35,169 nucleotides of DNA from Flavobacteriales bacterium. Its GTDB lineage: Bacteria > Bacteroidota > Bacteroidia > Flavobacteriales_F > PHOS-HE28. The stretch's first letter is position 1. Every line of letters starts with the position of its first letter. A model generated the notes under the pieces. That model did not search any database. It was not told the DNA's origin and was given only the letters and a program-made list of their open reading frames with translations. The translations under genes and the position numbers were made by a program. The stretch lies in contig JADLAI010000054.1 of the NCBI GenBank assembly GCA_020848295.1, positions 1 to 35,169 on the forward strand, given 5' to 3'. This document shows, in pieces, positions 1 through 35,169 of this stretch.

Positions 1-1079
1 AGGCTCCGCACCACGCCGTTGAACTCCATGTTCAACAAGAGCCCGGCCACCTTGCCCTGTGCCCACTTGCTGTGCAGGCAGAGTTCGTCGATGTGCGCGC
101 TGCCATTGGTTCGGATGATGTCAACGAGTGTCTGCTCATCGGGCAGTAACTCGGCGAAGAGCGCGGCTTGTACCGGTGCTTTCTTCTTCTTCGGCAACCA
201 TTCCATCAGGGTGATGACATCCTTGGCGTTGGTGATGAGGGCGGCCTTGTTCTGCTGGATCAACTTGTTGCAACCCTCGCTGCGCGGATCGGTGGGCCGG
301 CCGGGGAAGGTGAAGACCTCGCGGTCGTAACTGCTGGCGATGTCGGCGGTGATGAGGCTGCCACCTTTCGGGCCGCTTTCCACCACGATGGTGCAATCGC
401 TCAAGCCCGCGATCACGCGGTTGCGTGCCGGGAAATTGCCCGGTGCGAAGGAGGAGCCGCTCGGCAATTCGCTCACCAGCGCTCCATGCCGCACCATTTC
501 CTTGGCAGTGGCCGCATGCTCGCCGGGGTAGAGCTTATCCAAGCCGTGTGCCACGCAGCCGATGGTGGGCAGCTCGTTCTTCAATGCATGGCGGTGCGCT
601 ACGATGTCGATGCCATAAGCGAGACCGCTCACGATCGTCGCGTGGCATTCCTTGAGGCCCAGGACCAGGTCGGCACAAAGGCGCTTGCCCTCCTCGGTGG
701 GTGTGCGTGTGCCCACGATGCTCACCATGTGCTCCGCGTCGAGGTCGGTGGCCCCATCCACGTACAGGAGCACGGGGGCATCCTCTGCTTGTTTCAAACG
801 CCGTGGGTAGTCGGCGTCGAGGTAGAAGTGCATGCGCAGCTTGTGCTTGCGTACGTAGGCCAGTTCCTTCTCGGCCGTGGGCAGCACCCCCTTGTCGGTG
901 ATGCTCGTGATCAGTTTGGGTCCGATACCCGGCACCTTCTCCAAGGTATTCTTCAGTTTCCTATCGGTGAAGATGGGGTCGACACCACCGCAATAGGCCA
1001 CGAGGTTGCGGGCGTTGACCGGTCCGATGCCCTTGAGCATGGAGAGCGCGATCCGATGGATGAGTTCCTGGTCGCTCAT
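1..1079 (-). CDS. dprA: DNA-processing protein DprA, 3' end cut by window edge
   Basis: DprA binds single-stranded DNA and loads RecA during natural transformation. Read on the minus strand from ATG at 1079, about 359 codons are present and no stop is reached before position 1, so only a few C-terminal residues are missing. A helix-hairpin-helix-like region (ALSMLKGIGP, KVPGIGPKL) comes first. The Rossmann-type domain follows with VSIVGTRTPTEEGK, SGLAYGIDIVAHRHAL, the LDKLYPG segment and FAPGNFPARNRVIAGLSD, all family hallmarks. A C-terminal winged-helix-like part (LLPDEQTLVDIIRTNGSAHI) is also visible. It is divergent from the TonB receptor gene with 113 bases between starts, and no clear -7 box was seen on its side. 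Family assignment is firm; whether this organism is competent is not shown by the window. Confidence 0.95.
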   Translation of the reverse strand, partial: MSDQELIHRIALSMLKGIGPVNARNLVAYCGGVDPIFTDRKLKNTLEKVPGIGPKLITSITDKGVLPTAEKELAYVRKHKLRMHFYLDADYPRRLKQAEDAPVLLYVDGATDLDAEHMVSIVGTRTPTEEGKRLCADLVLGLKECHATIVSGLAYGIDIVAHRHALKNELPTIGCVAHGLDKLYPGEHAATAKEMVRHGALVSELPSGSSFAPGNFPARNRVIAGLSDCTIVVESGPKGGSLITADIASSYDREVFTFPGRPTDPRSEGCNKLIQQNKAALITNAKDVITLMEWLPKKKKAPVQAALFAELLPDEQTLVDIIRTNGSAHIDELCLHSKWAQGKVAGLLLNMEFNGVVRS

Positions 1080-1192
1080 GAACGGATGGCCCTTTTTCTA
1101 CATTTACCCGGCTGCCTGCGGTGATGGACCCGCGAACAGGCCACACTTCCGATGGGATCAGGCATGCAAGAACGGACGAATATACTCGCGGC

Positions 1193-3586
1193 ATGATACG
1201 GCTCGTGATCGCCATGGCCCTGTTCCTCGGCGCGGCACCTGCCATGGCCCAGAACACCTTGCTGAAGGGTGTGGTGCGGGATAGCCTGAGCGGTGAGCCG
1301 CTTTTCGGGGTGAACGTGATCCACGCGCCGGGCAAGGGGGTGGCCACCGACCCCTCGGGTGCCTACAGCATGTCCCTTCCCTATGGCACATACACCATCA
1401 CCTTCTCCAGCGTGGGCTACACGGCGGCCACCCGCCAGGTCGTACTGAGCGAAGCTGGGTCCTGGAGCCTTGATGTACGCCTGCGCCCGACGGCCACGCA
1501 ATTGGACATGGTGGTGATCAGTGCTGGTAAGTTCGAACAACGGGTGGGTGAGGTGACCCAGTCGTTGAGCGTGATCCGGCCCGATCTGATCCGGAACAAG
1601 AACATCGTTTCGCTCGGCGAAGCACTGGATCAGGTGCCGGGTGTGGTGATCGTGGACGAGGAGCCGCAGATCCGCGCGGGAAGTGGGTTCAGCTACGGCG
1701 CCGGCAGCCGGGTGCAGGTACTGGTGGATGATGTGCCCATTTTGAGCGGCGACATCGGACGACCGAACTGGAGCTTCCTCCCGATCGAGAACCTGGAGCA
1801 GGTGGAGGTGATCAAGGGGGCATCCAGTGTGCTGTATGGTAGTGCGGCCCTCAGCGGCGTGATCAATGTGCGCACCGCTTTCCCACGTGAAGCGCCAAGC
1901 ACCAAGGCCACGGTCTTCTCCGGTATCTATGATGCACCGGAGAATGCGAGCGCGCGGTGGTGGGGCGATAATAACCCGGTGTTCTCCGGTGCCAGCTTCA
2001 GCCACAGCCGCCGGATCGGGAAGTTCGACCTGGTGCTTGGTGGCAATGCCTTTTCCGATAACGGCCATATCGGCCCGGAGCCGATCCCGGCGGATACCCT
2101 CGCCACGGACCCATTACGTACCACAACGGGCGGCTACGACAACCGGGTCCGTTTCAACATCGGTACGCGCTGGCGCAATGGCAAGGTGAAGGGGTTGAGC
2201 TATGGCGTCAATGCCAACGCCATGAAGAGCCGCAATACGAGCGTGTTCATCTGGAACGACATCGGCGATGGGCTCTATCGCCCCAAACCAGGAACGGTGA
2301 CACGCACACGGGGCGCCCAGTACTATGTGGATCCCTTCATCGAATACCTCTCTCACGAGGGTACGCGCCATACCCTGCGCACCCGCATGCACCGCCAGGT
2401 GTTCGACAACAGCAACGGACAGGACAACAGCAACACGACCCTGCACGGCGAGTACCAGGTGCAGCAGCGCTTGAACCTCCTCGGGGAAACGGTGGCCACG
2501 GCCGGTGTGGTCTGGCGCCGTGTTCGCTCCAGGGCCGAGCTGTACAGCGGCAACGCGGATGGCGATGGGGATAACGAGGCGCGGAACACCGGAGCGTACC
2601 TGCAACTGGACAAGAAGCTCTTCGACAAGCTGGCGCTTAGTGCCGGTGTGCGCTACGAGCGCTTCGAGGTGGATGGGCTTGAGGCGGCACAACCCGTGTT
2701 CCGCGCGGGTGCCACCTACCAAGTGTTGCGAGCCACCTACCTGCGGGCGAGTTATGGCCAGGGCTTCCGGTTCCCGACCATCGGAGAGCGGTTCATCTCC
2801 ACCAGTGTGGGTTCGTTGCACATCTATCCCAACCCCGACCTCCGACCGGAGAAGAGCTGGAACGTGGAGGGCGGGTTGAAACAAGGGTTCAAGCTGGGTG
2901 GCTTCATGGGTTATCTGGATGCGGTGGTCTTCCAGCAGGACTTCGAGCAGTTCGTGGAGTTCACCTTCGGACAATGGGGCATGCCGCCTTACAACATGGG
3001 CAACCTCTTCGGCCTTGGTTTCATGAGCGTGAACACCGGTGGTGCGCGGGTGACGGGCTATGAGTTCGAATTGGCCGGAAAGGGCAACATCGGAGCGGTG
3101 GAACTGACCACATTGATGGGTTACACGCAGACCTTGCCGGTGAGCACCACCCCGGACCAAGCCTACGCTGCTTCCCCCAACCCCGCGAGCCTTTTCCCGG
3201 CGAGCACCTATTTGAATTCGAGCTACGACACCACCGGCCACATCCTGAAGTTCCGCATCCGTCAGTTGTTCCGTTTCGACCTGCAAGCCCGATACAAGCG
3301 GGGCTTTGTGGGTGGAAGTATGCGTTACAACAGCCACATCCGCAACATCGACAAGGCTTTCATCGACATGGACGACAATGGCCTGCTGGAGACCGGCGTG
3401 CATGAATGGATGGACAGCCACCGGACCGGTGACCTGATCGTGGATGCCCGCATCGGCCTGGAACTGCTGAAGGGCATACGGGCAGCGTTCCTCGTGAACA
3501 ACCTGACCAACCGCTCCTATTCCTTGCGCCCGCTCTCGATCGAAGCGCCCCGGACCTTACAGGTGCAGTTGAGCCTGGACCTTTGA
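1193..3586 (+). CDS. TonB-dependent outer-membrane receptor with carboxypeptidase-like N-terminal domain
   Basis: Outer-membrane active transporter of about 797 residues. I start it at ATG 1193 because MIRLVIAMALFLGAAPAMAQ is a clean signal peptide; an in-frame upstream start would prepend a non-signal tail. After cleavage comes a CarboxypepD_reg-like beta sandwich (roughly residues 21-105, GVVRDSLSGEPLFGVNV), typical of Bacteroidota receptors. The plug follows (about 115-230, with VLVDDVPILSGD and IENLEQVEVIKGASSVLYGS), then a 22-strand-type barrel rich in aromatic and glycine residues. The FRFPTIGERF and NPDLRPEKSWNVEGG segments are typical of siderophore/vitamin/metal receptors. The substrate cannot be told from sequence. 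kdsB starts 7 bases after its stop, so the two are probably cotranscribed. A weak box TATACTCG lies at 1181-1188. Confidence 0.93.
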   Translation: MIRLVIAMALFLGAAPAMAQNTLLKGVVRDSLSGEPLFGVNVIHAPGKGVATDPSGAYSMSLPYGTYTITFSSVGYTAATRQVVLSEAGSWSLDVRLRPTATQLDMVVISAGKFEQRVGEVTQSLSVIRPDLIRNKNIVSLGEALDQVPGVVIVDEEPQIRAGSGFSYGAGSRVQVLVDDVPILSGDIGRPNWSFLPIENLEQVEVIKGASSVLYGSAALSGVINVRTAFPREAPSTKATVFSGIYDAPENASARWWGDNNPVFSGASFSHSRRIGKFDLVLGGNAFSDNGHIGPEPIPADTLATDPLRTTTGGYDNRVRFNIGTRWRNGKVKGLSYGVNANAMKSRNTSVFIWNDIGDGLYRPKPGTVTRTRGAQYYVDPFIEYLSHEGTRHTLRTRMHRQVFDNSNGQDNSNTTLHGEYQVQQRLNLLGETVATAGVVWRRVRSRAELYSGNADGDGDNEARNTGAYLQLDKKLFDKLALSAGVRYERFEVDGLEAAQPVFRAGATYQVLRATYLRASYGQGFRFPTIGERFISTSVGSLHIYPNPDLRPEKSWNVEGGLKQGFKLGGFMGYLDAVVFQQDFEQFVEFTFGQWGMPPYNMGNLFGLGFMSVNTGGARVTGYEFELAGKGNIGAVELTTLMGYTQTLPVSTTPDQAYAASPNPASLFPASTYLNSSYDTTGHILKFRIRQLFRFDLQARYKRGFVGGSMRYNSHIRNIDKAFIDMDDNGLLETGVHEWMDSHRTGDLIVDARIGLELLKGIRAAFLVNNLTNRSYSLRPLSIEAPRTLQVQLSLDL

Positions 3587-3592
3587 CCGACA

Positions 3593-4345
3593 ATGCGCAT
3601 CCTTGGTGTGATCCCCGCCCGACATGCGAGCACCCGCCTGCCGGGCAAACCCTTGGTGGACATCGGTGGGAAGACCATGGTGCAGCGTGTGCTGGAAAAA
3701 GCACAGGAGGTCTCCGCACTCAACGAAGTGGTGGTGGCCACCGACGATCCGCGCATCCACGACCATGTGCGCCAGCTTGGTGGTCCGGTGGTGATGACCC
3801 GGATGGATCATCCCAGTGGAACGGACCGTTGCCACGAAGCGCTGACCCTGCTTGGCGCCGACCGCTTCGATGCCGTGGTGAACATCCAGGGGGATGAACC
3901 CTTCCTGGTGCCGGAACAGGTGGACGAACTGTGTGCCACCCTGGCGATCGCACCGGGCGGCCTGGCCACCCTGGCACACGTGGTGACCGATGATCGCGAC
4001 CTGGATGATCCCGGAAAGGTGAAGATCACGACGGACCATCGGGGCGATGCCCTGTACTTCAGCCGGGCGTGTATCCCAGTTCTGCGCAACCATCAGGCCG
4101 GGGAGCGGTATCGTGCCTTCCGCTACCTCAAGCACATCGGCCTGTACGCTTATCGCACCGGGATCCTCGGTCGGCTCGTTGCATTGCCACCTTCGCCCCT
4201 GGAGCAGGCCGAATCCCTGGAACAACTGCGCTGGGTGGAGAACGGCTTCCGTATCCGCGTGGGGATCACGGCACATCCATCGTTCTGTGTGGACACCCCC
4301 GCTGATCTGGAGGAAGCGCGCCGCCTTGTTGCCGGGCCGCGTTGA
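3593..4345 (+). CDS. kdsB: 3-deoxy-manno-octulosonate cytidylyltransferase (CMP-Kdo synthetase)
   Basis: Cytosolic enzyme that activates Kdo with CTP to CMP-Kdo, the donor for the lipopolysaccharide inner core. The protein is 250 residues, the usual size. The N-terminal nucleotide-binding motif ILGVIPARHASTRLPGKPL (residues 3-21) is diagnostic, followed by VVVATDDPRI, MTRMDHPSGTDRCHEA and VVNIQGDEPFL, which bind nucleotide, magnesium and sugar. The C-terminal part holds KHIGLYAYRTGIL and LEQAESLEQLRWVENGFRI, also conserved in KdsB. It begins 7 bases after the TonB receptor stop, and the HU/SPOR gene follows by 30 bases, so an operon is likely. Its presence shows a Kdo-containing envelope, consistent with the heptosyltransferase-like and MsbA-like genes further along. 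Confidence 0.97.
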   Translation: MRILGVIPARHASTRLPGKPLVDIGGKTMVQRVLEKAQEVSALNEVVVATDDPRIHDHVRQLGGPVVMTRMDHPSGTDRCHEALTLLGADRFDAVVNIQGDEPFLVPEQVDELCATLAIAPGGLATLAHVVTDDRDLDDPGKVKITTDHRGDALYFSRACIPVLRNHQAGERYRAFRYLKHIGLYAYRTGILGRLVALPPSPLEQAESLEQLRWVENGFRIRVGITAHPSFCVDTPADLEEARRLVAGPR

Positions 4346-4375
4346 TCCGCGCTCCGTTATCTTGCACGCCCGTTC

Positions 4376-5404
4376 ATGCGCCTCGACCAGGAACTCCATC
4401 GGTTGCTCTTCGACCACGACTGTGTGATCGTGCCGGGGTGGGGTGGCTTCCTGGCCCAGTACCGACCCGCCCGGCTGGATGCGAACCGCCAGTTGATCCA
4501 CCCCCCAGGCAAGGAGGTCGGCTTCAACCGGCACCTCCTGCGCAATGATGGCCTCCTCACCGATCATATCGCCCAACGCGACGGGATCGGTTTCGCAAGT
4601 GCCAATGCGTTGATCGACAAGGAAGTGGCGGATTGGAGGGACCAGCTCACCCGCACCGGTCGGCTGGAAGTGCCGCGTATCGGGATCTTCTACCGCGACC
4701 ATCAGCAAAACCTACAGTTCGACCCGGACGACCGCGCGAATTTCCTGAAGGAGGCCTTCGGGCTTGCTCCGGTGTCGGCCATCCCTGTTGGTCGGGTTCA
4801 GGTGGAGCCGAAGGTGATCCCGCTGCCGACACCCATGCCGGTGGTGCGAACACCCGAAGAGCCTGTGGTGCGCAGCCGACCGTGGTCGGTGGCAGCGGCC
4901 GTGGCCCTTCTCCTGATGGGTGGTGGCGCACTCGCCTATTTCGGTTTCCTGGCCAAGGATGGTGCGGCCTTCGGCTTCCGCCCAGCGGCCACGTACACAC
5001 CCGGCCCCGAACCTGTCCAAGCCACACCAGCGCACACCGCCGGATTCTCGTTACCCGATGACCTCTTCGGCATCCGAACCTTGCCGTTGAGCGATAACGA
5101 TAGTGTGATGTTGACGGTGGATCTGGGCAGTGCCCCGGCCGATACGACAGCCGTGGCGGTCTCCTCGCCGGTCGCCATGCGCCTGCGCTATCACGTGGTG
5201 GGTGGCTGCTTCGCACAACCCGAGAACGCGGACCGGTTGTTGCAGGAATTGCGGAACAAGGGTTACAAGGCGAACCGCCTTCCGCAGTACGGTGAACTGC
5301 ACCCGGTGGCCTTCGCCAGCTTTGCTGATCGCCAGGAAGCCCTGGACCTGCTTGCCGATATACGCCGCACCGGAACAGGACAAGCTTGGCTGCTTGTGCG
5401 CTGA
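4376..5404 (+). CDS. HU-CCDC81 and SPOR domain membrane protein
   Basis: A 342-residue protein with a Bacteroidota-specific architecture. Residues 1-60 (MRLDQELHRLLFDHDCVIVP, GWGGFLAQYRPA, GFNRHLLRNDGLL) and about 60-130 (ANALIDKEVADWRDQL, RIGIFYRD, FLKEAFGL) match the paired prokaryotic CCDC81 HU-like domains. A proline-rich linker leads to one membrane helix (about 170-192, SVAAAVALLLMGGGALAYFG). A periplasmic linker ends in a SPOR domain (about 270-342, RYHVVGGCFAQPENADRLLQ). SPOR domains bind peptidoglycan strands lacking stem peptides at division sites; HU-like folds often bind DNA or act as protein adaptors. The function is not established. The topology implies a cytoplasmic HU pair and a periplasmic SPOR. 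It sits 30 bases after kdsB; a weak TATCTTGC box at 4358-4365 is the only promoter hint. Confidence 0.88.
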   Translation: MRLDQELHRLLFDHDCVIVPGWGGFLAQYRPARLDANRQLIHPPGKEVGFNRHLLRNDGLLTDHIAQRDGIGFASANALIDKEVADWRDQLTRTGRLEVPRIGIFYRDHQQNLQFDPDDRANFLKEAFGLAPVSAIPVGRVQVEPKVIPLPTPMPVVRTPEEPVVRSRPWSVAAAVALLLMGGGALAYFGFLAKDGAAFGFRPAATYTPGPEPVQATPAHTAGFSLPDDLFGIRTLPLSDNDSVMLTVDLGSAPADTTAVAVSSPVAMRLRYHVVGGCFAQPENADRLLQELRNKGYKANRLPQYGELHPVAFASFADRQEALDLLADIRRTGTGQAWLLVR

Positions 5405-5448
5405 AGGATCGTGGTCCTTTCACCCGCCGTTGGTCGGCTCATGTGACC

Positions 5449-5476
5449 TTGTGGGGTCGTAGCGGTCGTAACTTCG
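5449..5476 (+). promoter_or_regulatory. Bacteroidota-type promoter, TTG-N17-TAACTTCG
   Basis: TTG at 5449-5451 is followed after 17 bases by TAACTTCG at 5469-5476, matching the TTG/TAnnTTTG promoter type known from Bacteroidota with C for T at the seventh place. The ATG of the DUF7793-like gene is at 5490, 13 bases after the box, so the predicted transcript leader is only a few bases long. Confidence 0.7.
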
Positions 5477-5489
5477 TACCTCGAATTCG

Positions 5490-5900
5490 ATGGAGACGAT
5501 GCATGTCGTGGAGTTGGAGGCCTGCACCATGGCCTTCCTGGATGGGGATGTCGTACACACGCATTTCAAGGCGGAACACCTGGTGCGACCCGATGAAGTG
5601 CAGGCCATGTTCGATGTGCTTGAACAGGAGCACCGGGGCCGCAAGGTCCTGCTGATGGTCTCCATGGGCGATGGAACCACACTGACCGGCGAAGCGCGTG
5701 CGCTTGCGTCGTCCGAGGGATCCTCACGCCTCATTGCCGCCGACGCCATCGTGGTGCGTGACTTCAGCCACCAACTGGCCGCCAACGTATTCGTTCGTCA
5801 CAACAAGCCACACCGCCCCATCCGGTTGTTCCCCGATCAGGAAAAGGCACTGGAATGGCTGAAGGAGAATCATCACCTCATCGAGCAAGACCGACCATGA
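5490..5900 (+). CDS. DUF7793-like (STAS/SpoIIAA-fold) protein
   Basis: A soluble protein of 136 residues. It resembles a Bacteroidota family of STAS-like proteins (DUF7793) as I remember it. The recognisable parts are a first strand pair (LEACTMAFLDGDVVHTHF), a middle strand and helix (KVLLMVSMGDG, LTGEARALASSE) and the C-terminal block (ANVFVRHNKPHRPIRLFPDQ, EKALEWLKE). No catalytic residues are evident, and no function is known for the family. The start at 5490 is supported by a well-spaced promoter just upstream. Its TGA overlaps the next gene's ATG (ATGA at 5897-5900), so the two products are probably made together. Confidence 0.75.
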   Translation: METMHVVELEACTMAFLDGDVVHTHFKAEHLVRPDEVQAMFDVLEQEHRGRKVLLMVSMGDGTTLTGEARALASSEGSSRLIAADAIVVRDFSHQLAANVFVRHNKPHRPIRLFPDQEKALEWLKENHHLIEQDRP

Positions 5901-6541
5901 TCCTGCGCACTTCATTGATGGCCACCTTGATCTTCGTGGTGCATTCCATCACCGGCCAAACGATCGCCACCACACCCTCGCGCACGATCAAGATCGGCAA
6001 AGCGGAGGTGACCGCGTTGGCCATCGCACCGAAAGGCGACCGCGTGCTCGTTGGGACCAATAACGGCGCCGCGCTGTATGAGTTGGAGAGCGGGAAGAAG
6101 GTGCATGCCTTCGCCTATGGCGAGGATGGGGCCACTGCGGTCTACCACGTCGGCTTCAACGACAACGGGGAATTCGTGGTGCTGATCGGTCCCAGCGGGA
6201 AACGCACGGTATGGAGCGCGGCCGATGGCCACCAGGAGAAGGTGATCACGCCGCACCGGTGGATCCCCGATCCGCGCCAGGTGAAAGCGATGGGCCTGGA
6301 GATGTCCAACTCAGCCTTCGATCGGTTCTATCAGCAGCAAGAGGCCAAAGTGGGCGACCTGACCCTGCGTGCGGTCAAGGATGGGAAGGTGGAGATCGCC
6401 GGCCCGGATGGCAAGGTGCAGCACACGTTGTCCTTTCCGGAGAACAAGGATCAACACCACCGTGCGCCGCTGTTGCTCTGGCAGGAACAGTTGCTCTTGG
6501 GTACGGACGATGGTCGCGTCCTCTTCTATGACGTGCGATGA
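5897..6541 (+). CDS. Secreted short beta-propeller (WD40-like) protein
   Basis: A protein of 214 residues with an N-terminal hydrophobic signal (MILRTSLMATLIFVVHSITG). It is followed by repeats resembling propeller blades: VTALAIAPKGDRVLVGTNNG, ALYELESGKKVHAF, VYHVGFNDNGEFVVLIGPSG, KRTVWSAADG and finally LLLGTDDGRVLFYDV. Only about three to four blades are visible, fewer than the seven of a closed WD40 propeller, so it may form part of a larger assembly or be a reduced member. The start at 5897 is chosen because it gives the signal peptide and the ATGA overlap with the preceding gene. The 3' end overlaps the convergent peroxiredoxin gene by 16 bases. Function unknown; a periplasmic or extracellular location is inferred. 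Confidence 0.7.
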   Translation: MILRTSLMATLIFVVHSITGQTIATTPSRTIKIGKAEVTALAIAPKGDRVLVGTNNGAALYELESGKKVHAFAYGEDGATAVYHVGFNDNGEFVVLIGPSGKRTVWSAADGHQEKVITPHRWIPDPRQVKAMGLEMSNSAFDRFYQQQEAKVGDLTLRAVKDGKVEIAGPDGKVQHTLSFPENKDQHHRAPLLLWQEQLLLGTDDGRVLFYDVR

Positions 6542-6984
6542 CCCTTCAGCACCCGCAGCGCCTCATACACATGACGGGAGGCGCGTAAGGGGTCGTTCAC
6601 CGCACTGCGGATCGTGCCCTCCTTGTCGATCACATAGGTGACCCTTCCCGGAAAGAGACCGAAGGTGCGTGGTATGTCGTAGGCCTGGCGCACCACGCCA
6701 TCGGTATCGGCCAGGAGCCGGTACGGCAGTTTCCACCGGGATGCGAAGGAGCGGTGTGAGGTCACCGGATCGCTGCTGATCCCCAGGACCACCGCTCCGG
6801 TATCGGACAGGGCCCCGTGAGCATCGCGGAACGCACAGACCTCCAGCGTACATACCATCGTGTTGTCCTTCGGATAGAAGAAGAGCACCACATGTTGCCG
6901 GCCATGATGGTCGCTGAGGCGAACAACTTCACCATCCTGATCCAACAGTTCGAAGTCCGGTGCCCGGCAGCCTACCTCAAGCAT
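6526..6984 (-). CDS. bcp: Thiol peroxidase of the PrxQ/BCP family
   Basis: Reduces hydrogen peroxide and organic hydroperoxides using thioredoxin. The protein is 152 residues, the family length, without a signal peptide. The thioredoxin fold opens with MLEVGCRAPDFELLDQDGE. The active-site motif PxxxTxxC is present as PKDNTMVC, with peroxidatic Cys45. Cys50 lies five residues later, the usual resolving position of alpha2-type PrxQ enzymes. VVLGISSDPVTSHRSFASRW and LLADTDGVVRQAY are also typical. The sequence before the catalytic cysteine is TMVC instead of the more common TPGC, an accepted variation. It starts inside the end of hemJ (8-base overlap), so the two genes form an operon read from the promoter at 7555-7562. 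Confidence 0.92.
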   Translation of the reverse strand: MLEVGCRAPDFELLDQDGEVVRLSDHHGRQHVVLFFYPKDNTMVCTLEVCAFRDAHGALSDTGAVVLGISSDPVTSHRSFASRWKLPYRLLADTDGVVRQAYDIPRTFGLFPGRVTYVIDKEGTIRSAVNDPLRASRHVYEALRVLKGHRTS

Positions 6985-7546
6985 GGGTCTGCTCCTCCGG
7001 CCGGGACTTGCCCCGCTTACCGCTAACCACGAGCATCACCACCCCGCCTACCGCGAGCAGGCCCAACGAGCCCCACATCCAATCCATGCGGTCCCGGAAA
7101 ATGAGCAGGACCACCAGCACGAACAGGAACAGGGTGGCCAGTTGCGACCACATCATCAATTGGAACGCGGACCATTTCACCTCCCCGCTCTTCAAGCGGC
7201 CATGGAAACGATGCACACTGAGGTGGTAGGCCAGCAGCAAGGCCAGGTATCCGAGCAGAACGTGCATGAACGGCTGTTTCAATAGGTCCGGACGTATGGA
7301 AAGGATCCAGGCTCCCAGCAGTACGAAGGCCACCAGCGCTGGCCAAATGACCATATAGAGCGCGCGCCGTTCCATGCCGACGAACTGGTCCAGCAGGATC
7401 TTCCGGTCCGGTTCCCACCGTGTCATGGCCGTTCGGTGTGCGATATACAGGCGCACGATGTGGAAGGTGCCCGCGAAGAAGACGATGAGCGCGAAGAGGT
7501 GCAGCGCCTTCAGCAGGGCGGGGATCTCGATGGGGGTGGGTGGCAT
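6977..7546 (-). CDS. hemJ: HemJ/CopD-family membrane protein (probable protoporphyrinogen oxidase)
   Basis: HemJ oxidises protoporphyrinogen IX in the penultimate step of protoporphyrin haem synthesis in many bacteria. This 189-residue protein has five predicted membrane helices. The HemJ pattern is recognisable: the first helix KALHLFALIVFFAGTFHIVR holds conserved His16 and is followed by RLYIAH. Next come MERRALYMVIWPALVAF, then FMHVLLGYLALLLAYHLSVH and a late helix LFLFVLVVLLIFRD. The C-terminal extension of about 35 residues with one more helix and a basic tail is longer than in short HemJ proteins. Assignment to HemJ over other CopD-like proteins rests on these patterns. It shares an operon with the peroxiredoxin and is divergent from the thioesterase gene 46 bases away. 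Confidence 0.8.
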   Translation of the reverse strand: MPPTPIEIPALLKALHLFALIVFFAGTFHIVRLYIAHRTAMTRWEPDRKILLDQFVGMERRALYMVIWPALVAFVLLGAWILSIRPDLLKQPFMHVLLGYLALLLAYHLSVHRFHGRLKSGEVKWSAFQLMMWSQLATLFLFVLVVLLIFRDRMDWMWGSLGLLAVGGVVMLVVSGKRGKSRPEEQTHA

Positions 7547-7554
7547 GGTCTTTC

Positions 7555-7562
7555 CAAAGGTA
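7555..7562 (-). promoter_or_regulatory. -7 box TACCTTTG for hemJ-bcp
   Basis: On the minus strand TACCTTTG matches the Bacteroidota TAnnTTTG box exactly and ends 8 bases before the hemJ ATG at 7546. No TTG at the expected distance was found. The oppositely directed box of the thioesterase gene is 15 bases away. Confidence 0.6.
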
Positions 7563-7577
7563 ACGGCCCTCCGGCTC

Positions 7578-7585
7578 TACCTTCG
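7578..7585 (+). promoter_or_regulatory. -7 box TACCTTCG for the thioesterase gene
   Basis: TACCTTCG ends 7 bases before the ATG at 7593, predicting a leaderless or almost leaderless transcript. The same sequence precedes rbfA and the ABC exporter. A TTC (7552-7554) lies 23 bases upstream in place of TTG. Confidence 0.6.
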
Positions 7586-7592
7586 CACCGCC

Positions 7593-8141
7593 ATGAAGAA
7601 GTCACCGATATCGACCGTCGAGAGTTGTGCCGAGACCACCCACGTCGTGCTGCCCAACGATACCAACACGATGGGCAACCTCTTCGGCGGGCAGCTGCTC
7701 AAGTGGCTCGACCTCAATTGCGCCATCAGCGCACACCGGCATTGCAAGCGGCTGGCGGTCACCGTGGCCGTGAACCATGTGGGCTTCGATCGGCCGATCC
7801 GCCTGGGTGATTTCGTGACCATCAAGAGCCATGTGAGCCGTGGGTTCGGATCCAGCATGGAGGTGTGGGCGGATGTTTGGGTGGAGGATCAGTTGACCGG
7901 AGAGAAGATCATGGCCAATAGTGCCATCTACACCTTCGTGGCGGTCGATCAGGCCGGCCGGTCCTGTGCGGTGCCCGATGTGATCCCACAGAACGAGGAG
8001 GAGCAGCGTCGCTACGAAGGAGCATTACGCCGACGCCAGTTGGGATTGATCCTGAGCGGCAAGATGAAAGCGGATGATGCCACGGAGTTGAAGGCACTCT
8101 TCGCACCAGCGACACACACCACCCCGGACAAGGGCGTCTAA
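7593..8141 (+). CDS. Acyl-CoA thioesterase, hotdog fold (YciA/BACH type)
   Basis: Hydrolyses acyl-CoA to free fatty acid and CoA in the cytosol. The protein is 182 residues. The diagnostic stretch NTMGNLFGGQLLKWLD (residues 25-40) contains the conserved Asn25 and the acidic residue Asp40 of this hotdog branch. VAVNHVGFDRPIRLGDFVTI and SSMEVWADVWVEDQLTGEK follow, as in YciA/BFIT enzymes. The C-terminal helix (QNEEEQRRYEGALRRRQLGL) is also typical of these longer single-domain members. ATG 7593 is chosen because it is preceded by a promoter box and gives the canonical N-terminus; an open frame continues further upstream across the divergent promoters and is unlikely to be translated. The 3' end overlaps the convergent hypothetical gene by 4 bases. 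The acyl-chain preference cannot be told. Confidence 0.92.
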   Translation: MKKSPISTVESCAETTHVVLPNDTNTMGNLFGGQLLKWLDLNCAISAHRHCKRLAVTVAVNHVGFDRPIRLGDFVTIKSHVSRGFGSSMEVWADVWVEDQLTGEKIMANSAIYTFVAVDQAGRSCAVPDVIPQNEEEQRRYEGALRRRQLGLILSGKMKADDATELKALFAPATHTTPDKGV

Positions 8142-8500
8142 AGGCTTTCGTCCAGACTATTGCCGTCGAATAGGTCACCGGTCCCGGTGTCGTGCGCGCG
8201 CAACCCCAGGGAACGCACGATCGCCGCTACGCACACCGCGCTCTGTTCGCCCCCATGGATATGGGCCACGATGTAACGCACGGTATCCTTGCCTTCCAAG
8301 TGCAGTTGCATGCTGATGTCGTGTGCTGCTGACCGGATGAAGATCCAATCCCGGTCCTGTTCCTCGGCGAACGGCACCACCGTTTTGATCCGTTCCATGA
8401 TCCATGCACGCTCACCGATGGGTTTGGGCTGATGGGTGGCCGGTACATCGTTGATGGACGGTACGTCCGGCAGGTCCTGGATGTAAATGTCCCAGCTCAT
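8138..8500 (-). CDS. Small hypothetical protein of the MSWD...PKPIG family
   Basis: A 120-residue soluble protein starting MSWDIYIQDLPDVPSINDVP, then PKPIGERAWIMERI, VPFAEEQDRDWIFI, ISMQLHLEGKD, IVAHIHGGEQSAVCVAAIVR and LGLRAHDTGTGDLFD. From memory this order of motifs occurs in a scattered family of uncharacterised bacterial proteins that start MSWDI; no function is known. ATG 8500 is chosen because it fits that family start and overlaps the heptosyltransferase stop (ATGA, 8497-8500). Translation is therefore probably coupled to the glycosyltransferase. There is no signal peptide or membrane segment. The convergent thioesterase gene ends 4 bases inside it. Confidence 0.8.
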   Translation of the reverse strand: MSWDIYIQDLPDVPSINDVPATHQPKPIGERAWIMERIKTVVPFAEEQDRDWIFIRSAAHDISMQLHLEGKDTVRYIVAHIHGGEQSAVCVAAIVRSLGLRAHDTGTGDLFDGNSLDESL

Positions 8501-9471
8501 TCGGCCGTGAAGTTGGCGATCGTGGAGAGATCCTGATCCTCCATGCAGCGGAAGTGCCCTTCGGGGCAACGGTCATGGCCGATCTTGGAACAGGGGCGGC
8601 AGGAAAGGGTGACCTGAGCCATGTGGGCGCGATGCGGATGGGTCGGGAGGTAGGGTCCCATTCCAAAGCTCGGTACGGTGTTGCCCCACACGCTCATGAC
8701 GGGTCGCTTGAACGCGGCCGCGATGTGCATGGCCCCACTGTCGTGGGCGATCACCCGCTCGGCCTGTCGGATGAGGGAGGCACTGCCAAGGATGTCGTAC
8801 CGGCCGGTGGCATCGAACACCCGACCGCCCGTGGCCGAGGTGATCGCGCGTGCCACATCCTGGTCCTCACGACCACCGATCAATACGATCGGTCCGCGGA
8901 TCAATGTCGCCAACTCCACGAGCTTATGCGGTGGCAAGCGTTTGGTCGCGTGTGCCGCGCCAATGGCCAATGCGGTATACCCGCTCCGGTGGCTTTCCGG
9001 CAGGCTGGTCAGGTCCACTTCCCTTTCGGTGGGAAGGAAGAGATCCAATCCTTGGCCATCGTTCCTCACACCCAGGTCGCGCACCGTGTCGAGGTATCGA
9101 TCCACGATGTGCCGGGCGGGCAGTCGATCCACCTTGAGGTTGACCATCAACCACTTCTCGATGTTCAATTTCGCAAAGCTGTGCGCCTTCACCCCCAGGG
9201 CACGCTTCACCCGCGCGGTGCGTAGGTTGTGGTGCAGGTCGATCACGGTATCGAATCGTTCCTTCTTCAAATCGCCGACCAGTGCATGGAGGTCATCCTT
9301 CAGTTCGTGTACCCGATCCACGTGAGGGCTGAAACGCACGAGATCGGCGAATACGGCCTTGGTCGCCACATGTACTTCGGCATCCTTCACCTGTTGTTTC
9401 ACACAACGCAGCACCGGGCTGGTGAGCACGATGTCGCCGATGGAGGAGAAGCGCAGGACGAGGATCTTCAT
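8497..9471 (-). CDS. Glycosyltransferase family 9 (ADP-heptose:LPS heptosyltransferase-like)
   Basis: GT9 enzymes transfer heptose from ADP-heptose to the lipopolysaccharide core at the inner face of the inner membrane. The protein is 324 residues from ATG 9471. It opens with the family start MKILVLRFSSIGDIVLTSPV; the in-frame upstream part is not family-like. The N-terminal Rossmann domain ends near residue 160. The C-terminal domain carries the donor-site motifs TALAIGAAHATKRLPPHKLV, IVLIGGREDQDVA, VIAHDSGAMHIAAAF and VMSVWGNTVPSFGMGPYLP. A C-terminal cluster of cysteines (CRPCSKIGHDRCPEGHFRC) is unusual-looking but occurs in GT9 members and might bind metal. Downstream is a coupled small hypothetical. 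The promoter at 9524-9551 gives a leader of about 45 bases. Confidence 0.9.
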   Translation of the reverse strand: MKILVLRFSSIGDIVLTSPVLRCVKQQVKDAEVHVATKAVFADLVRFSPHVDRVHELKDDLHALVGDLKKERFDTVIDLHHNLRTARVKRALGVKAHSFAKLNIEKWLMVNLKVDRLPARHIVDRYLDTVRDLGVRNDGQGLDLFLPTEREVDLTSLPESHRSGYTALAIGAAHATKRLPPHKLVELATLIRGPIVLIGGREDQDVARAITSATGGRVFDATGRYDILGSASLIRQAERVIAHDSGAMHIAAAFKRPVMSVWGNTVPSFGMGPYLPTHPHRAHMAQVTLSCRPCSKIGHDRCPEGHFRCMEDQDLSTIANFTAE

Positions 9472-9484
9472 GTGCTCATGTGAC

Positions 9485-9496
9485 CATGTGGACATG
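9485..9496. promoter_or_regulatory. Candidate operator CATGTGGACATG
   Basis: Dyad CATGT-GG-ACATG in the GT9 leader. With one flanking C it forms a 13-base exact inverted match (CCATGTGGACATG, 9484-9496) to the site at 9606-9618. It lies downstream of the GT9 promoter on the minus strand, a position suited to a repressor. Confidence 0.4.
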
Positions 9497-9523
9497 GAGT
9501 CCACTTCTGCCGATGGTCGTGCC

Positions 9524-9551
9524 CAAAAGTAGCCGCGGATGTGTGTGGCAA
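9524..9551 (-). promoter_or_regulatory. Promoter TTG-N17-TACTTTTG for the GT9 gene
   Basis: On the minus strand TTG (9551-9549) is followed after 17 bases by TACTTTTG (9531-9524), a perfect TAnnTTTG match. It is the best complete promoter in the window, about 52 bases before the GT9 start codon. Confidence 0.75.
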
Positions 9552-9605
9552 GTGGTGTTGATCCCTCCCTGTTGCTCACCAGGGGTTTATTCATGACCTC
9601 ATGAG

Positions 9606-9617
9606 CATGTCCACATG
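9606..9617. promoter_or_regulatory. Candidate operator CATGTCCACATG
   Basis: Second CATGT-nn-ACATG dyad, in front of tatD. It lies just upstream of the TATCTTCG box at 9636-9643, and a half site CATGTCC follows at about 9621-9627. See the partner at 9485-9496. Confidence 0.4.
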
Positions 9618-9635
9618 GCACATGTCCGCTCCCGG

Positions 9636-9643
9636 TATCTTCG
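9636..9643 (+). promoter_or_regulatory. -7 box TATCTTCG for tatD-ansA
   Basis: TATCTTCG matches the TAnnTTCG form and ends 5 bases before the GTG at 9649. This would give an essentially leaderless tatD message and argues against the upstream in-frame ATGs. No TTG was found at the usual distance. Confidence 0.5.
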
Positions 9644-9648
9644 TCGCC

Positions 9649-10416
9649 GTGTTCATCGACACCCACGCCCACCTCTACCACCCACAATTCGGCACGGACC
9701 GTGAGGCCATGCTACAACGCGCATTGGATGCGGGGGTGAAGAAATTCTTCCTCCCGAACGTTGACCACGATAGCATTGCAGGGATGGATGCGATGGCCGC
9801 AGCCCGGTCCGAGAGCTGCTTCGCGATGATGGGCCTGCATCCGTGCTCGGTGGGGGAGAACAACGACGGGGCCATGGCCGAGGTGGCGCGGCTGCTGCGC
9901 ACCGGTCGATACTGTGCGGTGGGCGAGATCGGCATCGACCTCTATTGGGACAGGACCTGGATCGCACAGCAACAGGAGGTTTTCCGGCAGCAGGTGCGCT
10001 GGGCCAAGGAACTGGACCTGCCCATCGCCATCCACTGCCGCAACAGTTTCGCGGAGACCATCGCCATTGTCGAGGAAGAGAACACCGAAGGATTGCGCGG
10101 TGTGTTCCATTGTTTCACCGGGACCCCGGATGAAGCGGAACGCATCATCGCGCTCGGTGGCTTCGTGCTGGGTATTGGTGGGGTGATCACCTACCCGAAA
10201 GCGGGGCTGTTCGAAACGATGCAAGTGGTGGGGCCGGAACATTGTGTGCTGGAGACCGATGCACCCTACCTCGCACCGGTACCATTCCGCGGAAAGCGGA
10301 ACGAGAGCGCCTACATCCCGCACATCGCCGAGAAGCTCGCCCTGGCCACTGCGCATACCGTGGCCGGGATCGCGACCATCACCACCACCAACGCCGAACG
10401 CCTCTTCCGCCGATGA
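9649..10416 (+). CDS. tatD: TatD-family metal-dependent hydrolase (DNase)
   Basis: TatD-like proteins are TIM-barrel metallohydrolases with 3'-5' DNase activity in studied members. From GTG 9649 the protein is 255 residues. It starts FIDTHAHLYHP, with the HxH metal pair. Later motifs are GLHPCSVGE, AVGEIGIDLYWD (metal-bridging Glu), LPIAIHCRNSF, GVFHCFTGTPDEA and VLETDAPYLAPVPFRGKRNE (metal-binding Asp). In-frame ATGs at 9601, 9607 and 9625 exist but lie within the operator and promoter region, and they would add a tail not found in the family; I therefore prefer the GTG. The stop overlaps the ansA start (ATGA, 10413-10416). Confidence 0.88.
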   Translation: MFIDTHAHLYHPQFGTDREAMLQRALDAGVKKFFLPNVDHDSIAGMDAMAAARSESCFAMMGLHPCSVGENNDGAMAEVARLLRTGRYCAVGEIGIDLYWDRTWIAQQQEVFRQQVRWAKELDLPIAIHCRNSFAETIAIVEEENTEGLRGVFHCFTGTPDEAERIIALGGFVLGIGGVITYPKAGLFETMQVVGPEHCVLETDAPYLAPVPFRGKRNESAYIPHIAEKLALATAHTVAGIATITTTNAERLFRR

Positions 10417-11441
10417 GCCAACGTTCCATCCTGATCATCTACACCGGGGGCACCATCGGTATGGTCGCCGATCCGCGTACCGGTGCCTTGCGGCCCATGG
10501 ACCTGGCACACCTGGAAGAGCAGGTACCGGAGCTGGACCGGATGAAGGTGTGCCTCGGTGCGGAGTCCTTCGATGTGCCGATCGATAGCAGCGACATGCG
10601 ACCACCGGACTGGGTGCGGATCGCGCGGATCATCGGCAGGAACTACGCCACATACGATGGGTTCGTGGTGCTGCACGGTAGCGATACCATGGCGTACACG
10701 GCCAGTGCCCTAAGCTTCCTGCTGGAGGGGCTGAACAAACCGGTGATCCTCACCGGATCGCAATTGCCCATCGGCACGATCCGGACCGATGCGAAGGAGA
10801 ACCTGATCACGGCCGTTGAAGTGGCTGCTGCCTGCGACGAACAGGGCCGTGCCACCGTTCCCGAAGTGGCCGTGTATTTCGAGTACAGCTTGTACCGTGG
10901 CAACCGGACCGTGAAGGTGCATGCCGAGCGCTTCGAGGCTTTCCGCTCACCGAACTATCCGCGTCTGGCCGAGGCGGGTGTCCACTTGAAGTATGACCGC
11001 ACGGCCATCCAGCCGTTCCGGAGCGGTGCCTTGAAGGTACACGAACGGATGGATGACAACGTGGGAGTGATCCGATTGTTCCCCGGTATCCGCGCCGAGT
11101 GGGTACGTCATGCCCTGGCCACTCCGGGTCTGAAAGCGGTCGTGCTCACCACCTTCGGGAGCGGTAATGGCCCCACTGATCCGGCGTTCATCGGCGAGCT
11201 TCGCAATGCGCGCGAACAGGGCATCACCCTGGTGAACGCCACGCAGTGTTTCGGGGGAAGGGTGGAGCAGGGGCGGTATGTGACCAGCCAGGCTTTCGTG
11301 GAACTTGGTGTGCTCAGTGCCGGAGACATGACCGTGGAGGCGGCCGTGACGAAGTTGATGTTCCTGTTGGGGCAGGGGGTGGGGGAGGGCGGGATGTCAA
11401 CAGCATTCCAGACCTCACTTCGCGGTGAATTGAGCACTTGA
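10413..11441 (+). CDS. ansA: Type I (cytosolic) L-asparaginase
   Basis: Hydrolyses L-asparagine to aspartate and ammonia. The protein is 342 residues without a signal peptide, the size of cytosolic type I enzymes. The first catalytic motif is ILIIYTGGTIGMV near the N-terminus (nucleophile Thr in GGTIG). The second is FVVLHGSDTMAYTASALSFL, giving the Thr-Lys-Asp type triad with VILTGSQLPI. The C-terminal domain includes VVLTTFGSGNGP and GITLVNATQCFGGRVEQGRY. ATG 10413 is set by the ATGA overlap with tatD and by the family N-terminus. A tatD-ansA pair also occurs in other Bacteroidota as I recall. Confidence 0.94.
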   Translation: MSQRSILIIYTGGTIGMVADPRTGALRPMDLAHLEEQVPELDRMKVCLGAESFDVPIDSSDMRPPDWVRIARIIGRNYATYDGFVVLHGSDTMAYTASALSFLLEGLNKPVILTGSQLPIGTIRTDAKENLITAVEVAAACDEQGRATVPEVAVYFEYSLYRGNRTVKVHAERFEAFRSPNYPRLAEAGVHLKYDRTAIQPFRSGALKVHERMDDNVGVIRLFPGIRAEWVRHALATPGLKAVVLTTFGSGNGPTDPAFIGELRNAREQGITLVNATQCFGGRVEQGRYVTSQAFVELGVLSAGDMTVEAAVTKLMFLLGQGVGEGGMSTAFQTSLRGELST

Positions 11442-11587
11442 TGTACGGAGCCACCATTGGGGAGGCACTTGATCGGCGTTGCGAGCGCCATCCAAACAAG
11501 GAGAAGCCTCGAACCGACGTCTGCATTGCGGATCGGGGTATTTTCTTGGCAAGACCACGCACCGGAATAGGATCCGCTCACATCCGG

Positions 11588-11612
11588 AAAAAGAAAGCCG
11601 CCTTTTGGCGGC
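11588..11612 (-). terminator. Rho-independent terminator of tRNA-Ser
   Basis: Read on the minus strand: stem GCCGCC (11612-11607), loop AAAA, stem GGCGGC (11602-11597), then TTTCTTTTT. It begins 12 bases after the tRNA 3' end, so the tRNA is a single-gene transcript. Confidence 0.85.
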
Positions 11613-11623
11613 CTTCAGATCGG

Positions 11624-11710
11624 CGGAGAGAGAGGGATTCGAACCCCCGTTACCCTTTCAGGTAAACACACTTTCCAGGCGTGCGCCTTAAACCACTCGG
11701 CCATCTCTCC
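11624..11710 (-). tRNA. tRNA-Ser (anticodon GGA)
   Basis: An 87-base class II tRNA on the minus strand. The acceptor stem GGAGAGA (11710-11704) pairs with TCTCTCC (11631-11625), with discriminator G at 11624. The D arm contains GCCGAGTGGTTTAAGGC. The anticodon stem CACGC/GTGTG encloses loop CTGGAAA, giving anticodon GGA for UCC/UCU. The long variable arm (TTACC-TGAAA-GGTAA) identifies serine. The T loop is TTCGAAT. The 3' CCA is not encoded (CCG follows), so it must be added by a nucleotidyltransferase. Confidence 0.97.
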
Positions 11711-11719
11711 GTGGGGGCG

Positions 11720-11747
11720 CGAAAATAGCGAAAGGGGTGCTTCCCAA
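11720..11747 (-). promoter_or_regulatory. tRNA-Ser promoter TTG-N17-TATTTTCG
   Basis: On the minus strand TTG (11747-11745) and TATTTTCG (11727-11720) are 17 bases apart. The box ends 9 bases before the first tRNA base, so transcription would start at or next to the mature 5' end. Confidence 0.65.
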
Positions 11748-11768
11748 GCATGGCGCACACGACTCCCC

Positions 11769-11776
11769 TACCTTTG
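11769..11776 (+). promoter_or_regulatory. -7 box TACCTTTG for dusB
   Basis: TACCTTTG matches TAnnTTTG exactly and ends 13 bases before the ATG at 11790. No TTG was seen 16-23 bases upstream. It is divergent from the tRNA-Ser promoter. Confidence 0.6.
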
Positions 11777-11789
11777 CCTGCCTTTCCTC

Positions 11790-12782
11790 ATGCCCAGCAT
11801 AGGCCCCATCCAACTCCCGGAGTTCCCGCTCCTGCTCGCCCCCATGGAGGATGTGAGCGACCCGCCATTCCGGGCATTGTGCAAGAAACAGGGGGCCGAT
11901 CTGATGTTCACCGAGTTCATCAGCAGCGAGGGGCTCATCCGCCAGGCCGCCAAGGGGATCAAGAAGCTGGACATCTTCGAGGCCGAACGGCCCATCGGTA
12001 TCCAGCTTTTCGGCGGCAGTGAGGATGCCATGGAAGAAGCGGCCCGCATCGCCGAAGCGGCCAGGCCCGACTTGATCGATATCAACTACGGCTGTCCGGT
12101 ACACAAGGTGGTGAGCAAAGGTGCCGGGGCCTGCCTGCTGCAGGATGTGGACAGGATGGTGCGCCTTACGGAGAAGGTGGTGAAGGCCGTGCAGCTACCC
12201 GTGACCGTGAAGACCCGACTGGGGTGGAACGAGGCCACGAAGAACATCATGGAGGTGGCTGAACGCCTGCAGGATGTGGGCATACAGGCCTTGAGCATCC
12301 ATGGCCGCACGCGTGCGCAGCTCTACAAAGGCCCAGCCGATTGGACCTTGATCGGTGAAGTGAAGAACAACCCGCGCATGCACATCCCCATCTTCGGCAA
12401 TGGCGACATCGATTCGCCGGAGAAGGCCGTGGAATACCGCGATCGTTACGGCGTGGATGGCGTGATGATCGGTCGCGCTACGATCGGACATCCGTTCATC
12501 TTCAACGAGATCAAGCACTTCATGCGCACCGGCGTTCACTTGCCAGCCCCTTCGGTGGCCGATCGGGTGGGAGCGATCCAGGAGCATCTGCGTAGTTCGC
12601 TCGCCTGGAAAGGCCCCTGGGAGGGCGTGGTGGAGATGCGCCGCCATTATGGCAACTACCTCAAGGGCCTCCCGAACGTGAAAGAGGTGCGCCTGCGCCT
12701 GTGTACGGAACGCGACCCTGCGATCATCGAGGAGATCCTCGAAGCGGTGAAGGCGACCTATGCGCTGGCCTCCGTGGCCTGA
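11790..12782 (+). CDS. dusB: tRNA-dihydrouridine synthase, DusB type
   Basis: Flavin enzyme that reduces uridines in the tRNA D loop. The protein is 330 residues. The FMN-binding barrel begins LPEFPLLLAPMEDVSDPPFR, followed by LMFTEFISSEGLI and PIGIQLFGGSEDAMEEAA. The active-site segment DINYGCPVHKVVSKGAGACL holds the catalytic cysteine in GCP. LPVTVKTRLGWNEATKN, ALSIHGRTRAQLYKGPADW, IPIFGNGDI and DGVMIGRATIGHPFIF are typical of DusB. The C-terminal helical domain (MRRHYGNYLKGLPNVKEVRL) binds tRNA in the family. It stands alone between tRNA-Ser and the convergent permease gene, whose stop is 8 bases beyond. Confidence 0.95.
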   Translation: MPSIGPIQLPEFPLLLAPMEDVSDPPFRALCKKQGADLMFTEFISSEGLIRQAAKGIKKLDIFEAERPIGIQLFGGSEDAMEEAARIAEAARPDLIDINYGCPVHKVVSKGAGACLLQDVDRMVRLTEKVVKAVQLPVTVKTRLGWNEATKNIMEVAERLQDVGIQALSIHGRTRAQLYKGPADWTLIGEVKNNPRMHIPIFGNGDIDSPEKAVEYRDRYGVDGVMIGRATIGHPFIFNEIKHFMRTGVHLPAPSVADRVGAIQEHLRSSLAWKGPWEGVVEMRRHYGNYLKGLPNVKEVRLRLCTERDPAIIEEILEAVKATYALASVA

Positions 12783-12790
12783 ACGTCGCG

Positions 12791-14020
12791 TCAAGTACTG
12801 GTCTTCGCGCTTTCCAGGAACCGCTTGCTCAAGGCCCGCAGTGGCACCCAGGCGGCCACGAGCCCGATGGCCAGGACCATCCCCGCGATAAGGAGGAGGT
12901 CCGTGCCCATGACATGCACCGGATAGGCCTCCACCACCGAATCGCTGAGCTGCACGAAGCCGAAGCGCTGTTGGGCCAGGCAGATGCCAAGACCCACCAA
13001 CAGGCCGATCACGATGCCCACCACCACGATCAGTACCCCTTCATTGAAGAAGATGCGACGCACCATGCCGGGCGTGGCTCCCATGGCCGTGATCGTGCCC
13101 ATGTCGCGGCGTTTCTCGATCATCATCATGGTGAGCGATGCGATGATGTTGAAGGCCCCGATGAGGCCGATGAAGCTGAGCACGGCGAAGGTGAAGGCCT
13201 TCTCGGTCGCATTGGTGCGGTACATCAACGCGTTCTTCTGGTAACGGGTCTTCACCACGAAGGTGGGTCCGAGCCGGGTGCGGATCATCTCCGCCACCTG
13301 GTCCATCCGTTCCTTGCTGGTGAGCTCGATCTCCAGGGCGCTCACCACACTGTCGTAGTGCAGTATCTCCGAGGCCACATCCAGGGGTACCAGGACGTAC
13401 TTCGAATCGAAGTCCAGGTTCATGGTGAACACACCACGCACGGCCATGGACATGGTCTCGAACGCGCGCCGCTGATACGTGCTGAGTTTGCGCCCGCGTA
13501 CTGGCGCGCTGATATCCAGGGCGTGGAAAACACCATCGTCCAAGGGTACCCCCAGCTCCATCTTCAAGCCGATCCCCAACAGAGCGGCAGGCCCGGTGAG
13601 CCCTTGGAAGGTGGCTTCCCCGGCATACAGGTACCGCGCCATGTTGCTCATCGCCAGGTACTGGTCCTCCACGCCCTTCATGGTGGCCACGCGCCGCTGC
13701 TCGCCGCTGCGCAACAACACATTCTCCTCGATCACCCAACTCGTGTTGCGTACCTCGGGCATGGATCGCACCGCCTCCAGGTCCAAGGTCTTGCGGTCGA
13801 AGGTCTTGCCTTCGGCCGGTGTGATCGTGAGGTCCTGGTCGAAAGGGCTGTAGATCGTGTCCACCAGTTCGGAGATGCCGTTCAGGGTGCTCAACACCAC
13901 CACCATCGCCGCAGTGACCACGGCGATCACGGTGATGCTGATGGCCGTGATGATGTTGATGGCATTGGTGCTCCGCTTGGCGAAGAGGTATCGGCGCGCG
14001 AATAGGAGCGGAAGGTTCAT
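12791..14020 (-). CDS. LolC/LolE-family ABC transporter permease (FtsX-like)
   Basis: An inner-membrane permease of 409 residues with the LolC/E-MacB plan. An N-terminal helix (NAINIITAISITVIAVVTAAMVVVLS) is followed by a large periplasmic MacB_PCD-like domain (about 45-270) and three C-terminal helices. LMMMIEKRRDMG-type coupling is visible as MMMIEKRRDMGTITAMGATPG, the FtsX signature contacting the ATPase. The start is ATG 14020, giving MNLPLLFARRYLFAKRSTNA, the family N-terminus; upstream in-frame residues are not family-like. LolC/E proteins move lipoproteins to the LolA chaperone with the ATPase LolD, which is not in this window. A weak CATCTTTG box lies at 14050-14057. Confidence 0.88.
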   Translation of the reverse strand: MNLPLLFARRYLFAKRSTNAINIITAISITVIAVVTAAMVVVLSTLNGISELVDTIYSPFDQDLTITPAEGKTFDRKTLDLEAVRSMPEVRNTSWVIEENVLLRSGEQRRVATMKGVEDQYLAMSNMARYLYAGEATFQGLTGPAALLGIGLKMELGVPLDDGVFHALDISAPVRGRKLSTYQRRAFETMSMAVRGVFTMNLDFDSKYVLVPLDVASEILHYDSVVSALEIELTSKERMDQVAEMIRTRLGPTFVVKTRYQKNALMYRTNATEKAFTFAVLSFIGLIGAFNIIASLTMMMIEKRRDMGTITAMGATPGMVRRIFFNEGVLIVVVGIVIGLLVGLGICLAQQRFGFVQLSDSVVEAYPVHVMGTDLLLIAGMVLAIGLVAAWVPLRALSKRFLESAKTST

Positions 14021-14241
14021 CTTACGGGACGGCAGGACCGAACCGGGGACAAAGATGGGTGTGGATCGGAATGGGTGATCCCGGCCATCGGCCCATCCCT
14101 TATGCCGCATCCGACCATTCGATCAGGCACGTACCGGGCTCCGGGACGAACGTTGGGGGTCGACGCGGTGAACGAACCGGATTCTTCCTACGGTGTACCT
14201 TGGCATGGACCACTGATTGATGGTCATCAAGTGGATGGAGC

Positions 14242-15372
14242 ATGTGTCCGGGCGATGTTCAGAACGATCGTCAGCCAGCCCGTCGGTATGCGGCATTCGG
14301 TTCATACGTGGATCGGGTTGATGCGGCCCTGGATGGTTGGTATGCCCGCCTGGGTGCCTGGCCGGGTTCCGTGATCCTTGCATTGTTGGTGATCGTCGCG
14401 GCCTTCTTCCATATCGATGGAGGCCTGTCACCACTCGCCCATGGTGCGGACTATGCGGCGCTTTCCTTGGGTCCCTTCGATCCCGAGCGACCGAACGGGC
14501 TGCGCCTGCGCATCCTTGGGCCGCTGATCGGATGGCTCCTCCATTTGCGTGGCCCCTTGTTCGTGGTGGTGCCTTGGATCTTCCTTGTCGGCTTTCTGGC
14601 CGTGGTGAATGGCTGGTGCCGTCGGGCCGGGTGTGGCTCCACACTGGCCCTTGCGGTCATCCTCGCCCTTGCATTCTCACCAACCTGTCTCCATTCCCTT
14701 GCCGCTCCGGGCTTCATCGACCCGGTGACCTACTTCTTCGTGGCACTGGCCTTGATGCACGTGCGGAACGTGGCGGTCTCCTGCGCATCCATGGCCCTGG
14801 CGGTCTGTGCCCACGAGTCGGCGGCTTTCCTCATACCAGCCTGGCTCCTGGCCGCTGGATCCAGGGTGGTGTGGAGCAGGTTGGGATCGCAACGGATCCT
14901 CTTGTTTCTGCTGATGCTGCTCCCGTATTTCGGGTATCGCTGGTGGATGGCCCAACTGGACCCAACGGTGCTGACCACGGCCTTTTATCTCAGTTCGCAG
15001 AACCTGATCGCATGTATCGCCGTGGGGCCGTTGGCCACGGCGTTCGGGATCTTTGGGACCTTCCGGCTTCATTGGCTGGTGCTTGCCCTTTGCGCGTTGC
15101 TCGTGGGACGCAAGGGTCGGTCACTGCAATGGGCACTGCTGTTGATCCTTCTGGTCGCCCTCACGCTCCTCTTCGCGTACGACACGACAAGGATGTTCTG
15201 TTGGACCTTCCCGGTCCTCGGTGCTCAGGAACTGGCCCATCGGGTAGGTCGCCACCGTGCGGTCGCATTGTTCCTGATAGCGTGGATGTTGAATTTCCTG
15301 ATCCCCCCGTACACCACCACTGGGGCCGAGACCTACAAGTTGCGGACGATCCGGAACTACGTCACCCAGTGA
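14242..15372 (+). CDS. Polytopic membrane protein of unknown function
   Basis: A 376-residue protein with about nine to ten hydrophobic segments: for example WPGSVILALLVIVAAFF, LFVVVPWIFLVGFLAVV, ALAVILALAFSP, AAFLIPAWLLAAGS, ILLFLLMLLPYFGYRWWM and WALLLILLVALTLLFAYDTT. A charged loop after the first helix (HGADYAALSLGPFDPERPNG) would face outside. The size and the aromatic, histidine-containing loops suggest a GT-C-like or EpsG-like polysaccharide membrane protein, but no catalytic motif was recognised, so I name no function. The start at 14242 is the only ATG in frame after the divergent region; a TACCTTGG box lies at 14196-14203. It stands between the LolC/E-like permease and the convergent methyltransferase. 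Confidence 0.75.
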   Translation: MCPGDVQNDRQPARRYAAFGSYVDRVDAALDGWYARLGAWPGSVILALLVIVAAFFHIDGGLSPLAHGADYAALSLGPFDPERPNGLRLRILGPLIGWLLHLRGPLFVVVPWIFLVGFLAVVNGWCRRAGCGSTLALAVILALAFSPTCLHSLAAPGFIDPVTYFFVALALMHVRNVAVSCASMALAVCAHESAAFLIPAWLLAAGSRVVWSRLGSQRILLFLLMLLPYFGYRWWMAQLDPTVLTTAFYLSSQNLIACIAVGPLATAFGIFGTFRLHWLVLALCALLVGRKGRSLQWALLLILLVALTLLFAYDTTRMFCWTFPVLGAQELAHRVGRHRAVALFLIAWMLNFLIPPYTTTGAETYKLRTIRNYVTQ

Positions 15373-15393
15373 TCCGGCCGCAGGAGGACCCCC

Positions 15394-16212
15394 TCACTTC
15401 CACGCTTTCACGATCAAGCCCGTCCCCGTCCGGTGCTTCATCCGCACATCGGCCATATTCAGCACGAAGGCTATCGGATAAGCGATCAGGTAGTAGAACG
15501 GTAGGACGATGAAGAACAACTTGCTCGCCTGGAGCATGAGCAGCGGCCACTTCATGCTCAGCTTCCAACTGACCTTGCCTGGTGCGCCGTAGCTGTAACG
15601 CGCTTGCACCTTGCTGAAGCCGTTGCGCAACGCCTTGGACTGGATGTCGTCGATGTTGTACCCGTCGCGCACGTGCTCCTCGATGAAGGAGCCTTCGCCC
15701 TCCTTATGCACGTCGCTGCCGCCCTGGTCGCTGGGCGTGCTGATGATGAGCATACCACCGGGCTTGAGCGAAGTGCTGTAGCAACGCAGCGCAGCTTCAT
15801 CCTCCAGGATGTGCTCCATCACATCCACGCACACCACCAGGTCGAAGGCTCCCGGTCGCTGGAACCTGGTCACATCGCCCACCTCGAAGCGGACCTGTGG
15901 TCGACCGATCCGCTGGAAGAAGGCGTTGCAATCGGCCACCTGCTCCTCCTTGACGTCGATCGCTGTGATCGTGGCCTGCGGAAGCTGGCCGCTCAGCCAG
16001 TACGTATACTGCCCGAACCCGGCTCCCGCATCGTAGATGGCGCCGATCGGTGCGTTGGCCCTGGCCCGTGCTGCCATCCATGCGCGCAGTTCGCGCTGGA
16101 TGTGCCAGCACCGCAAGAGCAGCAGGTCGAGCAGCCGGTAGAAGACCTTGCGCAGGAAGGGAGTACGGTTGAAGACGACGCCCAATCGGCGTTTCACCGG
16201 ATCATACTGCAT
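15394..16212 (-). CDS. Class I SAM-dependent methyltransferase
   Basis: A 272-residue protein with a Rossmann methyltransferase core. Motif I is IYDAGAGFGQYTYWLSG (about residues 59-75), followed by ITAIDVKEEQVADCNAFF (acidic residue at the end of beta2) and VGDVTRFQRPGAFDLVVCVD (motifs II-III). VMEHILEDEAAL and LKPGGMLIISTPSDQGG follow as in UbiE/Coq5-like and cap-type enzymes. A hydrophobic C-terminal segment (LFFIVLPFYYLIAYPIAFVL) suggests membrane association, which would fit a lipid or glycolipid substrate. The substrate is unknown. The gene starts 11 bases inside the end of rbfA, so the two are cotranscribed. Confidence 0.88.
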   Translation of the reverse strand: MQYDPVKRRLGVVFNRTPFLRKVFYRLLDLLLLRCWHIQRELRAWMAARARANAPIGAIYDAGAGFGQYTYWLSGQLPQATITAIDVKEEQVADCNAFFQRIGRPQVRFEVGDVTRFQRPGAFDLVVCVDVMEHILEDEAALRCYSTSLKPGGMLIISTPSDQGGSDVHKEGEGSFIEEHVRDGYNIDDIQSKALRNGFSKVQARYSYGAPGKVSWKLSMKWPLLMLQASKLFFIVLPFYYLIAYPIAFVLNMADVRMKHRTGTGLIVKAWK

Positions 16213-16555
16213 CCTGGTCGCCCTTCAGCAGTTTGTCGATCTCCTCCGCCCGGTCCAGCGAATCGTCCACGTAGAATAACAATTCGGGTACGATGCGCAT
16301 TTGTTTCCCTACCCGCCCGCCGAGCTGACCACGTAAACGGTGGGCTTGCGCTTTGATCACGTCGATCACGGCCTTCTTGTCCTTCACCGGGAAAAGACTG
16401 AGGTAGACCTTGGCCACACCCAGGTCGGGGCTCACGCGCACGGCCGATACGGTGATCAGGCCGCCGGGCAGCAGGTTGCGGCCCTCCTGTTGGAAGATGA
16501 GCGCCATCTCCTTCTGGAGGAGGCTGTTCACCTTGTTCTGTCGCACACTGTCCAT
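16202..16555 (-). CDS. rbfA: Ribosome-binding factor A
   Basis: RbfA is a KH-like protein that binds the 30S subunit and assists late 16S rRNA maturation. The protein is 117 residues from ATG 16555, starting MDSVRQNKVNSLLQKEMALI, which matches the family N-terminus. The KH-type core follows: GLITVSAVRVSPDLGVAKVYLS, AHRLRGQLGGRVGKQMRIVP and ELLFYVDDSLDRAEEIDKLL, the last being a strong RbfA signature. It is divergent from the ABC exporter gene with only 57 bases between start codons, and it overlaps the methyltransferase by 11 bases. Confidence 0.95.
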   Translation of the reverse strand: MDSVRQNKVNSLLQKEMALIFQQEGRNLLPGGLITVSAVRVSPDLGVAKVYLSLFPVKDKKAVIDVIKAQAHRLRGQLGGRVGKQMRIVPELLFYVDDSLDRAEEIDKLLKGDQDAV

Positions 16556-16563
16556 TTCGCCCA

Positions 16564-16590
16564 CGAAGGTAGGCCGATGCCTGCATGCAA
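16564..16590 (-). promoter_or_regulatory. rbfA promoter TTG-N16-TACCTTCG
   Basis: On the minus strand TTG (16590-16588), 16 bases, then TACCTTCG (16571-16564). The box ends 8 bases before the rbfA ATG. It shares its spacer with the divergent ABC exporter promoter. Confidence 0.65.
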
Positions 16591-16593
16591 CGC

Positions 16594-16601
16594 TACCTTC
16601 G
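16594..16601 (+). promoter_or_regulatory. -7 box TACCTTCG for the ABC exporter
   Basis: TACCTTCG ends 11 bases before the ATG at 16613, mirroring the rbfA box 22 bases away. A palindrome TGCATGCA lies between them at 16582-16589. Confidence 0.6.
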
Positions 16602-16612
16602 CGGGCCGCACG

Positions 16613-18463
16613 ATGCGCAACTTTTTCCGGATACTCGGCTACGGCAGGCCCTATCGGCGTTTTGCGGTGCTCAATGTGGTCTTCAACCTGTTGGCCACCA
16701 CCTTCCACCTTGCTTCGCTGCTGCTGTTCATCCCTTTCCTTCGGCTGCTGCTGGGGCAGGTGAAACCGGTGGACGTGCGGCCCACCGAGCTGTGGACCCG
16801 CGAGGGCCTCGAAGGCACCTTCAACTGGGGCCTCACCCGATTGATCGAGACCAATGGCCAGATGGGGGCCCTGCTCACCATCAGCATCGCCGTGGTGGTG
16901 ATCTTCCTGATCAAGAACCTCTTCCGCTACCTGGCCGTGGTGGCCATTTGCAACTTCCGCAATTTCATCGTGCGCGACATCCGTGCCGCCGTGTATGATA
17001 AGATGCTGGAATTACCCCTCCGGTACCACAGCGGGGAACGCAAAGGCGACCTGCTCGCGTTGATCACCAGCGATATGCACGTGATGGAGTACTCGGTGAT
17101 GTTCTACATCGAGATGGTCTTCCGCGAACCGATCGCCATCCTGCTGTTCCTGGCCACCATGGTCACCATCGCCCCACAGCTCACGCTGATCGCCTTGCTG
17201 TTGCTGCCGGTGAGCGGCCTGTTGATCGGGCGCATCAGCAAGAGCCTGAAGCGGAAGAGCACCCGTGTGCAGGAGAAGAACGCCGACCTGCTGGCCCGTG
17301 TGGAAGAGACACTCACCGGCATCCGTGTGATCAAGGCCTTCAATGGGGAGGCGGACATGCGAAGACGCTTCGCTCGTGAGAACGAGATGCTCACCCGCAG
17401 CAGTATCGCCATGTTGAACCGGCAGGACATCGCCTCGCCCCTGAGCGAGACCCTGGGTGCGGCGGTGATGGCCACCATCGCCTACCTCGGCGGCTCGTAT
17501 GTACTGGGCGCCGAACCCACGCTCACGGGCGATAGTTTCCTCGGCTTCATCATCATCTTCTCGCAACTGCTGCCACCGATCAAGGGCTTCTCCCAGGGTT
17601 ATTCGGCCATCGTGCGCGGTTCAGTGAGCGGCCAGCGACTGTTCGACCTGCTGGCCGTGGAGAACACCGTGAAGGAACGCCCTGACGCGGCCCCCATCCC
17701 CACCTTCAGGGATCGTGTGGAATTCCGAGGAGTGACCTTTGCCTACGAGGCACCGCCCGCTGCGGGTGCCGATCAGGAGCGCAGGGCGGTGCTACAGGGG
17801 ATCGACCTCACGATACCGAAGGGGAAGAGCGTGGCCCTGGTGGGCACCAGCGGGAGCGGGAAAACAACACTGGCCGGTCTGCTGCCGAGATTCTTTGATG
17901 TGACCGAAGGGCAGGTGACGATCGATGGGCACGATCTGCGCGAGCTGCGGATCAACGACCTGCGGGCGCTGATGGGCATCGTGACCCAGGACAGCATCCT
18001 GTTCAACGATACGGTGGCGAACAATATCGCCTTCGGTACGCCCGGTGTGGCGCAGGCCGATATCGAACGTGCGGCGCGGATCGCCAATGCCCACGGATTC
18101 ATCTCCCAGTTGGAAGAGGGATATCAAACGAACATCGGTGACGGTGGGAATCGGTTGAGCGGCGGGCAGAAACAGCGTATCAGCATCGCACGGGCGGTGT
18201 TGAAGGATCCCCCGATCCTGATCCTGGATGAAGCGACAAGCGCATTGGATACCGAAAGTGAACGCCTTGTGCAGGAGGCACTGTTCAAGATGCTCGAAGG
18301 CCGGACGAGCCTGGTGATCGCGCATCGCCTGAGCACGATCCAGCACTGCGACGAGATCTGTGTGATGCAACACGGGCGCATCATCGAACGCGGCACCCAC
18401 CAACAGCTGTATGGTGCCGGCGGCCAGTACCGCAAGTTGTGCGATATGCAAGCCTTCGCGTAG
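16613..18463 (+). CDS. MsbA-like ABC exporter (fused membrane and ATPase domains)
   Basis: A 616-residue half-transporter. The N-terminal six-helix exporter domain (about 1-330; LNVVFNLLATTFHLASLLLF, IAVVVIFLIKNLFRYLAVVA, ILLFLATMVTIAPQLTLIAL) is followed by the ATPase domain. Walker A is GTSGSGKT at 411-418, the signature LSGGQ at 515-519 with QRISIARAV, and Walker B ILILDE with Asp539-Glu540; the H-loop is IAHRLST. Members of this group flip lipid A core or other lipids across the inner membrane, or export drugs; the neighbouring acyltransferase and the lipopolysaccharide genes favour an envelope lipid, but this is inference. ATG 16613 is chosen over upstream in-frame codons because a promoter box sits 11 bases before it. 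Confidence 0.9.
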   Translation: MRNFFRILGYGRPYRRFAVLNVVFNLLATTFHLASLLLFIPFLRLLLGQVKPVDVRPTELWTREGLEGTFNWGLTRLIETNGQMGALLTISIAVVVIFLIKNLFRYLAVVAICNFRNFIVRDIRAAVYDKMLELPLRYHSGERKGDLLALITSDMHVMEYSVMFYIEMVFREPIAILLFLATMVTIAPQLTLIALLLLPVSGLLIGRISKSLKRKSTRVQEKNADLLARVEETLTGIRVIKAFNGEADMRRRFARENEMLTRSSIAMLNRQDIASPLSETLGAAVMATIAYLGGSYVLGAEPTLTGDSFLGFIIIFSQLLPPIKGFSQGYSAIVRGSVSGQRLFDLLAVENTVKERPDAAPIPTFRDRVEFRGVTFAYEAPPAAGADQERRAVLQGIDLTIPKGKSVALVGTSGSGKTTLAGLLPRFFDVTEGQVTIDGHDLRELRINDLRALMGIVTQDSILFNDTVANNIAFGTPGVAQADIERAARIANAHGFISQLEEGYQTNIGDGGNRLSGGQKQRISIARAVLKDPPILILDEATSALDTESERLVQEALFKMLEGRTSLVIAHRLSTIQHCDEICVMQHGRIIERGTHQQLYGAGGQYRKLCDMQAFA

Positions 18464-18482
18464 GCCCACTATTTTCACCGCG

Positions 18483-19589
18483 ATGGGTCCCCGCACACAT
18501 CCGCGCATCTTCGGCCTGGACCTGGTGCGTGCGCTGGCCGCGCTGCTCGTGGTGTATTCGCACGCCGATGACCTGCTGGACGCGTACTGGCCACGGAACC
18601 CCGGCGCGGCCGCCATGGATGGCGTGGACCTCTTCTTCGTCCTCAGTGGCTTCCTCATCGGCAACATCCTCATCCGCCTTACCCTGGCCCGGGATATTCC
18701 CTGGTGGCGCCGCCTGATCGATTTCTGGCAACGCCGCTGGCTACGCACCCTGCCGAACTATTACCTCTTCCTCCTGATCAACATCGGCATGGTGTACATG
18801 GGTTGGTCCATGGGCCTGTTGAACGTGAATACCCTGGCCTACTTCGCTTTCCTCCAGAATTTCATCATCCCGCTTGACCTCTTCTTCTGGGAGTCGTGGT
18901 CGCTGGCGGTGGAGGAGTGGTTCTACCTGCTCTTCCCATTGCTGCTCGTGGCGCTGGCCTGGTGGCGTTCGCCGAAATGGGGTTTCCTGGCAGCCACCCT
19001 GATCATGATCGCGACCTCCATCGCGTTGCGCTACCCGGCGATGGATGCGGTGGGCACACCCTTCACGCTCGACCTGCTGGTGCGCAAGATCGTGGTGTAC
19101 CGCTTCGATACCATCGGTTATGGTGTGCTGGTGGCGTGGCTCGTATACCACGTGCCAGCCATCTTCTCCGCCCGGCGGGTGGAGCTCTTCCTATTGGGGC
19201 TCCTGCTTCTGGCCACGGCCATCCTGCTTCGCAGTGGGGACAACCTGTTCTACATGGGCACCTTGTTCCTGGTGCTGTCCGGATCGGGTATGGCCCTCAC
19301 ACTTCCCTTCATGGCGGGCTGGCAGAAGGCCGGGCGCTGGAGTGTGGTGGTCACCTTCCTGAGCCGGATCTCCTATGCGCTCTACCTGGTTCACATACCG
19401 GTGCGCTCCTTGTTCCTGGTGATCATGCCCGGCCATTCGTTGGGCGCGAGCCTGGTGTTGTATGTGGGGTATTGGCTCCTGTGCATCGCCCTTGCGGCGG
19501 TCATACACCATTTCTGGGAGCGTCCGTTCATGGGTCTGCGCGATGGATTGTCCGCCCGCATACTTGGTCCGGTCAGTCGCGCTTCTTGA
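18483..19589 (+). CDS. Acyltransferase-3 family membrane protein (OafA/YrhL-like)
   Basis: A polytopic inner-membrane protein of 368 residues, about ten helices. It starts with the family motif IFGLDLVRALAALLVVYSHA, holding the conserved histidine near residue 27, followed by DGVDLFFVLSGFLIGNIL and WQRRWLRTLPNYYLFLL. The WESWSLAVEEWFYLLFP motif is diagnostic for acyltransferase-3. These proteins add acetyl or other acyl groups to O-antigen, peptidoglycan or small molecules. It starts 19 bases after the ABC exporter stop and may be cotranscribed; only a weak TATTTTCA box (18470-18477) is seen. It overlaps the convergent PBP1A gene by 17 bases. Confidence 0.92.
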   Translation: MGPRTHPRIFGLDLVRALAALLVVYSHADDLLDAYWPRNPGAAAMDGVDLFFVLSGFLIGNILIRLTLARDIPWWRRLIDFWQRRWLRTLPNYYLFLLINIGMVYMGWSMGLLNVNTLAYFAFLQNFIIPLDLFFWESWSLAVEEWFYLLFPLLLVALAWWRSPKWGFLAATLIMIATSIALRYPAMDAVGTPFTLDLLVRKIVVYRFDTIGYGVLVAWLVYHVPAIFSARRVELFLLGLLLLATAILLRSGDNLFYMGTLFLVLSGSGMALTLPFMAGWQKAGRWSVVVTFLSRISYALYLVHIPVRSLFLVIMPGHSLGASLVLYVGYWLLCIALAAVIHHFWERPFMGLRDGLSARILGPVSRAS

Positions 19590-21843
19590 AGATCCGGTCG
19601 AGGATATTGCGCCGTTCGGGATCATGTTCATCCACCGATCGCACCGTGTCACGTTTTCCGAACGCCTGCTGGATCAAACGATCGAGGAGGTCCGCTTCGC
19701 GGCGGGGTTCGCAGTCCAGCTCAGGTACATGGTCGGTGGGCCAGGAGAATGGGAGGAGGTAGCGTTTCCGCAGGTCAGGTGCGCGTTCGATCCGCGCAAG
19801 GACTTTCCCTGCGATGGGCAGGGCGAGTTGTCCACCGGTACCATTGGCGCTTCTGAAGTGTATCTCGTTGTTGAAGGCGCCCACCCATGTGCCGATGACA
19901 AGGCCCGGAGTGTAGGCCACGAACCAGGCATCGCCGTAGTCCTGTGAGGTGCCTGTCTTTCCGGCGATCGGTACCGAAATGCCGTAGCGGGTGCGCAAGG
20001 CGGTCCCGGTGCCTTGGTCCACCGCCCGTTGCAGCATGGCCGTGATGTCCGCAGCGGTACTGGACCGTAAGGCCTGTCGGGTCCGTGCATCCTTCGCACG
20101 ATACAACACCTGGCCGTGTGCGTCGGTGATGCGGGTGATCATCCGCGGCGCGATCCTCCGACCCTGCATTGCGAATGCGCCATACGCAGGCACGATCTCC
20201 CGCAATGAAATATCCACGGCTCCAAGGGCCATGGCCGGGTTCTCCACCTGCTTGGTGGGCAGCCCCAGAGCGGACATGGTTCGGGAAATGGTGTCCGCGC
20301 CGGTTCGGAAGTACAGGTCCACCGTAGGTCGGTTCATGCTCTTGGCCAGCGCGTACCACATGGCCACCTGGCCACCGGTGGTGTCCTTGTCGTAGTTGTC
20401 CGGTGCCCAATCGTCGAACTCGGTGTACGTCTTGCGATCGTTATCCAGGTAGGTGCAGGGGTCGAGGTCGCGCTCCAGGGCTGCGGCGTAGATCACGGGT
20501 TTGATCGTGCTCGCGATCGGACGACGGGCGGTAACCAGGTCGTAGGGCAGGTAGCGATGATCGTTCCCCCCCACCCAGGCGCGGATAGCACCGCTGGTGG
20601 GTTCCATCATCAGGACCGCACCGTTCAACAATTTGTGGTAGTGCCACAGACTGTCCCGATAGGTGAGGGTATCCACCTTTCGTGCAGCATGGTCGTAGAG
20701 CTCGCGGACCATCCGGTCCTGATCACGCCATCGCGGTCCACCGCGGTTCGCCATGGCCTTCTCCCACCGGGTACGTGCCTTCGCCGTCCGCAGTTCGGCA
20801 TCGAGCTTGGGCTGCATCGCGGCCAGATGCTTGTGTACGGCCATGTGGGCCATGCGCTGCAATTCGGCATCCAGTGTGGTGCTTATCCGTAGCCCGTCCT
20901 TCTTCAGGTCGTAACGGCGGCCCTTGCTCTTCGCCACGTCCTCCAGGATCGCACGTGCTTCCTGCTCAACATGCTTCACGAAGTAGCCGTAGAGGTCCAG
21001 CGCATCGCCACCGGTGTAGTTCAACACGAGCGGGAGTTGCTTCAGGCTGTCCACCTGCGCCTCGGTAAGGTGCTCCCGTTTCGCCATCTGCTCGAAGACC
21101 TGGTCACGCCGGCCTTTGGATGCGGCGGGGTGCAACCTGGGGTTGTACGTGGTGTTCGCCTTCAGCATGCCCACCAATACAGCGCTTTCCTGCACGTTCA
21201 GTCGTTTGGCGGGTTTGCCGAAGAAGCGTTGGGCGGCCGCTTCGATGCCGTATGTGTTCTCGCCGAACGGAACCGAGTTGAAGTAGAGCACCAGGACATC
21301 CTCTTTCTTCAGGATGCGCTCCAGACGCTGCGCCACCAGCGCTTCTTTCATCTTGTTCACCGGGATGGTCAACAGGCCGTGCCGTTCCCGACCATAGAGG
21401 TTCTTGATGATCTGCTGCGAGATGGTGCTGCCACCACCTCCGCTCTTGTCCCGGCCCAGCAGGGTACGGAAGAACACACGGATGTAGCTGCGTCCATCCA
21501 CCCCCTGGTGGCTGAAGAAGCGAGCATCCTCGGTGGAGACCAGCGCATCGATCAAGTGCTTGGGCAGGTCGGAATACTTCACGTTCGTTCGGTCCTCGGC
21601 GAAGAGTTTGCCGATCAAGGCTCCATCCCGGTCCAGGACGAGGGTGGCCTGTTCGTGCCGGATGGAGGCCAACTCTTCCTCCGAAGGCAACGCACCGAAC
21701 ACGCCGCTGCGCACGGCCTGCATCAAGGCGAAGAAACCGATCAGCAGGAAGGCGATGGTGAACAAGGCGACCTTGAGCCACGGGATGCGATCCCCGCCGC
21801 CCTTGGCTTTCTTCTTCTTCACGGGTGCGCGCTTGGCCGCCAT
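19573..21843 (-). CDS. Class A penicillin-binding protein (PBP1A type)
   Basis: A bifunctional peptidoglycan synthase of 756 residues. A basic cytoplasmic tail (KRAPVKKKKAK) is followed by one membrane helix (about 22-42). The family 51 transglycosylase domain has the catalytic STEDARFFSHQGVDGRSYIR, GGGSTISQQIIKNLYG, LVLYFNSVPFGENTYGIEAA and ESAVLVGMLKANTTYNP. The transpeptidase domain has all three motifs: nucleophile STIK (in PIASTIKPVIYAAAL), SMN (in AKSMNRPTVDLY) and KTG (in AGKTGTSQDYGDAW). Start ATG 21843; an upstream TTG overlapping the hflX stop is possible but adds no recognised part. It is the last gene of the minus-strand run beginning at 23895. Both active sites appear intact. Confidence 0.95.
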   Translation of the reverse strand: MAAKRAPVKKKKAKGGGDRIPWLKVALFTIAFLLIGFFALMQAVRSGVFGALPSEEELASIRHEQATLVLDRDGALIGKLFAEDRTNVKYSDLPKHLIDALVSTEDARFFSHQGVDGRSYIRVFFRTLLGRDKSGGGGSTISQQIIKNLYGRERHGLLTIPVNKMKEALVAQRLERILKKEDVLVLYFNSVPFGENTYGIEAAAQRFFGKPAKRLNVQESAVLVGMLKANTTYNPRLHPAASKGRRDQVFEQMAKREHLTEAQVDSLKQLPLVLNYTGGDALDLYGYFVKHVEQEARAILEDVAKSKGRRYDLKKDGLRISTTLDAELQRMAHMAVHKHLAAMQPKLDAELRTAKARTRWEKAMANRGGPRWRDQDRMVRELYDHAARKVDTLTYRDSLWHYHKLLNGAVLMMEPTSGAIRAWVGGNDHRYLPYDLVTARRPIASTIKPVIYAAALERDLDPCTYLDNDRKTYTEFDDWAPDNYDKDTTGGQVAMWYALAKSMNRPTVDLYFRTGADTISRTMSALGLPTKQVENPAMALGAVDISLREIVPAYGAFAMQGRRIAPRMITRITDAHGQVLYRAKDARTRQALRSSTAADITAMLQRAVDQGTGTALRTRYGISVPIAGKTGTSQDYGDAWFVAYTPGLVIGTWVGAFNNEIHFRSANGTGGQLALPIAGKVLARIERAPDLRKRYLLPFSWPTDHVPELDCEPRREADLLDRLIQQAFGKRDTVRSVDEHDPERRNILDRIFKKRD

Positions 21844-21887
21844 GTCAACGCACGGGTGCCACGTGAGCGGGTCGTGCCATCGCTCGT

Positions 21888-23132
21888 TCAACGAGTGTCC
21901 CCATCTCCGGTCCCTTCTTCGTAACTGTCCTTGAAGAGCAGATCGCTTTCGTAGGGGTAGCGGGCAGTGTGGATCGCTTTCACCCGATCATACAGCAACT
22001 TTCGCAGGCCATCGATGTTGGAACGTGCTGTGGCGCTGATGAAGATGCACTCTTCGCCGTTCATGCGTGCCATCCAGGTCTCCTTCAGCTCCTCCAGGGA
22101 ATACTGGTCCACACGCTTGGGGGCCAGGTCGTCGGGGTCGTGCTGGGCGGGTCGGTACGCATCGATCTTGTTGAAGACCAGGATCACCGGCTTGCCTCCT
22201 GCACCGATCTCGTTCAAGGTCTGCCGCACGGTCTCATATTGTTCCTCGAAGTTGTGGTGACTGATGTCCACCACGTGCAGCAGTAGATCGGCTTCGCGTG
22301 TCTCGTCCAGTGTGCTCTTGAAGCTTTCGATGAGCTGGGTGGGCAACTTGCGGATGAACCCCACGGTATCGCTCATCAGGAAGGGCAGATTACCGAGCAC
22401 GATCTTGCGTACCGTGGTGTCCAAGGTCGCGAAGAGCTTGTTCTCGGCGAAGACCTCGGTCTTGCTCATCAGCGTCATGAGCGTGCTCTTGCCCACGTTG
22501 GTGTAGCCCACCACGGCCACGCGCACGAGCTTGCCACGGTTGCCCCGCTGCGTGGCCATCTGCCGGTCGATCTGCTTGATCTGTTCCTTGAGCAGTGCGA
22601 TGCGGTCGCGGATCAGCCGGCGGTCGGTCTCGATCTCCTTTTCCCCCGCGCCGCCACGGGTGCCGGTGCCACCGCGCTGCCGCTCAAGGTGTGTCCACAG
22701 TTTGGTGAGGCGCGGGAGCATGTACTCGTACTGCGCCAGTTCCACCTGGGTCTTGGCATGTGCGGTACGTGCCCGCCGGGCAAAGATGTCCAGGATCAGC
22801 CGAGGCCGGTCCAGGACGGGAGTGCCGAGCTCCTTTTCAAGGTTGCGCTGCTGTGCCGGCGTGAGCTCATCATCGAAGATGACCGAGTCGGCACCGTTCT
22901 CCTTCATCCATGCCTTTACCTCGGCCAGCTTGCCACTGCCGATGTACGTGCGGCCATCGGGTCGGTGCAGCTTCTGGGTGAATCGCTTCAGGGTGCTGAT
23001 CTCGGCCGTGGTGGCCAGGAATTCCAGCTCGTCCAGGTATTCATTCACCTGCTCCACATCCTGGTGGTCGGTCACCAGGCCGATGAGCACGGCGCTCTCC
23101 GCCTTGTTCTTCAGTTCCGACGGATCGATCAT
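21888..23132 (-). CDS. hflX: GTPase HflX
   Basis: A ribosome-associated GTPase that can split stalled ribosomes. The protein is 414 residues. The N-terminal HflX domain (about 1-200) contains ELEFLATTAEI, RPDGRTYIGSGKLAEVKAWM, DSVIFDDELTPAQQRNLEKE and VLDRPRLILDIFARRARTAH, then the glycine-rich loop RQRGGTGTRGGAGEKEIETD. The GTPase domain has G1 GYTNVGKS (209-216), TLDTT for G2, SDTVGFIRKLP for G3 and VFNKID for G4. ATGA overlap with the cytochrome c stop (23129-23132) indicates translational coupling. The PBP1A gene follows by 44 bases. Confidence 0.97.
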   Translation of the reverse strand: MIDPSELKNKAESAVLIGLVTDHQDVEQVNEYLDELEFLATTAEISTLKRFTQKLHRPDGRTYIGSGKLAEVKAWMKENGADSVIFDDELTPAQQRNLEKELGTPVLDRPRLILDIFARRARTAHAKTQVELAQYEYMLPRLTKLWTHLERQRGGTGTRGGAGEKEIETDRRLIRDRIALLKEQIKQIDRQMATQRGNRGKLVRVAVVGYTNVGKSTLMTLMSKTEVFAENKLFATLDTTVRKIVLGNLPFLMSDTVGFIRKLPTQLIESFKSTLDETREADLLLHVVDISHHNFEEQYETVRQTLNEIGAGGKPVILVFNKIDAYRPAQHDPDDLAPKRVDQYSLEELKETWMARMNGEECIFISATARSNIDGLRKLLYDRVKAIHTARYPYESDLLFKDSYEEGTGDGDTR

Positions 23133-23458
23133 TTCTTTCGGCCCAGCGTGCGCACGTGGTCCACCACCGCCTCGATCTCCTTCGGGGTGAGCAATTGCTT
23201 GTAGGCGGCCATGGCCCCTTTCCCGTTCTGTACGATCGCGACCATCTCGGACTTGGTGAGCGTGGAGGTCGTGAGGTCCTTCGCACCGTTCAGCCCCGCC
23301 TTACCATCGCGCCCGTGGCAGAGCGTGCAGTTCATGTTGTACAGGGCCTTGCCCGGTGATCCCCCGGAGGCCATGGCATCGTCACCCCCCCCACTCGTGC
23401 TGCCACAGGCAAGTACCAGCAAGGCGAGGCCCATGAACAGGATGCGTGTGCGCCTCAT
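23129..23458 (-). CDS. Lipoprotein c-type cytochrome
   Basis: A 109-residue monohaem cytochrome. The signal peptide ends in a lipobox with the sequence VLAC, so Cys18 would be lipidated and the protein anchored to a membrane. A short Gly/Ser linker leads to the haem-binding CTLCH (residues 44-48). Met83 in GKGAMAAYKQLL is the likely axial ligand. The remainder, LTPKEIEAVVDHVRTLG, is typical of small class I cytochromes. ATG 23458 overlaps the stop of the upstream membrane gene (ATGA, 23455-23458); an in-frame ATG at 23464 would add two residues. It is probably an electron carrier for a respiratory complex; the partner is unknown, and the upstream small membrane protein is a candidate. Confidence 0.9.
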   Translation of the reverse strand: MRRTRILFMGLALLVLACGSTSGGGDDAMASGGSPGKALYNMNCTLCHGRDGKAGLNGAKDLTTSTLTKSEMVAIVQNGKGAMAAYKQLLTPKEIEAVVDHVRTLGRKK

Positions 23459-23895
23459 AGCCATGCGCGCCCGTGTCCGATGTCGGTGAAGGGCCAGGGA
23501 ATGGCCCAAAGCATCAATGCCAAGGCGATGAGGTAGTAGATGGCAATGCGTTTCTGCTTTGCGATCTCCGTGGTGGCCCGTTTCGCGGTGGCACGGCCGA
23601 TGGTGACCAAGGCCACGGCGACCACCATGGTCCCGATGTGCTCCACCTTCCAGAACCGCCCCTCTTCCCCGGCCATGTCGGAGATCCGTCCCCAGTACAT
23701 GATGTAGAGGAGCAGTCCCACGATGAGTTGGACGTGGCAGAGGACCACGGCCCAGATGGACAGGCTGCGTTCGTAATTGAGGATCGGACGTTGGAGCAGC
23801 AGCCCGCGCAGATGGATCAGGCCAGCGGCGGCCACGATCAATAGCACGCCGTATCGCAGCAGGCTATGGGTGAAATCGAGGAATGGATTTTCCAT
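23455..23895 (-). CDS. Small four-helix membrane protein, cytochrome b-like
   Basis: A 146-residue protein with four predicted helices: YGVLLIVAAAGLIHLRGLLL, LSIWAVVLCHVQLIVGLLLY, HIGTMVVAVALVTIGRA and IAIYYLIALALMLWAIPWPF. It has several histidines in or near helices (HSLLRY, LCHVQL, VEHIGT), resembling small Bacteroidota proteins sometimes annotated as cytochrome b; haem binding is not proven. Its stop overlaps the cytochrome c start, which supports a shared redox role. The promoter at 23918-23950 drives this gene and probably the following cytochrome c, hflX and PBP1A genes. Confidence 0.75.
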   Translation of the reverse strand: MENPFLDFTHSLLRYGVLLIVAAAGLIHLRGLLLQRPILNYERSLSIWAVVLCHVQLIVGLLLYIMYWGRISDMAGEEGRFWKVEHIGTMVVAVALVTIGRATAKRATTEIAKQKRIAIYYLIALALMLWAIPWPFTDIGHGRAWL

Positions 23896-23917
23896 TGGAG
23901 CAGGAGAGCGGAAGCTA

Positions 23918-23950
23918 CAAATGTAGTTCCCTTGCTTCAGGCCGGACCAA
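23918..23950 (-). promoter_or_regulatory. Promoter TTG-N22-TACATTTG
   Basis: On the minus strand TTG (23950-23948), 22 bases, then TACATTTG (23925-23918), a perfect TAnnTTTG box 22 bases before the ATG at 23895. The TTG lies inside the end of trpS, which itself ends at 23937, so the four-gene run can be expressed separately from trpS. Confidence 0.6.
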
Positions 23951-24914
23951 CGCCCAGCCGCGTACGCACCCGGTCCAGTACGGTCGTGGCCACCGCCGCC
24001 GCCTTCTCCGCACCGATGCGCAACCGGGCATCCAATTCACCACGATCGGCCATGAGTTCGGTGAACCGCGCTCGTTCGGTAGCGTACCCATCGAGGATCG
24101 CGGCAAGCAATTCATTCTTGGCATGACCATATCCATAACCACCGCGCTGGTAGTTCTCGCGCATCCGCTGCACCGCATCGGCAGGGGCCACCAGTCTGTA
24201 CAGGGCGAAGACGTTGTCCTTGTCAGGGTCCTTGGGCGCTTCGAGCGGTGTGCTGTCCGTTACAATGCCCATGACCTGTTGCTTGAGCTCCTTTTCCGCC
24301 GCGAAGAGCTGGATGGTGTTGCCTCGGCTCTTGCTCATCTTCTCGCCATCGGTGCCGGGCACGATCATCACCTGCTGGTCCACCCGGGCCTCGGGTACCA
24401 CGAATGTGTCGCCCATGTGGTGGTTGAAGCGCTCGGCCACATCGCGCGTCATCTCCAGATGCTGCAACTGGTCCTTGCCCACGGGGACCACATCCACATC
24501 GTAAAGCAGGATGTCGGCCGCCATCAGCATGGGGTAGGTGAAGAGGCCCGCGTTCACATCCCCCAGGCGGTCCGCTTTATCCTTGAACCCGTGGGCCAGT
24601 GTGAGCCGGGTGTAAGGGAAGAAGCAGCTCAGGTACCACGTGAGCTCCGCCACCATGGGCACATCGCTCTGTCGGTAGAATACCGTGCGCTCCGGGTCCA
24701 GCCCGCAGGCCAGCCAGGCCGCGGCCACGCCATACGTGTTCTCGCGTAGTAGCGCCGGATCCTTGATCTGGGTGAGGCTGTGCAGGTCGGCGATGAACAG
24801 GAAGGCGTCGTTCCGCTCGTCCCGGCTCAAGGCAATGGCGGGTGCGAGCGCGCCGAGCACGTTACCCAGGTGTGGAACGCCGGTACTTTGGATGCCGGTG
24901 AGGATGCGTGGCAT
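23937..24914 (-). CDS. trpS: Tryptophanyl-tRNA synthetase
   Basis: Class I synthetase charging tRNA-Trp. The protein is 325 residues, the usual bacterial length. The HIGH-type motif is HLGN (15-18), within GIQSTGVPHLGNVLGA, and KMSKS is at 192-196. FIADLHSLTQ, YPMLMAADILLYDVDVVPVG and KDQLQHLEMTRDVAERFN form the tryptophan- and tRNA-binding core. The C-terminal helices (GYGYGHAKNELLAAILDGYA) are complete. It is divergent from plsC; its ATG is 6 bases after a TAACTTCG box. Confidence 0.97.
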   Translation of the reverse strand: MPRILTGIQSTGVPHLGNVLGALAPAIALSRDERNDAFLFIADLHSLTQIKDPALLRENTYGVAAAWLACGLDPERTVFYRQSDVPMVAELTWYLSCFFPYTRLTLAHGFKDKADRLGDVNAGLFTYPMLMAADILLYDVDVVPVGKDQLQHLEMTRDVAERFNHHMGDTFVVPEARVDQQVMIVPGTDGEKMSKSRGNTIQLFAAEKELKQQVMGIVTDSTPLEAPKDPDKDNVFALYRLVAPADAVQRMRENYQRGGYGYGHAKNELLAAILDGYATERARFTELMADRGELDARLRIGAEKAAAVATTVLDRVRTRLGVGPA

Positions 24915-24920
24915 GGGCGG

Positions 24921-24928
24921 CGAAGTTA
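24921..24928 (-). promoter_or_regulatory. -7 box TAACTTCG for trpS
   Basis: TAACTTCG on the minus strand ends 6 bases before the trpS ATG (24914), predicting a leaderless message. No TTG at the usual spacing. Confidence 0.5.
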
Positions 24929-25002
24929 GCCGCAGGCCCGCACCACTGGCTCCTGGCCATCAGGCATTGCCACGCGGACCGTCCGATGGATCCCGGCGCG
25001 AG

Positions 25003-25010
25003 TAATTTCG
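25003..25010 (+). promoter_or_regulatory. -7 box TAATTTCG for plsC-gatC
   Basis: TAATTTCG ends 12 bases before the ATG at 25023. No TTG at the usual spacing; divergent from the trpS box. Confidence 0.5.
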
Positions 25011-25022
25011 CCGTCCTTTTCC

Positions 25023-25829
25023 ATGGGGGTCGAAGCCAGGATCGCGGAGCACCAACGGGTGGTCCCAGGTGAGGAGCGCCGGTCGGTGTTGCTCAAGTGG
25101 CTGTTCCTGCCGCTGCGGTGGCTGTATAAGCTCTACTTCACCCTGGTCTTCTTCGGCTCCTTGGCCTTGCTCTACATTCCCTTCCGCATCCTGCTCTTCC
25201 GGCCGAAGCGGTACCAGCACGCCTTCAGACTGAAGCGTGCCTGGGCCTTCTTCCTCCAATACGCGCTGTTCATCCCGGTGTGGATCGAACGCCGGGCAGC
25301 ACTGCCCAGGGCCCCTTATATCATCTGTTGCAATCACAGCAGTTATATGGACATCATCCAGATGTACAACGTGGTGCCCACCTACTTCCTCTTCATGGGC
25401 AAGTACGAATTGTTGCGCTGGCCGCTTTTCAATATCTTCTTCAAGGGCATGAACATCGCCGTGAACAGGGGCAGTCGTGTGGAGGCCGCCAAGGCTTTCC
25501 GCAAAGCGGCCCGTACGCTCGATCGCGGCACCAGCTTGGCGCTCTTTCCCGAAGGGACCATCCCGGCCTTCACTCCACGGATGAAACCATTCAAGGATGG
25601 CGCCTTTCGCCTGGCCATTGAGAAACAGGTGCCCATCGTCCCCATCACCTTCGTCGATCACTGGCGCCTGTTCGGTGAACCCACCGAGCTCATGAGCCGG
25701 GGCAGGCCGGGTATCGCACGGGCCGTGGTGCATGAGGCGGTACCTACCGCGGGCCTGACGATGGACGATCTGGTACCTTTGCGCGACCGCGTCTTCCGCA
25801 CCATTGAGGAACCGCTGCTGCGACCATGA
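25023..25829 (+). CDS. plsC: 1-acyl-sn-glycerol-3-phosphate acyltransferase
   Basis: Adds the second fatty acid to lysophosphatidic acid in phospholipid synthesis at the inner membrane. The protein is 268 residues. An N-terminal hydrophobic segment (LYFTLVFFGSLALLYIPFRI) anchors it. The acyltransferase motifs are in order: HSSYMD (the HX4D catalytic pair) in ICCNHSSYMDIIQMY, then GMNIAVNRGSRVEAAKAF, ALFPEGT and QVPIVPITFVDHW. The stop overlaps the gatC start (ATGA, 25826-25829). Acyl donor and exact acceptor are inferred from family; related enzymes can act on other lysolipids. Confidence 0.9.
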   Translation: MGVEARIAEHQRVVPGEERRSVLLKWLFLPLRWLYKLYFTLVFFGSLALLYIPFRILLFRPKRYQHAFRLKRAWAFFLQYALFIPVWIERRAALPRAPYIICCNHSSYMDIIQMYNVVPTYFLFMGKYELLRWPLFNIFFKGMNIAVNRGSRVEAAKAFRKAARTLDRGTSLALFPEGTIPAFTPRMKPFKDGAFRLAIEKQVPIVPITFVDHWRLFGEPTELMSRGRPGIARAVVHEAVPTAGLTMDDLVPLRDRVFRTIEEPLLRP

Positions 25830-26122
25830 AGATCACCGAGGAGACCCTGGACCGGATCGCCGAACTGGCCCGGTTGGACGTGAGTGACCCCACCACACGG
25901 GCGCAGCTCCTGACCGACATGCAGCGCGTGTTCGATTTCGTGGAGAAGTTGAACGAGGTGGACACCACAGGGGTGGAACCGCTCATCTTCATGACGGATG
26001 AGGCGGACGTGCTCCGCGATGACGTCGCCTCGATCGGGATCACCAAGCAGGAGGCTCTGGCCAATGCCCCGGTGAAGGACAGCGACTACTTCAAGGTGCC
26101 GCGCGTGGTGGACAAGGGCTGA
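25826..26122 (+). CDS. gatC: Asp/Glu-tRNA amidotransferase subunit C
   Basis: GatC stabilises the GatCAB complex that converts misacylated Glu-tRNA(Gln) and Asp-tRNA(Asn) to the correct amides. The protein is 98 residues, the family size. It starts KITEETLDRIAELARLDVSD, followed by LLTDMQRVFDFVEKLNEVDT and TGVEPLIFMTDEADVLRDD; the tail KDSDYFKVPRVVDKG is the usual GatC ending. The gatA and gatB genes are not in this window. It is translationally coupled to plsC. Confidence 0.95.
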   Translation: MKITEETLDRIAELARLDVSDPTTRAQLLTDMQRVFDFVEKLNEVDTTGVEPLIFMTDEADVLRDDVASIGITKQEALANAPVKDSDYFKVPRVVDKG

Positions 26123-26187
26123 ACGCCGGATCCAGCCCTCCCCTGTTGAGGAACTTTCGACCCAAGGGGAACGTACAAGGCCATCCC

Positions 26188-26210
26188 GTGACACATCTTC
26201 GCTGTGTCAC
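26188..26210. repeat. Perfect 8-bp palindrome in front of the CPBP-like gene
   Basis: GTGACACA (26188-26195) and TGTGTCAC (26203-26210) are exact inverted repeats around a 7-base centre. The -7-like CATCTTCG (26194-26201) falls inside it, 28 bases before the ATG at 26230. This placement fits an operator; a hairpin is possible too. Confidence 0.5.
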
Positions 26211-26229
26211 ACCAAGGTCGAACCCACCC

Positions 26230-27156
26230 ATGCGATCCTTCATCTCCCGCTATCCAGTGCTCACACTGGCCGTGATCGTCCTGTCCATCCAGTTCGCCAT
26301 CGTACTGTTCGCCTCGTCGCTGATGGTGGAGGGCAAACGCATGCACGATTCGCCGGAGGCCCACATGGTTTTCCGGTTCCGGGTGTTCTGGCCTTTGGTC
26401 TTCGCCGTGCTGCTTACATGGTACCTGGAGGGTAGGACAGGACTGTACAAGCTCTTTGGCGCGTACCGCATCTGGCGTGTGCCTGGTAAGTGGTGGCTCT
26501 TCGCAGGGTCGTGGAAATTCCTCTTCTGTTACGTGGGCTGGGCCATCGCCGATCTGGCAGGCTGGTTGCCCTGGCCCGGTGCCGCCCAACCGATGTTCGA
26601 TACGGAAGGAGGTGCGCACCGTATGCACATCGTGAACCTGCTCTTCGGCATGCCGTTCATCATCGGTATCGCACTGGTGGAAGAGACCACCTGGATGAAG
26701 TATTGCGCCACCCGCCTACAGGACAAGTACAGTGCCTTCGTCTCCTGTACCATCACCGGGATACTCTGGGGGCTGTGGTACCTGCCCATGCTACTGCTGG
26801 GCGAAGGGGTGCCCGATGGCATCCCCTGGTACTTCTTCCTGCTCAGCATGGTGGGCCTGGCCATCCTGCTGGGCTGGGTATACAACATGACCCATAGTGG
26901 GTTGATCCTACTGATCATGCAGCTGGTCAGCAACATCGCCTTCTACATCATGCCCGCCCTACCCGTGGCCCATCAGGGCGACGCCCGCTGGGTAATGGTC
27001 TTCGTATGGGTGGAAGTGGCCGTGGCCGCTTTCGTGGTGATCCGGTACGGGCCCAAGGACATGGGTCTTGGACCACGTCCCACCTGGACCGACCCGAAGA
27101 TCCCCGATTGGGACCCAAGGAAGAAGGAAGACCCTTCATCGCTTGCCGCGGCCTGA
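26230..27156 (+). CDS. CPBP-family intramembrane protein with degenerate catalytic motifs
   Basis: A 308-residue membrane protein with about eight helices, ending in a hydrophilic proline-rich tail. The C-terminal half resembles the CPBP (CAAX protease/bacteriocin-processing) domain: motif 1 ALVEETTWMKY keeps the Glu pair (151-152) but has Met156 where Arg is usual. Motif 2 ILWGLWYLPMLLL has Tyr184 in place of the catalytic His of WGLWHLP. Motif 3 MQLVSN has Gln231 for His but keeps Asn235. Protease activity is therefore doubtful; a scaffold or regulatory role is possible. ATG 26230 is preferred because it follows the palindrome and gives an N-terminal helix (LTLAVIVLSIQFAIVLFASS); an in-frame upstream start exists at 26146. 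Confidence 0.75.
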   Translation: MRSFISRYPVLTLAVIVLSIQFAIVLFASSLMVEGKRMHDSPEAHMVFRFRVFWPLVFAVLLTWYLEGRTGLYKLFGAYRIWRVPGKWWLFAGSWKFLFCYVGWAIADLAGWLPWPGAAQPMFDTEGGAHRMHIVNLLFGMPFIIGIALVEETTWMKYCATRLQDKYSAFVSCTITGILWGLWYLPMLLLGEGVPDGIPWYFFLLSMVGLAILLGWVYNMTHSGLILLIMQLVSNIAFYIMPALPVAHQGDARWVMVFVWVEVAVAAFVVIRYGPKDMGLGPRPTWTDPKIPDWDPRKKEDPSSLAAA

Positions 27157-27178
27157 GGCCCCATAGTTGATATACCGA

Positions 27179-27922
27179 ATGGACAACGCTTTCATCGCCA
27201 CCACCTTCGACTGGGACCACCGCACCCCCACCGATCGGCAACGCTTCTTCAACAAGGTCCTGCGCAAACTGCGCATTGGTGCCCAGCTCACACCGGTGCC
27301 GGGCCACATGGCCAACGTGGAGGCCCGCATGAACCTCTTCCATCTGCTGGAGCAGACCGTGGCCAACATGGTGCCGGGCGATGTGGTCGATGTGGGCTGC
27401 AACGCCGGCGACAGCACGATCGTGATGCAGCGGGTCATCACCGCGCTCGCACCGGAGAAACAGGTGCATGCCTACGATAGTTTCGAGGGGTTGCCAGTGC
27501 TATCCGCCAATGACAGCAAGGACGGGGTGTACGCACAAGGGCACATGGCCGCCGGCCTGGATCTTTTCACCCGGAAGTTCAACGATCTGGGATTGAAGAT
27601 GCCGCACACACACAAGGGCTGGTTCGAGGACACCATCCCCTCGCAGTTACCGGACCGCATCAGTTTCGCCTTGATCGACGGCGACCTGTACGAGTCCACC
27701 CGGCATGTGCTGCCTCACATCTACGAGCGGATGGCCCCCGGTGCCATTGGCATGATCGCGGTGTATTATGATGCGGCCATCTATCCGCGCAAAGGGCTGC
27801 CCGGCGGATACCGATCACCCGGAGTGAAGAGGGCCACGGACGAGTTCTTCAAGGATAAGGCTGAAAAGGTCTCCCTGCTCTACGCGAACGAATACTCCAA
27901 CGGGTATTTCAGGAAGCGGTGA
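27179..27922 (+). CDS. TylF/MycF-type O-methyltransferase
   Basis: A 247-residue protein of the TylF family, SAM-dependent and magnesium-dependent O-methyltransferases first known from macrolide sugars and also found in polysaccharide loci. Evidence: motif [35 protein letters not shown] (acidic residue binding the SAM ribose), [20 protein letters not shown] with DGDLYEST (metal-binding acidic region) and [20 protein letters not shown]. An N-terminal extension of about 60 residues precedes the core. The start is ATG 27179; an upstream TTG at 27167 is possible but less likely. The acceptor is unknown. It lies 22 bases after the CPBP-like gene. Confidence 0.85.
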
Positions 27923-28002
27923 GGCCCTTGCCGGCCGTGGCCCCGGCCGCACGGCCCAGGCACCATGTCCCAGGCTCGTTCCTGCTTCGCACCTTTGCCT
28001 CC

Positions 28003-29193
28003 ATGTACGGAAGCATCAAGGACCACCTGAGCCAGGAACTGAAGACCATCGATGAGGCCGGTCTGTTCAAACGCGAACGCATCATCACCAGTGAGCAGGG
28101 CGCGGAGATCACCGTGAACGGCCACCGGGTGCTCAATTTCTGTGCGAACAATTACCTGGGCCTCTCCTCGCACCCCGAGGTGGTGCAGGCGGCGCACGCC
28201 AGCCTGGATTCCCACGGATATGGGATGAGCAGTGTACGGTTCATCTGCGGGACACAGGACATCCATAAGGAACTCGAGGCGAAGCTCTCCGCCTTCCACT
28301 CGCTGGACGATACGATCCTCTATGCGGCCTGTTTCGATGCCAACGGAGGGGTGTTCGAGCCGCTCCTCACCGAGTTGGATGCCATCATCAGCGATTCGCT
28401 CAACCACGCCAGCATCATCGATGGGGTGCGCCTTTGCAAGGCCATGCGCTACCGGTATGCCAACAACGACATGGCCGACCTGGAGCAGCAGCTCAGGACC
28501 GCACGTAAGGATGGCGCACGCCATATCCTCATCGTCACCGATGGGGTCTTCAGCATGGATGGCATCGTGGCCGACCTGAAGGGGGTGTGCGACCTGGCGG
28601 ACAAGTATGAGGCGTTGGTGATGGTGGACGAATGCCATGCCGCGGGTTTCATAGGCAAGACCGGCCGGGGCAGTGTGGAGCATTGTGGGGTCACCGGTCG
28701 GGTGGACATCATCACCGGTACCCTGGGCAAGGCCCTGGGTGGGGCCATGGGCGGCTATACCTGTGCGCGCAAGGAGATCGTGGAGCTGCTGCGGCAACGC
28801 AGCCGGCCGTACCTCTTCAGCAATTCACTGGCCCCTTCGATCGTCGGTGCCTCCATCCGCGTGATCGACCTGTTGAGCCGCACCACCGAACTACGCGACC
28901 GGCTGGAGGCGAACGTGGACCGTTTCCGATCGGGCATTGAAGCACTCGGATTCAAGACCCGTGGTGCCGGGGCCGCCATCGTACCCGTCATGTTGGGCGA
29001 TGCCCGCCTAAGCCAGGTCATGGCCGACCGACTGTTGGAGGAGGGCATCTATGTGATCGGCTTCTTCTATCCGGTGGTGCCCAAGGATACCGCCCGGATC
29101 AGGGTGCAATTGAGCGCTGCCCATACCGAGGCCCATATCGATCGGGCGCTCGCGGCCTTCGGCAAGGTGGGCAAGGAACTCGGCGTGGTCTGA
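28003..29193 (+). CDS. kbl: Glycine C-acetyltransferase (2-amino-3-ketobutyrate CoA ligase)
   Basis: PLP enzyme interconverting 2-amino-3-ketobutyrate plus CoA with glycine plus acetyl-CoA, in threonine breakdown. The protein is 396 residues, as in Escherichia coli Kbl. The start [20 protein letters not shown] is the family start. Next come [40 protein letters not shown] and [20 protein letters not shown], with Asp209 and His212 contacting PLP. Lys243 in [15 protein letters not shown] forms the Schiff base. It ends [20 protein letters not shown]. The tdh partner is not in the window. A CACCTTTG box (27990-27997) ends 5 bases before the ATG. Confidence 0.95.
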
Positions 29194-29225
29194 CGGACCG
29201 ATCCACGCATTCGGTGAACAGGGTG

Positions 29226-29258
29226 TTGTTGGTTTTCCGGAAGAAGGATCTATCTTCG
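29226..29258 (+). promoter_or_regulatory. Promoter TTG-N19-TATCTTCG of the rplM operon
   Basis: TTG at 29229-29231 (also at 29226-29228) and TATCTTCG at 29251-29258, 19 bases apart. The GTG start of rplM is 41 bases downstream; the leader contains the palindrome GTTTCCGGGAAAC (29265-29277). It likely drives rplM-rpsI and perhaps rpsB-tsf. Confidence 0.7.
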
Positions 29259-29299
29259 CACCCCGTTTCCGGGAAACCAGCCTTTTAAACCCACGAACC

Positions 29300-29755
29300 G
29301 TGGCATCGACGACCCACACCACCAGCATGGCCAATTCGGCCACCGTGCAGCAGGAATGGCTGCTGGTAGATGCTGAGAATGAAGTACTTGGACGCCTCGC
29401 CAGCAAGGTGGCGATGATCGTCCGCGGCAAGCACAAGCCCACCTTCACCCCGCACGTGAACTGCGGTGATCATGTGGTGGTGATCAATGCCGACAAGATC
29501 CGATTCACCGGCAACAAGCTGGATGATAAGGAGTACCAGCGCTACAGCATGTACCCCGGCGGCCAGCGCCGCGAGGTGGCCCGGAAGCTCCTGGGTCGCA
29601 AGCCCGAGGCCATCCTGGAGCACGCGGTGCGCGGCATGTTGCCCAAGAACCGTTTGGGCCGTCGGCTGTTCAACAACCTGCATGTCGTGGCAGGCACCTC
29701 CCACAAACACGACGCTCAGAAGCCTCGCAAGTTCGACCTGAACACGATCAAGTAA
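29300..29755 (+). CDS. rplM: Ribosomal protein L13 (uL13)
   Basis: A 151-residue component of the 50S subunit. GTG 29300 gives a 16-residue segment ending SMANSATV before QQEWLLVDAENEVLGRLAS. Bacteroidota L13 proteins have an N-terminal extension of the same length before the same position, so I prefer this GTG to the internal ATG at 29327. Core motifs: SKVAMIVRGKHKPTFTPHVN, CGDHVVVINADKIRFTGNKL, YPGGQRREVARKLLGRKPE and VRGMLPKNRLGRRLFNNLHV. The rpsI gene starts after a 1-base gap. Confidence 0.96.
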   Translation: MASTTHTTSMANSATVQQEWLLVDAENEVLGRLASKVAMIVRGKHKPTFTPHVNCGDHVVVINADKIRFTGNKLDDKEYQRYSMYPGGQRREVARKLLGRKPEAILEHAVRGMLPKNRLGRRLFNNLHVVAGTSHKHDAQKPRKFDLNTIK

Positions 29756-29756
29756 G

Positions 29757-30143
29757 ATGGAAGCTGTCAACAGCCTGGGCCGCCGCAAGACCGCGGTCGC
29801 TCGCGTGGTCCTCTCCGAAGGGTCCGGTGTCATTACCGTGAATGGCCGCGAAAGTGGTGACTACTTCCCGGTCACCAGCCAGCAGTACAAACTGCAGCAG
29901 CCCTTCACCCTCACCGAAACGGTGGGCAAGTACGATGTGACCGCCACGGTGGATGGCGGTGGTATCACCGGCCAGGTCGAGGCCGTGCGTCTGGGCATTG
30001 CCCGTGCGCTGGTGAAGATCGACGCTGAGCACAAACCGAAACTCAAGGCCGAAGAACTCATGACCCGTGACCCGCGTGCGGTGGAACGGAAGAAGTTCGG
30101 ACGCAAGAAGGCGCGTAAGCGTTACCAGTTCAGCAAGCGTTAA
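29757..30143 (+). CDS. rpsI: Ribosomal protein S9 (uS9)
   Basis: A 128-residue component of the 30S head. It starts MEAVNSLGRRKTAVARVVLS and includes VTVNG-like ITVNGRESGDYF and GGGITGQVEAVRLGIARALV. The C-terminus RKKFGRKKARKRYQFSKR ends in the lysine-arginine tail that reaches the P-site tRNA. It sits one base after rplM, the usual rplM-rpsI pair, and 106 bases before rpsB with a structured spacer between. Confidence 0.98.
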   Translation: MEAVNSLGRRKTAVARVVLSEGSGVITVNGRESGDYFPVTSQQYKLQQPFTLTETVGKYDVTATVDGGGITGQVEAVRLGIARALVKIDAEHKPKLKAEELMTRDPRAVERKKFGRKKARKRYQFSKR

Positions 30144-30168
30144 GATCCCTACGCTTGTTCAGGATCCA

Positions 30169-30209
30169 ATCCCGCTGGACTCTTCGGTAACGAAGGCTAC
30201 CAGCGGGAT
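30169..30209 (+). ncRNA. Candidate structured leader of rpsB-tsf
   Basis: In the 106-base rpsI-rpsB spacer, ATCCCGCTGG (30169-30178) pairs exactly with CCAGCGGGAT (30200-30209). Inside, CTTCG (30182-30186) pairs with CGAAG (30191-30195) around loop GTAA, a GNRA tetraloop. A small internal loop separates the helices. No T tract follows, so it is not a terminator. Its place 40 bases before the rpsB start fits an S2-binding autoregulatory leader. Confidence 0.6.
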
Positions 30210-30249
30210 GCCTGTACCAACGGGAACAAGGAAAGTGAACAACAACAAA

Positions 30250-31038
30250 ATGGCACGTCTCGAATTCAAACAACTGCTCGACGCCGGGGTACACTTCGGT
30301 CACCTCAAGCGCAAGTGGAACCCCAACATGGCCCCCTACATCTTCGACGAGAAGAAGGGGATCCACATCATCGACCTGAACAAGACCGCAGTGAAGCTCG
30401 ACGAGGCCGCTGCGGCCATGAAGAGCATCGCCCGCAGCGGTAAGAAGATCCTCTTCGTTGCCACCAAGAAGCAGGCGAAGGATATCGTGACCGAGAAGGT
30501 GAAGCCCACCGGTATGCCTTACGTGACCGAACGCTGGAGCGGGGGCATGCTCACGAACTTCGGTACCATCCGCCGTACGATCAAGAAAATGGCCACCATC
30601 GATCGGATGAAGACCGATGGCACCTTCGATAACATGAGCAAGCGCGAGCGTCTCCAGGTGAGCCGCCAACGGGAGAAGATGGAGAAGAACCTCGGCTCCA
30701 TCGCCGACCTCACCCGCCTGCCCAGCGCCTTGTTCATCGTGGACATCGTGAAGGAGCATATCGCCGTGGCCGAAGCGAAGAAGCTGAACATCCCCACCTT
30801 CGCCATGGTCGATACCAACAGCGATCCAGGCAAGGTGGACTTCCCGATCCCTGCCAACGACGATGCCACCAAGAGCATCGAGCTCATCGTTGACGTGATG
30901 ATCCAGGCGATCAACGAAGGCATCGAGGAGCGCAAGAACGACAAGACCGCCGTGGATGAGCCGGATACCGAGGAAGGTGCCGAGGACGCAGCGGAGGTGG
31001 AAGCCGGTGAAGAGGCTTCCGAGGACAATAAAGGATAA
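30250..31038 (+). CDS. rpsB: Ribosomal protein S2 (uS2)
   Basis: A 262-residue component of the 30S subunit. ATG 30250 starts MARLEFKQLLDAGVHFGHLK, which is the family start. KRKWNPNMAPYIFDEKKGIH, ILFVATKKQAKDIV, TERWSGGMLTNFGTIRRTIK and PSALFIVDIVKEHIAVAEAK follow, with the DTNSDP motif. An acidic tail (from about residue 235: TAVDEPDTEEGAEDAAEVEA) is characteristic of Bacteroidota. It is preceded by an A-rich stretch instead of a Shine-Dalgarno site and by the structured leader at 30169-30209. tsf follows by 61 bases. Confidence 0.98.
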   Translation: MARLEFKQLLDAGVHFGHLKRKWNPNMAPYIFDEKKGIHIIDLNKTAVKLDEAAAAMKSIARSGKKILFVATKKQAKDIVTEKVKPTGMPYVTERWSGGMLTNFGTIRRTIKKMATIDRMKTDGTFDNMSKRERLQVSRQREKMEKNLGSIADLTRLPSALFIVDIVKEHIAVAEAKKLNIPTFAMVDTNSDPGKVDFPIPANDDATKSIELIVDVMIQAINEGIEERKNDKTAVDEPDTEEGAEDAAEVEAGEEASEDNKG

Positions 31039-31056
31039 CGACAGGAATGCCGGAAC

Positions 31057-31076
31057 GGGCGGGAGAACCCCTGCCC
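31057..31076 (+). other. Hairpin in the rpsB-tsf spacer
   Basis: GGGCGGG-AGAA-CCC-CT-GCCC forms a seven-pair stem with a two-base bulge and a purine tetraloop, ending 23 bases before the tsf ATG. No T tract follows. It could modulate tsf translation or processing. Confidence 0.4.
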
Positions 31077-31099
31077 CGATCGGCCCCCGACCAACAACC

Positions 31100-31939
31100 A
31101 TGAGCACAATGGCAATCACCGCCGCTGATGTGAACAAGCTGCGCCAGATCACGGGTGCAGGTATGATGGATTGCAAGAAGGCCCTCACCGAGGCCAATGG
31201 CGACTTCGATGCCGCCATCGATGTGCTGCGCAAGCAGGGCCAGAAGGTGGCCGCTAAACGCGCCGACCGCGATGCCACCGAGGGCCTCGTGATCGCCAAG
31301 ACCAACGCCGGGGCCACCCAGGGCATCCTGGTCTGTGTGAATTGCGAGACCGACTTCGTGGCCAAGAACGCCGACTTCAGCGCCATGGCCGAACGCATGG
31401 CCACCATCGCCCTGGAAAAGGGGCTGAACAGTGTGGAAGCCCTGAAAAGCGCCGCCTACGATAGCAATGGCATGACCGTTGCCGAAAAGCTCATCGAGCA
31501 GACGGGCGTGATCGGTGAGAAGATCGATGTGAGCGCCTGCGCGGAGGTGAAGGCCCCGTTCGTGTACGCCTACAACCACCCTGGGAACAAGGTGGCCAGC
31601 GTGGTGGGCCTGAACAAGCCCGGTTTCGAGACCGCCGCGAAGGATGTGGCCATGCAAGTGGCCGCCATGGGTCCGGTGGCCCTGGACAAGGCGAGCACCC
31701 CGCAGAGCGTGATCGATAAGGAACTGGAGATCGGCAAGGAACTCGCCATCCAGGAGGGTAAACCTGCCGACATGGCCGAGAAGATCGCCCAGGGCCGCCT
31801 GAACAAGTTCTTCAAGGAAAGCACCTTGCTGGCCCAGGAGTTCATCAAGGACAACAAGCTCAGCGTGGAGCAGTACCTGAAGAGCCAGGACAAGGACCTC
31901 ACCGCAACGGACTTCAAGCGTCACTCGCTCACCGTCTGA
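31100..31939 (+). CDS. tsf: Elongation factor Ts
   Basis: Guanine nucleotide exchange factor for EF-Tu. The protein is 279 residues from ATG 31100; the second ATG at 31109 gives MAITAADVNKLRQITGAGMM, the more typical beginning, and either may be used. The UBA-like domain runs ITAADVNKLRQITGAGMMDC and KKALTEANGDFDAAIDVLRK, then the TDFVAKN motif in VNCETDFVAKNADFSAMAER, which contacts EF-Tu. Two dimerisation-type core subdomains and the C-terminal IAQGRLNKFFKESTLLAQEF helix complete it. A strong terminator begins 22 bases after its stop. Confidence 0.97.
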   Translation: MSTMAITAADVNKLRQITGAGMMDCKKALTEANGDFDAAIDVLRKQGQKVAAKRADRDATEGLVIAKTNAGATQGILVCVNCETDFVAKNADFSAMAERMATIALEKGLNSVEALKSAAYDSNGMTVAEKLIEQTGVIGEKIDVSACAEVKAPFVYAYNHPGNKVASVVGLNKPGFETAAKDVAMQVAAMGPVALDKASTPQSVIDKELEIGKELAIQEGKPADMAEKIAQGRLNKFFKESTLLAQEFIKDNKLSVEQYLKSQDKDLTATDFKRHSLTV

Positions 31940-31961
31940 TGCACCGGAACATCGTATAGGG

Positions 31962-31993
31962 GAGGGGGGCTTCGGCCTCCCTCTTCTTATTTT
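31962..31993 (+). terminator. Rho-independent terminator of the rplM-rpsI-rpsB-tsf unit
   Basis: GAGGGGGGC (31962-31970), loop TTCG, GCCTCCCTC (31975-31983) forms nine pairs including one G-T. It is followed by TTCTTATTTT. The UUCG tetraloop adds stability. Its T tract overlaps a TATTTTG promoter-like box of pyrH (31988-31994). Confidence 0.9.
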
Positions 31994-32008
31994 GCCCCAC
32001 CTCCGATC

Positions 32009-32719
32009 ATGGCCAACAAGTACAAACGCATCCTCCTGAAGCTCTCCGGCGAAAGCCTGATGGGCAACAGATCCTACGGCATCGACAACGAGCGCCTCAA
32101 CCAGTATGCCGATGAGATCATCGCCATCGCCAGCAAGGGAGTGCAGGTGGCCGTGGTGATCGGTGGGGGCAACATCTATCGAGGCATGCAGGCCGAAGGG
32201 GCCATTGATCGCGTACAGGGCGATCACATGGGCATGCTCGCCACCGTGATCAACAGCCTCGCCCTGCAGAGCGCGTTGGAGGCCAAGGAATACAAGACGC
32301 GCCTGCTCACCGCCATCAAGATGGAGCAGATCGCGGAACCCTTCATCCGCCGCCGCGCGGTGCGCCATTTGGAGAAGGGCCGGATCGTGATCTTCGGCGC
32401 CGGTACCGGTAATCCTTACTTCACCACCGATACCGCCGCCAGCCTGCGCGCCATCGAGATCGAGGCCGATGTGATCCTGAAAGGGACCCGTGTGGACGGC
32501 ATTTACACCGCCGACCCCGAGAAGGACCGGAGCGCCACCAAGTTCGAACGGATCTCCTTCGAGGAGGTTTACAAGAAGGGCCTCAACGTGATGGACATGA
32601 CCGCCTTCACGCTCTGTAAGGAGAACAAGCTGCCGATCATCGTGTTCGACATGAACAAACCGGGCAACCTGGGTCGCCTGGTCTCCGGCGAACCCGTCGG
32701 CACGCTTGTTACGCTCTGA
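32009..32719 (+). CDS. pyrH: UMP kinase
   Basis: Phosphorylates UMP to UDP with ATP as a cytosolic homohexamer; the amino-acid-kinase fold is specific to bacteria. The protein is 236 residues. [14 protein letters not shown] is the phosphate-binding start. [58 protein letters not shown] and [20 protein letters not shown] follow, all family signatures. It begins 15 bases after the T tract of the upstream terminator; its promoter is probably TATTTTG (31988-31994), one base short of the full box. frr follows by 46 bases. Confidence 0.97.
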
Positions 32720-32737
32720 CCGTGCAGCACCACCCTT

Positions 32738-32745
32738 TACTTTTG
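32738..32745 (+). promoter_or_regulatory. -7 box TACTTTTG for frr
   Basis: Perfect TAnnTTTG, 20 bases before the frr ATG. The nearest TTG (32706-32708) is 29 bases upstream, longer than usual. Confidence 0.55.
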
Positions 32746-32765
32746 CGCCTCCGAACCGAATAGCG

Positions 32766-33326
32766 ATGATCGACACCACCGCCGCACTGAAGACCTGCGA
32801 AGAACACATGCGCAAAGCCGTTGAGCACCTGGACAACGAGCTGCAGAAGATCCGCGCAGGAGCCGCCACGCCCAGCATGCTCGAAAGCGTGCGCGTGGAC
32901 TACTACGGCCAGATGGTGCCGCTTTCGCAGGTCGCCTCCGTGAACACGGGCGATGCGCGCACGCTGTTCGTGAAGCCCTGGGAGAAGAAGATGATCGACG
33001 CCATCGAGAAGGCGATCATCGGTGCCAACCTTGGCTTCAACCCAAGCAACAACGGCGAAAGTGTGATCATCCACGTGCCCATGCTCACCGAGGAGCGTCG
33101 CAAGGCCCTGTCAAAGGCCGCGCATGCCGAAGGGGAACATGCCAAGGTCGGTATCCGCAGCAGCCGTCAGAAAGCGATGGAGACGATCAAGGCGGCGAAG
33201 AAGGATGGCCTGCCCGAGGATGCCGCTAAAGGCTTGGAAGGCGATGTGGAGAAACTCACCGGCACCTACAACAAGAAGGTGGATGCGCTGATCGAGGCGA
33301 AGGAGAAGGATATCATGAAGGTGTGA
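32766..33326 (+). CDS. frr: Ribosome recycling factor
   Basis: RRF splits post-termination ribosomes together with EF-G. The protein is 186 residues, the family size. It starts with the helical CEEHMRKAVEHLDNELQKIR and the highly conserved AGAATPSMLESVRVDYYGQM. VASVNTGDARTLFVKPWEKK, IEKAIIGANLGFNPSNNGES and VIIHVPMLTEERRKALSKAA follow, and the long C-terminal helix ends VDALIEAKEKDIMKV. ATG 32766 fits the family N-terminus and follows a perfect promoter box. The stop is followed by a 593-base gene-free region; no terminator with a T tract was found after it. Confidence 0.98.
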   Translation: MIDTTAALKTCEEHMRKAVEHLDNELQKIRAGAATPSMLESVRVDYYGQMVPLSQVASVNTGDARTLFVKPWEKKMIDAIEKAIIGANLGFNPSNNGESVIIHVPMLTEERRKALSKAAHAEGEHAKVGIRSSRQKAMETIKAAKKDGLPEDAAKGLEGDVEKLTGTYNKKVDALIEAKEKDIMKV

Positions 33327-33919
33327 TAGACACGGCTCCCCGGTCGTCCTGCACCCTTCAGTCCACGCCACCGGTTCTGCACGGCGTGATACTTTCCAGT
33401 CGTCCTTCCGTGCTGGTCTGCTGTCTCGATCACGGATCGGTGGTATTCCAGAAGTTGAACCGCCCGGAATTGTTGATGCAGTCGGGCGGCGTTTATACCA
33501 TCTACGCATTCAATACCAGCCGATCCACTTGGCCTCTTTCCGGATGCCTTCTCCGCGAAACAGGTTCTGTAGGCCCCGCTACGCAACCTGTTTCGCGTAT
33601 CGTCCTCCGAAAAGATCACGGCGCGGCTCTTGGCCGGCCTTGAATGCGTAAATGGTATTACAGGATCAATGCAGCTGACCGCACGTTCCAAGCGAAGGGT
33701 CGGACAATGATCCCATGGAGCACTGATCAGGTCGGGAGATAACCTTCTTTTCGCTGGACCACCCGAAGAGGTCGCAGGTGGCCGAGCCACGAGGCGAACT
33801 CCTCGGTGAGGTCATGCTGAAGGTGAGCTGGCGGATCGGACAGCCCTGGGGTCCATCATGGTATCGGGCGTATAGCCATATTCGGGAGCACCGCCACGAC
33901 CGGTCGATCCCAAGGACGC
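33327..33919. other. Gene-free region between frr and the GIN-domain gene
   Basis: 593 bases between two converging genes. Open frames of about 100 and 174 codons exist here, but they have no recognised domain and run through the inverted repeats, so I do not call them. The region holds a 7-bp hairpin (CCGCCCG 33460-33466 with CGGGCGG 33483-33489), then the nested inverted repeat at 33495-33658. From 33659 to 33919 I see nothing recognisable. A decayed gene or a small mobile element are both possible. Confidence 0.55.
33495..33658. repeat. 164-base nested inverted repeat
   Basis: Outer arms: 19 bases at 33495-33513 (ATACCATCTACGCATTCAA) and their inverse at 33640-33658 with one mismatch. Inner arms: 13 exact bases CGCGAAACAGGTT (33554-33566) and AACCTGTTTCGCG (33585-33597), around a 4-bp stem GTAG/CTAC (33569-33572/33579-33582). 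The 40- and 42-base connecting stretches also share partial inverse similarity (CTTTCCGGATG against CTTTTCGGAGG). All share nearly the same centre, 33575-33577. It looks like a MITE-like or REP-like element, or a large hairpin. Confidence 0.8.
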
Positions 33920-35107
33920 CTACCTGTCCTCGTCCTCCATGACCCCTCGTGACCTTTTGTGGCCAGCGCTCCCGGTGTTATGGATGGTACCTGAACCCGT
34001 TTTCACGGACTCCAGGTGCCCGCTACAGTCCAAGTAGGCATCGCCGGATCCCATCAGGTTCACCTTGCCACTTCCCGCCATCAGGTTCTCCGCATGCACG
34101 GCACCACTGCCCATGATGTTCACCAGGATCCGATCGGTGGCGCCTGCCACTTGCACGTCCCCACTGCCCATCAGATCGATCGTGGTGGTGTTGGTCACTT
34201 CCAATTGAGCGCACAGCACATCTCCCGACCCTTGCACCTGGATGTTCATTTCCGTGGTTCCGATCGGACCTGCCATATCGATGTCACCCGAGCCCATCAC
34301 GGAGAGTTGAAGCGAAGGCGTGTTCTTGAACTCCGCCACATGGATGCTGCCCGAACCATGCACGATCAATTGTTCCAGGCGTGGGAGCCGCACGGTGATC
34401 AACACCTTCTCCATGCCCAGGTTTATACGGCGCCGAGTTTCGTGTTCGATGGACAGGATCCCTTGCTCCACCTTGATGTCGAGCATGTCCAATTGCTTTT
34501 GTTCGCCTTTGGCCACCACGGCGAATTCACCTTCCTCCACACGCACATCGGAACTGGATCGCAATGCGATGCCGTTGAAGCCGGACAGGTTGAAGATGCG
34601 CTCGTTGGCAACGGCCGCGGTCACCGTGGCCGGCGCTGGCATCGGTGCAGTGGTCTCTTGAACAGGAGTTCCGGATCCCGGGGTTTCCTTCGGCGCCTCG
34701 GTCTCCGTTTCCACGCGGAGGTCCTCGGTCCTCCGGTTCGCAGCAGGTACGACGGACGATCCTTGCTCGGGTCGGGGCAACGTCGGTGTGGCTGCGGTAA
34801 CGGTAGCTGCTGGCACGGCCGGTGTTCGAACCACGGTCTCATTCCTTCGTGGAACATCATCGGGGACCGGCGTGGCCGCTGGTGTGCTTCCTGAAAAGAG
34901 GTAGAGGCCGGTGCCAAGGAGAAGAGTGCCTATGGTGGTCATGAGCAAGGTGTTCAGGTTGAATTTCAACGTATGGATCAGCCAGGCTACGGCGCCCATG
35001 CCCAAGGGGAATGCGGCCACCATGTCCTGCACCTGTTCCAAGCTGACCTCCGGGGGCAGTTCACGCAACGGGGCGAGTACGGCTTGTTCTTCCTCTGCGC
35101 GGTTCAT
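33920..35107 (-). CDS. GIN-domain (DUF2807) membrane-anchored protein
   Basis: A 395-residue protein in three parts. Residues 1-45 are a short cytoplasmic segment (AVLAPLRELPPEVSLEQVQD). A membrane helix follows (about 52-70, NTLLMTTIGTLLLGTGLYLF). A Thr/Pro/Ala-rich periplasmic linker (about 73-165) leads to a GIN/DUF2807 beta-helix-like domain (about 168-380). The domain shows the repeated turn GSGD/GSGS: VHGSGSIHVAEF, VMGSGDIDMAG, VQGSGDVLCA, LMGSGDVQVAG, IMGSGAVHAEN, LMGSGDAYLDC and KTGSGTIHNTG. Such domains are common in Bacteroidota, often described as adhesin heads, with no proven function. The start overlaps the stop of an upstream gene (ATGA, 35104-35107). The N-terminal arrangement resembles single-pass anti-sigma factors, but that is inference. 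Confidence 0.85.
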   Translation of the reverse strand: MNRAEEEQAVLAPLRELPPEVSLEQVQDMVAAFPLGMGAVAWLIHTLKFNLNTLLMTTIGTLLLGTGLYLFSGSTPAATPVPDDVPRRNETVVRTPAVPAATVTAATPTLPRPEQGSSVVPAANRRTEDLRVETETEAPKETPGSGTPVQETTAPMPAPATVTAAVANERIFNLSGFNGIALRSSSDVRVEEGEFAVVAKGEQKQLDMLDIKVEQGILSIEHETRRRINLGMEKVLITVRLPRLEQLIVHGSGSIHVAEFKNTPSLQLSVMGSGDIDMAGPIGTTEMNIQVQGSGDVLCAQLEVTNTTTIDLMGSGDVQVAGATDRILVNIMGSGAVHAENLMAGSGKVNLMGSGDAYLDCSGHLESVKTGSGTIHNTGSAGHKRSRGVMEDEDR

Positions 35108-35169
35108 GGCAACAGGATCAATAGTGATCGGACGAGCTCGATGCGTAAGGGCTTGGTGCGACCCTCCAG
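35104..35169 (-). CDS. 3' end of an upstream gene, cut by window edge
   Basis: An open frame enters from beyond the right edge and ends at TGA 35106-35104, encoding a final LEGRTKPLRIELVRSLLILL plus one Pro. The 4-base overlap with the GIN-domain start matches the coupling seen at other pairs in the window. Only 21 codons are visible, too few to name; an ECF sigma factor is common in front of such genes in Bacteroidota but is not shown here. Confidence 0.5.
   Translation of the reverse strand: MEGRTKPLRIELVRSLLILLP

Follow-up and report, generated by a model that had tools for sequence, protein, structure and literature searches.

The frr locus and its palindrome

The window analysed here is the whole 35,169-nucleotide stretch of contig JADLAI010000054.1 from a Flavobacteriales bacterium. 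Near its right end, frr (32767-33326, plus strand; Pfam RRF, 3.3e-59), which encodes ribosome recycling factor, converges with a gene for a DUF2807/DUF4097 adhesin-like protein (33920-35107, minus strand). A preliminary description of the gap between these genes had reported nested coaxial inverted repeats at 33495-33658, and both pairs are present. The outer pair joins 33495-33521 with 33632-33658 (27 nt, 85% complementary) and the inner pair, coaxial with it, joins 33554-33572 with 33579-33597 (19 nt, 89%). The borders given there were nearly right, the body of the element lying slightly inside them at 33496-33657. It is 162 bp long, begins with TACC, ends with GGTA, and is flanked by TTA on the left (33493-33495) and on the right (33658-33660), assigned from the sequence and the duplication rule described below as the two copies of the target site.

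Terminal inverted repeats of ~30 bp form the ends of the element. The left repeat (33496-33525, plus strand) consists of the outer TACC and an inner CCAGCCGATC, and the right repeat (33628-33657) reads TACCATTTACGCATTCAAGGCCGGCCAAGA on the minus strand. At the centre lies an apical stem-loop (33554-33597, minus strand) built from the inner arms; its core, GTTGCGTAGCGGGGCCTAC, is the most conserved part of the element, and its lower stem covaries. The minus strand is the better-folding, hereafter structured, strand, and it runs the same way as the DUF2807 gene, downstream of which it is placed. A second, decayed copy occupies the same intergenic region in the opposite orientation (33707-33866, structured strand plus; covariance-model match of 44.3 bits, E = 2e-7).

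No T tract or terminator-like site was found at the palindrome, in keeping with the earlier judgement that it is not an ordinary terminator. A search with 4227 Rfam models returned no match to the element even at E <= 5. The only Rfam match within the window is a tRNA gene (11624-11710, minus strand).

A dispersed family inserted at TNA

Searching the genome of origin (2.59 Mb in 254 contigs, 66% complete) and related genomes recovered a repeat family. Similar DNA was found at ~40 loci of the genome of origin. A covariance model built from 31 copies matched 63 sequences there, a ceiling set by the number of candidates scored, and the family comprises at least 60 copies. The same model found matches in 30 of the 45 genomes of the genus, so that the palindrome is not the single, unconserved copy that would have reduced it to chance or decayed sequence. 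The closest of the loci in the genome of origin, at C25, is 98% identical to the window copy, which indicates recent activity, and another species (G043) has a near-identical copy (159 of 161 letters). Outside the genus, the element was detected in only two sampled genomes of the class, G156 and G242. The conserved core had no match among viral contigs. A coding reading was set aside because copies align over their full length with frame-breaking indels.

Several variants were recorded. Long forms (L086, at 641-900, L211 and L212) have additional sequence in one mid-arm or in both. The left-hand and right-hand insertions of L086 are mutually complementary, and its hairpin has thus grown symmetrically. 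A 67-bp derivative (L045, G000:C39:5963-6029) has lost its interior and retains just the two terminal repeats. Six copies (L024, L027, L028, L029, L031 and L041) are chimeric, joining left and right ends of different subfamilies, which points to gene conversion or to recombination among copies. The flanks of such chimeras are often unequal.

Across the family, copies start with TACC, end with GGTA and are flanked by TNA on each side. The flanking triplets were identical in 22 of 33 copies with intact ends, compared to ~11 expected (p = 1.4e-4), and the middle base is variable. One copy, on contig C154, sits inside a TAA stop codon; three sister genomes (G060, G011 and G002) share this converging gene pair but show one stop codon there and lack the element, and thus preserve the empty site. 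Stop codons as such are not preferred: 18 of 59 copies lie in a neighbour's TAA or TGA stop, compared to 19.3 expected from TNA sites in gaps of matching type. The element was found at frr in none of the 29 frr neighbourhoods fetched from other genomes, where the gap is not alignable beyond frr and only the absence of the element can be stated. Dispersal, terminal repeats, target duplication and an empty site, together with the transposase described below, bear out the earlier suggestion of a MITE-like element.

Copies are mostly downstream of genes. Among 84 copies from the genome of origin (G000), from G003 and from relatives, 35 are flanked by converging genes and 7 by diverging genes, gaps that account for 13% and 33% of intergenic bases, respectively, in a small background sample of 51 gaps with home-made gene calls. 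Between tandem genes, 29 copies have the structured strand in sense orientation to the upstream gene and 13 have it in antisense orientation (p = 0.02). This pattern can also come from the purging of harmful insertions.

A probable IS630-family partner

A gene for an IS630-family transposase (NCBIfam NF033545; PF13358) was traced from an orphan end in G043. A complete insertion sequence is present in G012 (1189 bp, terminal repeats TACCATTTGGAATTAAA, TAA/TAA duplication) and another in G293, which belongs to a different family (1162 bp, TTA/TTA duplication). In nearly all relatives with a readable end, the transposase gene leads at its 3′ end into GGTA and then TNA; the exceptions are one G242 sequence with CGTA and one contig that ends too early. 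The transposase gene appears to be split by a frameshift. Two IS630-family genes (L083 and L089) comprise two overlapping frames beside a T run (A on the coding strand), an arrangement suggestive of programmed frameshifting.

The ends of the elements resemble those of the insertion sequences. The right terminal repeat of the window element shares 24 of 30 letters with the end of the G043 IS630-family element, and over 30 letters the best agreement between elements and insertion sequences reaches 28, whereas shuffled ends do not exceed 20. Every element of group g1 is nearest to a g1 insertion sequence end and every one of f41 to an f41 end. All g1 elements but one weak case agree well with g1 ends, although some that have diverged score only 15-20, no better than shuffled; in this second Bacteroidota family the ends of both partners differ from those of the genus and again match each other. 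Moreover, both G156 and G242 carry the insertion sequence, which occurs in only five sampled genomes (rough p = 4e-4). It was found in only 2 of the 45 genomes of the genus and not in the 66% complete assembly that contains the window, and we therefore infer mobilization in trans from the matching ends and the co-occurrence. Other candidate partners were rejected: no DDE_Tnp_1 (IS4/IS5-type) gene suited to the role was found in the genome of origin, and no other IS630-type gene of the genus has TACC...GGTA ends.

A conserved hairpin and its interpretation

The preliminary description had proposed folding the region, and on both strands the 169-nt stretch gives a much more stable fold than its dinucleotide shuffles, with RNA parameters (z = -8.4 on the plus strand; z = -9.7, -92.2 kcal/mol on the minus strand) as well as with DNA parameters (z = -6.9 and -9.2, respectively). 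The body forms a single long hairpin that is conserved in both families. In an alignment of 54 copies from both families, fitted to the covariance model, 92.6% of cells are paired and 41 of 52 pairs show change on both sides; the covariation score is 0.525, compared to 0.198 after shuffling and at most 0.10 when the structure is slid. An independent MAFFT alignment of 31 copies agrees (0.401 compared to 0.183). The G156 copies have a GC content of 28-30%, compared to ~54% here, so that most of the stem sequence has been replaced, whereas the loops have changed less. Consistent with this, consensus identity between the families is 72% at unpaired and 56% at paired positions. The earlier view that the diverged middle is left over from an old and formerly more perfect palindrome is incorrect, since the unpaired stretches are internal loops conserved in other species and in the second family.

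The consensus fold is more stable on the structured strand, which is the minus strand of the window (-78 compared to -34 kcal/mol). Prediction on a single strand biases the fold towards G-U pairs on that strand, and pair types were therefore recounted with strand-neutral pair sets. Among shared pair types the ratio of G-U to A-C is 36:14 with the union set (p = 0.003) and 18:8 with the intersection set (p = 0.08), a moderate strand preference. Among private pair types it is 18:17 and 15:12, respectively; a first count of private changes had given 18 G-U to 16 A-C, with pairs broken freely. Pairing is thus better preserved in changes common to several copies than in private ones, which suggests selection on the fold during the spread of the element. 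In our reading, which distinguishes source lineages from private changes by counts rather than a full tree, copies would decay freely after insertion and the spreading lineages would keep the fold. The fold therefore seems to matter to the element itself. With strong covariation and one strand favoured, the structured RNA raised in the preliminary description stands as a possibility.

Taken together, these results support a model that we regard as highly probable, in which the element is a MITE mobilized by an IS630-family transposase, with a hairpin selected in the spreading lineages. A transposase encoded elsewhere would recognize the ~30-bp terminal repeats and insert the MITE at TNA, duplicating three bases. 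The gene-free interior would form an imperfect hairpin of ~165 nt and, on landing downstream of a gene, the usual place, would be transcribed as a 3′-untranslated stem. Selection for the fold would act on spreading element lineages, not on individual insertion sites. That a functional folded RNA serves the element's own propagation, perhaps by rendering insertions harmless to the upstream gene or through an interaction with the transposase or an RNase, is a more tentative proposal.

The main alternative to an action as RNA is a hairpin of single-stranded DNA, extruded at the replication fork, that joins the ends and aids transposition. DNA parameters predict the same fold (z = -9.2 on the minus strand), and the better preservation of pairing in shared than in private changes is what a property needed for movement would leave; however, neither the conserved unpaired motifs nor the sense placement downstream of genes is predicted, and IS630-type elements normally move as double-stranded DNA. 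We consider this possible, if rather unlikely. The palindrome could instead be a by-product in an ordinary MITE, where template switching self-corrects the arms and yields paired changes free of structural selection. Two-sided changes in DNA palindromes can indeed arise in one step, and the private changes look unconstrained (18 G-U to 16 A-C). Self-correction, however, would erase mismatched loops, which persist in two families at 72% identity compared to 56% for paired positions, nor would it favour G-U over A-C on one strand, making this explanation improbable.

Selection by the host at each site, with the hairpin serving as a regulatory RNA (an RNase III site, a 3′-end stabilizer or a terminator), would fit the sense bias of 29:13 and the enrichment between converging genes. 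It is difficult to reconcile with private changes that break pairs freely, with the absence of the frr copy from all other genomes checked and with the lack of a T tract or terminator-like site, and we judge it very improbable. The REP-like palindrome considered in the preliminary description fits poorly: the element is short, palindromic, extragenic and present in many copies, as expected of REP/REPIN sequences spread by a RAYT tyrosine transposase, but at 162 bp, with ~30-bp terminal repeats, a 3-bp target duplication and ends matching an IS630-family element, it is not a 20-40 bp unit. Such an origin is extremely unlikely.

The closest known kinds of element are RUP, ERIC, NEMIS and YPAL. 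RUP of pneumococcus is likewise small, non-coding and intergenic, with terminal repeats that match an IS630-family element, IS630-Spn1 (PMC2229807), but it is 107 bp long and uses TA, whereas the element described here has 162 bp, TNA and a hairpin with compensatory change across two families. Correia/NEMIS and ERIC are also dispersed intergenic MITEs with terminal repeats and long RNA hairpins; they differ in their TA ends, hosts and sequences, and no partner transposase is tied to them in that review of the subject (PMC2229807). YPAL, or RU-2, of Yersinia has nearly the same length (~168 bp), is palindromic and intergenic, and is thought to affect upstream transcripts (PMC2229807, PMC2759123), but its ends carry no terminal repeats and it duplicates 3-26 bp at dyad sites, unlike the fixed TNA duplication and terminal repeats seen here. 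While the textbook target duplication of IS630 is TA (PMC2229807), the subgroup to which the putative partner belongs, with the same NF033545 transposase, duplicates TNA in both MITE and insertion sequence copies. A literature search, in which subscription journals were not covered, found nothing on TNA with IS630 or on IS630 MITEs in Bacteroidetes. The TNA duplication and the structure shared across families set this element apart from these known kinds.

From its sequence, the element is best classified as a MITE that belongs to an IS630 subgroup duplicating TNA; its hairpin is conserved and has a putative function. These data point to such a subgroup within the IS630 family and supply matched pairs of insertion sequence and MITE for a transposition assay. 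MITEs of bacteria are commonly regarded as dead remnants, with hairpins that are a mere consequence of the repeats. Here the fold appears to be kept in the spreading lineages of two families as dead copies decay freely, so that one can test whether the hairpin helps the element to move or survive. If the proposed RNA role is true, this would be a gene-free mobile element that is selected as RNA and conserved between bacterial families.
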